This document shows, piece after piece, positions 1-64,000 of a DNA stretch of 64,000 bases. The stretch is taken from contig NZ_SNUS01000001.1 of the NCBI RefSeq assembly GCF_012027635.1, positions 1,736,001 to 1,800,000 of the forward strand, written 5' to 3'. The first letter of the stretch is position 1; every line of letters starts with the position of its first letter. Under the pieces are notes generated by a model that saw only the letters and a program-made list of their open reading frames with translations, did not search any database and had not been told where the DNA came from. The translations under genes were made by a program, and so were the position numbers. The DNA is from Thermococcus sp. 21S9 (GTDB lineage Archaea > Methanobacteriota_B > Thermococci > Thermococcales > Thermococcaceae).

Positions 1-783
1 GAAGAAGCTGTTGGGGTGAATGAGATACGTTACGTCGCCGATTCTCTCCCGTATGAATGGGTTTCCATCGACGAGCTCCGGCTCCCCGCGCGGGTCGTCT
101 CTGTCGTCAGCCTTTAGACTCCAGTAGAGCGAGTCCGCGAAGGAGAAGTAGTCCCTAAAAGCTTCGGCCGTTTCTTCAGCGGGACTGCGATGGGCTATGA
201 GGTTCACCATGACCTCTCCAGTGAACTTGCCCTCCCTGACCTGGAGGTAGTGAACGTCGCCGGTTTTCCGCTTCAGACTCCACGGCCTAAGCTTCGTTTC
301 TGCCAGAAAATCGCGGAGGGCGCGCAGGTATTCGGGGGTTCTCTTCGAGAATACCGGGCACTCCGAAAGGCCCACAACGCCGAAGGGGTTTCCGTACTCC
401 TTGAGGCCAACGCCACTCGTCGTCACGATGAAGTTGCTCACGTTGCGAAATCCCCAGATTTTGGGCGAGCCCTTAATCTCGGCCCTTATTCCGGTGATTC
501 GCTCGAAGAGTTCAGCCTTGAGTTCGAGCTGGGCCCTGTATTTTAATCCCTGCCAGAGACAGCCACCGCACTTCTCGAAGTGTCGGCACCTCGGAAGAAC
601 CCTCAGAGGGGAAGGCTCAAGAAGCTCGAAGTCCCTCGCGATTAACCTGCCGAAGCGCCTTCTCGTTGATTTAACCCCAACCATGTCGCCGGGGTAAGCG
701 AAGGGGACGTAAACGGTTTTGTTCCCGGCTTGAAGAACCCCGAGGCCGTCGTCACTGAGTCCGCGGATTCTTCCAGAGGGCAT
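1..783 (-). CDS. RNA (uracil-C5) methyltransferase, TrmA/RumA type, 3' end outside window
   Basis: This is the N-terminal 261 codons of an S-adenosylmethionine-dependent uracil-C5 methyltransferase acting on tRNA or 23S rRNA. The start follows an AAGAAC stretch and opens with a TRAM-like RNA-binding beta domain (about residues 1-60). Next comes the iron-sulfur signature CRHFEKCGGC and then a fourth cysteine in SECPVF, the 4Fe-4S pattern of the RumA/TrmA family. The catalytic SAM domain lies beyond the left edge. Archaeal members include both tRNA U54 and rRNA enzymes, and the visible half does not decide between them. It is transcribed divergently from glyA with about 120 bp between the starts. 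Confidence 0.85.
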   Translation of the reverse strand, partial: MPSGRIRGLSDDGLGVLQAGNKTVYVPFAYPGDMVGVKSTRRRFGRLIARDFELLEPSPLRVLPRCRHFEKCGGCLWQGLKYRAQLELKAELFERITGIRAEIKGSPKIWGFRNVSNFIVTTSGVGLKEYGNPFGVVGLSECPVFSKRTPEYLRALRDFLAETKLRPWSLKRKTGDVHYLQVREGKFTGEVMVNLIAHRSPAEETAEAFRDYFSFADSLYWSLKADDRDDPRGEPELVDGNPFIRERIGDVTYLIHPNSFF

Positions 784-865
784 GTTCTTCGCTTGAGTGT
801 CCCGCTTAAGAATCCTTCGAAGCCGATAATGCACAACTCTGCACGTGTGAACAGGTGTGGTAAGG

Positions 866-872
866 TTTATAT
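866..872 (+). promoter_or_regulatory. TATA box of glyA
   Basis: TTTATAT preceded by a purine-rich BRE-like TAAGG, about 35 bp ahead of the glyA ATG. A GAGGTG ribosome binding site follows at 895-900. Confidence 0.6.
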
Positions 873-906
873 CCCCGTCGTTCGAAGCACAACCGAGGTG
901 TCCACG

Positions 907-2190
907 ATGAGCTACCGCGAATACCGCGATAAGGTTTTGGAGTTTATTGAGGACCACGAGAACTGGAGGGCCCACACGATAAACCTCATAGCGAGCGAAA
1001 ACGTGACTTCTCCAACCGTTACAAGGGCCGTCGCGAGCGGTTTCATGCACAAGTACGCCGAGGGCTGGCCGAAGCAGAGGTACTATCAGGGCTGTAAGTA
1101 CGTCGATGAAGTCGAGCTCATCGGCGTCGAGCTCTTCACTAAGCTCTTCGGGAGCGATTTTGCCGACCTCAGGCCGATTTCCGGAACAAACGCCAACCAG
1201 GCGGTCTTCTTCGGCCTCACCCAGCCGGGCGACAAGGCGATAGTTCTCCACACCAGCCACGGTGGCCACATAAGCCACATGCCCTTCGGAGCGGCTGGAA
1301 TGAGAGGATTAGAAGTTCACACCTGGCCCTTCGACAACGAGGAGTTCAACATTGACGTTGACAAAGCCGAGAAGCTCATCAGGGAGCTCGAGCCCAAGAT
1401 AGTCGTCTTCGGTGGCTCACTCTTCCCGTTCCCGCACCCGGTCAAGGAGCTCGCGCCCGTAGCTAAAGAGGTCGGTGCCTACGTCATGTACGACGGCGCC
1501 CACGTCCTCGGACTCATCGCAGGAAAGCAGTTCCAGGACCCGCTCCGCGAGGGTGCCGACATAATCACCGCCTCGACCCACAAGACGTTCCCCGGACCCC
1601 AGGGCGGTGTCATAATTTACAAGCGCTTCGGCGAGACCGAGGAGATAGCCAAACTCCAGTGGGCGATTTTCCCAGGAGTCCTTAGCAACCACCACCTCCA
1701 CCACATGGCCGGAAAGACCCTCACCGCGGCCGAGATGCTCGAGTACGGTGAGAAGTACGCGGCCCAGGTCGTCAAGAACGCGAAAGCTCTGGCCGAGGCT
1801 TTGGCGGAGGAGGGCTTCAAGGTCATCGGCGAGGACAAGGGCTACACCGAGAGCCACCAGGTCATCGTTGACGTCAGCGACCTCCACCCCGCTGCCGGAG
1901 GCTGGGCGGCACCGCTCCTCGAGGAGGCCGGCATAATCCTCAACAAGAACCTCCTGCCCTGGGACCCGCTTGAGAAGGTCAACGAGCCGAGCGGTCTGCG
2001 TATAGGCGTCCAGGAGATGACCCGCGTTGGAATGTTCGAGGACGACATGAAGGAGATTGCTCACTTCATCAGGCGCGTCCTCATCGACAAGGAGGACCCG
2101 GCCAAGGTCAGGCGCGACGTCTATGGCTTCCGCGCCGAGTTCCAGAAGGTCTACTACTCCTTCGACCACGGCCTGCCACTCAGGGAGTGA
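907..2190 (+). CDS. glyA: serine hydroxymethyltransferase
   Basis: A cytosolic PLP enzyme that interconverts serine and glycine, transferring the one-carbon unit to the modified pterin used by archaea. The protein is 427 aa, the usual archaeal length. The PLP lysine sits in the STHKTFPGPQGG motif (Lys226), with the substrate-binding segment SENVTSP near the N-terminus. The reading frame is open further upstream to 730, but the TATA box at 866-872 and the GAGGTG site at 895-900 fix the start at ATG 907. It is monocistronic and is followed by a non-coding stretch with its own promoter. Confidence 0.96.
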   Translation: MSYREYRDKVLEFIEDHENWRAHTINLIASENVTSPTVTRAVASGFMHKYAEGWPKQRYYQGCKYVDEVELIGVELFTKLFGSDFADLRPISGTNANQAVFFGLTQPGDKAIVLHTSHGGHISHMPFGAAGMRGLEVHTWPFDNEEFNIDVDKAEKLIRELEPKIVVFGGSLFPFPHPVKELAPVAKEVGAYVMYDGAHVLGLIAGKQFQDPLREGADIITASTHKTFPGPQGGVIIYKRFGETEEIAKLQWAIFPGVLSNHHLHHMAGKTLTAAEMLEYGEKYAAQVVKNAKALAEALAEEGFKVIGEDKGYTESHQVIVDVSDLHPAAGGWAAPLLEEAGIILNKNLLPWDPLEKVNEPSGLRIGVQEMTRVGMFEDDMKEIAHFIRRVLIDKEDPAKVRRDVYGFRAEFQKVYYSFDHGLPLRE

Positions 2191-2270
2191 TTGGGCTCCC
2201 TCCAGCTTTTCCATTCTTACTTTGGTTTACTTCCAAGGATTCTCCAGTGGCTTCGGATTTTCTTGAAGAA

Positions 2271-2280
2271 AAAGTTATAA
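2271..2280 (+). promoter_or_regulatory. promoter-like TATA element of the 2301-2400 RNA candidate
   Basis: AAAGTTATAA, preceded by a run of A (GAAGAAAAAG), stands about 26-30 bp ahead of the GC-rich structured segment. This is the archaeal spacing for transcription starting near 2301-2306. Confidence 0.45.
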
Positions 2281-2300
2281 GCTCCCTTCTCGAGGCGTTT

Positions 2301-2400
2301 CCAGCGGTGCCTGGCCTTCATTCACCGCGCACCCCCGCCAGGCACCGTAACCGTGCGCGTAAAATCAGGGGTTCGAATAAGGGGCTCAAATCACAGTTAA
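2301..2400 (+). ncRNA. candidate structured RNA with H-type pseudoknot
   Basis: The 288 bp between glyA and the next gene hold a GC-rich island. GGTGCCTGGC (2306-2315) pairs perfectly with GCCAGGCACC (2337-2346). Loop bases CGCGCAC (2326-2332) pair perfectly with GTGCGCG (2353-2359), giving a compact H-type pseudoknot. An alternative 6-bp hairpin, GCGGTG (2304-2309) with CACCGC (2323-2328), would exclude the first stem. Downstream, GGGGTT and AAGGGG segments compete for AACCCCTT (about 2369-2413), which looks like a switching platform. A TATA element lies just upstream. It could be a stand-alone RNA or the long leader of the 2479 gene, although that gene also has a nearer TATA-like element at 2440-2448. 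I do not recognise a known family. Confidence 0.4.
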
Positions 2401-2478
2401 AATCAAACCCCTTCAAATCACGTTGAAGTGAACGAAAGCGTTAATTACTCAAAAGGTTAGTTTCTTCAGGTGGTGTTC

Positions 2479-2904
2479 GTGAAGAGGGCAGTCTTTGTGG
2501 TTTTAATAATCGTCGGATTGGTGGCGGGTTATTTCCTCATTGGTTCCAACGGCTCGGCCAAGGCCTCCCCCGATGAAAAGGCCCCCGTTACCATCTCCCT
2601 CGACAGGGAACGCTACTCACCGACGGATACGATGGTCATAACAGTAACCAACAACGGCAATGAGACCGTTACCGTTGGCTATCCCTTCGAGCTCTATCGC
2701 GAGGAGAACGGGGAATGGGTCAAGGTAAACGTTGACCTCATGTTCATCCAGTCGGTTGTTCAGCTTGAACCGGGAAAGAGCTGGACTCAGAAGGTCAGCC
2801 TCTCCCAGCTGAAACTTTCGCCAGGCCACTACAAGATTGAAAAGAAAGTCTCAACGCCAACCAGAACCTTTAGCGTGAGCGCCGAGTTCTACATCGAGGG
2901 TTGA
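2479..2904 (+). CDS. secreted or membrane-anchored beta-sandwich protein (BsuPI-like)
   Basis: A 141-aa protein with a short basic N-terminus, one hydrophobic segment (about residues 4-20, VFVVLIIVGLVAGYFLI) and a small extracellular domain. The pattern ISLDRERYSPTDTMVITVTNNGNETVTV followed by an LEPGKSW segment resembles BsuPI/immunoglobulin-like beta sandwiches. GTG 2479 is chosen because AGGTGG (2468-2473) is correctly spaced ahead of it; an in-frame GTG at 2470 overlaps that site. The function is unknown. It is probably anchored on the outer face of the membrane. It follows the structured RNA candidate. Confidence 0.6.
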   Translation: MKRAVFVVLIIVGLVAGYFLIGSNGSAKASPDEKAPVTISLDRERYSPTDTMVITVTNNGNETVTVGYPFELYREENGEWVKVNVDLMFIQSVVQLEPGKSWTQKVSLSQLKLSPGHYKIEKKVSTPTRTFSVSAEFYIEG

Positions 2905-2998
2905 TGCTATCTTAATTTTCTGTTTTTGTCTTTCAGCGTTTCTGGCAAAACTTTTTATTCTCCATCCACATACCCAACCCCCGGCTGGAGGGATGGTC

Positions 2999-3331
2999 AT
3001 GAAGTTCTGTCCGAAGTGCGGTAACCTCATGCTCCCGGACCGGAAGAAGAAGGTCTGGGTCTGTCGCGTCTGTGGCTACGAGGAGCCCTTCGACGAGGAG
3101 AAGGACAGGGCTAAAACCAGAATAACGCAGAAGGTCGAGCACAAGCCCGACGAGGAGATAGTCGTCATCGAGCAGGACGTCAAGACCCTGCCGACCACCA
3201 AGGTCACCTGCCCCAAGTGCGGTAACGACACGGCCTACTGGTGGGAGATGCAGACGCGGGCCGGTGACGAGCCGAGCACGATATTCTACAAGTGCACCAA
3301 GTGTGGCTACGTATGGAGGGCCTACGAGTGA
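2999..3331 (+). CDS. tfs: transcription factor S (RNA polymerase cleavage factor)
   Basis: Archaeal TFS/RPB9-like protein of 110 aa that stimulates transcript cleavage by backtracked RNA polymerase. The N-terminal zinc ribbon uses C4-x2-C7 and C22-x2-C25. The C-terminal ribbon has CPKCGND and CTKCGY, with the acidic DE pair in RAGDEPSTIF that reaches the polymerase active site. ATG 2999 is preferred over ATG 2993 because GGAGG at 2986-2990 would be too close to 2993. A TATA-like TTTTTATTC lies near 2951. It overlaps the 53-codon gene downstream, making a TFS-orf53-PCNA transcription unit. Confidence 0.93.
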   Translation: MKFCPKCGNLMLPDRKKKVWVCRVCGYEEPFDEEKDRAKTRITQKVEHKPDEEIVVIEQDVKTLPTTKVTCPKCGNDTAYWWEMQTRAGDEPSTIFYKCTKCGYVWRAYE

Positions 3332-3489
3332 ACGAGCTCGAGCGCGAAACCCTCGTCAGGCTCGCGAGGAAGGCCCTGAAGGAGCTTGAGGAAGCCTACC
3401 GCAGGGTTCCCGATACCGACAACGGAAAAGCTTATTTATTCCGCGGAAAAGAAAGGGTTAGGCTCATGCTTAAAATACTGGAGGGATGA
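3328..3489 (+). CDS. small helical protein between TFS and PCNA
   Basis: A 53-codon reading frame that starts at a GTG overlapping the TFS stop (GTGA) and ends with a TGA overlapping the first possible PCNA ATG. The product is one charged helical stretch (residues about 1-22), a short turn (DTDNGKAYLFRGKE) and a second helix. No known domain is recognisable. Its coupling to both neighbours, with no spare bases, argues that it is real and co-translated. I infer a role linked to transcription or replication only from position. Confidence 0.65.
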   Translation: MNELERETLVRLARKALKELEEAYRRVPDTDNGKAYLFRGKERVRLMLKILEG

Positions 3490-3491
3490 AG

Positions 3492-4241
3492 ATGCCGTTC
3501 GAGGTCGTTTTTGACGGTGCCAAGGAGTTTGCAGACCTTATCGCGACAGCGAGCAACCTGATAGATGAGGCCGCCTTCAAGTTCACCGAGGAAGGCATAA
3601 GCATGCGCGCGATGGACCCGAGCAGGGTCGTTCTGATTGACTTAAACCTCCCGGAGAGCATATTCTCCAAGTACGAGGTCGAGGAGCCCGAAACCGTTGG
3701 AATCAACATGGACCAGTTCAAGAAGATACTCAAGCGCGGAAAGGCCAAGGACACCCTCATCCTCAGAAAGGGCGACGAGAACTTCCTTGAGATAACCTTC
3801 GAGGGAACGGCAAAGAGAACGTTCCGCCTTCCGCTCATAGACGTTGAGGAGCTTGAGCTCGACCTTCCGGAGCTCCCGTTCACGGCCAAGGTTGTCGTCC
3901 TCGGCGAGGTCCTCAAGGAGGCCGTTAAAGATGCCTCCCTCGTCAGCGACGCCATAAAGTTCATCGCCACCGAGAGCGAGTTCGTCATGAAGGCCGAGGG
4001 AGAGACCAACGAGGTCGAGATTAAGCTCACCCTTGAGGATGAGGGCTTGCTTGACCTTGAGGTCGAGGAGGAAACCAAGAGCGCCTACGGAATCAGCTAC
4101 CTCAGCGACATGATAAAGGGCATCGGCAAGGCCGACGAGGTAATCCTCCGCTTCGGCAACGAGATGCCCCTCCAGATGGAGTACATGATTAGGGACGAAG
4201 GAAGGCTCGTGTTCCTCCTCGCCCCACGCGTCGAGGAGTGA
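3492..4241 (+). CDS. pcn: DNA polymerase sliding clamp PCNA
   Basis: A 249-aa archaeal PCNA, the homotrimeric ring that tethers DNA polymerases, FEN1, ligase and other PIP-box proteins to DNA. It starts MPFEVVFDGAKEF and ends with the conserved LLAPRVEE tail. The interdomain loop and SMRAMDPSRVVLIDLNLP block match Pyrococcus PCNA as remembered. ATG 3492 is chosen because GGAGGG (3480-3485) is then correctly spaced; ATG 3486 would abut it. It lies between TFS and GINS in a replication/transcription gene run. Confidence 0.97.
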   Translation: MPFEVVFDGAKEFADLIATASNLIDEAAFKFTEEGISMRAMDPSRVVLIDLNLPESIFSKYEVEEPETVGINMDQFKKILKRGKAKDTLILRKGDENFLEITFEGTAKRTFRLPLIDVEELELDLPELPFTAKVVVLGEVLKEAVKDASLVSDAIKFIATESEFVMKAEGETNEVEIKLTLEDEGLLDLEVEEETKSAYGISYLSDMIKGIGKADEVILRFGNEMPLQMEYMIRDEGRLVFLLAPRVEE

Positions 4242-4271
4242 TTCCCCTTTCCTTTTCTCCGAGGTGGTGGC

Positions 4272-4838
4272 ATGGACATCGTCAAGCTCAGGGAACTGCT
4301 TGAGGGGGAGCTTTCCAGCGTCGAACTGACGGAGTTAGACGACGACTTTTACAGGGAGTTCGACAGCCTAATCAAGGCCCTCAAGCTGAGCGCCGAGAGC
4401 TCCCGCGAGAGGGGAGAAAGCGTCGAGGAGAGACTCTACTTAGCTCAGCTCAAGATAGCGGAGGAGCTGATGAAGGAGATAATCAAGCTCCGCCTCCACA
4501 AGATTGTTGACCTCGCCGTCGAGGGGACCATAGCGGAGATGACCGACGAGGAGAGGAGGATTTTCAGGATTCTCAGGGCCTTCGTCGAGCGCGAGGAGCT
4601 TCCTGAAGTCGGGGAGGAGCTTCCGGAGGTCGAACCCGAGCCGGGCGAAGCTGAAACACCAACTAAACGGCCACTGCGGGAAGCCTACATCGTCACCGCC
4701 GAGCTTCCAGCGATTCTCGGGCCCGACTTGAGGGAGTACGGACCCTTCAAGGCCTGGGACATGGCGGTTCTGCCCGAGGAGATAGGCAGGGTTCTCGTCG
4801 AGAGGGACGTTGCCTTCAAGGTCAAGATTTCCCCGTGA
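4272..4838 (+). CDS. gins15: GINS complex subunit, GINS51 (Gins15) type
   Basis: A 188-aa subunit of archaeal GINS, the complex that joins MCM and GAN/Cdc45 in the replisome. The order is that of the Sld5/Psf1-like class: a long alpha-helical A domain (about residues 1-115, with the EELMKEIIKLRLHKI segment), an acidic Pro/Glu-rich linker (115-140) and a small C-terminal B domain. GAGGTGGTGGC precedes the ATG. It follows PCNA by 30 bp, the arrangement also known from Pyrococcus. The stop overlaps a GTG of the next gene. Confidence 0.9.
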   Translation: MDIVKLRELLEGELSSVELTELDDDFYREFDSLIKALKLSAESSRERGESVEERLYLAQLKIAEELMKEIIKLRLHKIVDLAVEGTIAEMTDEERRIFRILRAFVEREELPEVGEELPEVEPEPGEAETPTKRPLREAYIVTAELPAILGPDLREYGPFKAWDMAVLPEEIGRVLVERDVAFKVKISP

Positions 4839-4843
4839 TTGCC

Positions 4844-6763
4844 ATGCCCTTCTCCGTCTGCATGCGGGACTGCTACGACACCTGCTCGATGGTGAGCGAG
4901 CTCAAGGATGGAAGGCTCAGGGTTAGGGGCAATCCGGAGCACCCGATAACGGCCGGCTTTCTCTGCCCCAAGGGCGCTCTGCTTCCGAAGTGGTTCCACT
5001 CGGAGGACAGGCTAAAGAACCCGCTAATCCGAACCGGCGAGAGGGGGAGCGGTCCCTTCAGAGAAGCGAGCTGGGAAGAGGCAATAGGCCTCGTGGCGAA
5101 TAAGCTTAAGGAGACCATCGAGAAGCACGGGAGCGAGAGCGTTCTCGTTTACCAGTACGCCGGCGACAGGGGAGTTGTGAACTACGCTTTCCCGCTGAGG
5201 CTCTTCCACTACCTCAACACCGCCGTGCTCGACTACGGAATCTGCGACAGGGCCGGGCAGGAGGCACTTAAGGACGTCTACGGAACCGCCGTCGGTCTCG
5301 ACCCCGAGGAGCTTAAAAACCAGCGGTTAATCGTCTACTGGGGCATCAACGCCTTCTGGACGAACCTTCACGGCTTCGCCCTCGCTGAAAGATATAACCT
5401 TGAAATCTGGACGGTTGACGTCGTCAGGACAGAAACTGCCAGGAGAAGCGACAGGTTCTTTCAGGTGAAGCCTGACACGGACGTTCTTTTAGCTTTGGGA
5501 GTTGCGAAGCTCATCATCGAGGAGGGGCTCTACGATAGGGCCTTCGTCCGCGAGAACGTTTACGGCTTTGAAGAATTCAAGAATTATGTAAAAACACTAT
5601 CGCTCGATTATGTAAGCAACGAAACCGGGCTGAGCGTCGAGGAGATAGAGACCTTCGCGCGGGAGTTCGCCGAAAAGAGGGGGGTAATCCACATCGGCTA
5701 CGGCTTCCAACGCTCCCTTGCTGGCGGGGAGGCGGTGAGGGCGATAGCAATCCTTCCCGCCCTCGTCGGCCACCACTTTGGCTTCATCTACGACATGAAA
5801 ACGATAGACAAGTTCTACGCCGAAGGCGCCTTCCTGAGGACGAAGCCGGCAAAGAGAATCCCCCAGATGAAGCTGGCGGAGTACATCGAGCGGGGCGAGA
5901 TTAAGTTCCTCTACGTCTACAACTCCAACCCCCTCGCGAGCCTTCCGAACCAGAACAGGCTGAGAAAAGCCCTAAGCGAGAGCGACGTCTTCGTCGTTAC
6001 GCACGACATCTTTCTCACCGACACGGCCCTCTACTCGGACGTCGTTTTGCCGGCAAACACTTTCTTCGAGAGGCTTGACATAGCGGATTCCTACTACCAC
6101 CGCTACGTTGCTCTGAACGAGCCGGTCGCGAGGCTGTACGGCAAGAGCAACAGCGAGGTGACGAGGCTTCTCGCGAAGGCCCTCGGGATAGAGAATCCCC
6201 ACCTCTACGAGAGCGACGAGGAGGTAATTCGAAAGGTCCTCGAACTCAACGGGCTGAGCTGGGAGGAGCTGAAGGCGAAGGGCTTCGTCAAAATTCCGGA
6301 AAAGCCGAGGAAATGGAAGACACCGAGCGGAAAAATCGAGTTCTTCTCGCGGAGGGCCGTTGAGAGGGGCTTAGGCCCGTTTCCTGAATACAGGAAGTTT
6401 GAAGGAAAGTACCTGCTCCGCCTGCTCACGCCAACCTACAGAATGACGATAACGAGCCAGTATCACAACACCTATGGAATGGTTGACCCCAGTCTATACA
6501 TAAACCCTGCGGACGCCGGTAAGCGGGGAATCCGGGACAGCGAGACGGTCGAGGTCTTCAACGACCGCGGAAAAGTAAGGACGGTCGCGAAGCTTAGCGA
6601 CGACGTTCCGAGAGGGGTTGTACTGCTCTACAAGGCCTTCTGGGTCAGGCTCCTCGGCTGGAATGCCAACTTCCTGACGACTGATGAGACGGTCAAGGAT
6701 TATGGGAACGGCTCGGCGTACCATTCAACGTGGGTCGAGGTTAGAAAGACTAACGGCAAATAA
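4844..6763 (+). CDS. molybdopterin oxidoreductase (Mo/W-bis-MGD enzyme)
   Basis: A 639-aa catalytic subunit of the DMSO-reductase superfamily. An N-terminal 4Fe-4S motif uses C6, C10, C14 and C41. The molybdopterin domains follow (GVAKLIIEEG, NSNPLASLPN, VVLPANTFFERLD) and a C-terminal cap binding the cofactor (TITSQYHNTYG, DRGKVRT). The Cys in GICDRAG occupies the place of the metal-ligating Cys/Sec/Ser. There is no Tat signal, so it is probably cytoplasmic. The substrate cannot be told. No electron-transfer partner is adjacent, but Moco genes moeA and moaB lie 8 kb away. GTG 4835, overlapping the GINS stop, is an alternative start. Confidence 0.85.
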   Translation: MPFSVCMRDCYDTCSMVSELKDGRLRVRGNPEHPITAGFLCPKGALLPKWFHSEDRLKNPLIRTGERGSGPFREASWEEAIGLVANKLKETIEKHGSESVLVYQYAGDRGVVNYAFPLRLFHYLNTAVLDYGICDRAGQEALKDVYGTAVGLDPEELKNQRLIVYWGINAFWTNLHGFALAERYNLEIWTVDVVRTETARRSDRFFQVKPDTDVLLALGVAKLIIEEGLYDRAFVRENVYGFEEFKNYVKTLSLDYVSNETGLSVEEIETFAREFAEKRGVIHIGYGFQRSLAGGEAVRAIAILPALVGHHFGFIYDMKTIDKFYAEGAFLRTKPAKRIPQMKLAEYIERGEIKFLYVYNSNPLASLPNQNRLRKALSESDVFVVTHDIFLTDTALYSDVVLPANTFFERLDIADSYYHRYVALNEPVARLYGKSNSEVTRLLAKALGIENPHLYESDEEVIRKVLELNGLSWEELKAKGFVKIPEKPRKWKTPSGKIEFFSRRAVERGLGPFPEYRKFEGKYLLRLLTPTYRMTITSQYHNTYGMVDPSLYINPADAGKRGIRDSETVEVFNDRGKVRTVAKLSDDVPRGVVLLYKAFWVRLLGWNANFLTTDETVKDYGNGSAYHSTWVEVRKTNGK

Positions 6764-6910
6764 ACATTTTTGTTCACTGATTCTTGACAACAGGAGTTTG
6801 GGTTATTTTACACAATGTCAATCAAAGATGGGCATAACTGTACTCCTCCCCGATGGCTTTTAAGGGCCATTGTTTTTTCTCCAAGATTTCTCCCGAAAAC
6901 GAACCGAAAG

Positions 6911-6936
6911 ACTTATATATTCGAACCTATGAGGTT
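6911..6936 (+). promoter_or_regulatory. peroxiredoxin promoter with palindromic operator candidate
   Basis: ACTTATATAT (6911-6920) is the TATA element. Immediately downstream is the 13-bp palindrome AACCTATGAGGTT (6924-6936), placed between TATA and the expected start site near 6943. That is a typical position for an archaeal repressor site. Confidence 0.5.
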
Positions 6937-6976
6937 TATAGTGAAGACGACACACAAAAAGAAGAGGTGATGAAAA

Positions 6977-7627
6977 ATGGTCGTCATAGGAGAAAAGTTC
7001 CCAGAGGTTGAGGTCAAGACCACCCACGGAGTGATAAAGCTCCCGGACTACTTCGCCGAGAAGGGCAAGTGGTTCATACTCTTCAGCCACCCGGCCGACT
7101 TCACCCCGGTCTGTACGACCGAGTTCTACGCCATGCAGAAGAGGCTCGAGGAGTTCAGGGAGCTCGGCGTCGAGCCGATAGGGCTTAGCGTTGACCAGGT
7201 CTTCAGCCACATCAAGTGGATGGAGTGGATTAAGGAGAACCTCGGCGTCGAGATTGAGTTCCCGGTCATAGCCGACGACCGCGGTGAGCTCGCCGACAAG
7301 CTCGGCATGATTCCGAGCGGAGCAACGATAACCGCCAGGGCCGTCTTCATCGTCGACGACAAGGGCGTCATAAGGGCCATCGTCTACTACCCGGCCGAGG
7401 TCGGCAGGGACTGGGATGAGATACTCAGGCTCGTCAAGGCTCTCAAGGTCAGCGACGAGAAGGGAGTTGCCCTTCCGCACAAGTGGCCCGAGAACGAGCT
7501 CATCGGCGACAAGGTCATCATCCCGCCGGCCAGCACCATCGAGGAGAAGAAGGCCAGGGAAGAGGCCAAGGCCAAGGGCGAAATCGAGTGCTATGACTGG
7601 TGGTTCTGCTACAAGAAGCTCGAGTGA
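6977..7627 (+). CDS. peroxiredoxin, archaeal Prx6-type thioredoxin peroxidase
   Basis: A 216-aa peroxidase that reduces hydrogen peroxide and organic peroxides in the cytoplasm. The peroxidatic cysteine is Cys46 in DFTPVCTTE. Two C-terminal cysteines, Cys205 and Cys211 ([12 protein letters not shown]), match the archaeal Prx6 subgroup known from Pyrococcus and Aeropyrum, in which these cysteines take part in disulfide exchange. The start has a good AGAGGTGATG site. A strong promoter and a candidate operator precede it. The following acetyltransferase gene is convergent. Confidence 0.95.
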
Positions 7628-7637
7628 GCTTCTTTCC

Positions 7638-8171
7638 TTATTCTTCTCTAAACCTCTCGAAAATCAGCTCGTCCACGAAGCCGTAGCCCGGAACGTGGTG
7701 GTGTTTTCTCAGTCTCCCGACGAGTTCAAAGCCGTTTTTCTCAAGGACTTTTATCGAGGCAACGTTCGGCTCGTAAACCCTCGCGTAGACTTTCCTGAGG
7801 TTGAGCCAGTTGAAGGCGTAATCGAGGGCCAACTTCACCGCCTCGCTTCCGTAACCTCTTCCCCAGTGCTCCCTTCCGAGGAAGTAACCGAGCTCCGCCC
7901 TTCCGTCGCGGTGGTCTATCCTGTGGAGTCCTATGAAACCGACGAGGGAAGAGGTTGAGTTCTCTACTATCGAAAAGACCTTCTCGCGCTCCTTTGCCTT
8001 TCTAATCCGCTCGTACCACTCTATCTCGTCCTCAAAGAAGAAGACTTCTTCTGGGGCCGTTAAGAAGAGCCTCACGCTCCTGTCGTTGAACCAGAGCCAC
8101 GCTTTCCTTACGTCGTCCCTCAGCGGAACGGCGAGCGAAACGAGGTTGCCTTTGAGAACGACCGGCCTCAT
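7638..8171 (-). CDS. GNAT-family N-acetyltransferase (RimJ/RimL-like)
   Basis: A 177-aa acetyl-CoA-dependent acetyltransferase. The acetyl-CoA binding loop is REHWGRGYGSEAVKLAL (about residues 100-118), followed by the ARVYEPNVASIKVLEKNGF segment typical of the RimJ/RimL/SpeG branch, which acts on protein N-termini or small amines. The substrate is not deducible. ATG 8171 is chosen because AAGGTG lies seven bases ahead; an in-frame GTG at 8180 overlaps that site. It is divergent from the HTH regulator and convergent with the peroxiredoxin gene. Confidence 0.85.
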   Translation of the reverse strand: MRPVVLKGNLVSLAVPLRDDVRKAWLWFNDRSVRLFLTAPEEVFFFEDEIEWYERIRKAKEREKVFSIVENSTSSLVGFIGLHRIDHRDGRAELGYFLGREHWGRGYGSEAVKLALDYAFNWLNLRKVYARVYEPNVASIKVLEKNGFELVGRLRKHHHVPGYGFVDELIFERFREE

Positions 8172-8217
8172 CGGGCGCACCTTAACTTTATTAAGCGGTT
8201 ATGAGTATTTAAACCCG

Positions 8218-9174
8218 ATGGAGAGGGAGAAACTCATCAAAACCGTTGAGGCGATACTCAGGAGCGCGGGCTACAAAACGGCCCGCCTCGAGTTTAGGGG
8301 TTCCTGCTTTGACATAGTAGCGAGCCGGTTAGTGGTTCTTCTCTTCCTCAAGGTCGTCGTGAACATAGACACCGTTACCGAGGAGCAGGCAGAGGATTTG
8401 AAGAGGCTCGCGAAGTTCTTCAACGCCTCCCCGCTTATAGTGGGCCTCCGCTCAAAGAACGCGGAGCTTGAGGAGGGAGTTGTTTACGAGCGCTTCGGAA
8501 TCTACGCTTTGAGACCGGAAACGCTCTACGACGTCCTCACAAACAACGAGCTACCCGCCATCTTCGCGGAGCGCGGTGGGCTCTACGTCCGGATAAACGG
8601 CGAACTCCTTAGGGAGCTTCGCGAGAGGCACGGTTACTCGGTCAACGAGCTGGCACAGCTCCTCGGGGTTTCGAGGAAGACCCTCCTCAACTACGAGCGC
8701 GGTGAGCAGGCCGTTTCCCTTGAGGTGGCGATTAGGCTTGAGGAACTCTTCGACGAGGCTTTGGCAGAGCCGATTGACGTTCTGAACGCGAGGGTCGAGG
8801 CGAAGCTCGACGTTAAGCCCGAAAGCCCCCTCGAAAAGGAGGTCTTCGAAAGGCTGAAGCGTCTTGGCCTCGGTCTTGTGAAGGTTAAGAAGGCCCCGTT
8901 CAACGCGGTTTCAAAGGGCGACGAGTTCAGAATCCTGACGGGGATAGACGAGAGGAAGACCCGCTCGACGGTGAAGAGGGCCGAGATGGTGGCCGAGGTT
9001 GGCCGGATAATCAACTCCGACGGCGTGTTCATCCTTGAGAAGACCAAGACCGAGGTCGTCAAGGAGGTCCCCATAATCCCGAAGGAGAGCCTCAGGGAAG
9101 TTAAGGACGCCGACGAGCTCATAGAGATGATTGAGGAGCTCAAAAAGGAGATAAAGGCGAAGCTCTTCAGCTGA
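8218..9174 (+). CDS. HTH-type transcriptional regulator (archaeal XRE family)
   Basis: A 318-aa protein of the archaeal family usually listed as putative HTH-type transcriptional regulatory protein. An alpha/beta N-terminal domain (1-120) precedes an XRE/Cro helix-turn-helix at about 124-176 (ELAQLLGVSRKTLLNYERG). The C-terminal domain of about 130 residues is conserved in the family and has no known function. The start at 8218 lies about 25 bp after ACTTTATTAAG, suggesting a leaderless transcript; an in-frame extension upstream runs antisense through the acetyltransferase gene and is not believed. It overlaps the convergent HD gene by 8 bp. Confidence 0.85.
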   Translation: MEREKLIKTVEAILRSAGYKTARLEFRGSCFDIVASRLVVLLFLKVVVNIDTVTEEQAEDLKRLAKFFNASPLIVGLRSKNAELEEGVVYERFGIYALRPETLYDVLTNNELPAIFAERGGLYVRINGELLRELRERHGYSVNELAQLLGVSRKTLLNYERGEQAVSLEVAIRLEELFDEALAEPIDVLNARVEAKLDVKPESPLEKEVFERLKRLGLGLVKVKKAPFNAVSKGDEFRILTGIDERKTRSTVKRAEMVAEVGRIINSDGVFILEKTKTEVVKEVPIIPKESLREVKDADELIEMIEELKKEIKAKLFS

Positions 9175-10414
9175 AGAGCACCTTTCTCCAGCTCTCGCGG
9201 AGCTTTCCGACGTACTTCTCCGGCGAGGCTATGAGAACGGCCCACCTCGGAGTCTGACGCCTCTTGAGGGCGTTCGCCAGGGGAGTTACCTTCGAGAGGG
9301 GCTGAACCTCGCCGTTTTCAAGGAGCACCTTTATTCCGGTCTCTTTCAGCCTCGGCTCGCTGAGCATCAGGTCTGCTATGCTGAACTCAAGGATTACCTC
9401 GCCCTCGCTTGCACCAACGGCCTCCGCCAGGGCCCTCTCAAGCTCCTGTCTCCTCTTGACGTTTCTGTAAGCCGACAACAGCTCTCTCTTTTCCTCCTGG
9501 CTGAGCTCCTCCGCGCTCGTGAGAACCGCGGCCTTGTAGAGCTTCCGGTAAAGAACGCGCCTCGTGAGCTCCGCCGGGAGGCCTTCTAAATCCTCGAGTT
9601 CAACTAAAACCCTGCAGTCGGTCATCTTCCAGAAGTCCCAGAGGTGGTCCTCTTCAAGAGCGAACTCCAGGGCTCTTGTCAGCATTCCCTCGGCTATCTT
9701 CACCGTGTGGTGGAAGTAAACGCGCGAATACATCAGCGAGCGCGCCACCATCATTCCCTCGACGGCTTCAACACCCTTCTCGTCGACGACGAGCTCGTCA
9801 TCGTGGATTTCGAGCACCTTGAGGAGCCTCTCAAGGTCTATTATTCCGTGCGCGACGCCGGTGTAGTGGGCGTCCCTGATGAGGTAGTCGAGCTGGTCAA
9901 CGTCAACCCCGCCATGAAGCATCTGGCCGAGGTAAGGCTTCTTCGCCCTGCCGAGGATTAGGTCGGCAACTTCCCTCGGCTCAATTCCGTGGCTTTCCAG
10001 TATCTCCGGAATCTTTCCGCCGTCCTCGTCGCCGGTTATGTTTATCCGTCCCGTTATAATGTCCTGGCCGAGGCGCATGTGGTCGCGCTCCTTCACGTAA
10101 TGGCGGTAGATTCCCTCGAAGGTGTGGCTTAGGGGCCCGTGCCCAATGTCGTGAAGCAGAGCGCCGACCTGGAGGAGCAGGCTTTCGTCCTCGTCGAGCC
10201 CGACCTCGTCGGAGAGGCGCTTCGCAATGTGCCACGTTCCGAGGGAGTGCTCGAAGCGTGAATGATTGGCACCGGGGTAGACGAGGTATGCCAGACCGAG
10301 TTGTCTTATGTGCCTGAGCCTCTGGAACTCGGGCGTTTTGACGAGTTCGAGGATTACCCCCGTGACCTCCATGCTACCGTGGATTCCGTCGTGGATAATC
10401 TTCGCTTTTGCCAT
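9167..10414 (-). CDS. HD-domain phosphohydrolase (dNTPase-like)
   Basis: A 415-aa HD-superfamily metal-dependent phosphohydrolase related to dGTP triphosphohydrolases and SAMHD1. The metal site is spelled by the motifs NHSRFEHSLGTWH, LLHDIGHGPLSH and DQLDYLIRD. The natural substrate is unknown; dNTP hydrolysis is the family expectation. ATG 10414 is preceded by GGTGGTGGG. Upstream in-frame codons to 10465 fall in the promoter (AAAGTTATTTAAGG on this strand), so the shorter start is taken. It is convergent with and overlaps the HTH gene. Confidence 0.88.
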   Translation of the reverse strand: MAKAKIIHDGIHGSMEVTGVILELVKTPEFQRLRHIRQLGLAYLVYPGANHSRFEHSLGTWHIAKRLSDEVGLDEDESLLLQVGALLHDIGHGPLSHTFEGIYRHYVKERDHMRLGQDIITGRINITGDEDGGKIPEILESHGIEPREVADLILGRAKKPYLGQMLHGGVDVDQLDYLIRDAHYTGVAHGIIDLERLLKVLEIHDDELVVDEKGVEAVEGMMVARSLMYSRVYFHHTVKIAEGMLTRALEFALEEDHLWDFWKMTDCRVLVELEDLEGLPAELTRRVLYRKLYKAAVLTSAEELSQEEKRELLSAYRNVKRRQELERALAEAVGASEGEVILEFSIADLMLSEPRLKETGIKVLLENGEVQPLSKVTPLANALKRRQTPRWAVLIASPEKYVGKLRESWRKVLFS

Positions 10415-10493
10415 TCCCACCACCGGCTGGAAATCTGAGAAGGGCCTTAAATAACTTTTCGGCATTATGACAAGAGGATTAAAAGGAAGAAAA

Positions 10494-11774
10494 TCAGAAG
10501 TCCTTTCCGGCGACGTATATTCTCTTGGTCTTCCCAGGCCTGACTGTGAGGCCCTCGCGGAGCTTTTCCAGCGGGACTGCCTCGATTATGAGCTCCGAGC
10601 TCTTCGCTTCCTCGACCTCGTAGCGAACCGGATTGTTGGCCTCGTAGATGAGCTCCCTCACCTCGTCCTCGATTCCGGCCGGTTTTTCACCCTCGTAGGC
10701 AACCCTTACGACCACCCTGGGCCTCGGATTGTCCGGCGAGAGCGGATGATAGAGTATCACGAAGTCCTTGAGCTCGGGATGGCCGTAGACTATCTCCATT
10801 ACCTGGTCTATGTGGAGCTTTGCCCCGGAGAGAACGACGACGTCCTTAACGCGGATTATGCTGACGACTTCGCCGTTTTCGAGCCTCGCCAAATCGCCGA
10901 TGTCGTAGTTGAAGAGAGGTAATCCCGTCAGCTCACCCTCGCGCATGACCTTTGTGATGTAGAGCCTCTTGTATTCTGGATAATCCTCGTCGCCTGTATC
11001 TTCGAGGACTATTACGGACTCACCGAAGTGGAACGGCGTTGTGCCTTTCTTTGTAACTATCCTGAAGCCGGTAACGTCGTCCTCCGTCGAGCCGAAGTTG
11101 TCTATGACGACGGCGTTCGGGAACAGTTCAAGGGTGGCCTTGGCCAGCTCTGGTGTTAGCGTCTCACCGCCGACGACTATCGTTTTAACGTCCTCTCTGA
11201 GCTTCTCCGGCAGGATGAGGCCGAGGTTGTAGGCTGTGGCAGTTAGGGCCCATATCGAGGTTGGCTTTATGTCCTCGAGCTCCTTGAGAAGGAGTTCCCT
11301 GTTCTGGAGGTAGGTAATCGGTACCTGGAAGTACGCAACCCCTGCGTTGTTGCCTTCAAGCCCGCTCAGCGCGAAGTTGCCCGATGAAGAAGGCAGTGGC
11401 GGGAAGAATGAAGCGACCCGTTCGCCCTTCTCGAAGTACTCGTTGACCCAGGGTGCCATCTGGCGTGCGGTTCGTCTCTTGTCGTCAGGAGTGAAGGGCA
11501 CCCTCTTCGGCTGGCCGGTCGTTCCGCTGGTCCTCATAACCGCATGGAAGAGACGGCCCTCCCGTATGTAGTCCGGCCAGACACGGGACCTCTCGTAAAG
11601 GTCGTGGGGCTTGATTGTTACCCTGGCCGTTAGCTCACCGAGGGTTTCCGGAGAAATCCCTTCCAGGTCAAGACCCTCGAATTTCTCTTTCCAGAACGGA
11701 GTCGTTTCCACGGCCTTGCTCAGGGTGTATTTAAACCCATCCAGTAGGGTTTTACGATATATAACGGTGGGCAT
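10494..11774 (-). CDS. adenylate-forming ligase, phenylacetate-CoA ligase (PaaK/F390 synthetase) type
   Basis: A 426-aa AMP-forming enzyme that activates a carboxylate as an acyl-adenylate. The P-loop TSGTTGQPK is intact (about residue 90), as are FGSTEDD and the YDIGDLARLENG segment near the C-terminal hinge. The PGKTKRIYV terminus carries the catalytic-lysine region. The substrate is unknown; archaeal relatives are often called coenzyme F390 synthetase or PaaK. ATG 11774 follows GGTGACGCC. The gene is divergent from a shorter, degenerate relative at 11893. Confidence 0.82.
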   Translation of the reverse strand: MPTVIYRKTLLDGFKYTLSKAVETTPFWKEKFEGLDLEGISPETLGELTARVTIKPHDLYERSRVWPDYIREGRLFHAVMRTSGTTGQPKRVPFTPDDKRRTARQMAPWVNEYFEKGERVASFFPPLPSSSGNFALSGLEGNNAGVAYFQVPITYLQNRELLLKELEDIKPTSIWALTATAYNLGLILPEKLREDVKTIVVGGETLTPELAKATLELFPNAVVIDNFGSTEDDVTGFRIVTKKGTTPFHFGESVIVLEDTGDEDYPEYKRLYITKVMREGELTGLPLFNYDIGDLARLENGEVVSIIRVKDVVVLSGAKLHIDQVMEIVYGHPELKDFVILYHPLSPDNPRPRVVVRVAYEGEKPAGIEDEVRELIYEANNPVRYEVEEAKSSELIIEAVPLEKLREGLTVRPGKTKRIYVAGKDF

Positions 11775-11892
11775 GGCGTCACCCATCAACCTTAGGCGTT
11801 GGTTTATTTAACCCTATGGGTCCGGGGATGCAACTAACATTCAGAAGGGTATTTAAGAAAGGCTTATATCTTCCTTTGAACAATAATATGCC

Positions 11893-12945
11893 ATGACGTA
11901 CGATGATGTCCCCAAGGATTTAATCGAAGAGCCCCTTAAAGTCGAGGAAACTGACGTTCTGAGCCACCTCGAAAGGGTCATTGAATTTCATCTTGAGAAA
12001 TCCCCGTACTGGAGGAGGTTTTCCCTCAGGGCTGAGGAGTTGCTCGGGAACACGGTGGTGGAGACCGTCGAGAACCTGCTCAACAGGGGCTTTCTTGTCA
12101 ACGAGGACTACCTGCGCGCCAACTGGCTCGATTTCCTGCCCGAGGACTACAGAGGCAAGGTTCGCTTTTACCAGTCCTCGGGAACGACGCGCGAGAGGGC
12201 CATCGGACACTGGGACAGGGAATACGTTAAGTACCTGGTTTCGTACCTTAAATCCGCCCTCGACGAACTTTACGGCCTGAATGAAACGTTTCCCTCGGGC
12301 AAGATGCGTGCCCTTGCACACGGTCCCTACGGCTGGTATCAGGACGAGATAAGCGAGCTCGTGTGGAACTACGGTGGCTACCTGTATTTCATAGGAATGG
12401 AAACCGACGGGCTGAAAAAGGTTCTGGAGGAGAAAGGGGTTGAGGAAGTCCTGAGGATTCTCAACCCGCTCGTTCGCTACACAGAGCGCGTGCTTAAGAG
12501 GGACAGGATAAACCTGGCGAGAACAGCTCCACCTCTAATCGGACTCTTCGAGAGCGCGTCTGAGGACATAGAGGCCGTTATCCTGAGTGGCGTTGGGACT
12601 GACGTCACCTTTCTCAAGGACGTTGAGGAGAAGTTCCCAAACGCCCGGGCAGTCCCGCTCTACGGCTACTACCTCTTCGGCGACCTCGTAGGTATTCCTG
12701 GGAAACGGGAAATAGCCTACTATCCCAACTGGCCATTCACGCTGGTTCTTCCGGTCAAAAAAACCGAGGATGGATACCGCGTGGTGGACTACGGTGAACG
12801 GGGTTTGCTGGCCGTGATTATAGCCAGACCGGAGGTGCTCGTCGTGAAGGTTGAAGATGAGACCGCCATCCGGGCTCCGCCGGCCGGACCGTTCAGATGG
12901 GACGGCTTCGCCGACCCGAGGAGGGTTGTCCATGGGACTAAATGA
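11893..12945 (+). CDS. degenerate adenylate-forming-enzyme relative (PaaK/LuxE-like)
   Basis: A 350-aa protein that shares the architecture of PaaK/LuxE-type enzymes: an N-terminal helical section (HLEKSPYWRRF), then YQSSGTTRERA where the P-loop SSGTTGxPK is expected. The glycine-proline-lysine of that loop is lost and the C-terminal AMP-binding lid domain is missing. It may bind an acyl or carboxylate group without forming an adenylate, or be specialised like LuxE. TATA-like GGCTTATATC stands about 25 bp ahead of the ATG. It overlaps the DUF835 gene by 14 bp and so is probably translated with it. Confidence 0.6.
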   Translation: MTYDDVPKDLIEEPLKVEETDVLSHLERVIEFHLEKSPYWRRFSLRAEELLGNTVVETVENLLNRGFLVNEDYLRANWLDFLPEDYRGKVRFYQSSGTTRERAIGHWDREYVKYLVSYLKSALDELYGLNETFPSGKMRALAHGPYGWYQDEISELVWNYGGYLYFIGMETDGLKKVLEEKGVEEVLRILNPLVRYTERVLKRDRINLARTAPPLIGLFESASEDIEAVILSGVGTDVTFLKDVEEKFPNARAVPLYGYYLFGDLVGIPGKREIAYYPNWPFTLVLPVKKTEDGYRVVDYGERGLLAVIIARPEVLVVKVEDETAIRAPPAGPFRWDGFADPRRVVHGTK

Positions 12946-14026
12946 CGTGATGCCCATCGTCAGCGGGCTTCTCGTCATGATAGCTGACCTCACGGCCTTT
13001 GCCCTGATAATGCGGGTGTACCTCAAGCGCAGGCGCAGGTCTGCACTCTTTTTTGCCGTTGCCTGGCTCGCGGATTTCCTCATGGTGGCGTTCTCCGCCT
13101 CAAAGAACCCCGTTCTCAAGACGATAGCCGAGCTATCACTTACGATTTTCGCCATGTTCGTGTTCGTAGGGTCTATACGGCTCCTTGAAGAGGAATCAAT
13201 CCAGCTCTCACACTCGACCCTCAAGCGGATGGGCATAATGGCCCCGGTGTTCTATGGGTACGTCGTTCTCGTCTATCGCTTCACTGGAAACGCAGACTGG
13301 GCCCTAACTGCGGGAGTTTCCCTGGGAGTGAGTGGTGCCTTTGTCTTCGCGAGTGGTGTTCTGTTGAAGCCCATTGAGGCCATTTACAAGAAACCCGCAA
13401 AGATTCTCTACCTCAGCGTCATCCTATTCGGACTCCACTTAATCCCCGCGGCATTGTTCGGCCTCTACGAGTGGTACCTTCCCATAGGATTTACCCTCTC
13501 AACTGCCCTAACGGTTATGATGGCATACTCCATGTACCGTCTGACCTCAACAAGGGAATTTCTTGAGGGAAGGGCCGATGTTAAGGTTCCGGAGATACAC
13601 AGTGGGACGATTATTCTTCAGCCCAATGAGTTCGAGAGTCTGCTTCCAAAGCTTGAAAATGCTCCTGTACTGGCGTTTCTCAGGGATTTAAAGCACTCCA
13701 GGGAAGGTTGGAGAACGTATTTCGTAACTGCGGTTCCGTTTAGGAAAGAACATATCTCGGGAACCCTTAACCCCACAGAACTCGCGAAGATGACGGAGAT
13801 AACGTTCCAGTACCTTGAGGAAGCTTCAAGAATGGGGATTCCTGGTGTCGTCGTTCTCGATTGCGTTGAGTACCTCAGCATGTACAATTCGTGGGAATCG
13901 CTCATGAAGTTTCTCTCCAAGCTAAGGGACCTGGTTATGGTAAAAGGAGGCACGTTAATCATTGTGATAGACAGAAACAGCGTTGAAGAACGTCTTTTCA
14001 ACCAGCTCAGAAAACTCCTTGAGTGA
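12932..14026 (+). CDS. integral membrane protein with C-terminal DUF835 domain
   Basis: A 364-aa protein. About seven hydrophobic segments fill residues 5-215, and a cytoplasmic alpha/beta DUF835 domain follows (about 230-360, with FVTAVPFRKEH, GVVVLDCVEYLSMYN and LIIVIDRNS). DUF835 is an archaeal domain, common in Thermococcales and often attached to membrane or sensor modules; its biochemical role is unknown. ATG 12932 follows GAGGAGGG and overlaps the preceding gene. An in-frame extension upstream runs within that gene and is not credited. The operon with an adenylate-forming relative suggests envelope or signalling work, but that is inference. Confidence 0.72.
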   Translation: MGLNDVMPIVSGLLVMIADLTAFALIMRVYLKRRRRSALFFAVAWLADFLMVAFSASKNPVLKTIAELSLTIFAMFVFVGSIRLLEEESIQLSHSTLKRMGIMAPVFYGYVVLVYRFTGNADWALTAGVSLGVSGAFVFASGVLLKPIEAIYKKPAKILYLSVILFGLHLIPAALFGLYEWYLPIGFTLSTALTVMMAYSMYRLTSTREFLEGRADVKVPEIHSGTIILQPNEFESLLPKLENAPVLAFLRDLKHSREGWRTYFVTAVPFRKEHISGTLNPTELAKMTEITFQYLEEASRMGIPGVVVLDCVEYLSMYNSWESLMKFLSKLRDLVMVKGGTLIIVIDRNSVEERLFNQLRKLLE

Positions 14027-14028
14027 GG

Positions 14029-14038
14029 GTTTATAAAC
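14029..14038 (+). promoter_or_regulatory. TATA box of the H/ACA RNA
   Basis: GTTTATAAAC, a perfect palindromic TATA element just after the DUF835 stop codon, about 25 bp ahead of the first base-paired residue of the guide RNA. Confidence 0.7.
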
Positions 14039-14053
14039 CGCGTCCCCTACCTA

Positions 14054-14272
14054 ACAACGCCCCCGCGCGAGGACCCCGGGGAGAATGAACCGGGGGGCGA
14101 TGCGGGGGCTACAGCCCGGCCTCAGCGAGGTCCCCGCGGGAGGGCCTTCCGCGTCCCGGAGCACGATGACCGCGGGAAACCCAGGCCGGGCACAGTTCTC
14201 GCCCGCCTGGGTTAACCCGCCTGAGTGTGGCGTTGCCTTCGATGAGGGCGGGCGTTACGGGCGGGCGACATA
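14054..14272 (+). ncRNA. triple H/ACA pseudouridylation guide RNA
   Basis: Three consecutive H/ACA units can be folded by hand. Unit 1: lower stem GCCCCCGC (14059-14066) with GCGGGGGC (14102-14109), upper stem CCCCGG/CCGGGG, ACA at 14111. Unit 2: GCCCGGCCT (14114-14122) with AGGCCGGGC (14183-14191), upper stem CCCGCGG/CCGCGGG, ACA at 14192. Unit 3: CGCCCGCC (14200-14207) with GGCGGGCG (14260-14267), upper stem CCCGCC/GGCGGG, ACA at 14268. Each has an internal pocket (for example 14208-14215 plus 14253-14259 in unit 3) and GA/UGA elements suited to L7Ae-bound kink-turns or kink-loops. Such RNAs direct Cbf5-Nop10-Gar1-L7Ae to rRNA uridines. T-rich CCCTTTCTT follows. Confidence 0.85.
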
Positions 14273-14382
14273 CCCTTTCTTGACCTCCCGTCAATAGAAC
14301 ATTCCCAATGGTTACATCTGCTCCTCGTGTCAACCGAATAACAGAAAGAGTTATTAACCTGAACTGCATAATGAATAATGCC

Positions 14383-14610
14383 ATGACTGAGAGTGGTCTT
14401 ATGAAACCTCCCGAGCATAATGTTAAAGAAATTATACCTTGGCTTAGGGATAATCCAGTATATGACATTTTGGAACAGAGAAAGCGCGAGGCTATGGAGA
14501 TAATTCAGGACATTACCCAAAAGGAATTGGAAATCATTGAAGAACTTCCAGAAGACATTAGAGAAATTATAAAGGTGCCCGACAGTGGGGCGTTGATTAG
14601 AGACTTTTAG
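14383..14610 (+). CDS. small hypothetical protein, AT-rich
   Basis: A 75-aa charged, largely helical protein (KEIIPWLRDNP, DILEQRKREAMEIIQDI, ELEIIEELPEDIREII). I do not recognise it. Codon use is richer in A and T than in its neighbours. A TATA-like AGTTATTAACC (14349-14359) lies about 25-30 bp upstream, so the transcript may be leaderless with a start at ATG 14371 or 14383. ATG 14401 is a third choice. It overlaps the convergent moeA stop by four bases. It resembles small antitoxin-type proteins in size, but no toxin partner is adjacent. Confidence 0.5.
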   Translation: MTESGLMKPPEHNVKEIIPWLRDNPVYDILEQRKREAMEIIQDITQKELEIIEELPEDIREIIKVPDSGALIRDF

Positions 14611-15797
14611 TATAGGGTCACCCAGACCTCTTCTCCCTCAAGGTATCCCTCACTGTCCTCGGGGATTTCCACGTAACCGTTGCTCTCCACGAGCGAGCTT
14701 ATTATCCCGCTTCCCTTCTTTTTGATGGGTTTCGCCTTCCCGTCCTCGTACCAGACCTTGACGAACTCGTGCCTTCCGAGCTGGCTGGGAATCCTGTCTG
14801 TCAGCGTCGCCTTAACGCGAACCTCGTAGTTCCTGGCCCCGACGAGCTTCGCCAGGGCGTGCTTGACGTAGAGGTGGAACTGTGTGAAGACAGCCACGGG
14901 ATAACCGCTCATTATGAATACCCTCTCGCCGTAGCCTATCGGTCTCCCGGGTTTTATCGTCGTCCCGTGGAAGAGCAACTTAACGAACCTGTGGGCGAAG
15001 TCTCTGTCTCCAAAGGCCGAACCACCTGTAACGAGGATGAGGTCGTTCTCGGCCTTCGCCCTCTCGATTGCATTCCTTATCGCGTCTTCGTTGTCGGGGA
15101 CGACGCTGTAAAAGACCGGCTCGCCGAAATATTGCCTCACAAGGCCCTTCAGCATGACGGAGTTGCTCTCAAGGATTTTGCCTGCTTTCAACGCCTCCTC
15201 GTCGAACTCCTCAATAAGCTCGTCGCCGGTTACGATTATCCCAACCCTGGGCTTCCTCTTGACCTTAACCGTCCTGAAACCCACGCTCTTGAGGAGTGCC
15301 AAGTCTTGAGGCCTGAGCACCTGCCCCTTTCTCAAAATTACCTCTCCCTTTTTCACGTCCTCGCCAGCGAAGGCAACGTTCTGACCCGGAGCGACTGGTC
15401 TGAGAACCCTTATCACGTCCCCCTCGCGCTCGGCCATCTCCTGCATCAGAACCGCGTTCGCTCCCTCAGGCATCTTCGAGCCCGTCATAAGCTTTACCGC
15501 AGTTCCGGGCTCTACCTTCGTCCTGCTCTCCTCTCCAGCGACAATTTCATCAACGACCTTCAGCTCCACCGGGCTGTATTCCCTCGCGGGGAAGGTGTCC
15601 TCAGCCCTCAAAGCGTAGCCGTCAACCGCCGAACGGTCGAAGGGCGGGCTGTCTATCAGCGAAACGACGTCCTCAGCTAAAACTCTGCCGAGGGCTTCTT
15701 CCAGCGGAACTTCCTCGGTTTCCTCAATCTCACTCAGGTCGTCGAGGAGTAACTTCAGTGCCTCCCTGTAGGGAGTGAGGCGCTTGAACTCCCTCAT
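14607..15797 (-). CDS. moeA: molybdopterin molybdenumtransferase MoeA
   Basis: A 396-aa enzyme that inserts molybdate (or tungstate) into adenylylated molybdopterin. All four MoeA domains are present, with DSPPFDRSAVDGYALRA near residue 50, TGSKMPEGANAV, the VTGDEL and TGGSAFGDRDF nucleotide/pterin motifs, and the IKPGRPIGYG and SGYPVAVF segments. The ATG overlaps the upstream transcript context tightly: moaB ends at 15799, one base from this start, so the two genes form a Moco operon. The cofactor would supply tungsto- and molybdo-enzymes such as the 4844 oxidoreductase. Confidence 0.95.
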   Translation of the reverse strand: MREFKRLTPYREALKLLLDDLSEIEETEEVPLEEALGRVLAEDVVSLIDSPPFDRSAVDGYALRAEDTFPAREYSPVELKVVDEIVAGEESRTKVEPGTAVKLMTGSKMPEGANAVLMQEMAEREGDVIRVLRPVAPGQNVAFAGEDVKKGEVILRKGQVLRPQDLALLKSVGFRTVKVKRKPRVGIIVTGDELIEEFDEEALKAGKILESNSVMLKGLVRQYFGEPVFYSVVPDNEDAIRNAIERAKAENDLILVTGGSAFGDRDFAHRFVKLLFHGTTIKPGRPIGYGERVFIMSGYPVAVFTQFHLYVKHALAKLVGARNYEVRVKATLTDRIPSQLGRHEFVKVWYEDGKAKPIKKKGSGIISSLVESNGYVEIPEDSEGYLEGEEVWVTLY

Positions 15798-15798
15798 G

Positions 15799-16314
15799 TC
15801 ATTCCCTCCCGTGCTTGAGGACGTGGCCGGCCTCCTTGAGGATAATCTTTATCCCCGTCTTCGCGGCTCCAAGGCTTCCCGGGAGGCAGAAGACAGCCAT
15901 CGCCCTTCCCGAGCTCCTGATAACGCCGGCGGTTGCCCTCGTCATTATCGCCGCCGTGCCGATTTCCTCGTAGCTCATCAGCCTGAAAATCTCACCGAAG
16001 CCGGTAAGCTCCTTATCAAAAAGTGGTCTCAGGCTCTCTATCGTCACGTCCCTGCTCGCTATTCCGGTCCCGCCGGAGGTAACGACGACTTCTGCTCCCT
16101 TCTCGAAGGCTTCAACGATGGCACCTATTATCGCCATCTTCTCATCTGGCACGACCTTGTAGAGAACCCGCTCGTGTCCGGCCTTCTCCAGCTCCTCGAT
16201 GAGGAACTTTCCGCTGGCATCTTCCTTCTCGCCCCTGCTCGCGGTATCGCTCACCGTTATGACCGCAAATCGAAACTTCTTGGGTGCCTTTCTCTTGTGC
16301 TCCTCAACGCCCAT
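15799..16314 (-). CDS. moaB: molybdopterin adenylyltransferase MoaB/MogA-like
   Basis: A 171-aa protein that adenylylates molybdopterin, the step before MoeA. The conserved motifs are VITVSDTASRG, VVVTSGGTGIASRDVTIE (the molybdopterin-binding TSGGTG) and CLPGSLGAAKTG. Archaea use MoaB in the place of MogA. GGTGGTAAT precedes the ATG. It is first in an operon with moeA. The promoter on this strand is GGTTATTAAGG, in the short region shared with cbiZ. Confidence 0.94.
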   Translation of the reverse strand: MGVEEHKRKAPKKFRFAVITVSDTASRGEKEDASGKFLIEELEKAGHERVLYKVVPDEKMAIIGAIVEAFEKGAEVVVTSGGTGIASRDVTIESLRPLFDKELTGFGEIFRLMSYEEIGTAAIMTRATAGVIRSSGRAMAVFCLPGSLGAAKTGIKIILKEAGHVLKHGRE

Positions 16315-16421
16315 ATTACCACCGGGGTAAAATATTTCCCGGCCTTAATAACCTTTCAGCAAACGGAAGCGTTTAACCTCACCAAAGGAAGGGTTATATC
16401 CCCCAAGGTCGAGGGCGTATC

Positions 16422-17015
16422 ATGGCGCCCAACCACTTCATCCTGCCCTTCGATAGGCCGATGCTCTCCCTCAGCAACGCGCCCCACAGAGGAGGTCTAA
16501 CCCGGGCAAACGGCTTCTTTTTCATGAAGGTTCCCAAGAACTACTCCGGCGACTACAAAGCCGACTGCTTCTCATTTGAGCGCGAAAACGGATTGAAAAA
16601 CTTCGTCGGTTTTATGACGGCCGCGGACATCGGCAAGGTGCTCTCGGTTTCGAGGAGCGGGAACGTTACAGCCTACGTTACCGCGGGAATCACAAACCCT
16701 GCGATAGCCGGTGAGGAACCGCCTTCCTGGGAGCCGGGGACGATAAACATCGCCCTCGTCATCGATGATGGCTTAACCGTCGGCGCGATGGCGAACGCGA
16801 TAATGACTGCAACGGAGGCAAAAACCTACACCCTCCTGAGTCTCGGATACAGAGCCACCGGGACGACGAGCGACGGCATCGGGGTTTTTGCCTTCGAAGG
16901 CGAAACGGAGTGGGCTGGAACGGCGACGAAGCTCGGCCTCAATATCGGCAGGGCGGTCAGGGAGGCGCTTGAGGAGAGCGTAAGAAAGTGGGAGAGGACG
17001 AGAAGCGTTAAATAG
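16422..17015 (+). CDS. cbiZ: adenosylcobinamide amidohydrolase
   Basis: A 197-aa CbiZ-family enzyme that removes the side chain of salvaged (pseudo)cobinamide to give adenosylcobyric acid, so that incomplete corrinoids can be re-made into cobalamin. Characteristic blocks are SNAPHRGG, MTAADIGKVLSVSRSG, TAGITNPAIAGE and GYRATGTTSDGIGVF. TATA-like GGGTTATATCC lies 22-30 bp ahead of ATG 16422, which suggests a short or absent leader. It begins the cobalamin region, whose other members finish nucleotide-loop assembly. Confidence 0.85.
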   Translation: MAPNHFILPFDRPMLSLSNAPHRGGLTRANGFFFMKVPKNYSGDYKADCFSFERENGLKNFVGFMTAADIGKVLSVSRSGNVTAYVTAGITNPAIAGEEPPSWEPGTINIALVIDDGLTVGAMANAIMTATEAKTYTLLSLGYRATGTTSDGIGVFAFEGETEWAGTATKLGLNIGRAVREALEESVRKWERTRSVK

Positions 17016-17044
17016 TTCCGCTTCCTATTAATGCCGGTGAGAGA

Positions 17045-17251
17045 ATGGAGGACGTTGAGAGGCAGGTCGAGAGGCTGTTCCTCGATGCACAGAACCTTCT
17101 GTTGAAAATACGGTTAAAGGAAATTCGAAAGGGCCAGGTAACCCTTGAGGACTTAATTCGACTCGCTGAGGAGGAAACGGAGTACACAGAAGACGTGGAG
17201 GACATAACCGAGATGATACGAAAGATGAGGGAGAAGGACTATGACTACTGA
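17045..17251 (+). CDS. VapB-like antitoxin
   Basis: A 68-aa acidic helical protein (QVTLEDLIRLAEEETEYTEDVED) that overlaps the following PIN-domain toxin by 11 bp, the standard VapBC layout. GGTGAG at 17036-17041 provides the ribosome site. No DNA-binding fold is obvious in the N-terminus. Antitoxin assignment rests mainly on position and size. Confidence 0.65.
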   Translation: MEDVERQVERLFLDAQNLLLKIRLKEIRKGQVTLEDLIRLAEEETEYTEDVEDITEMIRKMREKDYDY

Positions 17252-17705
17252 CCTCGTTCTTGACACCAGTGTATTCGTGAAGGGCTTTGTTCCACCAAAA
17301 CGCAAGAAAAGGGACGAGGTTTACTACTCTCGACTTGAACTTCACAAAAAAGCAAAGTCAATCCTCGATGAAGTAACTATCGGTAAAGTACTGTTGCACG
17401 AGCCAGTTGTTATGCTTGTAGAAACTGCTTCCGTTGTCTCACGCCTTTCTAACAATCCTGCCCTTTCCAGGCTTGCGGTTAGTTTTATTACCGAACATTC
17501 TCTTCTATACTCGGACGTTTATCTCCTTGAAACCGCCATTGACCTTGGGATTGCCACAAAGGCGAGCGGTTTTGACGTTCTTTTCCTCGCCTGTGCAAAG
17601 AAGGCAAACGCCAAACTGATAACCGACGACAAAAAGATGTATGAGAAAGCCGTAAGAGCAGGGATAAAAGCCGAACTCCTGCGAGAACTCACTTCATCTC
17701 CATGA
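17241..17705 (+). CDS. PIN-domain ribonuclease toxin (VapC-like)
   Basis: A 154-aa PIN-domain protein. The acidic metal-binding residues are visible as D8 in LVLDTSVF, E61 in LVETASV, D112 in [10 protein letters not shown] and D129/D130 in LITDDKKM. VapC toxins cleave tRNA or rRNA when released from VapB. The gene overlaps its partner at 17045 and also overlaps the convergent cobT by 17 bp. It is more A+T-rich than the flanking cobalamin genes, consistent with insertion of a mobile toxin-antitoxin pair between cbiZ and cobT. Confidence 0.82.
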
Positions 17706-18690
17706 GCCTTCCGTAGAGCTCCTCGACCTTCGTACTAACTTCTTCCGGTGAGAAGCCGGCCTTTATCGCCAGCCACGTTGCGCCTCCGGCTCCAACCCCC
17801 TCCTTGACATAGCCCTTTTCGTAGTCCCTCAGTCCCTTGAACTCGCTCTTCGAGAAGTCCAAATCGGCCGAATAAGTCACTATTCCGATTTCCTTCGCGG
17901 TCTCGAGGAAGGTCGCGCTCTTGTCGTTGGCGACCCACTTGGTTGTGGCAATCATGAACCTGCTCAAATCCTCGCCGAGGGCCTTGAGAAGCGCTGAAAC
18001 GGCCAGCATCTGCGTTCCGCCCGCTAAAACGATATCCTTCCTAAAGCCGAGCGCGATGCCGATTACGGTAGCCATCATCGGGTCTCCAAACTGTCTGAGG
18101 GCTTCGAGGGGGTTGTCCCTCAGCTGGCCCTTCTCAATTCCCGCCCTTTCGAACGCCTCGGCGATGACCTTCTCCTTGAGGCTCTGGGGATTGTCCGGTG
18201 AGGCAGAGCTGGTTCTCGCTTCGTAGCCGAGTGCCCAGAGGACGGCCTGAGCCGTTGTGGTTCCGCCGGGCGTTGACTCGCCGATTACGAGTTCCTTCAC
18301 CGGCGTCTTGTTCAGCTCCTCGCCGAAGAGCTTGGCGCGCTTGATTATATCGCCGAATTCCGGAAGTGCCGGCTCCTTTCTGAAGTCCCGCCCGACGGCG
18401 TCGCTGATGTGGACGTGCGGGACGAGAGGAGCAAGATAAGTCCCACCTCTGACGACGAGGACAGGGAAGTCCGCGAGCTCCTTTGCCGCTTTGGTGATTA
18501 TGGCCGGCGTCGGATGGCCTTCGGGCGTTACGGGAATCACGTCAATCGTCAGGGGCTTCTCATGGAAGAGGTACTCAGCGTCGGCCACCGGCGTCAGCTT
18601 CGTCAGCTCCGGCGTCGCTCCGGCAACGCTTATTCCCGGCACGGTGCTTATCTCGGTGTTGCCCAGGACGAGAAGGAAGAGGCTCTCCAT
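17689..18690 (-). CDS. cobT: nicotinate-nucleotide-dimethylbenzimidazole phosphoribosyltransferase, archaeal CobT
   Basis: A 333-aa protein of the archaeal CobT family (UPF0284), which activates the lower-ligand base to its alpha-ribotide for nucleotide-loop assembly. Conserved blocks include [53 protein letters not shown] and [19 protein letters not shown] 18690 follows GGTGGTTGG; the in-frame codons back to 18699 overlap that site. It is divergent from cobQ with a 54-bp shared region. Confidence 0.9.
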
Positions 18691-18744
18691 TCCAACCACC
18701 GTGGAGTTTTTATCCAGTCCCGCTTATAGGCTTTGGGGTTGAAG

Positions 18745-20202
18745 ATGGGAAAAGCGCTAATGGTCCTCGGAACGTCTTCCGGAGCGGGCAAGTCGCTCCT
18801 CGTTACGGCATTGTGCAGGATTTTCTCGAACCTCGGCTACGACGTGGTGCCCTTCAAGAGCCAGAACATGAGCCTGAACTCGGCCCCGAGCATCGAGGGC
18901 GGTGAGATAAGCAGGGCGCAGTATTTACAGGCGATAGCGTGCCGAAAGAAACCCAGCGTGAGGTTCAACCCGATTCTGCTCAAGCCAGAAGGAAATATGA
19001 GGAGTCAGGTCGTCTTCATGGGGAAGCCGATTGGGAGCGTTTCCGCCCGCGAATACATGCTCTCGCGGAAGGAAGAACTCTTCAGGAAGGCGATGGCCGT
19101 TCTGGACGAGCTGAAGGAGAACCACGACCTGGTCATCATTGAGGGGGCAGGCAGTCCGGTCGAGATTAACCTCAGGGACTACGACATAGCCAACACGCGT
19201 GTCATGCTCCACGCAAAGGCGAAGGGAATCCTCGTCACCGATATAGACAGGGGAGGGAGCTTCGCCTCAATAGTTGGCACGATGGAGCTTCTGAAACCTG
19301 AGGAAAGAGACGCAATAATCGGCTTTGTCTTTAACAAATTCCGCGGGGACGCTTCCCTCCTAAAGCCGGGCTTTGAGTACCTCGAAAAACGCTACGGGAA
19401 GCCGACCCTCGGCGTTATTCCCTATATCGAGCACCGCCTTCCCGAGGAGGACTCCTTGACAGATTTTCCCAGGGCGAAGGGCGAGCTTCACATACAGATA
19501 ATCAAGCTCCCCCACATGAGCAACTTCACGGACTTTGAACCACTCCACTGGGCGAACGGAATAGATTACGTGACGAAGCCGGAGGAACTCAAGGGAGACG
19601 TGATAATAGTCCCCGGAAGCAAGAACACGGTCGAGGATTTGCTCTGGCTGAGGAGGGAGGGCTTTGAGGATGCGATAATCGAGGCCCACCGCGAGGGTTC
19701 CTTTGTAGTCGGAATCTGCGGAGGCTTCCAGATGCTCGGGGAGAAGATTATCGACACCGTCGAGTCCAAGCGTGGAACCGTTAGGGGAATCGGCCTCCTT
19801 CCGGCTAAAACCGTCTTCGAGAAAACCAAGAGAACGAACCACCTGAGTGCCGAGGTTCTCTGGGAACCTGCTAAAGGAATGGCCGTCGAGGGCTACGAGA
19901 TACGCTTTGGAAGGAGCGTCTCGGAGAGGCCGTTCTCGGTGATTAGGACAATCAACGGCGCCAGAGCCTTCGAGCCTGAGGGAGCGATAGGCGAGAGGGC
20001 CTTCGGGACTTACCTGCACGGAATATTCCACAACTTCGCCTTCACGGAGCGCTTCCTCAACTTCCTGCGGGCTGAGAAGGGCCTTGAGCCTGTCTCTGTT
20101 GAGCGCTGGAGCATTGAGGGGGAAATAGAGAGGTTCGCGGGAATTGTTGAGAAGAACCTTGACGTCGAGAGAATTTTAGGGGAGCTTGGACTTCAAAAAT
20201 AA
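18745..20202 (+). CDS. cobQ: cobyric acid synthase
   Basis: A 485-aa glutamine-dependent amidotransferase that amidates four side chains of adenosylcobyrinic a,c-diamide. The N-terminal dethiobiotin-synthetase-like ATPase domain begins [15 protein letters not shown] and has the QNMSLNS and [14 protein letters not shown] motifs. The C-terminal class-I glutaminase-like domain contains the catalytic Cys in [11 protein letters not shown] and the HGIF segment. TTG 18733 is in frame, but ATG 18745 with GGGGTTG ahead is preferred. In an organism lacking most early corrin genes here, this step may act during salvage. Confidence 0.94.
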
Positions 20203-20405
20203 TCCTCCGGCTCCTCAAGTTCCTTCGGCGGGTGTCTCCTCGCCCACCAGAGCTTCAGGCGGATGTATGCGTAGAACCCGAAGAAGACCAGCAGGCCTAC
20301 AGCGATTAAAACCACCGCGAAGAGCAGGAAGCCGAGAAGGAACAGCACGGCGAGCGCCAGAAAGATGACGAATGCCACCGCTCCCTTAACCTCGCTCCCC
20401 CTCAT
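20193..20405 (-). CDS. small two-helix membrane protein
   Basis: A 70-aa protein with two closely spaced hydrophobic helices (about residues 8-26 and 28-48) and a basic/acidic C-terminal tail ([22 protein letters not shown]). Its ATG overlaps the cobY stop, so it is translated after cobY. It overlaps the convergent cobQ end by 10 bp. The function is unknown. Conservation in a cobalamin operon would suggest a helper for the membrane enzymes CbiB and CobS, but this is speculation. Confidence 0.55.
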
Positions 20406-20941
20406 CTTCCCACCAGCCTCGCTATTCTCTCAGCGAGCTTTAACTCTTCCGGCGTGTTGACGTTCAAAGCGAGCAACGGGTTTCTCAGCTCGAAGAACCT
20501 CTCGCCATCGGTTCCGACGGCGTTAAGGCCAACTATCGCGTAGCCTCTATAAACAACGGGCTTCAAATCCTTTGGAACCAGCTTTAGCGGTAGAACTCCC
20601 GTCAGGCTCGTTTTTCCGTCAAAGGCCTCCGAAATCCCTGCTATATCGCCCGCCTTAACGAAGGGCAAATCCGCAGAGACGCTGATAAATGGCCCGAACT
20701 CGCGGAGGAGCCACTTAACGTCATCCACGTAGCCGTTTCCGGGCGTCTCGACGAAGGGAATTCTCTCGCGGAGGCACAGCTCCCTAGTCTTCGGCGTATT
20801 TTTTGAGAGGGCAACAACTGTCTCACCCACTTTTTCGGCCTCGCTATAAACGCGGAGTAGCATCGGCACTCCGCCGACCTTCAGAACTGGCTTTTCCCGC
20901 CCCATCCTGCTCGAACGCCCGCCGGCCATGATGATTATCAT
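20402..20941 (-). CDS. cobY: adenosylcobinamide-phosphate guanylyltransferase CobY
   Basis: A 179-aa archaeal replacement for bacterial CobU that attaches GMP to adenosylcobinamide phosphate. The nucleotidyltransferase signature MAGGRSSRMGREKPVLKVGG is at the N-terminus, followed by VSADLPFV (metal-binding aspartate) and ALNVNTPEEL near the end. It is 49 bp from, and divergent to, the GH114-like gene, and is the first gene of a pair with the small membrane protein. Confidence 0.92.
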   Translation of the reverse strand: MIIIMAGGRSSRMGREKPVLKVGGVPMLLRVYSEAEKVGETVVALSKNTPKTRELCLRERIPFVETPGNGYVDDVKWLLREFGPFISVSADLPFVKAGDIAGISEAFDGKTSLTGVLPLKLVPKDLKPVVYRGYAIVGLNAVGTDGERFFELRNPLLALNVNTPEELKLAERIARLVGR

Positions 20942-20990
20942 ATCTCAACATTCGGACAAGCGTTAAAAGACCTTGCGCCCAAGGTGAGAT

Positions 20991-22154
20991 ATGCGCTACA
21001 TAGCCGTCGTTGTCCTGCTCGTGTTCATCTCCGCCTGCATTTCCCCCGGAAGCGATACTCAACCTCACTCCACTGCCCATACCATAACTCAAAATATTAC
21101 ACCAGATGAGCATTCCACGACAACTACCTTGGAGAGCACTTCAGCGGTTCCCGGAACCGGGCGGGCTGAAAATTCCACCCCAACTTCCTCAAGCCCAAAT
21201 ATCAGTGCGAACACTTCATCTCCGGGCAGTTCATGGGGCAAAACCCGGAACGAGACATCCAATTCGAGTTTGGGGTTTATGAACCTCCCAGGTACTTCCG
21301 AAAACCTCTCGCTTTCCTCCGTGAGGAGCTGGGCCTACTGGCTTCAGAACGCGAGTCCAGAGGTTATAGCCGAGAGCGGTTTCGATTTGGTCGTGATGGA
21401 TTACTCCCGGGATGGGAGCGACGAGACCGCTTACACGAGGGGAGAGATAGAGAAGATTAAACGGGCCGGCGTGATTCCGATTGCCTACATCAGCATCGGA
21501 GAGGCCGAGGACTACCGCTTTTACTGGAACGAGAGCTGGAAGGAGAACCCGCCGGCGTGGCTCGGTCCGGAGAACCCAGACTGGGAGGGCAACTACGCCG
21601 TCAGGTACTGGGACGAGGAATGGAAGGAAATCGTCTTTCGCTACCTGGACAGAATCATCGCCCAGGGCTTTGCCGGGATTTATCTCGACAAGGTCGATGA
21701 ATACTGGTTCTGGGCTGAGCAGGGGTACAATGAGAGCTGGACGGCAGGGCAGATGATTGAGTTCATCCTCGAAATCGCCAACTACACGCGCTCCAAAGCC
21801 GGGCGGGATTTCATAATAATCCCTCAGAACGGTGAGTATCTGCTTGAATACGACAACGGGACGCTTCTCGCCACCGTTTCAGGCTGGGCAAGCGAGGACG
21901 TCTTCTACGACGGCCTTGAGCCGAGTCCCTGGACGGCCGAAAAGGTTCCCCTCCTTGAGAGGGTTGTCAGCGCCGGAAAGCCCGTCTTCGTGGTTGATTA
22001 CGTCGATGACGGGACGAGAAGTGAAGAAAACCTCGCCAGAATACTCGACTTCATAGAGAAGGCCAGAAAGGCGGGGTTTATTCCATACGCAACCTTTGAG
22101 GACAGGGAACTGGACCGGCTCGACGTGATTCCTGGGATTCAACCCCCGAAGTAA
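20991..22154 (+). CDS. GH114/TM1410-like glycosidase lipoprotein
   Basis: A 387-aa secreted protein. The signal peptide ends in a lipobox-like VFISAC (Cys16), so it is probably lipid-anchored outside the cell. A Ser/Thr/Asn-rich linker with many N-glycosylation sequons covers about residues 17-105. The rest is a TIM-barrel domain of the GH114 / TM1410 / MJ1477 family ([53 protein letters not shown]). Related enzymes are endo-alpha-1,4-polygalactosaminidases. It is unrelated to the cobalamin genes on both sides and overlaps convergent cobS by 16 bp. Confidence 0.8.
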
Positions 22155-22840
22155 ATCCAAACCACCGCCATTCCCAGGAGCGCCCCGGCTCTCGTTATCT
22201 CGGCTACCGCGCCTATGCAGTCTCCATTGAGCCCTCCAAAGTTCCTTAGCGAGAGGTGAATGACGTACGCTCCCGCAAGGAGGCCGAAGAGAGACACGAG
22301 CGAGCGCGGTTCGAGGTAAGCTACCAGCAGGAGCAGGAGGAGGTAGAGGGACATTCCGATGGCCAGTTGCCTTCCATTTATGCCCTCCATGAAGTACGCC
22401 CCAAGTCCCTGACCCAGGGGCTTCTTTGTTGCCAGAGCGAGAAGCATGGCGAACTTTGAGTTCAGCTCGGCCAGGTAGAGCGCATAGAACGGGAGGAGTG
22501 GGAGGGAGTAAACCTGCAGGAGGAGGGCCATGACGACGGCAAAAACCCCTGCTATGCCCGTGTTGAGGTCCTTCATGGCCTTAATCTTCCTCTCACGGTC
22601 GCCCTTGACCATAACCCCGTCGGCCCAGTCTGCCAGGCCGTCGAGGTGTAGGAGGCCTATCGTGAGGTAGAGCGCGAGGACAGAGAGGATGTTGCTCAGT
22701 GGGAGTTTCAGATAAAGGACGAGCGTCGCCAGGGCCGAAGTTACCGGCGCGAGCAGGGGGAGAGCCCAGAGCTCCTTCCTAACCCGCTCGAAGTCGCCTT
22801 TGACCGGAATCCGCGTGAAGAAGGGTAAAAGATTCCGCAC
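22139..22840 (-). CDS. cobS: adenosylcobinamide-GDP ribazoletransferase CobS
   Basis: A 233-aa integral membrane enzyme that joins alpha-ribazole (phosphate) to adenosylcobinamide-GDP, the last assembly step. The catalytic acidic motif [15 protein letters not shown] is at about residues 63-77, and six or so hydrophobic segments follow. The [11 protein letters not shown] motif near residue 205 is typical of CobS. It follows cobZ by two bases in one operon. Confidence 0.93.
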
Positions 22841-22842
22841 CG

Positions 22843-23253
22843 CTACACCTCCTCAAACAGCCTCGTCATACAGCCCGCTATAAAGCCACCTATCGCGTCG
22901 TCGAGGAACGGCGGAAGCTCAGCAAGGATGCCGGGCTTCCTGGTGTCGTAGTAGAAGAAGTTAAACAGCGCCATCTTTCCGCCTATGAGCTCGGCGATGT
23001 TCATGCCGATGAGCTCGTCGGCCACGAGGTTCACGGGGTCGCCCTCAACCTTGAAGTTCTCCTCGAGGAGAAGCGCCGAGAGGAGCAGTGCCTGGACGTT
23101 GATATCGCCCAGATACCTCAGCATCAGCCCCCTCAGCCTTTCTCGAACCCTCTCGCGCTCGTCGCCGATGTACAGCTCTAATGCGGTGTCGAGCATCTTT
23201 TCGAGGGTTACTCCTTTGGATTCAAGCTCAAAGAGAAGTTCTTCGGGGATCAT
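22843..23253 (-). CDS. cobZ: alpha-ribazole-5'-phosphate phosphatase CobZ (PgpA-like)
   Basis: A 136-aa protein of the phosphatidylglycerophosphatase-A-like fold. It has the [19 protein letters not shown] and [12 protein letters not shown] blocks carrying the metal-binding acidic residues. Archaeal CobZ replaces bacterial CobC and dephosphorylates the cobalamin phosphate or alpha-ribazole phosphate. Its ATG overlaps the stop of the PIN gene upstream, and it abuts cobS, so position supports CobZ over a lipid phosphatase. Confidence 0.85.
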
Positions 23254-23681
23254 ACAGAGCCACCCATGAGTTTTAACAGCTCCGACGGGGAATAGATGAC
23301 AATTCTATCTTTAATGGCGTTTTTCAGCTTTAAATCACCCGTAACAAGTGGAAGATTAAGAGCGAGCGCAAGGGCAACGTAAGGGACGTCTTTTGGGTCG
23401 GGAGACAGGGAGAGGGCTTCCTCTATGCCAGCCTTGACGATGTGCTCCGGCATCGTTATCGTCTGGGACTTGATAATTCTGAGAACGAATTCGAAGTCCT
23501 CCTCCGTTAGGCGAGTTAATTTGGCGAGGCGGTCCTTCTTTCGTTCGACCTCCTCCCAGAAGTAGTCCGGAACCAAGAATTCAATATCTCTCGTCACGTG
23601 GTTCAGCATGAAAAGTTTGTAGGCAACGCCTCTGTTGTAAAGGGCCGAAAAAACGACGTTGTAGTCCAGCACGACCTCCAT
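23250..23681 (-). CDS. PIN-domain toxin (COG1569-like VapC)
   Basis: A 143-aa PIN-domain ribonuclease of the putative toxin-antitoxin type. Acidic residues appear at D6 (VVLDYNVVF), in the EEVERKKD segment, at DPKDVPYVALAL and in LVTGDLKL. It starts immediately after the antitoxin stop and its own stop overlaps the cobZ start. The toxin gene is thus embedded in what looks like one transcription unit running from the DUF71 gene to cobS. Confidence 0.8.
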   Translation of the reverse strand: MEVVLDYNVVFSALYNRGVAYKLFMLNHVTRDIEFLVPDYFWEEVERKKDRLAKLTRLTEEDFEFVLRIIKSQTITMPEHIVKAGIEEALSLSPDPKDVPYVALALALNLPLVTGDLKLKNAIKDRIVIYSPSELLKLMGGSV

Positions 23682-23915
23682 TCAGACCACTCCGTAGCGC
23701 TTGGCTATTTCCCTGGCAATCTCGTCCTCAAGGGCCTTAGCCTCGTCTTCCTCCTCTATCCTGATGCCCCTCACGATTTCCTCAAACTGCTTAGCCTCTT
23801 CAACCCTCTTCTGGAGCTCTCTCGTAACGTCCACGATGAGCCTTCGCTCCAGGGCCTTTCTCATCTCCTCACTCCAGCCCTCTGGAACGGTTATCCTGAG
23901 CACTATCTCGCCCAT
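23682..23915 (-). CDS. VapB-family antitoxin
   Basis: A 77-aa protein with an N-terminal beta segment (EIVLRITVPEGWSEEMRKALE) like many Thermococcales VapB antitoxins, then an acidic helical tail (IRIEEEDEAKALEDEIAREIAKRYG) that would wrap the toxin. GGAGGTGATAGG precedes the ATG. It pairs with the adjacent PIN gene. Confidence 0.75.
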   Translation of the reverse strand: MGEIVLRITVPEGWSEEMRKALERRLIVDVTRELQKRVEEAKQFEEIVRGIRIEEEDEAKALEDEIAREIAKRYGVV

Positions 23916-23949
23916 CCTATCACCTCCATTATTTTCGCCTTGCCCCTAT

Positions 23950-24597
23950 TTACCTTTTCTCATTTCTTAGCTCGAACCTAACCCAGTGATACCTCTCGCT
24001 CTCCTCGGTCGAGAGGATTTCAGGGACAAAGCGCTCCTCAAAGAGGGGAGACGCTAAAACAACGGTGTGAAACTCCGCGAACTCGCCGACCGGGTCAACG
24101 CCGGGGTTCCTTTCGAGGAAGAACTCCAAATCCTCGACCGAGCGGAATGTGTAGCCGAGCCACTCTTTGCCGAGCTTCTCCTTGTTCACGGCTATTATCG
24201 CGTACTCGAAGCCGGCTTTCAGGATTTCCCCGGCGAGTTCCCTCGTATCCCGTCCCCATAGCGGTTCAAGGGGCTTGACTCCAGCCTCTTCCGCGAGTCG
24301 CTCAATCCACTTTAGGTGGTCTTCGAGGAGAACGTCGCCCGATATCAGGTAGTCAACGTCCAGCGAAGCTATGAACTCCGCCAAAGCCCTGCTCCCTCTG
24401 CTCATATCGAAGGTGAGCAGTTCCTTCCCCATCGCGTCGGCGAGCGTTTTGAGGGCCGGGAAGTTCTCCCAGTGGGGTGAGAGTCCTATCGTGGTTTTGA
24501 GCGCGAGAAGGTAGGGAACCTCGATTCCGTTTCTTTCAGCAAGGTGAACCGCGTAGAGGCCGTCCTTGCCACCCGAGAAAAAGGCGACTCCTTTCAT
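23950..24597 (-). CDS. DUF71-family PP-loop ATPase, cobalamin-linked subgroup
   Basis: A 215-aa N-type ATP pyrophosphatase. The PP-loop FFSGGKDGLYAV is at residues 6-17. The C-terminal half corresponds to the DUF71 domain, but where diphthamide synthetase Dph6 has an EGGEFE-type motif this protein has PVGEFAEFHT. Published comparative genomics split DUF71 into a diphthamide group and a B12 group; the altered motif and the position beside vapBC-cobZ-cobS support the latter. A role in corrinoid salvage is predicted, and the reaction is unknown. Confidence 0.75.
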   Translation of the reverse strand: MKGVAFFSGGKDGLYAVHLAERNGIEVPYLLALKTTIGLSPHWENFPALKTLADAMGKELLTFDMSRGSRALAEFIASLDVDYLISGDVLLEDHLKWIERLAEEAGVKPLEPLWGRDTRELAGEILKAGFEYAIIAVNKEKLGKEWLGYTFRSVEDLEFFLERNPGVDPVGEFAEFHTVVLASPLFEERFVPEILSTEESERYHWVRFELRNEKR

Positions 24598-24639
24598 TCA
24601 ACCACCAAGCCTATAAAGGGTTTGGAGCTTTTATCCATT

Positions 24640-25386
24640 ATGCTGATTCGGATTGATGAACTCCAGAGGGTCGGCGACGTCTACGTTAATCCGCGAAACC
24701 TTCTGACCAAACCACTTTCACTGAAAACCTGGCGCGATTTCATGAATCTGGACGAGAGAACTTACGGAACCTACGCCCGGACGATTTACAACCCCCGGGA
24801 AAGGTTTTTGGTAACCGATGAGTCCTCCGAGGCCCGGGCGATAGAGCTTTCTGCCCTCTACTGCTCCCTCCTGACGGACCCCGAGTACTTCTGTGGCGGG
24901 GAGAACCTGCACTACCAGCTTGAAATAGGGGAGTTCGAGGGACTGCCCTTCGCCAACGGCTGGACGGGTTCCAGGGTCGCCCTCGTGGGCGAAGCGCCAG
25001 GAAGACGGGGCTGTGGAAAAACCGGCGTGTGCTTCTACCGCGACGCCTCCGGGAGCTTACTCAGGAAAGTTCTCTTCCACCTCGGCATCAATCCGGACTT
25101 CGTTTACATAACCAACGTCGTGAAGTGCAACCCCCCGAACAACAGGCTGTCCCGCGTTCCGGAAGGCACCTACGAGCTCCTCGCGAGGGAACTCGAAATC
25201 CTCGAGCCGGAAGCCGTCTTCGCCCTCGGCAGAACCGCCGAAAGGGCCTTACAGGAGCTCGGCTTTGAGGTGGAGTACCTGAGACATCCGGCCTGGTACG
25301 TGCGTCGCGGAGTCCGCGAGCCGAATGATGAGATGGTCGCCGAGTACGCTAAAATCAGGGAGGCCTTTGGGGAATGGACGCCCTAA
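24640..25386 (+). CDS. uracil-DNA glycosylase superfamily protein (family 4/5-like)
   Basis: A 248-aa protein with the three family-4/5 UDG motifs: [10 protein letters not shown] (motif 1), [12 protein letters not shown] and HPAWYVRRG (motif 2). Cysteines in [20 protein letters not shown] could hold an iron-sulfur cluster, as in family 4. Motif 1 has Arg where the classic GEAPGxxE has Glu. The TATA-like CCTATAAAGG is about 25 bp ahead of the ATG, so the message is probably leaderless. It overlaps cbiB by 13 bp. Base-excision repair or another nucleotide-related activity is possible. Confidence 0.75.
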
Positions 25387-26258
25387 TCGTTTTTCTCCTC
25401 GCGCTTCTCTGGGACCTCCTCCTTGGGGAATCACCGGCCAAGCTCCACCCCGTAGTCTGGTTCGGGAGGATAGCGGGCTTTCTCGACGGAAAGTGGAAAA
25501 GAAGAGACCCCCTTACGGATTTCCTCGCGGGAGCTTTAACGGCCCTGCTCGTCATTGCCTTCGCTTTAGCCCTCTCGCTCGTTCCCCGATACATTCCTTT
25601 CCCGCTGAACTACGTTCTGGCAGTTTACCTCCTGAAAAGCTCCTTCGCGGTAAGGAGTCTCCACGAGCACATAGCGAGAACGATAACCGAGGACATCGAA
25701 GCAAAGAGAAGGGCAGTCTCGATGATAGTGAGCAGGGACGTTAGAAACCTCGATGAAGCTCACCTCAACTCCGCCTCGATAGAGAGCTTGGCTGAAAACC
25801 TCAACGACTCCGTAATCGCTCCGCTGTTCTACTTCCTCTTCTTTAGCCTCCCTGGAGCCCTGCTCTACCGCGCGGTGAACACGCTCGATGCCATGCTCGG
25901 CTACCGGAGCGAGCGCTACGAGTTCTTCGGCAAGTTCTCAGCGAGGCTGGACGACGTTCTTAACCTAATTCCCGCCCGCTTGACCGTTCTCCTCTACCTC
26001 CCGCTCGGCGGTTTGAAGGTTCTCAGGCACTACCGCCTTGCAAGGTTCAAGATAAACTCCGACAAGCCTATGTCGGCTATGAGCGCCGTCCTCGGGGTCT
26101 GGCTTGAGAAGCCCGGTGTTTACCGCTTCCCGGGCAGGGAGCCGAAAAACGAAGACATAAAACGAGCCCTGAAGGTTTACTGGTTCGTCGTTGCCGAATG
26201 GGTCGGAATCGTCCTTTTACTCCTCGCAACGGGGGTGTGTCCATGCTTGAGCCGGTGA
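25374..26258 (+). CDS. cbiB: adenosylcobinamide-phosphate synthase CbiB
   Basis: A 294-aa membrane protein that joins aminopropanol phosphate (or a related amino-alcohol) to adenosylcobyric acid. Hallmarks are the N-terminal [20 protein letters not shown], the central [34 protein letters not shown] region (given here only as landmarks at about residues 118-152) and the [13 protein letters not shown] motif. Four to five hydrophobic helices are seen. It overlaps both the UDG-like gene and cobD. Confidence 0.93.
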
Positions 26259-27211
26259 GGTTCTCAACCTATCACGGGGGTGCGAGGAAGGAAGGCTTGC
26301 TCGACTTCTCGGCGTCGCTCAATCCTTACCCCCCGGAGTGGCTCGATGAGATATTCAAACGCGCGAGGGAGATAAGCAACCGCTACCCCTACTACGAGAG
26401 GCTTGAGGAGGAGCTGGAAGAGCTCGTCGGTGAGCCTCTAACCGTAACGGCCGGCATCACTGAGGCGCTCTATTTACTCGGAATCCTCGCGCTCCGTGGG
26501 CGGAGAGTTGTTATTCCGCGCCACACCTACGGCGAGTACGAGAGAACAGCGAGAATTTTTGGAGCAAAAGTCGTCAAAGGCCCGAACGAACCGGAAAAAA
26601 TAGCGGAGCTCGTCGAGAGGGACTCGGTCGTCTTCTTCTGCAACCCCAACAACCCGGACGGAAGGTTCTACCGCGTTAGGGAGCTCAAGCCACTTCTCGA
26701 TGCGGTAGAAGACAGAGGGGCGCTCCTCGTTCTCGACGAGGCCTTCATAGACTTCGTGAAAAAGCCGGAGAGTCCTGAGGGTGAGAACATCGTGAAGCTC
26801 AGAACCTTCACCAAGAGCTACGGTTTACCGGGAATAAGAGTCGGCTACGTCTTGGGTTTTGAAGAGGCGTTCAGGAGCGTTAGGATGCCCTGGAGCATAG
26901 GCTCGACGGGAGTTGCCTTCCTCGAGTTTCTCGTCAAAGACGGCTTCGAGCACCTCAGGAAGACGATGCCCCTAATCTGGCGCGAAAAGGAGAGGCTTGA
27001 AAAAACCTTAAACGTTAAAAGCGATGCAAACTTCTTCATCAAGCGCGTTGAGAACGCTGACGAGTTCGTTGAAGCCATGAAGAAGCGCGGAATCCTCGTG
27101 AGGAGCTGTGCGAGCTTCGGACTGCCGGAATACGTGCGCTTTTCGGTGAGGAAACCTGAGGAGAACGACAGGCTTATTGAAGCCTTTAGGGAGCTGGGAG
27201 AAGGGTTTTAA
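26243..27211 (+). CDS. cobD: threonine-phosphate decarboxylase / histidinol-phosphate aminotransferase-like, probably CobD
   Basis: A 322-aa fold-type I PLP enzyme. The motifs are [13 protein letters not shown] near the N-terminus, [20 protein letters not shown] and the PLP-lysine segment [15 protein letters not shown]. HisC and CobD share these. The overlap with cbiB and the surrounding cobalamin genes favour CobD, which makes aminopropanol phosphate for CbiB. ATG 26243 lies within the end of cbiB; upstream in-frame codons are not needed. Confidence 0.82.
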
Positions 27212-27241
27212 GATTGAAGTCGACTTCACTTTGGTGGTCTT

Positions 27242-27988
27242 ATGCACGAGCTCTACACCGTTCTGGCCGAGTACTACGACGCGATTTACAGGTGGAGAGC
27301 CAAGCGGATAGGTGAGGAAATTGACTTCGTTGAGGAGCTGTTCCGGAAAGAGGCCGAAAGGGGAGTAAAGAAAATCCTCGACCTGGCCTGCGGAACAGGA
27401 ATTCCAACGCTCGAACTCGCGAGGCGCGGTTACGAGGTTACGGGCCTCGACCTCCACGAGGAGATGCTGGCAGTTGCGAGAAGAAAGGCCGAAAGGGCAG
27501 GGCTCAGCATCGAGTTCATTCGAGGAAACGCGCTCGAGCTCGACTTTGAGGAGGAATTCGACGCGGTAACCATGTTCTTCTCCTCCATCATGTATTTCGA
27601 TGATTCTGCAATTCAAGAATTATTTGATTCTGTAAAACGGGCCTTAAAGCCAGGAGGAGTTTTCATCGCTGATTTCCCCTGCTGGTTCTACGGCGGAAGG
27701 GACGGCCCGATAGTGTGGGACGAGCGAAAGGGTGAAGAAAGGCTGGTCATAACCGACTGGCGCGAGGTGGAGCCGGCTTTCCAGAAGCTCCGCTTCAAGA
27801 GGCTCGTTCAGATAGTTAAGCCCGACGGGAGCGTTAGGGCCTTCATGGTGGACGACGAACTCAACATCTACACGCCGAGGGAGATGAGGCTTTTGGCGGA
27901 AAGACACTTCAGGCGGGTCAAAATCTATGGGGACAGACATGAGCTGAGGCCCAACGACAGAAGGTACTGGCTGGTGGCAGTGAAATAG
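27242..27988 (+). CDS. class I SAM-dependent methyltransferase
   Basis: A 248-aa methyltransferase. SAM motif I is KILDLACGTGIPTLEL (about residues 44-59), followed by VTGLDLHEEML and the motif IV region FDAVTMFFSSIMYF. The C-terminal part resembles small-molecule methyltransferases of the ubiE type. No substrate can be named. TTTGGTGG lies just ahead of the ATG, and a TATA-like TTTTAAG lies at the end of cobD, so it may have its own promoter. Confidence 0.82.
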   Translation: MHELYTVLAEYYDAIYRWRAKRIGEEIDFVEELFRKEAERGVKKILDLACGTGIPTLELARRGYEVTGLDLHEEMLAVARRKAERAGLSIEFIRGNALELDFEEEFDAVTMFFSSIMYFDDSAIQELFDSVKRALKPGGVFIADFPCWFYGGRDGPIVWDERKGEERLVITDWREVEPAFQKLRFKRLVQIVKPDGSVRAFMVDDELNIYTPREMRLLAERHFRRVKIYGDRHELRPNDRRYWLVAVK

Positions 27989-28101
27989 GGGGCAATGCAA
28001 AAACTTTTAAACCCCTCCCCATTTCAGTGCACGGGTGATGCCTATCGTCCACCGGAAGACAGGAGCGTGGTCTGAAATGGCGCTACACGGCGACGGCTTT
28101 A

Positions 28102-29247
28102 GTGGGCTCGCTGAGCTCCGCGGTTCTTGGGCCTTACCTGAGCCTCTGGCTTAAGTCGGTTGGCCTGAGCTTTTCTGAGATTGGGCTGGTTCAGAGCGTT
28201 TCAGAGCTTGCCCAGCTCCTCACGGACTTCCCGACCGGCGGTCTCGCGGACAGGCACGGCAGGGTCAGGGTTTATGCAATCGGAAGCTCCCTCTTCGGCC
28301 TCGGACTGGTCATTATAGGCCTCTCGGGAGGGCTCTGGGGCGTCCTCGCGGGTGCGTCCCTTTCCGGCCTTGGAAGCGCCCTCGTCAGCGGAACGATGGT
28401 TCCCTGGCTCTACGATGCCCTTGGAGACAGGAAGCTGGTAAAGGACGTCCTGAGCAGGCTGAAGGCCCTCTCCGGACCGGCCAGGTTTGCTGGTGGCTTC
28501 TTCGGAGGTGCACTCGCGGGATTAGCTCCGAACGCCCCCGTGGTCATCGCAGGGCTTCTCGCGATAGCCTCCGGCGTTATGGCTGTCATCCTTCTGCCAG
28601 ACAACAGGGGTAAGGCGGAACTCGGATACTCCGGAATACTGCGCAGGGGCCTGCATGTGGTCCTTGAAAATAGGGGACTGCACCTGCTCCTCCTTTCTTC
28701 ATTCCTATTAAGCTTTACAGGACGGGCGTTCTTCACGTTCTGGATGCTCCTGCTGAAAGCTAAGGGACTGCCGGACGAGGCCCTCGGACCGCTCTTCGCG
28801 ACGATGTTGCTCTCCACTTCCCTCGGCGCGTTGCTGGTGAGGAAGCTTGAACCATCTCCGAAAACAGTCGCCCTGACATCAGCCCTGCTCGGCGTTGAGG
28901 TTGCCCTCCTTGGCCTTGTCCCCGGCCTCTGGGGGAGTGTGGTCCTTCTCTTCGCGATAGAGGTTACCCTCGGGGCGAGGGGACCGCTGATGGCAGTCCT
29001 CAGGAACGATTTAATTCCCTCGGAAGTCCGCTCGACGGTTAGCTCGACGCTGAGCACCTTAGGAAGCGGGTTCACGGCGATTGCAAACGTCACGATAGGC
29101 CTGCTCGCCGGAAAGTTCGGGCTCGGCACGGCCTACCTCGTGGCCGGCCTGACCGGGGCCCTCTCGGCCCTGCCAATCTGGGGATTAACCTTTTTAAGCG
29201 CCCCCGGCGAAGGGTGTAACATCCCGGAAAAACCCGGTGGAAGGTGA
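28102..29247 (+). CDS. major facilitator superfamily transporter
   Basis: A protein of at least 381 aa with about twelve hydrophobic helices and the MFS loop signature FPTGGLADRHGRVRV between helices 2 and 3. The substrate is unknown. The listed GTG start cuts the first helix short. The frame is open for a further 10 codons to a CTG at 28072 (L-K-W-R-Y-T-A-T-A-L) preceded by AGGAG, which would give a normal first helix. No ATG or GTG lies in that extension. A TATA-like CTTTTAAAC lies near 28002-28012. Confidence 0.78.
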   Translation: MGSLSSAVLGPYLSLWLKSVGLSFSEIGLVQSVSELAQLLTDFPTGGLADRHGRVRVYAIGSSLFGLGLVIIGLSGGLWGVLAGASLSGLGSALVSGTMVPWLYDALGDRKLVKDVLSRLKALSGPARFAGGFFGGALAGLAPNAPVVIAGLLAIASGVMAVILLPDNRGKAELGYSGILRRGLHVVLENRGLHLLLLSSFLLSFTGRAFFTFWMLLLKAKGLPDEALGPLFATMLLSTSLGALLVRKLEPSPKTVALTSALLGVEVALLGLVPGLWGSVVLLFAIEVTLGARGPLMAVLRNDLIPSEVRSTVSSTLSTLGSGFTAIANVTIGLLAGKFGLGTAYLVAGLTGALSALPIWGLTFLSAPGEGCNIPEKPGGR

Positions 29248-29251
29248 TAAG

Positions 29252-31918
29252 ATGCTCCCGAAGAACTACGACCCGAACGAGATTGAGCCCAAGTGGCAGA
29301 AGTTCTGGCTCGATGAGAAAATCTACAAGTACGAGCTCGACGAGAAGAGGCCGAGCTACGCGATTGACACCCCGCCCCCGTTCACGAGCGGAACGCTCCA
29401 CCTCGGTCACGTGCTCAGCCACACCTGGATTGACATCATCGCGCGCTATAAGAGAATGACCGGCTACAACGTGCTCTTCCCTCAGGGCTTTGACAACCAC
29501 GGACTCCCTACCGAGCTTAAGGTCGAGAAGGAGTTCGGAATCAGCAAGGACCAGCCGGAGAAGTTCCTCCAGAAGTGCGTTGAGTGGACCTGGCAGGCCA
29601 TCGAGGCCATGCGCAACCAGTTCATCAGGATAGGCTATTCAGCTGACTGGGATTTAGAATACCACACGATGGACGACTGGTATAAAGCGGCAGTCCAGAA
29701 GTCCCTCATCGAGTTCTACAAGAAGGGTCTGCTTTACCAGGCCGAACACCCTGTTTATTGGTGCCCGCGCTGTAGGACGAGCCTTGCCAAGGCCGAGGTC
29801 GGCTACGTCGAGGAAGAAGGCTACCTCTACTACATCAAGCTCCCGCTCGCTGACGGTTCAGGTCACGTTCCGATAGCCACCACGAGGCCCGAGCTCATGC
29901 CGGCATGTGTTGCCGTCTTCGTCCACCCCGAGGACGAGCGCTACAAAGATGTGGTCGGCAAGAAGGTTAAACTCCCGATATTCGAGAGGGAAGTACCGGT
30001 TCTGGCTGACGAGGACGTTGACCCGAGCTTTGGAACCGGAGCGGTCTACAACTGTACCTACGGTGACGAGCAGGACGTCGTCTGGCAGAAGCGCTACAAC
30101 CTGCCGGTCATCATAGCCATCAACGAGGACGGAACCATGAACGAGAACGCCGGGCCTTATGCAGGCCTTAAGACCGAGGAAGCGAGGAAGAAGATTGCCG
30201 AAGACCTCGAGAAGATGGGGCTCTTGTACAAAAAGGAGAGGATAAGGCACCGCGTTCTCAGGCACACCGAGAGAAGCTCCTGTATGGCCCCTATTGAGCT
30301 GTTGCCCAAGAAGCAGTGGTTCATAAAGGTCAAGGACTTCACGGACGAGATAGTGAAGGTTGCGAAGGAAATCAACTGGTATCCCGAGGACATGTTCCTC
30401 CGCCTTAAGGACTGGGCAGAGTCAATGGACTGGGACTGGGTCATAAGCAGGCAACGCGTTTTTGGAACGCCGATTCCCTTCTGGGTCTGCGATAACGGCG
30501 AGATAATACTGCCCGACGAGGATGAGCTCCCGGTTGACCCGCGCTTTGACAAGCCCCCGAGGAAGTGCTCCGACGGAAGCGAGCCGAAGCCGGTAACAGA
30601 CGTCCTCGACTGCTGGGTCGACTCGAGCATAACCCCGCTGATAATAAGCAGGTGGCACGACGCGATTAAGGGCGACGAGGAGGCAAAGCGCTGGTTCGAG
30701 CACAACTTCCCGACCGCGCTCAGGCCCCAGGGAACCGACATCATAAGGACGTGGGCATTCTACACGATATTCAGGACCTACATGCTTACAGGAAAGAAGC
30801 CTTGGCGCGACGTCCTCATCAACGGAATGGTCGCCGGGCCCGACGGCAGGAAGATGAGCAAGAGCTACGGCAACGTTGTTGCCCCTGATGAGGTCATTCC
30901 GAAGTACGGCGCCGATGCTTTGAGACTCTGGACGGCCCTTGCCCCGCCCGGGGAGGACCACCCGTTCAAGTGGGAGACCGTTGACTACAACTTCCGCTTC
31001 CTGCAGAAGGTCTGGAACATCTACCGCTTCGCCGAGAGGCACTTAGAGGACTTTGACCCGGCCAAAGCGCCCGAGGAGCTCGAACCGCTCGACCGCTGGA
31101 TTCTCAGCAGGCTTCACAGGCTCATCAAGTTCGCCACGGAGGAGATGGAGCGCTACCGCTTCAACCTTCTGACGAGGGAGCTGATAACCTTCGTCTGGCA
31201 CGAGGTCGCTGACGACTACATCGAGATGATTAAGTACCGCCTCTACGGCGACGACGAGGAGAGCAAACTGAAGGCTAAGACGGCGCTCTACGAACTCCTC
31301 TACAACCTGATGCTCCTGATGGCGCCCTTCGTCCCGCACATCACCGAGGAGCTCTACCAGAACCTCTTCCGCGAGCGGGTTGGCGCTAAAAGCGTCCACC
31401 TCCTCGAATGGCCGAAGTTCAGGGAGGATAGAATTGACGAAGAGGCCGAGAAGCTCGGCGAGCTCGCCCGCGAGATAGTCGGCGCGATAAGGCGCTACAA
31501 GAACTCTCACGGCTTAGCTTTGAACGCTAAGCTCAAGCACGTGGCCATCTACGCAACAGACTCCTACGAGAAACTCAAGGCCATCGAGAGGGACATAGCC
31601 GGAACGATGAACATCGAGAGGCTCGAGGTCATCAAAGGCGAGCCTGAGCTCGAGGAGCGCATAACCGAGATAAAGCCCAACTTCAGAACCGTCGGTCCGC
31701 GCTACGGAAAGCTCGTGCCGAAGATTATCGCCTACCTCAAGGAGCACGCCGATGAGGTAGCGAAGGCGCTCAAGGAGAACGGAAAGGTCGAGTTTGAGGT
31801 TGATGGAGAAAAGGTCGAGCTGGGCAAGGACGACGTCGTCATCAGGAAGGCGGTGTTCAGCGAGGGCGAAGAGGTCGAGACGGCAGTAGTTGGGGACGCG
31901 GTTATAGTGTTCTTCTGA
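29252..31918 (+). CDS. valS: valyl-tRNA synthetase
   Basis: An 888-aa class I aminoacyl-tRNA synthetase charging tRNA-Val. The HIGH motif appears as TLHLGH, and KMSKS as RKMSKSYGN. The editing domain includes ATTRPELMPACVAVFVHPED, and the zinc-knuckle WCPRCRTSL is present. ATG 29252 is preceded by AAGGTGAT; the GTG at 29237 is in frame but lies upstream of that site. It follows the MFS gene by four bases and may share its transcript. Confidence 0.97.
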   Translation: MLPKNYDPNEIEPKWQKFWLDEKIYKYELDEKRPSYAIDTPPPFTSGTLHLGHVLSHTWIDIIARYKRMTGYNVLFPQGFDNHGLPTELKVEKEFGISKDQPEKFLQKCVEWTWQAIEAMRNQFIRIGYSADWDLEYHTMDDWYKAAVQKSLIEFYKKGLLYQAEHPVYWCPRCRTSLAKAEVGYVEEEGYLYYIKLPLADGSGHVPIATTRPELMPACVAVFVHPEDERYKDVVGKKVKLPIFEREVPVLADEDVDPSFGTGAVYNCTYGDEQDVVWQKRYNLPVIIAINEDGTMNENAGPYAGLKTEEARKKIAEDLEKMGLLYKKERIRHRVLRHTERSSCMAPIELLPKKQWFIKVKDFTDEIVKVAKEINWYPEDMFLRLKDWAESMDWDWVISRQRVFGTPIPFWVCDNGEIILPDEDELPVDPRFDKPPRKCSDGSEPKPVTDVLDCWVDSSITPLIISRWHDAIKGDEEAKRWFEHNFPTALRPQGTDIIRTWAFYTIFRTYMLTGKKPWRDVLINGMVAGPDGRKMSKSYGNVVAPDEVIPKYGADALRLWTALAPPGEDHPFKWETVDYNFRFLQKVWNIYRFAERHLEDFDPAKAPEELEPLDRWILSRLHRLIKFATEEMERYRFNLLTRELITFVWHEVADDYIEMIKYRLYGDDEESKLKAKTALYELLYNLMLLMAPFVPHITEELYQNLFRERVGAKSVHLLEWPKFREDRIDEEAEKLGELAREIVGAIRRYKNSHGLALNAKLKHVAIYATDSYEKLKAIERDIAGTMNIERLEVIKGEPELEERITEIKPNFRTVGPRYGKLVPKIIAYLKEHADEVAKALKENGKVEFEVDGEKVELGKDDVVIRKAVFSEGEEVETAVVGDAVIVFF

Positions 31919-31963
31919 GTTAGGTTTTTACGCCTCCCCTTCTATTCTTACCCGGTGTGGGCC

Positions 31964-32131
31964 TTGAACGAGGAGGAACTTAAGGCCAGAATCGAAGAGA
32001 TGGAAAAGCTTCTGGAGTTTATGCAGGCCAGGTATGAGGAGATGAAGCGGGACAACGAGCTTCTGCGGAGGGCCATCGAGGAACTCCGAAGGGAGAACGA
32101 GAGGCTTAAGGGTGGTGGAGATGGACGCTGA
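31964..32131 (+). CDS. short coiled-coil protein
   Basis: A 55-codon frame beginning at TTG 31964 (GGTGTGG just ahead; GTG 31955 is an alternative). The whole product is one charged heptad-like helix (EELKARIEEMEKLLEFM, ELLRRAIEELRRENERL) with a Gly-rich end. It overlaps the next small gene by 11 bp. The pair sits between valS and the first fluoride riboswitch. A comparable short coiled-coil gene precedes the related gene at 58968. Confidence 0.6.
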   Translation: MNEEELKARIEEMEKLLEFMQARYEEMKRDNELLRRAIEELRRENERLKGGGDGR

Positions 32132-32363
32132 GGAGCTGAGGGAGAAACTCTTGGAGCTCTCAAAGCGGGAAGCCTCGCTGAACTTCAAGATGTACGAACT
32201 GTTCAACGAGAACCTGACGCTGGCCATCAAGCTGGCCGGTTACATAGCCGAGAACAGGATGCTCGGGGGCAAGTGGAGCGACGAGGAGGCCGTTAAAGTC
32301 ATGGACAAGTACCTCAAGGCGGGGAGAAAAGAAGGGCATCACCCCAAAGAAGTCCATCAGTGA
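32121..32363 (+). CDS. small helical protein related to the 58968 gene product
   Basis: An 80-aa charged protein. Its centre, NENL followed by AIKLAGYIAEN (about residues 29-45), matches NQNL followed by AITLSGLIAEN in the protein at 58968, with the same GYIAEN/GLIAEN helix and a similar flanking KF..Y pattern. Both pairs of genes lie beside fluoride riboswitches. GGGTGGTGGAG precedes the ATG. Function unknown. Confidence 0.65.
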   Translation: MDAEELREKLLELSKREASLNFKMYELFNENLTLAIKLAGYIAENRMLGGKWSDEEAVKVMDKYLKAGRKEGHHPKEVHQ

Positions 32364-32382
32364 ACTCCCGGGTTCTCAAAAC

Positions 32383-32390
32383 CTTTAAAA
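32383..32390 (+). promoter_or_regulatory. TATA box for fluoride riboswitch 1 and the Ehr-like operon
   Basis: CTTTAAAA within CTCAAAACCTTTAAAAACCC, about 35-42 bp ahead of the first aptamer base. The transcript would start near 32413. Confidence 0.55.
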
Positions 32391-32424
32391 ACCCGCTCCC
32401 ATAAAACCGCCGGGTTAAATTTCC

Positions 32425-32475
32425 GGGCGATGGCGTCCGCCCTTAACCGCCCCGTGGGGGCTGATGACGCCTGTT
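32425..32475 (+). promoter_or_regulatory. fluoride riboswitch (crcB motif) 1
   Basis: The aptamer is complete. GGGCG (32425-32429) pairs with CGCCC (32438-32442). GATGGCGTC carries GGCGTC (32432-32437), which forms the pseudoknot with GACGCC (32466-32471). GCCCC (32449-32453) pairs with GGGGC ahead of the invariant CTGATGA. This is the fluoride-aptamer consensus order as in the Thermotoga riboswitch. Downstream, CTCC can pair with the GGAG of GGGAGGTG, masking the ribosome site, while CTGT/ACAG offers a competing hairpin, so translational control is likely. It precedes the complex-I-like operon that starts at 32501. Confidence 0.92.
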
Positions 32476-32500
32476 CTCTCCACAGTGGGAGGTGACGCCT

Positions 32501-33460
32501 TTGAACCCGGAAGGTAGGATAGTCATCGGTTTAGTCCAGGTTATAGTTGTGCTCCTGCTCTCACCCCTCATGGTCGGAATCCTCAAGAAGATAGAGGCGC
32601 GCATCGAGTCGAGGAAGGGAATAAGCATCTTCCAGCCCTACTACGACCTCGCGAAGTTCTTCAGGAAGGAGACGCTGATTCCAGAGGGAGTCGGCCCGTT
32701 CTTCGTTATCGCGCCGTTCATAGCCTTCGGTGCAATGCTGACGTTGCCCTGGATGCTCCCGATAGTCGGCAACTTCCCGAGCTGGTTCGCCCCGACGGTG
32801 GACTTCTTCGGCGGGACCTTCATATTCGGTTTAGCGGCGATGGCCTCGATTTTAGCCACCGAGAGGACCGGAAGCTACTACACCGGAATTGGGGCGACCC
32901 GTTCGGTTAACTTCGGGGCCTTCGCGGAGCCGGTTCTCATAATGGTCTTCTTTGGAGTGGCCATACTAACGGGAACCAACAACCCCTTCCTGATGAACCA
33001 CAGGATAACTGCTGAGGGCTGGTACCTCAGTCCGACGCACATTCTCATCACGGCCGCGTTCTTCATGCTCCTGCTCTTCGATACGGGAAAGCTCCCAATC
33101 GAGTCCCACGGGAGCAACGAGCTCGGAATGCTCGACCAGGCGAAGGGCCTTGAGTACACCGGCCCGCTCTACGCCCTCAACACCTGGGCGGGCTACATGA
33201 AGTCCTTCATCCTGATGGCGGTTTTCCTCAACGTCTTCGCAGTCCCCTGGGGCCTCGCGACGAGCGCAAGTTTGGTTGAGATTGCCAAGGGAATCGCGAC
33301 GCTCTTCGTCAAGATGCTCGGCCTCATCTTGGCCTTCGTCGTCGTTGAGGAGACCCTGGCGAAGATAAGGCTCTTCCGCATCATCGACTACCTGTCAGCC
33401 AGCTTCCTCCTGGCGATAATGGGCGTTATCAGCTTCCTCCTCGGGGGTGGTGCGCCGTGA
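32501..33460 (+). CDS. NuoH/HyfC-like membrane subunit
   Basis: A 319-aa membrane protein of the NuoH/HycD/HyfC family with about eight helices. It forms the membrane foot that links the peripheral arm to the antiporter-like subunits. Seen motifs include RKGISIFQPYYDLAKFF, the ATERTGSYYTGIGATR loop and LLLFDTGKLPIESHGSNELG with conserved acidic residues. TTG 32501 is chosen since GGAGGTG (32488-32494) is well spaced; GTG 32492 lies inside that site. It is first in the six-gene operon under fluoride riboswitch 1. Confidence 0.87.
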   Translation: MNPEGRIVIGLVQVIVVLLLSPLMVGILKKIEARIESRKGISIFQPYYDLAKFFRKETLIPEGVGPFFVIAPFIAFGAMLTLPWMLPIVGNFPSWFAPTVDFFGGTFIFGLAAMASILATERTGSYYTGIGATRSVNFGAFAEPVLIMVFFGVAILTGTNNPFLMNHRITAEGWYLSPTHILITAAFFMLLLFDTGKLPIESHGSNELGMLDQAKGLEYTGPLYALNTWAGYMKSFILMAVFLNVFAVPWGLATSASLVEIAKGIATLFVKMLGLILAFVVVEETLAKIRLFRIIDYLSASFLLAIMGVISFLLGGGAP

Positions 33461-34074
33461 TTAACGAAATCCTCAACCTGCTCGGCTCGGTGGTCCTCCT
33501 CACGGCCTTCTTCATGCTCACCGAGTCCTACATGCACTCGCTGATTGACGCGGTTGCGTTCCAGTCCGTCCTAATCGGCCTGATTATCGGAATAGTCGGC
33601 TGGGAAAAGCGGATTCCCGAACTCATAATCCTCGGCGGAATCACGATAGCGTTCAGGGCGCTCCTGATACCCTGGCTCCTCCAGAGGGACGTCAGGAAGG
33701 AGAGAATCTGGCGCGGAAGGGAGATTAAGACGACGCACCACGCGATAGTTCTCGGCCTCATCGTGGCGGTCCTGGCTTACTTCCTCTACATCCCGGTCTA
33801 CAAAGCCACAAACGACTGGAGCGGGGTCATAGCCTTCGTCCTGCTCTTCCTCAGCATGCTCATCATAGCCTCGAGGAGGAACGCCCTGGCCCAGATAGTC
33901 GGCTACCTCAGCGAGGAGAACGCGCTCCTCTACCTTGCGGTGATGCTATCGCCGATGCCCATGGTCCTTGAGTTCGGAATACTGCTCGACATGATAGCCT
34001 TCGTCCTGCTCGCGGTCGTCTTGGGTGCCGAGAAGCGCTACGGGCCATTGGAAGTCGAGGAGCTGGTGGGGTGA
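33457..34074 (+). CDS. HyfE-like membrane subunit (NuoK-related)
   Basis: A 205-aa hydrophobic protein with about six helices. Its C-terminal half resembles NuoK/MrpC as in HyfE (IVGYLSEENALLYLAVMLSPMPMVLEFG, with a buried glutamate). Its GTG overlaps the preceding stop (GTGA). It joins the other membrane subunits in the proposed ion-translocating module. Confidence 0.82.
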   Translation: MINEILNLLGSVVLLTAFFMLTESYMHSLIDAVAFQSVLIGLIIGIVGWEKRIPELIILGGITIAFRALLIPWLLQRDVRKERIWRGREIKTTHHAIVLGLIVAVLAYFLYIPVYKATNDWSGVIAFVLLFLSMLIIASRRNALAQIVGYLSEENALLYLAVMLSPMPMVLEFGILLDMIAFVLLAVVLGAEKRYGPLEVEELVG

Positions 34075-34078
34075 TAGT

Positions 34079-35437
34079 ATGGAGGCAGTGGTTTACCTGC
34101 TCGCGATACCGCTCATAGCGACGCTCCTTCCGCTCCTCTCGGAGAGGCTCGGAAGGGCAATCGTCCCCGGGCTGGCGTTCATAACGGCGTCAATAGCAAC
34201 CGACATGCTTCTCAGGGGCTACACCGTCTCGAGCTACTACTTCTACGCCGACTGGTACTCAATGGTTCTGGCAACGACGATAGCCTGGATTTACTTCTTC
34301 GCCTCCCTGGCATCGCTCTACTACGTCGAGAGGGTTGAGAGGCCATTCTACCCGCTCAGGCTCTACTGGAGCTTCCTCTCGCTCTTCGCGCTCTCGATGA
34401 TTTTCACCGCCGTCGTCTCGAACCTCGGCTGGATGTGGATTGGCCTCGAGGCGACGACCGTCGTCAGCGCGATACTCATAATCACAGACGGCAAGAAGCG
34501 GAACGTCGAGGGGGCATGGCGCTACATGATTATCGCCTCCGCGGGCCTTGGAATAGCCTTCCTCTCCGTTGTCATAACCTACAGCTTCGCGGGAACCCTC
34601 GACGTCAGGCACCTCGTTCTATCCGAGAAAGCCGGCGCCGTTGTTGGACTGCTTGCCATAGTCGGCTTCGGAACAAAGGTCGGTCTCTTCCCGATGCACG
34701 GCTGGCTTCCCGATGCTCACGGAAGCGCTCCGTCGCCGGTCAGCGCTATGCTCTCGGGAACGCTCCTCCCAACGGCTCTGCTCGTTTACTACCGCCTCTT
34801 CAAGGCATCAACGGGTCTCGGGAAGGAGGCCGTCTACATAGCCCTAACCGTCGGAATCCTGACGGTCCTGGTGGCATCAATCCTGATGGCCTCGCAGAGG
34901 TTCGTCAAGAGGCTACTGGCTTACTCGAGCATGGACATGATGGGCGTAGCTACCATAGGCATCGCGCTGAGTTACTACAGGCCGAGCCTGCTCAAGCTCG
35001 TATTCGTCCTCATCGCGGTTCACGCCTTCGCCAAGGGCGCCCTCTTCATCTCAGCCGGAAGCGCGGTGAGCAGGTACGGCCACGAGATTGGGGAAATCAA
35101 CGGCCTGCTGAAGGACAGCCCGGCACTCGGCTACTCTTTCGGATTATCTGCTCTGGCGGTGACCGGTGCACCGCCTTTCGGAACCTTCCTTGCGGAGCTG
35201 TCGATACTCGGGGTTGCCCTCTCGATAAACCGCTGGTGGGCCCTCCTCATCGGAACGGGACTGCTCCTCTCGTTCCTGGCCCTCAACTGGCACTCGGCCA
35301 AGATGCTCTTCGGAGAGGGAAAGGGAGCGGAGTTCCAGCGCGGTGAGGAGCTGATACCCCTGACGATGACACTCGTAGCTCTTGGGGTAAGCCTCTACGC
35401 AGTTTACCTTGCACTCACCGGGGGTCTGGTAATATGA
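34079..35437 (+). CDS. antiporter-like membrane subunit, HyfF/MrpD/NuoN type
   Basis: A 452-aa membrane protein with 13-14 helices of the antiporter-like family in complex I, Mrp antiporters and group 4 hydrogenases. The proton-channel residues are visible: Glu in WIGLEATTVVSAIL, Lys in GFGTKVGLFPMHGWLPDAH, and the PSPVSAMLSGTLLP helix break. The start is ATG 34079, four bases after the previous stop. It would pump H+ or Na+ when the peripheral arm is active. Confidence 0.88.
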   Translation: MEAVVYLLAIPLIATLLPLLSERLGRAIVPGLAFITASIATDMLLRGYTVSSYYFYADWYSMVLATTIAWIYFFASLASLYYVERVERPFYPLRLYWSFLSLFALSMIFTAVVSNLGWMWIGLEATTVVSAILIITDGKKRNVEGAWRYMIIASAGLGIAFLSVVITYSFAGTLDVRHLVLSEKAGAVVGLLAIVGFGTKVGLFPMHGWLPDAHGSAPSPVSAMLSGTLLPTALLVYYRLFKASTGLGKEAVYIALTVGILTVLVASILMASQRFVKRLLAYSSMDMMGVATIGIALSYYRPSLLKLVFVLIAVHAFAKGALFISAGSAVSRYGHEIGEINGLLKDSPALGYSFGLSALAVTGAPPFGTFLAELSILGVALSINRWWALLIGTGLLLSFLALNWHSAKMLFGEGKGAEFQRGEELIPLTMTLVALGVSLYAVYLALTGGLVI

Positions 35438-36639
35438 TGGCTCTCTCGGCCGTTTTCAGGAGGAACGGAAACTACCTAACGGTCTGGCTCGACTACGACA
35501 CGGGCGAGGCCCTCATTAGGGAAGAGGAGAGACTGCCGGACAGGAAGATTGCGCCCGCCCTGATTGGTGAGACCACGCCTTACATCAGAATCCCGCCGGG
35601 AAGCAACGCGGTCCCTTTGACCTTCGGTCCGGCCGCCGGTGGCTTGGGGCAGGCCGGGGCCTTCGAGATACTCACCTACGGCGAGAGGATAGTCTCGATA
35701 AGGCCCGTCTACGGCTACAAGAAACGCGGAATCGAGGAAAGGCTGATAAACCGCCCGCTGGAGGAGACCATTGCAGTTCTTGAGAGGGCCGTAGGGAACT
35801 TCGCCTTAGCTTACACCTACGCCTTCCTGAGGGCGGTTGAGGCCAACCCCGACGAGGACGTCTGGGAGGTCAGGAAGGGCCTCCTTGAGATTGAGAGGCT
35901 CTACAACCACTTCAACGTCATCCACAAGCTCGCTGGAGATGCATCTCAGAAGGTCGCGACGATGCACTTCCACTGGCTCGAGGAGGAAACGCTCAGGATT
36001 CTTAACAGGCTGACCGGCCATCGCTACGGCTTCGGCGCGAACGTTCCTGGAGGGGTTAGAATCCTCGACGGAAGGGCCGTTGAGAGGCTTGGGAAGCTCA
36101 AGGAGGAGTTCCGCGAGCTGAGGGAGGAGTTGCTTGAGAGCAAGATATTCATCGACCGTCTCCACAACACCTGCCGGCTGAGCAAAGAGGACGTAATCGA
36201 GCTCGACGCCGTTGGAATAGCATCGAGGGGTTCCGGGGTCCCGAGGGACGTTCGGGCCTTTGACAGGTTCTACTCCTACAAACCGGTGACGTGCGAGGAC
36301 GGGGACGCCCTCGCGAGGCTCATGGTTCGCATGGAGGAGATAGAGCGCTCCTTTGAGATTATCGAGGGAATCGACTTCAGGGCTTTAAAGTCAGACCCAG
36401 AGGTTAAAGAGGGTCTCAACCTCGGGCTGGCAGAGGCGCCTCATGGTGACGTTCTTACGCTCGTGGAGCTGAGGGACGGCAGGGTTTCATGGATTGGCCT
36501 CAGGGGAGCGTCGAGGATAAACTACGTGGCCTTCTGCAGGGGCATAACCGGGAACATCTTCACGGACTTCCCCTTCGGACTTCACAGCTTCGGCCTGAAC
36601 TTCGCGGATGCAGACCTCTGGCAGGGAGGTGAGGAGTGA
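35434..36639 (+). CDS. [NiFe]-hydrogenase-like large subunit without Ni-Fe ligands (Ehr/NuoCD-like)
   Basis: A 401-aa protein fusing a NuoC/HycE-N-like region (1-75) to a NuoD/HyfG-like large subunit. At the first CxxC position (ERICGICS in hydrogenases) it reads ERAVGNFA (117-124). At the C-terminal DPCxxC position it reads TDFPFGLHSFGLNF (377-390). All four Ni-Fe cysteines are absent; the only cysteines are 247, 287 and 368. It therefore cannot be a hydrogenase and resembles the energy-converting-hydrogenase-related (Ehr) proteins. Its ATG overlaps the preceding stop. Confidence 0.87.
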   Translation: MMALSAVFRRNGNYLTVWLDYDTGEALIREEERLPDRKIAPALIGETTPYIRIPPGSNAVPLTFGPAAGGLGQAGAFEILTYGERIVSIRPVYGYKKRGIEERLINRPLEETIAVLERAVGNFALAYTYAFLRAVEANPDEDVWEVRKGLLEIERLYNHFNVIHKLAGDASQKVATMHFHWLEEETLRILNRLTGHRYGFGANVPGGVRILDGRAVERLGKLKEEFRELREELLESKIFIDRLHNTCRLSKEDVIELDAVGIASRGSGVPRDVRAFDRFYSYKPVTCEDGDALARLMVRMEEIERSFEIIEGIDFRALKSDPEVKEGLNLGLAEAPHGDVLTLVELRDGRVSWIGLRGASRINYVAFCRGITGNIFTDFPFGLHSFGLNFADADLWQGGEE

Positions 36640-37244
36640 TGTGGATTATCAGGGGACTCAGGAAGGGCGTTCTGACGAGCGAGTATCCAAAGAGGGTAAG
36701 CGAGGAAGAGCTTCTCTTCAGCTTCCCTCTCGAGGCCCCGGCGGAGTGCCCGTTCGGGGCCGTTGAAGATGGGAGATTCGACTACAGGAAGTGCATCAAC
36801 TGCCGTCTCTGCAACGTCCCCTTCGGCCAGAAAACAGGGCTGAGTGAGGTTAAAAATCCTCTCCCCTTCAGGAAGTCACTCCACGTCTTCTTCCTTGACG
36901 TCGGAACCTGCCACGCCTGCAACAGGGAGGTTGCACTCCTCCACAGCCCGAACTACGACGTCCACAGGCTCAAGATATTCTTCACGCCGACGCCGAAGCA
37001 CGCGGACGTTCTCCTCGTCGCCGGCTGTCCGACCGATGGAATGATTCCGGTCCTGAAGGAGGCCTACGAGCTGATGCCCGAACCCAAGCGGGTCTTAGTT
37101 TTGGGCTCCTGCGCCAACGGCGCGCTGTGCGATAGGAAGGTGGAGGACTTCGTTCCGGTTGACGGCTACGTTCCGGGCTGTCCGCCAAGTCCCGTTCAGA
37201 TTATAGAGGGCCTCCTCAAGGTCGCCGGGAGGGATGTCGAATGA
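36639..37244 (+). CDS. fused ferredoxin-like and hydrogenase small-subunit-like protein (HyfH/HyfI-like)
   Basis: A 201-aa protein with two parts. Residues 30-65 hold one 4Fe-4S site (C37 plus C52-x2-C55-x2-C58), a cut-down version of the two-cluster HycF/NuoI subunit. Residues 85-195 are NuoB/HyfI-like with the proximal-cluster cysteines C91-x2-C94, C158 and C181 (VPGCPPSP), plus C130. GTG 36636 is one codon upstream; ATG 36639 fits GGAGGTGAGG better. The fusion would carry electrons straight to the ligand-less large subunit encoded before it. Confidence 0.82.
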   Translation: MWIIRGLRKGVLTSEYPKRVSEEELLFSFPLEAPAECPFGAVEDGRFDYRKCINCRLCNVPFGQKTGLSEVKNPLPFRKSLHVFFLDVGTCHACNREVALLHSPNYDVHRLKIFFTPTPKHADVLLVAGCPTDGMIPVLKEAYELMPEPKRVLVLGSCANGALCDRKVEDFVPVDGYVPGCPPSPVQIIEGLLKVAGRDVE

Positions 37245-39061
37245 TTGACCCGTTCTACGCGATAACAATAGGCTTCATCGTTGCCTCCCTGCTCGCGGTG
37301 ATTTCGAAAAAGGCCAGCTACGCGCTCTCGGCCCTTCTCTCGGCCGGCCTGCTGGTCCTCGCCCTCGTCCGGCCGGAGGGAATAGACGACGTTTCCCGCT
37401 ACTTCCTCGTGATTTCGGGGATAGTATGGCTCGGGGCTTCGCTGTTCAGCCTGAGCTACGACGACCACTATCCGAGGCTGTTAGCCGGTTCGTTCACGAT
37501 GAGCATTGCCGGAATGCTCGTGATACTCCTTGCAAAGGGGGCCGTCGGCTTCCTCGTCGGCTGGGAGGTCATGACTATAGCGAGCTACTTCGGAATGACC
37601 GTGAGGGAGAACTCACGGAGGGGTGCCTACAAGTTCCTCGCCTTCGGCGAGCTGAGCGCGCTCTTAATCCTGGCCGGTTTCGGCCTGCTCTCCGTTGAGA
37701 CGGGCTCCACGGCATTTTCGGCCTGGAAAGGTTCCGGGTTCTGGAGCCTGGCGTTCTTCCTGGCAGGTCTCGGCTTCGCCGTAAAGATGGACGCGGTTCC
37801 ATTCCATACCTGGATTGTGGACGCCTATCCGAGGGTTCCCGGAAACGTGGGTGCCCTCCTCAGCGCAGTTGTGACCCTTATGGGTGTCTACGGGTTTGCG
37901 AGGTTGTTACTCATCGCGGTTCCTGCCAACTGGGTTGGAGCGTTCTTCCTCCTGCTCGGCGGTCTAACCGCCATACTCGGCGCGGCTTATTCAGCTGGAA
38001 CTGAGCACGTCAAGAGACTGCCCGGTTACAGCACCGTTGAGAACGACGGCGTTTTACTCGCGCTCTTCGGCGGAACGGTTCTCGCCCTCAACGCCGGCAA
38101 CAAGACACTCGCTTCCTTTGCGTTCCTGGCGTTGCTCTTCTACGCCTTCGCCCACAGCGTTGCGAAGGGTCTCCTCTTTCTCATCGCAAGCAGGCTTGAG
38201 AACGGAACCGGGCGCTTTCCCGAGGTTCGGCCAAGGAGGCTCACCACCGTCGGCGTCGTCGCGGGCTACGTCTCCGCCCTCAGCCTGGCCGGTGTCGCTC
38301 CGTTTCCGGGCTTCCTCGGTGAGTGGATGGGCATAGAAACGCTCCTTCAGAGCTTCAAAATCCCGGATGTAAAGCTCAAGGTTTTGATGGTTCTGGTTGG
38401 CTCACTGGTTGCCCTAACCGCGGGTGTCGCCGGCGTTGCGATGAGCAAGATGATAACCCACGGAGTTCAGCGCGCGGGAGGAAGGAGGGAGCTCTCCGCT
38501 GAGGACATCGCCTACACCTTCATGGGTGCGGTGCTGGTGATGGTGGGGATTCTCCCCCTGGCAGTCTTCAGGCTGGCCGATGGTGCTTTGAGCTCGCTCA
38601 CAGGAATGGGCGCCACCGCCTTCGTCACCGGTGCGCTCGGGGTCAAGGATGGCTTCCTAATCGTCGCCAAGGACTTCGGCGGAATCTCGCCAACGTACCT
38701 CGCAGGGCTTGTAACAGTCTTCGGGGTCACTGTCTACGTTCTGGTTCGCATCACAGTCCTCCGGAGGGTCCGGCGCGTTAGGGCCTGGAGCGGTGGACTG
38801 AGGAACCCGGAGTACCCACCGATAGCCCACTCGGCGATACTCCTCATAACAGAGGGCTGGCTCTACGGAACGAGGGAAGAGAGCGGAAGGCTTTACTGGA
38901 AGGAAAGGCTCAACATCGCATACCAGAAACTTGCGGAGGCATATCTCAGCGCATCCGAGTGGTTCAGACACGAGCTCATGAGGGGTTCCGACAGCGTTTA
39001 CGTTGCCTACATTCTTCTCGCACTGATTGTGGGCCTGATATACCTGCTCCACTCCCTTTGA
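37241..39061 (+). CDS. antiporter-like membrane subunit, HyfB/NuoL type
   Basis: A 606-aa membrane protein with about 15-16 helices, the larger antiporter-like subunit of the complex. Conserved channel residues are Glu in VGWEVMTIASYFGM, Lys in GFAVKMDAVPFHTWIVDAYP and the PGNVGALLSAVVTLMGVYG helix. A C-terminal hydrophilic segment (WSGGLRNPEYPPIAHSA) matches HyfB. The ATG overlaps the previous stop. It is the last gene of the fluoride-switch-1 operon. Confidence 0.88.
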   Translation: MIDPFYAITIGFIVASLLAVISKKASYALSALLSAGLLVLALVRPEGIDDVSRYFLVISGIVWLGASLFSLSYDDHYPRLLAGSFTMSIAGMLVILLAKGAVGFLVGWEVMTIASYFGMTVRENSRRGAYKFLAFGELSALLILAGFGLLSVETGSTAFSAWKGSGFWSLAFFLAGLGFAVKMDAVPFHTWIVDAYPRVPGNVGALLSAVVTLMGVYGFARLLLIAVPANWVGAFFLLLGGLTAILGAAYSAGTEHVKRLPGYSTVENDGVLLALFGGTVLALNAGNKTLASFAFLALLFYAFAHSVAKGLLFLIASRLENGTGRFPEVRPRRLTTVGVVAGYVSALSLAGVAPFPGFLGEWMGIETLLQSFKIPDVKLKVLMVLVGSLVALTAGVAGVAMSKMITHGVQRAGGRRELSAEDIAYTFMGAVLVMVGILPLAVFRLADGALSSLTGMGATAFVTGALGVKDGFLIVAKDFGGISPTYLAGLVTVFGVTVYVLVRITVLRRVRRVRAWSGGLRNPEYPPIAHSAILLITEGWLYGTREESGRLYWKERLNIAYQKLAEAYLSASEWFRHELMRGSDSVYVAYILLALIVGLIYLLHSL

Positions 39062-39117
39062 TTTTTACCGTTGCATTTCCATCTTTTACGGGTAAGGGAG
39101 AAGGAAAAGGTGAGAGT

Positions 39118-39495
39118 TCAGAGATGGATTTCAAAGAGTGTCGCGTCGTGTTCCTTGATGACCTCTATGTTGACCTCCCCAAACTCCTTGCGTAGCTCAT
39201 CAAGGACGTCTTGTATCATATCATCCTCGAGCAGGTCCTCGTTTTCGATGAAGAGCGTTTTTCCGGTGTACCAGACCTTGTAAACGAAGTCGTAGCCAGT
39301 GAACATCTTGTTGTCTCCCTCTCCGAAGACGACGTTGCCGTTTTCCTTTATTATGTTCAGAATCGCCTGCTCCGGGCAGTGGGCCTTTCTGAACTTCGAG
39401 TAAATCCTCGGGATAACGTCCGAGGGCGAACCGCCCATAACCTGCTGGGTTCCGATGTTGTAGTTCTTGAACAGGATGAGGGCACTGACTCCCAT
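39118..39495 (-). CDS. conserved-looking hypothetical protein
   Basis: A 125-aa soluble acidic protein with alternating strand and helix patterns (VSALILFKNYNIG, NVVFGEGDNKMFTGYDFVYKVWYTGKTLFIEN, ELRKEFGEVNIEVIKEHDATLFEI). I do not recognise a family. The N-terminal SALILFKNYN may be a small ligand- or partner-binding fold. It is convergent with the HyfB-like gene and divergent from the ferritin-like gene. Confidence 0.55.
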   Translation of the reverse strand: MGVSALILFKNYNIGTQQVMGGSPSDVIPRIYSKFRKAHCPEQAILNIIKENGNVVFGEGDNKMFTGYDFVYKVWYTGKTLFIENEDLLEDDMIQDVLDELRKEFGEVNIEVIKEHDATLFEIHL

Positions 39496-39603
39496 GGCAA
39501 TCCCCGAAAGGGTATTTGAGACGGAACTTAAGAAGCTGTTGGCTCAACCTTCGAAATGAAAACCGTTTTTAAGAGTTGGCGTCAATTATGGGAGGGTGAT
39601 ACC

Positions 39604-40185
39604 ATGAGCAAAACGCTTGAGCTGTTCATGGAAAAGGCCAGCATCAGAGAGGAGGTCCGGCGGGCGGTTAAAGAGCTATCAGAGAAGCCACTAAAGGAGA
39701 TAATTGCCTACGTCCTCAAGGGCGAGGTGGATTCAACCGGCCTCTACAGGTTCCTCTACGAGAACCTCCCCGACGGCTATCCTCGCGAGAAGTTCAGGGA
39801 GTTCCTTGAGATGGAGAAGAGCCACGACCTTGAGGTTTCGAGGCTTTTCAGGACGCTATTTCCGGGGGAAGAAGTGCCGGAGGTTAACCTCAAGAGCTGG
39901 GTGAGGGTGTTCTCTGAGAAGGACTACCGCCTCAGGACCGTTGGGGACTACCTAAGGGTTCTTGAAATCGGCATGGACGCGGAGCAACTCTCGGAGATGG
40001 CCTACAGACTGCTCGCCGAGCTCCTTGAGGACCCGGAGCACAAAAAGCTCATGGAGAGCCTCGCCCAGGACGAGAGGGAGCACTACGAGTTCCTAAAACA
40101 GGAATACGACTTCTATTCAAAGGTGGAACGTCAGAAAGCCCTGAAGGAACTTGTTGAGGAGATTAAACGGGACAAAAAGCGATAA
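39604..40185 (+). CDS. ferritin-like / rubrerythrin-type helical protein
   Basis: A 193-aa helical protein. Two ferritin-like metal-ligand segments can be picked out: FLEMEKSHDLEVSRLF (about residues 68-83) and LAQDEREHYEFLKQEYDFY (about 155-173, ExxH). EQLSEMAYRLLAEL lies between them. This suggests a di-iron four-helix bundle involved in iron or peroxide handling. No C-terminal rubredoxin domain is present. GGGAGGGTGATACC precedes ATG 39604; the longer frame back to 39556 is not needed. Confidence 0.65.
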   Translation: MSKTLELFMEKASIREEVRRAVKELSEKPLKEIIAYVLKGEVDSTGLYRFLYENLPDGYPREKFREFLEMEKSHDLEVSRLFRTLFPGEEVPEVNLKSWVRVFSEKDYRLRTVGDYLRVLEIGMDAEQLSEMAYRLLAELLEDPEHKKLMESLAQDEREHYEFLKQEYDFYSKVERQKALKELVEEIKRDKKR

Positions 40186-40215
40186 AATCGCTTCCCCTTA
40201 AATCAACTTATCCAG

Positions 40216-41331
40216 TCAACAGTTGTAGCATAGCATTGCGGCCTTTTTGAGCAGAATCACGCGGTAGAGTTTACCTCTAATCAGTCTTGCGTTCGAAATC
40301 TTGTTGAGGTGGTGTATCCTCTTTCTATCGAGCGCGACCAAGTCAAGCTCCCTGAGAACCTTCACGAAGTCTTCCGGGCGGATTTTGAGCCACTTCGAGT
40401 ACTCGTCAAACAGTTCCTTCTCGACGACGCGGTAGGTCTTCCCATCAACCATGTAGCGGGTTGCTCTCTTTGGAAGCTCCTTTCTGAGTCTCCAGCGGGC
40501 GTGAAGCGGTTCCTGGAACTCGTAAACGGCCTCGTCCATAGACTTTCCTTCAACGAGCATCTTGAGGATGATGCCGAGGATTCTGTTTATCCTGTCCGGA
40601 ACGCCCGTAACGTCACCCCTGAGGACTATCTTCCTCCGCCTGACTTTTATTCCCGCCCCTTCAAGCTCCTCGCCAATTTTGGGGGTTAGCTTTTTATCAT
40701 GGCCAGTATCCACGATTCCGCCGATTATAAAGGCCTTAACATCGAAGTCTTTTTCGCTCAGAACCTCATCCGCCCAGGGGTCGAGGAGGACGACCTCGTC
40801 TATTCCTCTCTCCTTTAGGAACTCGGCAGTCGGACCCTCATATGTGGTAATTCTATCAAGGGGACCGTGGAACATCTCCCTGAACTCCTCGTTGGCCCCT
40901 GTAACTGCCAGCTCCCTGCCGGTGAAGTAGTCGCGTAAGAGACCGTAGCTCTGGTTAATCTGGAGGCAGACCTTGCCCTTCTCCTTCTGGGTGTGTTTGT
41001 TCCACAGCTGGAGGTCGATTATGAAGTAGGGCCACTCTGGAAGTTTTGAACGGAGCTCCTCCGGAGAGAGAACCATCTCGAACTTGTCCGCCATGCAGAG
41101 GGGAGCGTAGGCATAGTAAGAGCCCTCAACGCGGTTTCCGTTCAAGTCCCACGCGACGGCCGTCTTCTCGGGAACGCGGAAGATTGCGCCCTTGCCGTGG
41201 ACTATCTCAACCGCGATGTCCTGGAGCTTGTTCCTGGATTTCCTGAAGCGCTTCGAGAGCGTTCCGATGCTCTCTATGCCCTTCTCCCTCAGTGCCTCCC
41301 TGAGAACATCCGCGAGGGTCTTCATGGCCAT
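40216..41331 (-). CDS. trm10: tRNA (adenine/guanine-N1-)-methyltransferase, Trm10 archaeal type
   Basis: A 371-aa SPOUT methyltransferase that makes m1A/m1G at position 9 of tRNA, as shown for the Thermococcus kodakarensis homologue. The N-terminal RNA-binding part (1-130) precedes the SPOUT domain with FIIDLQLW, EVVLLDPWADEVL and the knot segment FIIGGIVDTGHDKKLTPKIGEELEG. The start is ATG 41331, about 26 bp after CTTTTTAAACC on this strand (leaderless); ATG 41325 is a close alternative. It is divergent from tRNA-Glu. Confidence 0.87.
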   Translation of the reverse strand: MAMKTLADVLREALREKGIESIGTLSKRFRKSRNKLQDIAVEIVHGKGAIFRVPEKTAVAWDLNGNRVEGSYYAYAPLCMADKFEMVLSPEELRSKLPEWPYFIIDLQLWNKHTQKEKGKVCLQINQSYGLLRDYFTGRELAVTGANEEFREMFHGPLDRITTYEGPTAEFLKERGIDEVVLLDPWADEVLSEKDFDVKAFIIGGIVDTGHDKKLTPKIGEELEGAGIKVRRRKIVLRGDVTGVPDRINRILGIILKMLVEGKSMDEAVYEFQEPLHARWRLRKELPKRATRYMVDGKTYRVVEKELFDEYSKWLKIRPEDFVKVLRELDLVALDRKRIHHLNKISNARLIRGKLYRVILLKKAAMLCYNC

Positions 41332-41385
41332 CGCTTGAGGCTCGGGGGGAGGTTTAAAAAGGTTTGCCGAGACTTGACGAAAGAT

Positions 41386-41392
41386 TTTTAAA
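41386..41392 (+). promoter_or_regulatory. TATA box of tRNA-Glu
   Basis: TTTTTAA within CGAAAGATTTTTAAACGC, about 25-30 bp ahead of the tRNA, with a purine-rich BRE-like CGAAAG before it. Confidence 0.65.
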
Positions 41393-41415
41393 CGCTCACC
41401 CTTCCCTAATATCGA

Positions 41416-41493
41416 GCCCCGGTGGTGTAGCCCGGTCAAACATGCGGGCCTTTCGAGCCCGCGCCCCGGGTTCAAATCCCGGCCGGGGCACCA
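41416..41493 (+). tRNA. tRNA-Glu (anticodon TTC)
   Basis: A full cloverleaf can be drawn. Acceptor GCCCCGG (41416-41422) pairs with CCGGGGC (41483-41489). The D arm lies in TGTAGCCCGGTCAAAC. The anticodon stem CGGGC/GCCCG encloses CTTTCGA with anticodon TTC. The T arm has GGTTCAAATCC. Discriminator A and the second and third CCA bases are encoded, so CCA is genomic. No intron. The AT-rich gene at 41698 lies directly downstream. Confidence 0.95.
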
Positions 41494-41496
41494 TAA

Positions 41497-41519
41497 CAGC
41501 CCTTGCTTCGCAAGCGCTG
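41497..41519 (+). repeat. hairpin just after tRNA-Glu
   Basis: CAGC-C-CTTGC, loop TTC, GCAAG-C-GCTG: nine base pairs with one C-C mismatch, four bases after the tRNA. It may help end or process the tRNA transcript. Confidence 0.45.
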
Positions 41520-41697
41520 GCGGAATGTTTCTAGCTCTTCTAAAAATCAGATTTTCTGAGAATCACTTCTCAAATGAAAATTGGTAGATGCAATCATTTC
41601 TAACGGAATCCAAAGATATTAGAATAGCCATGGAAAGTTGTTAGATAAACGACAAGATTTTTTAGGTTGTGCCTAATCCTAACCTTGGGTGATTCAA

Positions 41698-42480
41698 ATG
41701 CGGATCTTAACAAAGAATGATTTTAAATTTGGAGAAGCTAATTTGAGTGAGGAAGATACAAAAAGATTACATTCTTTTATCCGTCGAAAGCTCATTGGAC
41801 GACTGGTTCTAAGTGAAAATACTGATGGCCCAAATGAATGGTTGCTTAGCAAGTTAGTGAGTAATAAGAATTGGGAAAGTTGGCCTTCAGAGAGTTGTAG
41901 AATACCAAAAGACGCTGATATTGTGGATCTACTCGAAAATAGGGTTATAATGATAGCAATCTGGAAGAATCCAACCGAGGATATACAAGTAGTGGAACGA
42001 GTTTTCTTTGGGGATACCGTTTGGTGGATAGTAACTCGAAAAAAGACCATTGCTAACAAGGCCGAAAGAATAATTCGAGAAGAAGAGAGAAAGTTTAGAG
42101 TTAATTATCCCCTTGCATTTGATAAAATTTCAAGCATCTTGAAAGAATATGGATTGGTTGGAGTGATTGATGGTTACACGTTATATGGTTGCTCTAATTA
42201 CCACAATTTCCATTGTCCAGTTGTGATTGATTTATACCTCTCTAGGAACATTAAAATTGCAGTTAATGCTCTTAAGTCACTAGGACTTTCTGAAGAGCTA
42301 ATTAAGGATTTAGCAGTTCAAATATTTGATACATTGGATAGATATGAGGTACTAAGATGGCCATGTTATCTGCATTCCTCAAATCCAGATATATACCTTG
42401 TTCAGCAGAAAGATGTTATTTATACCACGTGGAACTTACCTGAGCAGGGTAAACTACTGAAAAAGTCACCGCGCATCTAA
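41698..42480 (+). CDS. AT-rich hypothetical protein downstream of tRNA-Glu
   Basis: A 260-aa protein I do not recognise. It is soluble, with segments such as RFFFGDTVWWIVTRKKTI-like beta strands near 105-120 and KEYGLVGVIDGYTLYGCSNYHNFHCP at about 150-175. Base composition is clearly richer in A and T than the surrounding genes, and codons such as ATA, AGA and TTA are frequent. GTG 41689 is in frame, but GGGTGA before ATG 41698 supports the shorter start. Position behind a tRNA gene and foreign composition suggest acquired DNA. Confidence 0.6.
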   Translation: MRILTKNDFKFGEANLSEEDTKRLHSFIRRKLIGRLVLSENTDGPNEWLLSKLVSNKNWESWPSESCRIPKDADIVDLLENRVIMIAIWKNPTEDIQVVERVFFGDTVWWIVTRKKTIANKAERIIREEERKFRVNYPLAFDKISSILKEYGLVGVIDGYTLYGCSNYHNFHCPVVIDLYLSRNIKIAVNALKSLGLSEELIKDLAVQIFDTLDRYEVLRWPCYLHSSNPDIYLVQQKDVIYTTWNLPEQGKLLKKSPRI

Positions 42481-42535
42481 TAGGTACTCTTAAAAAGAAG
42501 CAAAGTTTTTAATGTTTATGTTTGCTACCTAACCG

Positions 42536-43531
42536 ATGCTCGCCGTCAAAGTTCCCAAGAGAGAGGCCGAAAAAGTGCGGAGGAAGCTCATTGAGCTCGG
42601 CGTTCTGGCGAAAGGATACGCCGTCAGGCGGGAGAGTGAGTTCGTTCTGTTTCCCGTGACAGAGGAAGTTAGTGGTTTCGAGCTGGTCGAGGCCGAGTTC
42701 GAGAGGCTTGAGAGAAGACCCCACAGCTACCGCGAGGTCGTCGACGTCCCGGATAGTGTTAAACCCCTCCTCCCAAGCTCCTTTGACATAATTGGAGACA
42801 TTGCGATAATCGAACTCCCCGACGAACTGATACCCTACGGAAGGGCAATCGGCGAGGCAATTCTCAGGGTTCACAGGCACATAAAGGCCGTCTTCGCCAA
42901 GGGGAGTAAGGTTGAAGGCGAATACCGCGTTAGGGAGCTAATCCATCTCGCCGGGGAAAATAGAACGGAAACCCTCCACCGCGAGAACGGGATAAGGCTC
43001 AAGCTCGACGTCGCCAAGGTCTACTTCTCACCCCGTCTCGCCACGGAGAGAATGAGGATTTTCAGGAAGACAAAGCCGGGCGAAGTCGTCTTCGACATGT
43101 TCGCCGGTGTCGGACCCTACTCAATCCTCCTCGCGAGGAAGGCGGGGCTCGTCTTCGCCTGTGACCTGAACCCCTGGGCGATTCGCTACCTTGAGGAGAA
43201 CATCAGGCTGAACAAAGCCAGCAACGTCGTTCCAATCCTCGGGGACGTTAGGAAAGTTGCCGGAAAGCTCAGAGCCGACCGCGTTGTAATGAACCTGCCC
43301 AAGTTCGCGGACCGCTTTTTGAGGGAAGCGATGCTGAGCGTTAGGGATGGAGGGATAATCCACTACTATGGATTCAGTCCGGAGGAGGACCTATACTCGG
43401 AGCACGAGGCGACGATTAAAGCGGTTGCACGCGAGCTGGGCTTTTCGGTCGAGTTCCTTGAGCGGAGAAAGGTTCGCCCCTACGCGCCGAGACAGTTCAA
43501 CATCGTGATTGACTTCAGGGTTCTGAAGTGA
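42536..43531 (+). CDS. trm5: tRNA (guanine37-N1)-methyltransferase Trm5
   Basis: A 331-aa class I methyltransferase that forms m1G37, guarding the reading frame. The N-terminal D1 domain and linker (1-125) lead into the Rossmann domain with VFDMFAGVGPYSILLARKAG (SAM motif I), ACDLNPWAIRYLEEN, and the catalytic NLPKFADRF motif. Archaea may have several Trm5 types; this length and order fit Trm5b, though Trm5a/Taw22 is not excluded. TATA-like GTTTTTAATG lies about 25 bp ahead, so the message starts near the ATG. Confidence 0.92.
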   Translation: MLAVKVPKREAEKVRRKLIELGVLAKGYAVRRESEFVLFPVTEEVSGFELVEAEFERLERRPHSYREVVDVPDSVKPLLPSSFDIIGDIAIIELPDELIPYGRAIGEAILRVHRHIKAVFAKGSKVEGEYRVRELIHLAGENRTETLHRENGIRLKLDVAKVYFSPRLATERMRIFRKTKPGEVVFDMFAGVGPYSILLARKAGLVFACDLNPWAIRYLEENIRLNKASNVVPILGDVRKVAGKLRADRVVMNLPKFADRFLREAMLSVRDGGIIHYYGFSPEEDLYSEHEATIKAVARELGFSVEFLERRKVRPYAPRQFNIVIDFRVLK

Positions 43532-43562
43532 TGTTTTGTGAGGAGAACGGGACTTTAAAAGC

Positions 43563-43586
43563 GGGTGTTTTCTCGATAAAACACCC
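43563..43586. terminator. perfect inverted repeat between convergent genes
   Basis: GGGTGTTTT (43563-43571), loop CTCGAT, AAAACACCC (43578-43586): a 9-bp perfect stem between the trm5 and tldE stop codons. On either strand the arm ends in a T or A run, so it could act for both transcripts. Confidence 0.55.
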
Positions 43587-43640
43587 CCAAGGTTAGAAAA
43601 AACGGAAGTGGGGAAGATGAAAGAGAGTGGAATAGCCTGT

Positions 43641-44966
43641 TCACTTCCCCGCTATCTTCACGTTCTCGAACCTTATGAACGGCGTCGTTATGGTGTTCAT
43701 GAAGGGCATCACGGTCTGCTCCCTGCTTACCTCGCTCGCCTGCCTGAGGAGCTCGTAGACGTTTCCGGCGATGAGGAAGACGCTCGAACCAACCACTTCA
43801 CCGTCCTCGATGAGGAACGCCGGGTTCGCCGTTACGGCGAAGTTTCCGTTGTCCGGGTTGCTGGAGTGCGCGCCCTGGAAGCCGTCAACGAAGTAGCCGC
43901 GCTCGATTTCGGCTATCATGTCCTCAAGGGAGCGCTTGCCCCTCTCTATGACGACGTTGTGGAAGCCTATGTTTATTCCTCCGCTCCTTAAGTCCCTCTT
44001 TCCGTTTCCGGTGCTCTCGGTTCCGTAAACCTTCGCCCAGTAGTTGTCCCAGACGAAGCCCTTGAAGGTTCCGTCCTCGATTAGGACGTTCTTCCTCGTC
44101 GGAACGCCCTCGCCGTCCGCTATGACTGGCTCAAGCGACAGCTCGTGGAAGGGGTCGTCGTAGAGCGTTATCACGTCGCTCGCAATTCTCTCACCCACCT
44201 TGCCGGCCAGAGGCGTTGTTTCCTTGACCAAGCGCTCACCGCTGAAGGCCGGGAGGAGCGCGTAGCTGAAGAGGCCGGCAATTGCCCAAGGACCGAGGAT
44301 TATCGGAACTTCCTCGTTCCTGCTTGGCTTGACGGTGTAGGCCCACTTGACCTTCTGGACGGCCCTCTCGACAACCCCTTCAACGTCGAGGTTTAGGTCA
44401 CGCTTCGCGTCGAAGTCGAAGATGCCCGGCGTTACAACGTCGCCCTTCCTGCCGACCAGCTCGACGAAGAAGAACGCCGCGCCGCCCTCCTGGAAGACGT
44501 CTATTCCGTGGGAGTTCACTATCTGTCTCTCCTCCCAGCTGACGCCGCCTTCCCCGCCGGCGACGACCACGTGCTCGTCCCTCTCGCGGGCGAGCTTTAT
44601 GGCCCTGACGAGCATCTCAACGAGAACGTCGGGAGAAGCTTCTTTCAGCTCGTAGTTGGGCTTGGGCTTCTCCCTGTATTGTCCCGGCTCGGGAAGGGAG
44701 ACCCACTTCTCATCCCTGCTGTTGAGCCTCGCCATCTTCGCGGCCTGCTCTATCGCCTCTCTGACGCGCTTCTCCTCGTCGCTGTCCACTATGGCCAGGC
44801 CGAGGCGCTTGTCCTTTATACCGCGGATTACGGTTACGGCACCGCTCCTAACGCCGGTCATGGAAATCTCGTTCAGCTCGACGCTCGCGCTGACCTCCTT
44901 CGAGCGGTAAACGGCAATCTCAACCTCATCGAAGAGCTTCTCAGCGTAGCGTATGAGGTTCTCCAT
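43641..44966 (-). CDS. tldE: TldE/PmbA-like subunit of the TldD/E metalloprotease
   Basis: A 441-aa PmbA/TldE homologue lacking the HExxxH zinc motif. It forms a heterodimer with TldD in which TldE shapes the peptide tunnel. Blocks: VELNEISMTGVRSGAVTVIRG, GGEGGVSWEERQIVNSHG, DDPFHELSLEPVIADGEGVP, SSNPDNGNFAVTANPAFLIEDG. ATG 44966 follows GGTGGTGACG; codons upstream to 45002 overlap tldD. It follows tldD by ten bases in one operon. Bacterial TldD/E degrades or processes unfolded peptides. Confidence 0.92.
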   Translation of the reverse strand: MENLIRYAEKLFDEVEIAVYRSKEVSASVELNEISMTGVRSGAVTVIRGIKDKRLGLAIVDSDEEKRVREAIEQAAKMARLNSRDEKWVSLPEPGQYREKPKPNYELKEASPDVLVEMLVRAIKLARERDEHVVVAGGEGGVSWEERQIVNSHGIDVFQEGGAAFFFVELVGRKGDVVTPGIFDFDAKRDLNLDVEGVVERAVQKVKWAYTVKPSRNEEVPIILGPWAIAGLFSYALLPAFSGERLVKETTPLAGKVGERIASDVITLYDDPFHELSLEPVIADGEGVPTRKNVLIEDGTFKGFVWDNYWAKVYGTESTGNGKRDLRSGGINIGFHNVVIERGKRSLEDMIAEIERGYFVDGFQGAHSSNPDNGNFAVTANPAFLIEDGEVVGSSVFLIAGNVYELLRQASEVSREQTVMPFMNTITTPFIRFENVKIAGK

Positions 44967-44976
44967 CGTCACCACC

Positions 44977-46344
44977 TCACCCGATGAGAATTCCCCCGTC
45001 AAACCTCATGTGCGGGCCACCGGAGCTGACGAAGGCGGTCTGTCCCTTTCCGCAGAAGCCGACCTCGAGGCCGAAGTCCTTGCCGACGGCGCTTATCTTC
45101 TTGAGGGCCTCTATCGCAACGCCGGTAATCGAGGTGTCCCTTATCGGTTCCGCTATCTCTCCGTTTCTGATGACGTAGCCCTCCTGGATTCCGACCTGGA
45201 AGGCGCTGTTGAGCTGTGCCTGTCCACCGCGGAAGTCAACCACGTAGTAGCCGAACTTGATGTCCTCGATGAGCTCTTCGAAGGAGTGGTCGCCGGGCTC
45301 GAAAACCGTGTTGCGCATCCTGATTATCGGCGGGTAGCGGTAGCTCTCGGCCCTCGCGTGGCCGTTGGGTTCCATGCCCCACTTGTGGGCGTACTCGCGG
45401 TTGAGCATTATCTCCTTCAGGATTCCGTTCTCGATGATGTGAATGTCCTTAACCGGAACGCCCTCGTCGTCGTACTTGTCGTTTCCGAAGCCACCCTCGA
45501 CGTAGCGCTCGCTCATCGTGACGTACTCCGGTGCAATCTGCTTGCCTATGAGGTCCTTGAAGGGCGAGTTTATCGTGAGGTCCGCCTCGGCGAGGTGGCC
45601 CAAAGCCTCATGAGCGATGATTCCGACGACTATCGGACCGGCCACAATCGGCCACTCACCGCGCTTCGGGGCAACGCCCTTGAGCTGACTGTGCATCTTC
45701 CTGAGAAGTCTCTCCTTCACCTTCTCGTTCGGCTCTATCTCGGTCATGAGCTCCCAGCCGTAGTCAACGGCTCCAATGCTGTCCCTCGCCATCGCGAGCT
45801 TTCCGTCGGCCTTTCCGGTAACGTAGGCGCCCTGATAGAGGTAGTTGTAGTCCCACTCTATCCTCGTTCCCTCGTTGGTGAGGAGTATCTTCTTCCCCCC
45901 ACCGTCCTCGTAGCGAATCTGAACGCTCTTAACTGCCTTGTCCTCCTTGAGGAGCTTCTCAAGCTCTCGGAGGTGGGAGACTTTCTCCTCGATGTCCACT
46001 TCCCTCGGCTTGACACGCATCTTGCTCTCCACGAAGTCCTCGACCGGCTTTATCTCGGCCAGCTGGATTTTCTCCTTCTTCGTCTGCGCGGCCGCTCTGG
46101 CGAGCTTGTATGCCTCTTCAATCTTCTTCTCAAGGTTCTCAAGCTCGCTCGTCGAGGCGAATCCCCAGGCACCGTCCGCCAGAACTCTTATGGCAACGCC
46201 CCTGTGGAGCTTGCCGGTAAAGCTCGTGAAGACGCCGTCCTTGAGGCCGAGCGTGGTCTTCCTGAGGTCCTCGTAGCGTAACTCGATGTACTCCGCCTTC
46301 AGGTTTTCTTCAGCCCACTTAAGGGCCCTTTCAAGTGCCTCCAT
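44977..46344 (-). CDS. tldD: TldD zinc metalloprotease subunit
   Basis: A 455-aa TldD homologue with the active-site motif IIAHEALGHLAEAD (HExxxH). The third zinc ligand is expected in the C-terminal half (VGFCGKGQTAFVSSGGPHMR). With TldE it makes a peptide-processing protease of the kind needed for microcin and antitoxin processing in bacteria. ATG 46344 has GGTGGTGG ahead. The promoter carries a long palindrome at 46363-46389. Confidence 0.93.
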   Translation of the reverse strand: MEALERALKWAEENLKAEYIELRYEDLRKTTLGLKDGVFTSFTGKLHRGVAIRVLADGAWGFASTSELENLEKKIEEAYKLARAAAQTKKEKIQLAEIKPVEDFVESKMRVKPREVDIEEKVSHLRELEKLLKEDKAVKSVQIRYEDGGGKKILLTNEGTRIEWDYNYLYQGAYVTGKADGKLAMARDSIGAVDYGWELMTEIEPNEKVKERLLRKMHSQLKGVAPKRGEWPIVAGPIVVGIIAHEALGHLAEADLTINSPFKDLIGKQIAPEYVTMSERYVEGGFGNDKYDDEGVPVKDIHIIENGILKEIMLNREYAHKWGMEPNGHARAESYRYPPIIRMRNTVFEPGDHSFEELIEDIKFGYYVVDFRGGQAQLNSAFQVGIQEGYVIRNGEIAEPIRDTSITGVAIEALKKISAVGKDFGLEVGFCGKGQTAFVSSGGPHMRFDGGILIG

Positions 46345-46362
46345 GTCCACCACCGTTGACGT

Positions 46363-46398
46363 TTGTCCAATCCCTTGTGGGATGGACAACTATAAAAG
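46363..46398 (-). promoter_or_regulatory. tldDE promoter with palindromic operator candidate
   Basis: On the minus strand the TATA element is CTTTTATAGT (46389-46398). Directly after it comes TTGTCC-ATCCC, loop ACAA, GGGAT-T-GGACAA (46363-46389): eleven paired bases with one bulge. It covers the expected transcription start, which suits a repressor site. Confidence 0.5.
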
Positions 46399-46472
46399 TC
46401 TTTTGAGCCTTTCGATGAGGGTCGAAAAGAAGGGATTTGAGCTCCTGTGAGTAAAAAGAATGGGGAAGCGGA

Positions 46473-46889
46473 ATGCACGGGATAACCCGGAGGAATTTAG
46501 CATTTGCGGTCTTTTTCATGCTCACCGTTGGGATAGCCCTTGGAATGGCGAAGGGTAACGCTATCTCGGGACTTCTCTTCGGTCTCTGGGCGCTCGTTGC
46601 GCTTTACCTCCTCCCCCTGCTCGTGGTAGAGCTCGTCAAACCGAGGTCGGAAAGCCTTGAGGTCGCTCTGTTTTATCTCACGATGGCGGTTTCGGGTTTT
46701 CTGCTCGCAAAACTCTTCGGCATATCCCTTGCAGATATCAGGCCAATGCTCTACGGAGCGGTTCTGGGGGCGCTCTTCGGAGCAATAATACACGCAGGCG
46801 GGTTTGGGAAGCTGGAGAAGTTCATTGACGAGAAACTCCAGCCGAACATTAAGCCCCGTTCCCGCGGACAGGACGCAGAGAGCCAGTAA
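46473..46889 (+). CDS. four-helix integral membrane protein
   Basis: A 138-aa hydrophobic protein with about four membrane helices (residues about 8-28, 30-55, 63-85, 92-108) and a polar, basic C-terminal tail. I do not recognise a family. GGGGAAGCGG lies ahead of the ATG. It is divergent from tldD and 31 bp upstream of the cupin gene in the same direction. Confidence 0.6.
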   Translation: MHGITRRNLAFAVFFMLTVGIALGMAKGNAISGLLFGLWALVALYLLPLLVVELVKPRSESLEVALFYLTMAVSGFLLAKLFGISLADIRPMLYGAVLGALFGAIIHAGGFGKLEKFIDEKLQPNIKPRSRGQDAESQ

Positions 46890-46920
46890 AGCTAATTAAC
46901 CCCAACCTCAAGTTACCTCC

Positions 46921-47265
46921 ATGAAGGCCGAAATCAAGAACCTCATAGACAGGGGCACCTACAGGAAGCTTCCGCTCTTTGAAGGAGAGCTCCCCGAAGG
47001 CTCGTACGCCCAGATAGTCGAGGTGAAGCCGGGGCAGACGGTTAAGAAGCACTACCACCTCCACCAGTACGAGCTGTTTTACATAATGGATGGTGAGGCG
47101 AGGCTTGGCATCGGCGAGACCGAGTACCTCGCGAGGCCGGGCGACATCTTCCTCGTCAAGCCGAAGACCGTTCACTGGGTAATCAACGAGAAGGACGAGC
47201 CCTTCAGGCTCTTCGTTGTGAAGCTCAACTACAAAGGCGACGACTCGGTGTGGCTGGAAGAGTAA
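46921..47265 (+). CDS. cupin-domain protein (phosphomannose-isomerase-like)
   Basis: A 114-aa single cupin barrel. Motif 1 is VKPGQTVKKHYHLHQYELFYIMDGEARL with metal ligands H-x-H and E, and motif 2 is PGDIFLVKPKTVHWVIN with the last histidine. It resembles the C-terminal domain of type II phosphomannose isomerases. The substrate is not known. It is convergent with the oleate hydratase gene, nine bases apart. Confidence 0.85.
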   Translation: MKAEIKNLIDRGTYRKLPLFEGELPEGSYAQIVEVKPGQTVKKHYHLHQYELFYIMDGEARLGIGETEYLARPGDIFLVKPKTVHWVINEKDEPFRLFVVKLNYKGDDSVWLEE

Positions 47266-47274
47266 AAAGAGGAG

Positions 47275-48939
47275 TCAGCCAAAGAGGAAGAGGTTCAGGC
47301 TCCTCTTCAGCATCTCCTTTTTGTCATCGTCAACGAGGGTTTCCGCCGCCTTGAGGAGGTAGTCTATCCTCCTGTAGGGCTTGTAGGCTTCCGGTGCCTC
47401 CCTGCCGAGGTCTAGGAGGCTGTAAACGCCAATCATCGCCGACTTGACGGAGTACTCGACGGTGAAGACGCACTCGCCAGGAACCTCAACGTACTGCCCC
47501 ATGAGGGCGAGGTTTCCGTAGTTGTCGGGCACCACCGGAGGTCTGTCGCCGGGCTTCCTCGGCATGAAGTGGGCGGTTATGTAGGGCATCATCGCGGTCC
47601 TGACGTTTATGACGGTCTCGAGGAGCTCGTCCTTCTTATCGAGCCAGCCGAGGTGATAGAGGAGCTCAAGGAATATCTCCTTCCCAGTGCACTGGCTCAT
47701 CGGCTTCTTGATGTAGTCACCCTCCCTGTCCACGAAGAGGCCGTAGCCCCAGATTACGGTTACATCCTTAGGCTGGTTTCTGAAGTGGGGTTGCCTGAAG
47801 GCCACTATTGACATGAGCCAGGAGGAGTCCTTAAAGGTCACCAGTCCGCCGGTTCCGGTTCTGTTGCCGGTGAACTCCTCGAGCATCTTGAGGAATTTGT
47901 CACCCTTGAAGGTTATCGTAAAGGACTCCCACTTGGTCTTGTCAATATCCGAGGCAAACGCATCTGGGTCTCCAAGGGACGGGTCCCTCTTGACGAGGTT
48001 CCTCCAGAGCCTCCAGCTGTCGCCTTCGCCCCTGTTGAGAACGGGCGGGTGCTCGAAGTCGCCGTAGGTGGAGTTGTCCACCATCGAGCCGAGGGTTATG
48101 AAGACAAGGTCCTTCGGGCTGACCTCTATAACCCCCTCGTGCTGGCCCTTCGTATGGAGCTTGGTGACGTATTTTCTGCCGTCGATTTCTTCGATTTCAA
48201 CATCAACTACCTTGGTGCCCATGATGAAGTTGACTCCCCTCTCCTGGAGCCACTTCTGAATCGGGAGGATTATTGAATCGTACTGGTTGTAAGGTGTTCT
48301 GAGGACGCCCTCGATTCTGTTCATTCCCGGAACGAGGTGCATGAAGCGGAGCATGTAGCGTCTCATCTCGGCAACGCTGTGCCAGGGCTGGAAGGCGAAC
48401 ATCGTCGCCCAGAAGTACCAGAAGTTGGTTTCGAAGAAGTCCTTGGAGAACCATTGCTCGATTGTTATTCCGCCAAGCTGGTCCTCAGGTGTTATGAGGA
48501 GCTCGTTCATCTCGTTGAGGTGCCTGAGGGTTAGGCCGTACTTGGAGAAGTCAACCTTTTTGCCCGGAGTCCCGACGAGCCTGCACTTGGAGGAGCCAAC
48601 GTATTCCTTGTTGAACTCGACAACCTCGTCGAGGATTGTCTTTTCAGGGTCGTCGAGAGAGGGGATGCTTCCAAGCAGGTCCCAGGTCGCTTCGTAGTGC
48701 GCCTCGAACATCCTGCCACCGCGGAGGAGGTAGCCGTTCTCAGGGTCTCCAGAGCCGTCCAGACAGCCCCCGTTTACGGGGGTCTTCTCTATGATGTATA
48801 TGTTCTTTCCTGGCATTCTGGCGTCCCTTATGAGGAAAACCGCCGCCGCGAGGGAGGCTATTCCTCCTCCGACCATGTAGGCCTTCCTCTCCTCGATGTC
48901 CGGAACCTTCTTCGGGGTCGTCCTCTTGTAGTTCAGCAT
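47275..48939 (-). CDS. ohyA: oleate hydratase (67-kDa myosin-cross-reactive-antigen family)
   Basis: A 554-aa FAD protein that in bacteria adds water to oleate to give 10-hydroxystearate. Motifs: FAD GGGIASLAAA (24-33), NGGCLDGSG (56-64), RGGRMFEAHYEATWDL (73-88), FWYFWATMFAFQPWHSVAEMRRY and the C-terminal GQYVEVPGECVFTVEYS. Where most family members have a catalytic Glu in GGRE, this one has Met77. ATG 48939 has GGTGAGG ahead. Archaeal lipids contain no fatty acids, so the enzyme is unexpected and its substrate may be imported or different. Likely acquired from bacteria. Confidence 0.9.
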   Translation of the reverse strand: MLNYKRTTPKKVPDIEERKAYMVGGGIASLAAAVFLIRDARMPGKNIYIIEKTPVNGGCLDGSGDPENGYLLRGGRMFEAHYEATWDLLGSIPSLDDPEKTILDEVVEFNKEYVGSSKCRLVGTPGKKVDFSKYGLTLRHLNEMNELLITPEDQLGGITIEQWFSKDFFETNFWYFWATMFAFQPWHSVAEMRRYMLRFMHLVPGMNRIEGVLRTPYNQYDSIILPIQKWLQERGVNFIMGTKVVDVEIEEIDGRKYVTKLHTKGQHEGVIEVSPKDLVFITLGSMVDNSTYGDFEHPPVLNRGEGDSWRLWRNLVKRDPSLGDPDAFASDIDKTKWESFTITFKGDKFLKMLEEFTGNRTGTGGLVTFKDSSWLMSIVAFRQPHFRNQPKDVTVIWGYGLFVDREGDYIKKPMSQCTGKEIFLELLYHLGWLDKKDELLETVINVRTAMMPYITAHFMPRKPGDRPPVVPDNYGNLALMGQYVEVPGECVFTVEYSVKSAMIGVYSLLDLGREAPEAYKPYRRIDYLLKAAETLVDDDKKEMLKRSLNLFLFG

Positions 48940-48950
48940 ATTCCTCACCC

Positions 48951-49004
48951 AGACATGTCTTGTAGAGACATGTTTGATTTAGACATAGTAGCCAAGTTTA
49001 AAAA
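48951..49004 (-). promoter_or_regulatory. oleate hydratase promoter with three phased direct repeats
   Basis: AGACAT occurs at 48951, 48966 and 48981, exactly 15 bp apart, and the first two continue as AGACATGT. The minus-strand TATA (TTTTTAAAC, 48997-49004) lies just upstream, so the repeats cover the transcription start and leader. Confidence 0.55.
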
Positions 49005-49034
49005 TGTTTCCCAAAAACGTGTAACGGTGGTTTG

Positions 49035-49742
49035 ATGGCCGAAAGAATCATCGGAATTCTCGGCGGGATGGGCCCGCTGGCAACTGCCGAGCTCTTCCGG
49101 AGGATAGTTGAGAAAACCCCTGCAAAGAGGGACCAGGAGCACCCGCGTATCATCATCTACAACAACCCGAAAATCCCCGACAGAACAGCCTACATCCTTG
49201 GCAGGGGCGAGGACCCGAGGCCCGAGCTGATAGACAGCGCGAAGAAGCTTGAGAGTTGGGGCGCTGATTTTATCATAATGCCCTGCAACACGGCTCACTT
49301 CTTCGCCGAGGACATCCAGAAGGCCATACGGATTCCGCTCGTCAACATGGTCGAGGAAACCGCGGAACGCGTGAAGGAGATGGGCCTCAGGAAGGTGGGC
49401 CTTCTCGCAACTGACGGGACGATAAAAGGCCTCGTCTACCACCGCGCGCTCCTGAAGAGGGGAATAGCCATCGCGACGCCGGACAGAACCGGGCAGGAGC
49501 TTGTGATGGAGGGGATATACAAAGGGGTTAAGGCCGGAAACGTTGCCTACGGGCGGGAACTCCTCCTGCGGGTCGCGAAGAAGCTCGAAAAGAGGGTTGA
49601 TGGAATAATAGCCGGCTGTACCGAGGTCAGCGTCGCTCTCAAGCCGGACGACCTGAGCGTTCCCCTGATTGACCCGATGGACGTCATAGCCGAGAAATCA
49701 GTAAAGCTTGCCCTCGGCCTTGAGGAGCTCAGAGCTCGATGA
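49035..49742 (+). CDS. aspartate/glutamate racemase family protein
   Basis: A 235-aa cofactor-independent racemase. Both catalytic cysteines are present: Cys84 in MPCNTAHFF and Cys195 in AGCTEVS, with the [14 protein letters not shown]-terminal motif. The archaeal representative in Pyrococcus is an aspartate racemase. ATG 49035 is preceded by GGTGG. It is divergent from oleate hydratase and overlaps the convergent metallo-beta-lactamase gene by 14 bp. Confidence 0.9.
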
Positions 49743-50553
49743 CCATTCCGGCGTGAAGCTTGTGGAAGCGCTCGCCGTAGGCCTTCAGGAACTCTGCCTC
49801 CGCCCTCAGACCGGTGCAGTGTCCCGTGTAGACCTCCTCAACGCCGAGCCTCTGAAACGCTTCAACGGTCTTCCTTATCCTCTCCTCGCTCGCTTCAATC
49901 AGGTGAAAGCCTCCTATGACCGCCTTAACGCGCTCCTCTCCCGTCAGCCGTATTGCGTGCTTCACTATGCTCACGATTCCCGCGTGACTGCAACCGCTCA
50001 CAACAACGAGGCCCTTCGGCGTTTTGGCAACGAGGCTCATGTCGTCCCTCAGCTCGTCCCGCACGACCTTTCCGTTCTCGATGGTGTAAACCTCAAGCTC
50101 GGCCCTCTCGAAGTCCTCCCTCTCTGCTATCTCGCCGGTTGAGAAGGCGTTCTCCGTTATTGGAAGCGGGTCGGCGGTGAGGTAGAGGTCAGCGAGCTCT
50201 TCAATCTCCTCCCGCCTGAAGGGGACGCCGATCTCGCGGAGGTATGGCCTCGTGATGAAGTGCCTTCTGAAAATCGAAGGGTGCGCTACAACCGGAACGC
50301 GCCTTCCGATGGCCCTTAAAATTCCCAAGAGCCCGCCGGTGTGGTCGTAGTGGCAGTGGCTCAGGAAGACGTAGTCTATTGAGGTCGGCTCTGTCCCAAG
50401 GAGCTTCATGTTGTGGAGTATTGGCTCTGCGCTCTGGCCGGCATCGAAGAGAATTCTCTTCCCATCGGCCTCGATGAGGAAGCTGACGCCGTGCTGTGCA
50501 AGAAACGGGCTTTCATAACCCGAGTAGTCCTCGACCAGGACATAAACCCTCAA
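49729..50553 (-). CDS. metallo-beta-lactamase-fold hydrolase (COG1237-like)
   Basis: A 274-aa metallo-beta-lactamase-fold protein. The metal site HCHYDHTGG is at about residues 66-74; further ligands are in SGCSHAGIV and the late TGHCTG. It resembles COG1237 proteins, some of which act in pterin/methanopterin biosynthesis (beta-RFA-P synthase-linked annotation), but function here is uncertain. TTG 50553 is taken as start, with GGTGG five bases ahead; GTG 50562 overlaps that site. Confidence 0.8.
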
Positions 50554-50645
50554 GGGAACCACCGGGTATAATGGGCACGGGAGCGTTTATGCCTTTCGGC
50601 CGAAACCCCTTAAAACCCTCCTCCCAATTTAGGCCGGTGGGAGGA

Positions 50646-51839
50646 ATGGAGATAGGCGTTGTGGGAAAGCCAAACGTCGGAAAGTCGACGTTCTTCTCGG
50701 CGGCGACGCTCGTTGACGTTGATATAGCGAACTACCCGTTCACTACCATCGACGCCAACGTTGGGGTCAGCTACGCGATAGCGGAGCACCCCTGCAAAGA
50801 GCTCGGCTGTAAGCCGAACCCCCAGAACTACGAGTACCGCGATGGGAAGGCCCTGATTCCGATAAAGATGATTGACGTCGCCGGTCTCGTGCCAGGAGCT
50901 CATGAGGGGCGCGGTCTGGGCAACAAGTTCCTCGACGACCTGAGAATGGCCTCGGCGCTGATTCATGTTATAGATGCCACCGGAAAGACCGACGCCGAGG
51001 GCCAGCCGACGGATTACCACGACCCGGTTGAGGACATCGAGTTCCTCGAGAGGGAGATAGACTACTGGATTTACGGAATCCTCAAGAAGGGCTGGGAGAA
51101 GTTTGCGAAGAGAATTAAACTCCAGCACATGAAATTAGAGCAGGCCATAGCCGACCACCTCTCCGGAATTGGGGTTACCGAGGAGGACGTCTGGGAAGCG
51201 ATTCACAAGGTGGGCCTTCCGGGCGACCCTACAAAGTGGAGCGACGATGATTTACTCGCATTCGTCCGCGAGCTGAGAAAAATCAACAAGCCGATAATAA
51301 TAGCCGCCAACAAGGCAGATGCCGCCACAGACGAGCAAATCAAGAGGCTCATCGAGGAGGGAAAGAATAGGGGTTACATCGTCGTTCCCACTTCAGCGGC
51401 AGCAGAGCTGACCCTCAGGAAGGCGGCAAAGGCCGGCTTCATCGAGTACATTCCGGGCTCAAGCGACTTCAAAATCGTCAAGAAAATGAATCCCAAGCAG
51501 GAGAAGGCCCTGGAGCTCATCAGGGAGAAGGTCCTTAAGAGGTTCGGCTCGACCGGCGTTCAGGAGGTTATAAACCGGGCGGTTTTCGAGTTGCTGAATC
51601 TAATTCCGGTTTACCCGGTTCAGGACGAGAACAAGCTCACCGACCAGTTCGGCAACGTCTTGCCCCACGTCTACCTGCTCCCGAAGGGTTCAACGCCGAG
51701 GGATTTGGCGTATAAGGTCCACACCGACCTCGGAAGGACTTTCCTCTACGCGGTAAACGCAAGAACGAAGAGGCGCGTCGGGGAGGACTACGAGCTTGGG
51801 TTCAACGGCATAATCAAGATAGTCGCGACGGCCAAGTGA
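50646..51839 (+). CDS. Obg-like ATPase/GTPase, OLA1/YchF type
   Basis: A 397-aa P-loop NTPase. G1 is GVVGKPNVGKSTFFSA, G2/switch PFTTIDANVG, G3 DVAGLVPGAHEGRGLGN, G4 ANKADAA. A coiled-coil insertion (about 170-215) and a C-terminal TGS domain (VYLLPKGSTPRDLAYKVHTDLG) follow. Members bind ribosomes and hydrolyse ATP or GTP. ATG 50646 has GGTGGGAGGA ahead; the longer frame runs into the divergent gene and is not credited. Confidence 0.93.
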   Translation: MEIGVVGKPNVGKSTFFSAATLVDVDIANYPFTTIDANVGVSYAIAEHPCKELGCKPNPQNYEYRDGKALIPIKMIDVAGLVPGAHEGRGLGNKFLDDLRMASALIHVIDATGKTDAEGQPTDYHDPVEDIEFLEREIDYWIYGILKKGWEKFAKRIKLQHMKLEQAIADHLSGIGVTEEDVWEAIHKVGLPGDPTKWSDDDLLAFVRELRKINKPIIIAANKADAATDEQIKRLIEEGKNRGYIVVPTSAAAELTLRKAAKAGFIEYIPGSSDFKIVKKMNPKQEKALELIREKVLKRFGSTGVQEVINRAVFELLNLIPVYPVQDENKLTDQFGNVLPHVYLLPKGSTPRDLAYKVHTDLGRTFLYAVNARTKRRVGEDYELGFNGIIKIVATAK

Positions 51840-51854
51840 GGAACGGACCTTAGG

Positions 51855-52385
51855 TCAGCTTTTTTCGTTCTTCTCTTTTCTCATGGCTTCCCTTATGAGC
51901 TCCTGGTAGAGCCTCGGCTCCACATCGTCCTCACTCAGGCCGAGGAGCTTTGCCACTTCCCAGATTTTCCTCTTCGCTTCCTCAACGTCATCGGAGATGA
52001 CCTCTATGTCGAGGAAACCGCCGAGGTCTTCAACGTCGTTGAGCTCGAAGGTGACATCGTCCAGCCGATAGACGAGTCTCCTCTTCCTCACGACGATGTC
52101 TTTCTCGAAGCCGAGGCGCTTGAGAATCTCAACGGTTGCCTCAAAGTCCGAGACCTCAACTTCAAGCTCGTCGAACTCCTCGTTCCTGCCCAAATCCCTG
52201 ATTTCCTTGTATGTGAGAAAGGCCTTCCCGAGGTTTTCAATTTTTCTCACGCGGAGAAGCTTTGGGAGGGGTAGGGAGAAATAAACGTCCTCCTGGAGCT
52301 CCTCCCTGACGAAGAGGGCCCCAAGGGACTCGATTTTCCGCTTCGTCGCCTCGAAGTCAACCCTGAACTTCACCTCAACTTCCAT
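51855..52385 (-). CDS. CYTH-domain protein (class IV adenylate cyclase / triphosphatase-like)
   Basis: A 176-aa CYTH tunnel-fold protein beginning with the signature EVEVKFRVD (ExExK). Paired basic and acidic strands follow (RVRKIENLGKAFLTYKE, FDELEVEVSDF, VVRKRRLVYRLDDVTFELNDV, DIEV). Archaeal members hydrolyse triphosphates or are class IV cyclase relatives; cyclic AMP synthesis is not assured. It is separated from the Lrp gene by one base and is probably in one operon with it. Confidence 0.85.
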   Translation of the reverse strand: MEVEVKFRVDFEATKRKIESLGALFVREELQEDVYFSLPLPKLLRVRKIENLGKAFLTYKEIRDLGRNEEFDELEVEVSDFEATVEILKRLGFEKDIVVRKRRLVYRLDDVTFELNDVEDLGGFLDIEVISDDVEEAKRKIWEVAKLLGLSEDDVEPRLYQELIREAMRKEKNEKS

Positions 52386-52386
52386 C

Positions 52387-52869
52387 TCAGACCCTCACGA
52401 GGAAGCCCACGAGGTCCTTGCCCTTGACGAAGTCCTGGAGGGGGATAACCTCCACGCGCTTCAAGGTTGGCAGAACCTTTATTGTCTCGTCTATGAACTT
52501 GTTGAGCTTGTCCTCGTTCTCCTCACCGACGAGGGCAACGACGCTGTCCTTACCGCTTCTCGCGACCGCGAGAACGTTGGGGAGAATAGAGAGGGTCTTC
52601 ATAATGTAGCTGATGTACTTCTCAAGGAAGTCCTCGATGATTGGCGTCTCGGCCTGAATGTAAATCAGGGCGACGGCCTTGGGGCGAAGCGAATCACCCA
52701 GAATGATGGTGTACCTCTCGATTACACCCCGTTCCAGGAGCTTCTTGATTCTAAAGTGTATCGTTGATTCCGGCCGATTTAACCTCTCCGCTATCTCGGA
52801 GATGGTTAAACGAGCGTCCTCCTTGAGGAGTCTGAGTATAGCCCTATCAAGGTCATCTAGCTGTACCAT
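52387..52869 (-). CDS. Lrp/AsnC-family transcriptional regulator
   Basis: A 160-aa regulator. The winged helix-turn-helix ([42 protein letters not shown], residues about 7-48) is followed by the alpha/beta RAM effector domain. Lrp proteins form octamers and respond to amino acids. The gene overlaps ubiX by 17 bp and leads into the CYTH gene, so the three are co-transcribed. Confidence 0.92.
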
Positions 52870-53404
52870 GGGGAATCCCCCAGCGCTGGTAAATATCGTT
52901 GTTAATTTCCAGAATATCTAAGATTTTGCCGATTATAAAGTTTATTATATCATCTACAGTTTTGGGCTTTGTGTAAAATCCAGGCGATGCAGGCATTACA
53001 ATTGCTCCCGCCCGGGTCACGCGAAGCATGTTTTCGATATGGATGGCGTTGAGGGGAGTTTCTCGTATAAGGAGCACGAGTTTTCGCCTCTCCTTTAGAG
53101 CGACATCGGCGGTTCTGGTTATCAAATTGTCTGCGTAGCCGTTGGCTATCGCCGAGAGGGTCTTCATCGAGCAGGGGGCGATTACCATCGCGTCAAACGG
53201 GTAGGAACCGGAGGCGGTGGGTGCGAAGAGGTTGTCCTCGGGATAATCCGGCTTTAAGTCAACGCCGAGCTCGTGTCGGGCAACCTTTATTCCGGTCTCC
53301 GTTGCGAGAAGAATGACCTCGTGACCAAGTTCACGAAGAACCTCAACGAGCCTTATTCCATACACTGCCCCACTTGCACCGGTTATTGCAACCACTAACC
53401 TCAT
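52853..53404 (-). CDS. ubiX: flavin prenyltransferase UbiX
   Basis: A 183-aa flavoprotein that joins a dimethylallyl group to FMN, making the prenyl-FMN cofactor of UbiD decarboxylases. Motifs: [75 protein letters not shown] UbiD partner is not in the window. It is first in an operon with the Lrp regulator and CYTH gene. The promoter region is shared with dacZ. Confidence 0.94.
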
Positions 53405-53470
53405 GGCATCACCGGTATGGCTTCCCCGCTATCTTTTTATACCTTTTTGGCCGAAAAACATCGAAGTGCC

Positions 53471-54268
53471 ATGAAGATACATCCCGTTCTCATTGAGAGC
53501 GCCCTTGAGATAGCTGAGAAACTCGACGCCAAGGCCCTTGTGATAATGGAAGAGATAGAGGAAGAGAAGATACCCGAGACCAGCCTGCCCGTTGTCCTCG
53601 TTGGCTCGTCCTTCGACGTCGAGGACGAGAAGGTAAAGAGGGTATCCATCCCCCAGAACCTCGACCTCAACAACGTGCTCAACCTCATCTCCGCGTTTCT
53701 CCTGGAGCACAACATCGTCAGCGAAGGAGATTCCTTCGTCTACGTTACCGAGGACGCGATAGGCATCAAGACCGTTAAGAAGGGAATCTCCGCCATGAAG
53801 AGCTTCTTCGCCCAGAACCAGAGCGTCCTTCAGAGAATGCTGGAGATTGCCATAGAGCTCAGCATCGAGGGCAGGGAAGGAACGCCGGTTGGAACGATAT
53901 TCGTCATCGGAGATACGAGGAGGGTTCTAAAGCACTCACACCAGCTCATTCCCAATCCATTCAAAGGACACAAAATAAACGTCCTTGACAGGGACAGCAA
54001 GGAGATAATAAAGGAGTTCGCCCAGCTCGACGGTGCCTTTGTGATAAGGGAAGACGGACGGATAGTATCGGCAGGCAGGTACCTTGAAGTCGAGCCGAAG
54101 GTCATTGATTTGATGCTCCCGCCGGGCCTGGGAAGCAGGCACATCGCGGCGGCGGGGATAACCAAGCTCACGAAGGCGATGGCAATAAGCCTCTCGGAGA
54201 GTGGAACGATAAGGATTTTCAAGAACGGCCTCATGCTCCTTGAGTACAATCCGAGGCTGAGGTACTGA
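53471..54268 (+). CDS. dacZ: diadenylate cyclase DacZ (DisA_N domain)
   Basis: A 265-aa archaeal c-di-AMP synthase. The C-terminal DisA_N/DAC domain carries the catalytic LDGAFVIREDG (DGA) and the RHIAAAGIT (RHxxA) motif. The N-terminal part is a small alpha/beta domain. The frame is open to ATG 53417, but the TATA element CTTTTTATACC (53431-53441) lies after that codon and about 30 bp before ATG 53471, so the latter is the start. c-di-AMP controls osmolyte and ion transport. Confidence 0.92.
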   Translation: MKIHPVLIESALEIAEKLDAKALVIMEEIEEEKIPETSLPVVLVGSSFDVEDEKVKRVSIPQNLDLNNVLNLISAFLLEHNIVSEGDSFVYVTEDAIGIKTVKKGISAMKSFFAQNQSVLQRMLEIAIELSIEGREGTPVGTIFVIGDTRRVLKHSHQLIPNPFKGHKINVLDRDSKEIIKEFAQLDGAFVIREDGRIVSAGRYLEVEPKVIDLMLPPGLGSRHIAAAGITKLTKAMAISLSESGTIRIFKNGLMLLEYNPRLRY

Positions 54269-54284
54269 AGCAGAAAAGAAAGGG

Positions 54285-55721
54285 TCAGACGTTGAAAATC
54301 CTTATGGTGTTCGTTCCCGCGGTCCTTCCTATCGGCGTTCCCTTGGTCAGCAGGACGGTGTCGCCCTCGCTCACGAGTCCGAGGCCCGTTATGAGACGGA
54401 TTATCTCCCTTTCGCTCGTTTCTTCCACCTTGAACGGGTAGACTCCGTAGGAGAACATAAGTGTGTTCCTAACCCAGTCATTGGTAACGAAGGCCAGAAT
54501 CCACTGCTTCGGCTTGAACCTTGCTATGAGCCTCGCGGTCTGTCCGGTTCTGGTTGGCGTGAGTATGTACTTGATGTCAATCGAGTTGAGGGCCTCTATG
54601 ATGCTCCTCGCTATCGCGTCCTTTATCGTTCCCTTCGTCGGCCCGCGACCCTTCCACTCGTTCATCTTCCACTCGACCGTTCTGCTTGTCCAGAGACTGT
54701 CACGGTAGGCCTCGGTGGTCTTGGCTATCTTTGCCATCATCCTGACAGCGTCAACAGGGTACTTTCCGACCGCGGTTTCCTCGGAGAGCATAACCGCGTC
54801 GGTTCCGTCGAGAATGGCGTTGGCGACGTCGGTGACTTCAGCCCTAGTGGGGAGCTTCTCGTGCGTCATGCTTTCGAGCATCTGGGTGGCCGTTACAACG
54901 GGCTTGCCGGCGCAGTTGGCCTTCTTGATGAGCTTCTTCTGGAGTATCGGGAGCTTTTCAATGGGCATCTCGACTCCAAGGTCGCCCCTCGCTATCATCA
55001 CGCCGTCGGAGGCGTTAAGAATCTCGTCGAAGTTCCTGACCGCGTCGGGGCGCTCTATCTTCGCGATGAGGAACAGCTTTCCGTGGTGAGAGTCAACGAA
55101 GCGCCTGACCTTGAGGACGTCGTAGGCCGAGCCCACGAAGCTTATTCCTACGGCATCGATGCCGACCTCAAGGGAGAACTCGACGAACTCCAAGTCCTTC
55201 TCGGTCACTGCATCTATCGCCAGCCTCGCCTTCGGGACGTTTATGCCCTTGTGGGAGAACAGTGTACCTCCAACGAGAACCTTACAGATAACGTCCTGAC
55301 CCCTGACTTCCTCAACGCGGAGCGCTATGAAGCCGTCGCTGAGGTAAATCACGTCACCCTTGGAGACCATTCTCGGGAAGTCCTTGAACTCGACCGGAAT
55401 CACCGCCTCGTTTCCAACGACGTCCCTCGTGGTCAGCGTTATCGTCTGCCAGCGCCTCAGGTTGACGGAACCGCCCTCTATTTCTCCAACGCGAATCTTG
55501 ACACCGGGCAGGTCGCCGAGTATCGCAACGGGCCTGTCAAGTTTCTCCGAAACCTTCCTGACGAGCTTTACAGCTTTCTCGTGCTGTTCGAGTGTTCCGT
55601 GGGCGAAGTTGAGCCTCGCGACGCTCATGCCCGCGCGGACCATTGCAGAAACGGTTTTCTCCTTGAGCGAAGCCGGTCCAAGTGTCGCTATAATCTTCGT
55701 CTTCTGCCCCGGAAGTCTCAT
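54285..55721 (-). CDS. pyk: pyruvate kinase
   Basis: A 478-aa glycolytic enzyme converting phosphoenolpyruvate and ADP to pyruvate and ATP. Motifs: TKIIATLGPAS, ARLNFAHG, the active-site LIAKIERPDAVRNFDEIL, VMIARGDLGVE and VTATQMLESM. The C-terminal allosteric domain ends GTNTIRIFNV. ATG 55721 has GGTGGTAGC ahead. It is convergent with dacZ and divergent from the Bcp gene. Confidence 0.96.
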   Translation of the reverse strand: MRLPGQKTKIIATLGPASLKEKTVSAMVRAGMSVARLNFAHGTLEQHEKAVKLVRKVSEKLDRPVAILGDLPGVKIRVGEIEGGSVNLRRWQTITLTTRDVVGNEAVIPVEFKDFPRMVSKGDVIYLSDGFIALRVEEVRGQDVICKVLVGGTLFSHKGINVPKARLAIDAVTEKDLEFVEFSLEVGIDAVGISFVGSAYDVLKVRRFVDSHHGKLFLIAKIERPDAVRNFDEILNASDGVMIARGDLGVEMPIEKLPILQKKLIKKANCAGKPVVTATQMLESMTHEKLPTRAEVTDVANAILDGTDAVMLSEETAVGKYPVDAVRMMAKIAKTTEAYRDSLWTSRTVEWKMNEWKGRGPTKGTIKDAIARSIIEALNSIDIKYILTPTRTGQTARLIARFKPKQWILAFVTNDWVRNTLMFSYGVYPFKVEETSEREIIRLITGLGLVSEGDTVLLTKGTPIGRTAGTNTIRIFNV

Positions 55722-55815
55722 GCTACCACCTAATGGGGGACTACGCGCTCCCGCTAAAAAACGTTTCCCGCGGAAAGTTTATTAATTAGGGCACCCTAAA
55801 AGCTCCGGTGGTTTC

Positions 55816-56271
55816 ATGGGGTTCCTTGAAGTTGAGGTTTACGACGAAGAGGGTCGAAAGGTCAGGCTCGGGGACATCGTAATGGGCAGGTGGACGGTTC
55901 TCTACGTTTACCCGAAGGACAACACCCCCGGCTGTACGACCGAGGCGAAGGAGTTCACGGAGTTGCTCCCCGAGTTCGAGAAGCTCGGCTTTCAGGTGGT
56001 TGGGGTCTCCAAGGACTCCGTTGAGAGCCACAGGCGCTTCAAGGAGAAGCACGGGCTAAAGGTGAAGCTCCTGAGCGACCCGGAGGTTCAGCTCATCAAG
56101 GCCCTCGGCGCATGGGGCAAGAAGAAACGCTACGGAAAGGAGTACGAGGGAGTCATAAGGAGCACGTTCATCATAAACCCCGATGGAGAAATCGTGTGGG
56201 AGAAGCGCAACGTCCGGGCAAAGGGGCACGCCGAAAGGGTGCTTAAGGTCGCCCGGGAGTTGAGGGAGTGA
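55816..56271 (+). CDS. bcp: peroxiredoxin of the Bcp/PrxQ type
   Basis: A 151-aa thiol peroxidase with the peroxidatic cysteine in NTPGCTTEAKEF (Cys40). The usual resolving cysteine five residues later is replaced by lysine, so it acts as a 1-Cys enzyme or uses another thiol. No other cysteine is visible. A TATA-like TTATTAATT (55780-55790) precedes it. Its 3' end overlaps convergent archaemetzincin by 29 bp. Confidence 0.92.
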   Translation: MGFLEVEVYDEEGRKVRLGDIVMGRWTVLYVYPKDNTPGCTTEAKEFTELLPEFEKLGFQVVGVSKDSVESHRRFKEKHGLKVKLLSDPEVQLIKALGAWGKKKRYGKEYEGVIRSTFIINPDGEIVWEKRNVRAKGHAERVLKVARELRE

Positions 56272-56959
56272 ACTCCCCGACCGTTTCTTCAAGTTTTTTC
56301 ATACAGGAACGGCAGAACACGGCGGGTCTTGAGTCCCATTCTGCCATTGTCGCCGGCGGGTTCATGACGCAGGGGTTGGAGCAGTGTTCGAGGCCGAAGG
56401 CGTGACCGACCTCGTGAAGGATACCCTTGAGAAGGCGCCCCTTGAAGGTCTCAATCTCGCGCGAGAGTATTCTACGGGCGAGACGCTTGACTTCGTCCTC
56501 CACGTGGGGGCTCTCAAGGGTCCTCAGAGTCATCCTCAGAACGTCCGACTCGAAGGGCCTCATGGAGAGAACCATTATCCTCCTTCCAACTCTTTCCGTC
56601 TGGAACCCGAGGAAGCTCTCGTAGAAATCAAAGTAGCGGTTCCTTGACGCGAGCGGGAAGCTAATCAGGCCAAGGATTTTGTTCATCTCTATCTCATCGT
56701 TCTTCTCGAGCTCAACCTTGAGGCGGTAGTCGAGAAAGTCAACGAGGACTTCGAGCGGGTAAAGCCTCACCGTGCCCTCCGGTGTTTTAACGTTTATCAG
56801 GTAGCCCGGCTCGAGGGTCAGGCTGTCGAGGTAGACAAACCTCACGCCCAGTCCCCAGTCGTCAAAGAGCCTGTTGGCCTCGTCAACGACCTCGAACATC
56901 GCGTCCCGTAGGGTGTCTTCGAGGAAGTTCGTGACGTATGTGAAACCGATGAACTCCAT
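56243..56959 (-). CDS. amzA: archaemetzincin metalloprotease
   Basis: A 238-aa zinc peptidase of the archaemetzincin family. The zinc site is HEVGHAFGLEH followed by CSNPCVMNPP, and CRSC near the end completes the family's extra zinc-binding cysteines. The N-terminal domain (1-160) has no known motif. It is presumably cytoplasmic, as no signal peptide is seen. The physiological substrate is unknown. Confidence 0.92.
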   Translation of the reverse strand: MEFIGFTYVTNFLEDTLRDAMFEVVDEANRLFDDWGLGVRFVYLDSLTLEPGYLINVKTPEGTVRLYPLEVLVDFLDYRLKVELEKNDEIEMNKILGLISFPLASRNRYFDFYESFLGFQTERVGRRIMVLSMRPFESDVLRMTLRTLESPHVEDEVKRLARRILSREIETFKGRLLKGILHEVGHAFGLEHCSNPCVMNPPATMAEWDSRPAVFCRSCMKKLEETVGEFTPSTPGRP

Positions 56960-57058
56960 AGTCTACCCTCGCTCAGACTTAGGGATGGCTGGATTTATAA
57001 GCGTTCTTTAGAGCGTTGAACCATGATGCTTTTAAGGCACCACCGCGAGTGAATACAT

Positions 57059-57121
57059 GGGCGATGGCGTCCGCCCTGGGCTTCGAGCCCGAACCGCCCG
57101 AAGGGGCTGATGACGCCTGTT
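57059..57121 (+). promoter_or_regulatory. fluoride riboswitch (crcB motif) 2
   Basis: GGGCG (57059-57063) pairs with CGCCC (57072-57076). GATGGCGTC places GGCGTC (57066-57071) to form the pseudoknot with GACGCC (57112-57117). GCCC (57096-57099) pairs with GGGC before CTGATGA. Unlike switch 1, a hairpin GGGCT-TCG-AGCCC (57078-57090) is inserted in the linker between the first and second helices. The downstream TGTTCTCC-ACG-GGGAGG segment can hide the ribosome site. TATA-like CTTTTAAGG (57029-57037) lies upstream. It leads the operon that ends with crcB. Confidence 0.94.
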
Positions 57122-57140
57122 CTCCACGGGAGGTGAGAGA

Positions 57141-58007
57141 ATGGGCTCGAAGCTTTACGAAATCGGACGTTACGTTGACGTTGATGCCGTCCTACGATAC
57201 GTTAAGGAGAGGCGACACGAGGATGGCGGTTACTGCTTCGTTAGCGTTCTCGACGATACCAACGTGAACGATACCTACTACGCGATTAAAATCTACAACC
57301 TCCTCGGCATCGAGTTCCCGGAACCGGAGAAAACCATTGAGTTCCTGAGCAACGCCATCCAGCCCCAGACTGCAGTCGTGGCAATAGCGATGGCGCTCGA
57401 AGGTCTCGCCCTGCTCGGAGCCAAGGACGTCGCAAGGGAGAAGAGCGACATAGTTTTCACCAAGTACAACCCCGCGGAAGGCAAGTTCGCGGTCGGACTC
57501 GGTGGGAGCGAGGAGTTCGGAACGGCGACACCGCTCGAAGCCACCTACTGGGTCACCAAGGCCTTCAACCAGATTGGCTTAAAGTTCGATTCCACCGAAA
57601 AGGACGCGATTAGGGCCTTCGTGATGAAGTTCCGCAACGGTAACGGCTACGGCGTCAAGCAACCGACTACGACCATGACCTACCAGGCGCTCTTCACGCT
57701 CTACACCCTTGGCTACCGCCCGCCCAAGAGCCCCCACTTCAGGAACTGTGAGCTCTGCGGTGACTGGGGTGGGTTCACAGAGGTGCCTTACAGCCTTCCG
57801 CCGTACCTTGAGCCGACGTTCTACGCAACGAGGGGCCTTGAGCTTCAGAACGAGACACCCACCTGTCCGAGGAGGCACGTCTGGTTCATCCGCCAGCTCC
57901 AGAACCCCAACGGTGGCTTCAGGAGGAGCCTTGAACTCGGCATCTCGAACTTCCAGAACACCTACCGCGCGCTGGCGGTCGTTGATTCGATGATGCGTTA
58001 CCTTTAG
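57141..58007 (+). CDS. prenyltransferase/terpene-cyclase-like alpha-alpha toroid protein
   Basis: A 288-aa protein built of alpha-alpha repeats of the prenyltransferase beta-subunit/squalene-cyclase superfamily. Repeat starts are seen at GGYCFVSVLDDTNVNDTYYAIKIYNLLG, GTATPLEATYWVTKAFNQIG, NGYGVKQPTTTMTYQALFTLYTLGY, GGFTEVP and NPNGGFRRSLELGISNFQNTYRALAVVD (segments of residues about 25-285). CELCG and CPRRH could bind zinc. No cyclase DxDD motif is visible. It has GGGAGGTGA ahead and is the first gene after fluoride riboswitch 2. Function in fluoride response unknown. Confidence 0.72.
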   Translation: MGSKLYEIGRYVDVDAVLRYVKERRHEDGGYCFVSVLDDTNVNDTYYAIKIYNLLGIEFPEPEKTIEFLSNAIQPQTAVVAIAMALEGLALLGAKDVAREKSDIVFTKYNPAEGKFAVGLGGSEEFGTATPLEATYWVTKAFNQIGLKFDSTEKDAIRAFVMKFRNGNGYGVKQPTTTMTYQALFTLYTLGYRPPKSPHFRNCELCGDWGGFTEVPYSLPPYLEPTFYATRGLELQNETPTCPRRHVWFIRQLQNPNGGFRRSLELGISNFQNTYRALAVVDSMMRYL

Positions 58008-58015
58008 TGGAGCCT

Positions 58016-58687
58016 ATGGACGTTATAGAGGCCGAATTCAGGAGGGCAATGGAGGAACCGGGTTGTCCGGTCTGCAGGTTAGTCGAGAAGTTCGAGGATG
58101 AAGAGATTGAGACCATACTCTACGAGCACCCCAATGACCCGGCCGTCAGGAAGGCCTTTCGAGGGAGCGGGGGCCTCTGCAGGAGGCACGCCTGGAAGGT
58201 CCTCCGGCTGGCCCTCTCCAATCCCCTTCTTGGCCCCCACGGGGTTTCCGTCATTTACGAGGACGTTCTTGAGAGCTACCTGCGCGGGGAGGATGAAACC
58301 GAGGAGTGTCTCCTCTGCAGGCTCACGGCAGAGAAAGAGCGAATCCTAATCGAATCCCTCGCTGACAGGCTCCCGAACCTCATCGAAGCCTACGAGAACT
58401 CGCCCGCAATCCTCTGCAGGAGACATTACGAGGAAGTTCTAAGGAGGATTACCGACGAAAGCCTAAGGAGAAAGTTCTCAGAGGTTCAGAGGAGAAAGCT
58501 CGAAGGGCTGAGGGAGAGGCTTGAAGGACTCATAGAGAGCTTTGACTACCGGGCCAAAAGAAAACCAACGGAGGCAGAGAGGAGGGCGATACTTGAAGCA
58601 GTGGAATTCCTTGCCGGTAGAGAAGTCGGCCCAGAACGCGGGCGGAAGGAGAGGAGGGAGAAACGTTGGCCGTTGAGATTGAGGTGA
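58016..58687 (+). CDS. cysteine-rich duplicated CxxC/CRRH protein (DUF6062-like)
   Basis: A 223-aa protein with two repeat units. Each has a CxxC (CPVC at 17-20; CLLC at about 98-101) followed some 40 residues later by GLCRRHAW or ILCRRHYEE. This pattern suggests two metal sites. The C-terminal third is a charged helix (YRAKRKPTEAERRAI) with a basic tail. GTG 58007 overlaps the previous stop; ATG 58016 is taken. I am unsure of the family name. It overlaps the next gene by 22 bp. Confidence 0.65.
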   Translation: MDVIEAEFRRAMEEPGCPVCRLVEKFEDEEIETILYEHPNDPAVRKAFRGSGGLCRRHAWKVLRLALSNPLLGPHGVSVIYEDVLESYLRGEDETEECLLCRLTAEKERILIESLADRLPNLIEAYENSPAILCRRHYEEVLRRITDESLRRKFSEVQRRKLEGLRERLEGLIESFDYRAKRKPTEAERRAILEAVEFLAGREVGPERGRKERREKRWPLRLR

Positions 58688-58971
58688 GTGGTGAAGAACT
58701 TGATAGAATCAGGCGAAACCGGAAGGAGATTGAAGAGAGGCTGAGGGATGTAGAGGGCCTTGAAAGAACACTGAAAGCCCTAAAGCTCAGGCTCCTCCTC
58801 GAGAGGAGGGAGAGACTGCTCAGGAAGCTTGAAGAGATGGAAACCAACTACCGGGAGCTCGTCGAGTTTGAGAAGAAGGCGAAAGAGGACCGGAGTTACA
58901 TGCTTGAGCTGAGAAACGAGCTGAGCAGGGAAAACGCGGAGCTCAGAAAGCGCCTGGGGGATATGCGATGA
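58666..58971 (+). CDS. coiled-coil protein of the fluoride operon
   Basis: A 101-aa, almost wholly helical protein (RRNRKEIEERLRDVEGLERTL, RKLEEMETNYRELVEFEKKAKE, ELRNELSRENAELRKRL). It starts at TTG 58666 behind GAGGGAGAAACG and overlaps the genes on both sides. It resembles the short coiled-coil gene at 31964 in kind and placement, though generic coiled coils give weak evidence of homology. Possibly a partner of the 58968 product. Confidence 0.6.
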   Translation: MAVEIEVSGEELDRIRRNRKEIEERLRDVEGLERTLKALKLRLLLERRERLLRKLEEMETNYRELVEFEKKAKEDRSYMLELRNELSRENAELRKRLGDMR

Positions 58972-59405
58972 AGGTCACGGTATGGGCCAAGGGCAGGTGG
59001 AGGAAAGTTCATTTCAACGTCCCCGACGAGCTCTGGAAGAGAATCGAGGAGACCTGCAGAAGGAACGGTTTCCGAACGGAGGAGGCCCTAAGGATAATAC
59101 TCCTTGACGGCTATCTCGATGAAGAGGTTGACAAGGAAGAACTCGCGAGACTGGAGGAGGAGATAAACAGGCTCGAAGAAAGGCTTTACGAGCTTGAGGG
59201 ACACTGGTCCCCCCTGAAGTTCAGGACGTACTACTCCGCCCTGGACAACCAGAACCTCGCCATAACTCTTTCCGGGCTGATAGCTGAGAACAAAAGGCTA
59301 AGGAAGATGCTGGGCCTCAAGGAGAGGGACTTCTCAAAGGCAGAAGGGCTGATCCACTACTACATGTCCTACGCGTTCGGAGATGAGAAAACCGAAAAGT
59401 TTTAA
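58968..59405 (+). CDS. small protein with ribbon-helix-helix-like N-terminus and coiled coil
   Basis: A 145-aa protein. The N-terminus (VTVWAKGRWRKVHFNVPDELWKRIEETCRRNGFRTEEALRIILLDGYL, residues 3-50) looks like a CopG/ribbon-helix-helix strand plus two helices. A heptad region (EELARLEEEINRLEERLYELEG) follows. The C-terminal helix NQNL-AITLSGLIAEN matches the 32121 protein. It could be a DNA-binding regulator or an assembly scaffold. ATGA overlaps the previous stop. A TATA-like GTTTTAAAGG is at its end. Confidence 0.6.
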   Translation: MKVTVWAKGRWRKVHFNVPDELWKRIEETCRRNGFRTEEALRIILLDGYLDEEVDKEELARLEEEINRLEERLYELEGHWSPLKFRTYYSALDNQNLAITLSGLIAENKRLRKMLGLKERDFSKAEGLIHYYMSYAFGDEKTEKF

Positions 59406-59489
59406 AGGAACCTAACTGCAAGGGGGCTGAAACGTTGCCAGTTCTTTCAAGTAACCTTCAGAAAAACACAATGAAACAGGGGTGGTGGG

Positions 59490-60246
<757 letters not shown>

Positions 60247-60333
60247 TTCGGACTTCATCCAATAACTTAATAAGGGCTCAAACCGACAAATCCACAAACT
60301 AAAGTTACACTTACCCCTGCGAGGGGATTAACT

Positions 60334-60852
60334 ATGATGTCGCTTGAGTTCGAGGTTCCCGTGAAGAGGCTCAACAACGTTATGGGAGTCATACTTAGGG
60401 AGGACTCCAAGCTCCAGTGGGTCTACTACCGCGAGGACACTGGAAGCGTCGTTGTCCGAACGACCGTATCAAGGAACGCCCTTCAGACGTTTCTGCTCAG
60501 GTTAGCCTCCGCCGTGGACGTGCCAGTGGAGGTCACCATAGTTGACGAAAGGGAAACCGGCAGGGTCATCCACGAGGCGTTCCTCCTCAGGGTGGACGTG
60601 TCCGAGGGTTCTTACCCCGTTGTCATACTGCTCCTCTACAACGTCAGCAAGTTTTATCCGGATACGATAATAGTCGGCACCTCCGCCGACGCCCCTCAAG
60701 AGCTTGTTGATACCGTGCTCAAATTGACGATAGGCAAGGTCAACCTCCTTGAGACCGAGAAGGTTAGGAGTTCAATCGTTGATGGGGGACTCTTCATCCA
60801 GCTCAGGGCAAACGTGCCCAACACCTCCGACAAGGAGATGGTTCTCGTTTGA
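60334..60852 (+). CDS. hypothetical soluble protein
   Basis: A 172-aa protein I do not recognise. It looks alpha/beta with many hydrophobic strands (GSVVVRTTVS, VEVTIVDERETG, SYPVVILLLYNVSKFYPDTIIVGTSA, GGLFIQLRANV). TATA-like ACTTAATAAGG (60265-60275) lies upstream, and GAGGGG at 60320 serves ATG 60334; ATG 60337 is equally possible. It has its own promoter, so it is probably not part of the fluoride operon. Confidence 0.55.
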   Translation: MMSLEFEVPVKRLNNVMGVILREDSKLQWVYYREDTGSVVVRTTVSRNALQTFLLRLASAVDVPVEVTIVDERETGRVIHEAFLLRVDVSEGSYPVVILLLYNVSKFYPDTIIVGTSADAPQELVDTVLKLTIGKVNLLETEKVRSSIVDGGLFIQLRANVPNTSDKEMVLV

Positions 60853-60906
60853 ACCTCCGGTCAGAAGTTTCTTAACCTCCCCCTCCAACTCTTCTTGGTG
60901 GTCCCG

Positions 60907-62112
60907 ATGCTTCACCACGTTAGGCTTATCTACGCGACCAAGAGCCGGAAGCTCGTCGGCAAGAAAATCGTTCTCGCGATTCCCGGGAGCATAGCCGCGG
61001 TTGAGTGCGTCAAGCTGGCCAGGGAACTCATAAGGCACGGCGCTGAGGTTCACGCGGTGATGAGCGAGAACGCCCAGAAGATAATCCATCCCTACGCGAT
61101 GGAGTTCGCCACCGGAAACCCCGTCGTGACTGAAATCACGGGCTTCATAGAGCACGTCGAGCTCGCTGGAGACCACGAGAACAAGGCAGACCTGATTCTC
61201 GTCTGCCCCGCGACGGCAAACACCATAGGCAAGATAGCCTGCGGGATAGACGACACGCCAGTTACGACGGTTGTGACGACTGCCTTCGCCCACACGCCGA
61301 TAATGATTGCCCCCGCGATGCACTCCAGCATGTACGAGCACCCGATTGTGGTTGAGAACATCGAGAAGCTCAAAAAGCTGGGCGTCGAGTTTATCGGCCC
61401 TCGCTTCGAGGAGGGCAAGGCGAAGGTTGCGACGACCGACGAGATAGTTTATCGCGTCATCAGGAAGCTCCACCCCAAGAGCCTTGAGGGGAAGCGCGTT
61501 CTGGTCACAGCGGGCGCGACGAGGGAGTACATAGACCCGATTCGCTACATCACCAACGCAAGCAGTGGCAGAATGGGAGTTGCAATAGCCGAAGAGGCTG
61601 ACTTCAGGGGGGCCGAAGTTACACTCATCAGGACGAAGGAAAGCGTCCCGAGCTTCGTCGAGAACCAGATTGAGGTGGAAACTGTTGAGGAGATGCTCGA
61701 GGCAATAGAAAACGAGCTGAAGGCGAAGAAATACGACGTCGTTGTCTTGGCCGCCGCCGTAAGCGACTTCCGCGTTAAGAACAGAGCCGGTGAAAAAATC
61801 AAGAGCGGAAAGACCCTTACCCTCGAACTCGAGCCGACGCCGAAGATAATAGACCGCATTAAAGAGCTTCAGCCAGAGGTTTTCCTCGTGGGCTTCAAGG
61901 CCGAGACGGGCGAGGAGAAGCTCATCGAGGAAGCGAGGAGGCAGATTGAGCGCGCGGGGAGCGACCTCGTCGTCGCCAACACTCTCAAAGCGTTTGGAAG
62001 CGAGGAAAACGAGGTTCTCCTTGTATCCAGGGACGAGATAAAGAAACTGCCCAGGATGGACAAGCGCGAGCTGGCAGAGAGGCTCTGGGACGAGATTGAA
62101 CGGCTTATCTAA
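60907..62112 (+). CDS. coaBC: bifunctional phosphopantothenoylcysteine decarboxylase/phosphopantothenate-cysteine ligase
   Basis: A 401-aa fusion making 4'-phosphopantetheine for coenzyme A. The N-terminal flavodoxin-like CoaC domain has IPGSIAAVECVKLARELI, PATANTIGKIACGIDD and PAMHSSMYEHP. The C-terminal CoaB domain has TAGATREYIDPIRYITNASSG, VVLAAAVSDFRV and the ELEPTPKII motif. GGTGGTCCCG precedes ATG 60907. A TATA-like TTTCTTAACC lies about 35 bp upstream. Confidence 0.95.
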   Translation: MLHHVRLIYATKSRKLVGKKIVLAIPGSIAAVECVKLARELIRHGAEVHAVMSENAQKIIHPYAMEFATGNPVVTEITGFIEHVELAGDHENKADLILVCPATANTIGKIACGIDDTPVTTVVTTAFAHTPIMIAPAMHSSMYEHPIVVENIEKLKKLGVEFIGPRFEEGKAKVATTDEIVYRVIRKLHPKSLEGKRVLVTAGATREYIDPIRYITNASSGRMGVAIAEEADFRGAEVTLIRTKESVPSFVENQIEVETVEEMLEAIENELKAKKYDVVVLAAAVSDFRVKNRAGEKIKSGKTLTLELEPTPKIIDRIKELQPEVFLVGFKAETGEEKLIEEARRQIERAGSDLVVANTLKAFGSEENEVLLVSRDEIKKLPRMDKRELAERLWDEIERLI

Positions 62113-62176
62113 CCCGAACCTTTTTAAGTTCCTTTTCTCACCTTTCTTGATAAAACTTCGTATGGAGGTTGTTGGT

Positions 62177-62983
62177 ATGGTGAACTTAAACCAGGCGCTT
62201 CCCTACATAGGTGTAACGCCATTTCAACTGATTTCTGCCCTCGTCATCCTGATAGTGGGCTACGTAATCGCGAAGGCCATCGTTGGGACATTCAAGAGGG
62301 CCCTCAAGAAAACCAAGCTTCCGCCCCTCGTTGTTGAGTTCCTGGGCAGGTTTTTGGCCATTGGTCTCTACCTGATAGTCCTTATAGTGGCCCTCGGGGC
62401 CGTTGGAATCTCGGTATCGCCGATAATCCTTGGCCTGTCGGCGGTGATAGGCCTAATCCTCGGCTTCGGTCTGCAGGACACCCTTACGAACCTCGCCGCT
62501 GGGGTGTGGCTCGCCGCGCTGAGGCCCGTTGACATAGGGGAAGTTGTGGAAGTTGCCGGCAAGACGGGCAAGGTCAACAACATCGGCCTGATGGGAACTG
62601 AACTCCTGACACCTGACAACAAACTGATAACGATTCCCAACAAGCTCGTCTGGGGAAGCGTCATCACCAACTACACCCGATTACCCACGAGAAGGGTTGA
62701 GGTTGACGTTGGAGTGGCCTATGGAACAGACCTCGACAGGGCCATAAAGCTCGCGATAGACCTCATGAAGAGCCACCCGAAAGTTCTCAGCGATCCCGAG
62801 CCGAGCGTGGTTATAACGGCCCTCGCCGATTCCTCGATAAACCTCCAGCTCCGTGCCTGGGCGAAGACCGAGGACTACTGGGCAGTCAAGGGCGACCTTA
62901 CGAAGGGCATTTACGAGCTCTACACCAGGGAAGGCATCGAGATTCCGTTCCCGCAACTCGACGTCCACCTGAAGAACGAATGA
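62177..62983 (+). CDS. mscS: small-conductance mechanosensitive channel, MscS family
   Basis: A 268-aa membrane channel that opens under membrane tension to release solutes. Three N-terminal helices (about 15-35, 55-75, 80-110) end with the pore helix GLSAVIGLILGFGLQDTLTNLAAGVWL. The MscS beta domain (RPVDIGEVVEVAGKTGKVNNIGLMGTELLTPDNKLITIPN) and C-terminal cage follow. GGAGG at 62165 sets ATG 62177 as start; ATG 62162 lies ahead of it. It is transcribed in the same direction as coaBC, 64 bp away. Confidence 0.93.
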   Translation: MVNLNQALPYIGVTPFQLISALVILIVGYVIAKAIVGTFKRALKKTKLPPLVVEFLGRFLAIGLYLIVLIVALGAVGISVSPIILGLSAVIGLILGFGLQDTLTNLAAGVWLAALRPVDIGEVVEVAGKTGKVNNIGLMGTELLTPDNKLITIPNKLVWGSVITNYTRLPTRRVEVDVGVAYGTDLDRAIKLAIDLMKSHPKVLSDPEPSVVITALADSSINLQLRAWAKTEDYWAVKGDLTKGIYELYTREGIEIPFPQLDVHLKNE

Positions 62984-63097
62984 TTTTCGCATTTTTCTCC
63001 ATTTTCCCGCAGTTTGTGTGCGGGTCTCTTCTCAAACCTTTCGTTTTAAACCAAAAGGTTCATATCAAACCCGGGTTACTACCTCTGGTGAAGCCGG

Positions 63098-63778
63098 ATG
63101 AAGAAGATAGGCCTTATCGGAGGGACGACCCCGGAGTCAACCTGCTATTATTACAGGAAGTACCTTGAGGTCAGCAGGGAGCGCTTCGAGCCCAACGTTT
63201 ATCCCGAGCTGATAATCTACTCCATAAACTTCAAGGAGTTCGTGGACAACCCGAGGGGCTGGGAGGGCAGGAAGGAGATACTCATCAACGCGGCGAAGGC
63301 CCTTGAGCGGGCGGGGGCGGAGATAATAGCCCTGACCGCGAACACTCCCCACATAGTCTTTCCCGACGTCCAGAAGGCTATTAACACGCCGATGGTCAGC
63401 ATAATCGACGCCCTCATAGAGGAGATGAGAAAGAGGGGCGTTAGGAAGGTTCTCCTCCTCGGAACGAAGACGACGATGACAGCCGAGTTTTACAAGAAGG
63501 CCCTCCGCGAAGCCGGCTTCGAAGTCCTGACGCCGAACGCAGAGGAAATCGAAGAAGTTGAGAGGATAATCAAGGAGGAGCTTGCCCTCGGCAACTTCGC
63601 GAGCAGGGACTGGATAATAGACCTAATCAACCGCTATATCAAAGAAATGAGCATCGAGGGAGTCATACTCGGTTGCACGGAACTCCCGCTCATCGTCAAG
63701 GCCGGAGACGTCGATGCCGAGGTCTTTGATACCGTCGACATCCACATGAGAAAGCTCATCGACCTCGCGAGCGAGTGA
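63098..63778 (+). CDS. aspartate/glutamate racemase-like protein with one catalytic cysteine missing
   Basis: A 226-aa racemase-family protein with GLIGGTTPEST at the N-terminus and the second catalytic cysteine in LGCTELP (Cys193). The first site reads LTANTPH with Ala81 where CNT is expected. The two-base racemase mechanism would be disabled, so it may act as an isomerase, a lyase or a binding protein. GAAGCCGG precedes the ATG, with TTTAAACC-like promoter sequence near 63045. The neighbouring family member at 49035 has both cysteines. Confidence 0.8.
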   Translation: MKKIGLIGGTTPESTCYYYRKYLEVSRERFEPNVYPELIIYSINFKEFVDNPRGWEGRKEILINAAKALERAGAEIIALTANTPHIVFPDVQKAINTPMVSIIDALIEEMRKRGVRKVLLLGTKTTMTAEFYKKALREAGFEVLTPNAEEIEEVERIIKEELALGNFASRDWIIDLINRYIKEMSIEGVILGCTELPLIVKAGDVDAEVFDTVDIHMRKLIDLASE

Positions 63779-63836
63779 CTGGCTCCTCTCCTTTTTCCTG
63801 TCATTGTAGGCTACAAAGTTAAAGAAAATGAGAAAA

Positions 63837-64000
63837 TCACTTCGTCGCCCTCGTTATGCCGACGTCCTTAACGAGGACGTAGGGCGTGATTACGGGCCTC
63901 GAAACCTCCCACCAGTGCACCTGGAACGGCTCGTTGCCTATAGCGACCACGTTGCTCAAAATTCTCTGAAGGTTGTCGCTCACCCTAATGTTCCTTATCG
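63837..64000 (-). CDS. TldD/PmbA family protein, C-terminal fragment cut by window end
   Basis: The last 53 codons of a minus-strand gene. The reading ends with WWEVSRPVITPYVLVKDVGITRATK after IRVSDNLQRILSNVVAIGN. This is the C-terminal beta sheet of the TldD/PmbA family (SDNL..IL.NV.AIG..., PVITP..LVKDV.I). It would be a third member besides the pair at 43641-46344. The rest lies beyond the right edge. Confidence 0.65.
   Translation of the reverse strand, partial: IRNIRVSDNLQRILSNVVAIGNEPFQVHWWEVSRPVITPYVLVKDVGITRATK

Follow-up and report, generated by a model that had tools for sequence, protein, structure and literature searches.

A six-gene operon behind a fluoride riboswitch in Thermococcus sp. 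21S9 probably belongs to a distinct lineage of Ehr complexes dedicated to fluoride stress, in which it would act as an ion translocator offsetting the acid load and depolarization brought by HF. Fluoride defense, and not hydrogen production, seems to be the job of this lineage, because switch and machine recur together as one old lineage in which some members lack Fe–S sites. The initial annotation noted that formate hydrogenlyase-type genes figure on published lists of switch-linked genes, and the available text of Weinberg 2010 does name ‘formate hydrogen lyase’ among the genes that follow the crcB motif, a link restated in the accessible part of a 2024 review (PMC11139923); both give a gene label only. 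This label probably conceals the lineage described here. Literature on archaeal fluoride switches and hydrogenase-like genes yielded nothing more specific, and in the available portions of the literature searched the switch-linked genes so labeled were not recognized as non-hydrogenases of monophyletic origin.

The fluoride switch and the operon behind it

The window, the whole 64,000-nucleotide stretch of DNA analyzed, contains a fluoride riboswitch aptamer at 32417–32480 (+ strand) that matches all 64 positions of the RF01734 model (cmscan, 56.5 bits, E 5.4e-13; gathering score 34 bits), and this covariance search upholds the crcB-motif aptamer that the initial annotation had placed at 32425–32475. 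The loop GGCGTC (32432–32437, +) is the 5' strand of the aptamer pseudoknot in the RF01734 alignment; in the ligand-bound fold established for the family, it pairs with GACGCC at 32466–32471. The aptamer core is invariant across the operon-linked switches. Upstream, the sequence contains a putative archaeal promoter (32378–32391, +) with a BRE-like AAAACC and a TATA box TTTAAAAA. A TATA-like TTTAAAA stands in the same position as this box (32384–32391) in 11 of the 12 orthologs shown, and in most orthologs a conserved TATA-like box precedes the aptamer by about 40 nt. The spacer between the aptamer match and the first gene is only about 20 nt long. Given the upstream box and the short spacer, a promoter between aptamer and first gene, raised by the initial annotation as an objection to its own reading, is unlikely.

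A Shine–Dalgarno sequence (GGGAGGTG) and then a second GACGCC (32494–32499), a putative anti-aptamer, occupy 32487–32499 (+) and are found in all Thermococcus leaders listed. The second GACGCC would compete for the GGCGTC of the aptamer, and the minimum free energy fold pairs it with 32432–32437. This pairing spans 6 bp in Thermococcus, no better than in shuffled sequences (P 0.2–0.5); in Archaeoglobi it spans 9–10 bp, and this version is the only one that stands out against shuffles (P 0.001 for 10 bp). A translational anti-aptamer is plausible, and its position is conserved.

Six same-strand genes follow, joined by 4-nt overlaps or, once, a 4-nt gap. The first encodes a HyfC/NuoH-like membrane subunit (32501–33460, +; PF00146, E 2.7e-30) whose best PDB match is formate hydrogenlyase (FHL) subunit 4 (7z0s_D). 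Its start is probably TTG 32501, since the GTG at 32492 given in the ORF list falls within the Shine–Dalgarno. Behind it lie a HyfE-like (NuoK-like) membrane subunit (33457–34074, +; NCBIfam NF008556, E 8.6e-13, under the curated cut-off), the first antiporter-like subunit HyfF (34079–35437, +; PF00361, E 4.2e-45; NF005042 hydrogenase 4 subunit F, E 3.4e-89), the NuoD/hydrogenase large-subunit-like HyfG (35434–36639, +; PF00346), a HyfH/I fusion (36636–37244, +; PF01058, E 1.6e-18, and ortholog alignment) and, as the last gene, the second antiporter-like subunit HyfB (37241–39061, +; NF005046 hydrogenase 4 subunit B, E 2.4e-130).

The profiles recover, as HyfC, HyfE-like, HyfF and HyfB, the NuoH-, NuoK- and two antiporter-like subunits proposed earlier, and the subunit identities bear out the predicted complex-I/hydrogenase-like ion-pump architecture. 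Two further calls are corrected. The subunit termed NuoCD-like is NuoD-like (AF2 model pLDDT 92.3; best fold match FHL subunit 5, 7z0s_E), and its N-terminal beta domain is short. The proposed NuoI/NuoB fusion is a half-ferredoxin/NuoB-like fusion: in the ortholog alignment its N-terminus bears the [4Fe-4S] ligands CP...CxxCxxC and its NuoB-like small-subunit part CxxC, GxC and PGC, but the ligands in the ‘NuoI’ portion suffice for a single [4Fe-4S] cluster instead of two. In archaea no conserved accessory gene follows HyfB; the genes found there, for RIO kinase, DNA ligase, Usp and radical SAM proteins, are unrelated.

Another fluoride riboswitch in the window (RF01734, 57051–57126, +; cmscan, 50.0 bits) heads an operon that encodes a CrcB/Fluc fluoride channel (59490–59861, +; PF02537, E 3.1e-30) and an adjoining DUF190 protein (59866–60246, +; PF02641). 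The DUF190 family also comes after switch-linked complexes in bacteria.

Complex class, metal sites and lineage-wide linkage

Judged by sequence, the six genes are a Hyf/FHL-like energy-converting complex of Ehr type, with group 4 hydrogenase/complex I-type subunits, antiporter-like subunits and a large subunit devoid of Ni–Fe cysteines. All four Ni-ligand cysteines are missing from HyfG in every ortholog (no RxCGxC, no DPCxxC), and both motifs are present in the Thermococcales hydrogenase controls L045–L061. Because none of the four is present, the complex is classed as Ehr and not as hydrogenlyase, in agreement with the earlier remark that the hydrogenlyase reading does not fit; there is also no formate dehydrogenase gene among the six. 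Respiratory complex I does not match either, as the NuoB-like part has CxxC rather than a tandem CC and the operon has no NuoEFG-like gene. A Mrp antiporter would not bring NuoD/NuoB-like subunits, and the other Mrp subunits are absent from the operon. An MBS-like sulfur reductase was rejected on its differing cysteine pattern (PMC7684303).

The window's complex keeps intact the proximal-cluster ligands and the [4Fe-4S] ferredoxin motif, giving two [4Fe-4S] sites, as do most lineage members. Seven members have lost the proximal-cluster cysteines (L099, L100 and the actinobacterial L264–L267 and second operon of L101), although L264 retains one C at an aligned position; on the tree these losses represent at least two separate events. 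Ferredoxin ligands are absent too in L317, L318, L264, L099 and L100. All seven nonetheless retain the ion-path residues, and charged residues are near-invariant in HyfC and both antiporter-like subunits. Conservation of the antiporter-like residues is common to ordinary Ehr/Hyf relatives and is therefore no sign of a fluoride role on its own. HyfC exceeds HyfG in conservation by 6–16 identity points in this lineage, and the two are about equally conserved in other Ehr relatives; position 130 of HyfC holds a lineage-specific Tyr where Phe is otherwise invariant. What is new is this repeated loss of proximal Fe–S ligands alongside a near-invariant ion path and an unusually conserved NuoH-like subunit.

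By the same kind of evidence, the link of switch and operon is lineage-wide and monophyletic, over many phyla. The tree of 143 bacterial and archaeal HyfG homologs places 49 of them together on one side of a branch (SH-aLRT 99), and an upstream fluoride switch is found in 37 of the 41 untruncated members of this group against 0 of 86 other Ehr/Hyf relatives (Fisher 7e-28, uncorrected for relatedness). Of the four exceptions, L266 and L267 carry sub-threshold switches where the operon starts, and L102 is interrupted by a group II intron. Among 94 genomes of Thermococcaceae, 15 contain a second fluoride switch, which heads this operon in every case. The operon occurs in 16 of the 94, the one without a switch being truncated at a contig end, and is therefore an accessory trait. 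No fluoride switch was found near other Thermococcales group 4 operons in loci taken with 1.5 kb flanks; the whole-genome count in the 94 genomes is the better control. A search of 289 genomes from the same class as G126 added no members at E 1e-100. In bacterial members L135, L141, L146 and L149, crcB and/or DUF190 adjoin HyfB.

A proposed role in fluoride stress and its alternatives

Fluoride crosses the membrane as HF, freeing H+ and F- in the cytoplasm, and F- then exits via Fluc with the membrane potential as drive, so that each cycle imports a proton and depolarizes the cell. The switch would activate a translocator made of two antiporter-like subunits, HyfE, a NuoH-like connector and a hydrogenase-derived peripheral arm without Ni–Fe, which would move H+ and/or Na+ and restore internal pH and potential. 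We infer fluoride induction, the ions moved, their direction and the energy source. As the Thermococcus arm retains two [4Fe-4S] sites, ferredoxin oxidation may power the translocator; elsewhere in the lineage the redox part is degenerating. A recent review links pH homeostasis to fluoride resistance and ranks Na+/H+ antiporters as the second most common switch-linked class (PMC11139923).

With the redox part eroded in several relatives, a purely redox-driven pump becomes less likely to be the mechanism of the lineage at large. The erosion also lends a substantial, though minority, chance to a redox-independent secondary transporter resembling the Mrp Na+/H+ antiporter, with the hydrogenase-derived arm vestigial or structural even in Thermococcus. 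Such a transporter would accord with at least two losses of the proximal cluster, the missing ferredoxin ligands, the ion path kept in all seven cluster-less members and the presence of Na+/H+ antiporters among the known switch-linked classes (PMC11139923). However, most members, the window's included, keep their cluster ligands, which suggests selection for electron transfer, and the operon contains no MrpB-, MrpE-, MrpF- or MrpG-like subunits. Put more broadly, and only tentatively, a complex-I superfamily lineage may have turned into a secondary ion (or fluoride) transporter for fluoride defense, with redox power dispensable and the formerly catalytic arm serving as scaffold or gate.

Thermococcus depends on ferredoxin-coupled respiration. 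Together with its intact clusters, this would suit a metabolic bypass, with the complex acting as an electron sink: it would reoxidize ferredoxin while enolase and other metal enzymes are blocked by fluoride, and ion movement would be secondary. We consider this unlikely, since an acceptor site is not apparent and cluster-less relatives under the same switch would be incapable of ferredoxin reoxidation.

Export of F- or HF by the complex itself, through the NuoH-like subunit, is quite unlikely. The lineage-specific conservation of HyfC and its Tyr 130 would fit such a path, as would the genomes without a detected CrcB (17 of the 42 with the complex, including the near-complete single-contig G930; in G976 the only match is broken and sub-threshold). 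Yet the subunit has no similarity to known F- pathways, its conservation could reflect coupling, the CrcB-negative genomes may carry CLC-F exporters, and the window's own genome carries CrcB. An ordinary formate hydrogenlyase or group 4 hydrogenase, in line with the published label, is highly improbable: among solved structures E. coli FHL subunits come nearest to those of the operon, but the absent Ni–Fe ligands and formate dehydrogenase gene contradict it. Chance adjacency or a relic aptamer is scarcely credible given 37 untruncated operons across many phyla and the invariant aptamer core.

A fluoride-stress ion translocator would give cells a third way of coping with toxic fluoride, alongside Fluc channels and CLC-F exchangers. 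It would give an identity to long-listed, unexplained genes behind fluoride switches and a likely function to one branch of the mostly uncharacterized Ehr complexes. The cluster-less members are natural complexes of the complex I superfamily from which evolution has removed the redox part and left the ion path intact, and the question of coupling is therefore directly testable.

Relation to known systems

Ehr complexes (Marreiros 2013, described in PMC6349859) share with the window's complex group 4 hydrogenase-like and antiporter-like membrane subunits without Ni–Fe ligands. This lineage differs from other Ehr complexes in its separate branch, its gene order C-E-F-G-H/I-B with HyfB last, its fluoride switch, a C-terminal motif TDF..SFG in place of PDFPLINKSF, and the Fe–S loss in some switch-linked members. 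HyfC is matched best, in sequence and in fold, by E. coli formate hydrogenlyase and hydrogenase-4 (HycBCDEFG, Hyf), as is HyfG in fold. These have the HyfE, HyfF and HyfB types in common with the window's complex, which lacks their Ni–Fe site and formate dehydrogenase and has the ferredoxin part cut to one cluster.

The Pyrococcus MBS (Mbx) sulfane sulfur reductase is likewise derived from a hydrogenase, with the Ni–Fe site lost and ferredoxin input likely. Of the four cysteines, C85 and C385 survive in MBS, which has an altered proximal cluster and a full Mrp-like module (PMC7684303), whereas the window's complex has none of the four, no conserved L1/L2 cysteine, and a CxxC spacing that is hydrogenase-like and not shortened. 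Mrp cation/proton antiporters have homologous antiporter subunits, and a non-redox mode like theirs is possible in cluster-less members; the window's complex, unlike Mrp, keeps a NuoH-like connector and NuoD/NuoB-like subunits and has no other Mrp subunits. With the ‘formate hydrogen lyase’ genes of Weinberg 2010 and PMC11139923, as the available text of both presents them, the operon shares riboswitch and annotation class.

Fluoride riboswitch and operon in the window

Searches with cmscan place a fluoride riboswitch (RF01734) at 32417–32480 on the forward strand; the hit covers every position of the model and scores 56.5 bits against a gathering threshold of 34. Downstream, six genes on the same strand reach 39061, with products identified through Pfam and NCBIfam as HyfC/NuoH, HyfE, HyfF, a NuoD/HyfG-like subunit, a ferredoxin–NuoB fusion, and HyfB. 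The aptamer and complex-I/hydrogenase-like operon proposed in the initial annotation are thereby confirmed. HyfC likely starts at TTG 32501 rather than at the listed GTG 32492, because the latter falls within the Shine–Dalgarno sequence. A TATA-like box lies ~40 nt upstream of the aptamer in most orthologs.

Every Thermococcus leader carries GACGCC right after the Shine–Dalgarno sequence, a copy of the aptamer’s 3′ pseudoknot strand, and in the MFE fold this element pairs with the aptamer’s GGCGUC, which makes translation control through competing pairing a reasonable guess. The pairing spans 10 bp in Archaeoglobi (P 0.001 relative to shuffled leaders) and 6 bp in Thermococcus, a length that shuffled leaders often reach, so the competition model is offered as a hypothesis only.

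A further RF01734 copy was detected at 57051–57126. The operon under it (57051–60246) encodes a prenyltransferase-toroid protein, a DUF6062 protein, a 145-aa protein, CrcB, and DUF190; its non-exporter genes recur in most Thermococcales loci inspected and, to our knowledge, have no known role in fluoride resistance. HgcG (Pab40), an H/ACA-type RNA typical of Thermococcales, lies at 14006–14275 (212 bits).

Riboswitch linkage across archaea and bacteria

A second fluoride switch was found in 15 of 94 Thermococcaceae genomes, directly upstream of this operon’s HyfC in all 15; those of G045 and G059 score slightly below the gathering cut-off. Genome G064 holds a sixteenth operon, truncated where its contig stops. 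Large-subunit identity among these orthologs is 59–98%, and the operon adjoins ileS in most carriers.

Scanning one genome per species for HyfG relatives yielded 80 loci (L-numbers), with more added from relatives of those genomes, and switches were detected with a custom model and Rfam. In the tree of 143 homologs, a branch supported at 99 (100/100 in a first, smaller tree) separates off 49 rows, which are marked by a C-terminal TDF..SFG-type motif replacing PDFPLINKSF. This lineage includes archaea (Thermococci, Archaeoglobaceae, DHVE2/Thermoplasmatota) and bacteria (Bacteroidetes, Desulfurellaceae, Solirubrobacterales, Alicyclobacillus, Ktedonobacterales, and several proteobacterial MAGs). 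A same-strand upstream switch was present in 37 of the 41 lineage rows with enough upstream DNA, whereas all 86 untruncated rows in the other Ehr/Hyf group lack one (Fisher 7e-28, shared ancestry ignored). Fairly stated, the switch is a near-universal feature of a single deep lineage. The switch typically lies 3.0–3.6 kb upstream of HyfG, at the start of HyfC; the distance grows to 4.3 kb in L099 and to ~5.2 kb in L269, L270, and L272. Four rows depart from the pattern: L266 and L267 have weak operon-start switches of 20–21 bits, below threshold, the L102 operon is broken by a group II intron, and L265 has no detected switch.

The L102 intron (RF00029, L102:2614–2703) splits HyfF, and a fluoride switch at the gathering score lies downstream (8571–8628). 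Opposite-strand switch pairs occur upstream of the operon at L266:3355–3650 and L267:9631–9820. Genes for crcB and/or DUF190 follow HyfB in L135, L141, L146, and L149; L135:1–20049 is a fluoride-resistance island, with five switches in 20 kb alongside HAD hydrolase, PAP2, CrcB, and DUF190 genes. Two operons, tandem or facing, share a locus in L101, L115, L168, and L320/L321. In L101 and L168, Fe–S ligands are altered in one copy and intact in the other, as if the copies were specialised.

Cluster loss, ion path, and proposed function

All four proximal-cluster ligands are lost in L099, L100, the second operon of L101, and L265–L267, and all except one aligned cysteine in L264; the HyfG tree requires at least two losses. 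PGN stands in place of PGC in three other rows, and ferredoxin ligands are also absent from L317, L318, L264, L099, and L100. In all seven cluster-less rows, HyfF E124, K200, K277, H315, K319, and E373, HyfB E109, K182, H305, K309, and E361, and HyfC E146, E210, and K274 are unchanged. HyfC conservation exceeds that of HyfG by a mean 6–16 identity points in the lineage, versus ~0 in other Ehr/Hyf relatives. This excess suggests that selection in the switch-bearing lineage bears on the membrane part. Three partial cluster losses occur in the other, control group, so Fe–S erosion is not unique to this lineage. Second Ehr-type complexes in a Scalindua (anammox) MAG (L114:16643–19044) and a related MAG (L162:16944–19360) have small-subunit DCDN replacing CCCC and are without a fluoride switch.

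The fluoride channel Fluc runs on membrane potential, and when HF enters the cell, pH and proton-motive force fall (PMC11139923). We infer that an ion translocator under a fluoride switch would counter both the pH drop and the loss of proton-motive force. The ion-pump idea of the initial annotation is plausible and rests now on a lineage-wide pattern; the transport may be either redox-driven or redox-independent. No CrcB was detected in 17 of the 42 genomes that carry the complex, among them the near-complete single-contig G930; in G976 the only match is broken and sub-threshold. Because MAGs make up many of the remaining genomes and the exporter search covered CrcB, these absences do not show that the complex replaces an exporter.

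Relation to hydrogenases

Both large-subunit cysteine motifs are absent from HyfG in all orthologs and present in the Thermococcales hydrogenase controls (L045–L061), bearing out the earlier view that a hydrogenlyase reading does not fit. The small subunit retains hydrogenase-type CxxC, GxC, and PGC ligands, and its half-ferredoxin has ligands for one [4Fe-4S] cluster. The literature link named in the initial annotation is real: Weinberg 2010 already notes that genes for formate hydrogen lyase follow the crcB motif. Among the open-access papers searched, none was found that identifies these switch-linked genes as a separate non-hydrogenase lineage. The AlphaFold model of HyfG (pLDDT 92.3) best matches subunit 5 of E. 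coli formate hydrogenlyase (7z0s_E, TM 0.84 by query length) and HyfC best matches subunit 4, which explains the usual annotation. By the definition in PMC6349859, the predicted complex is Ehr-type.
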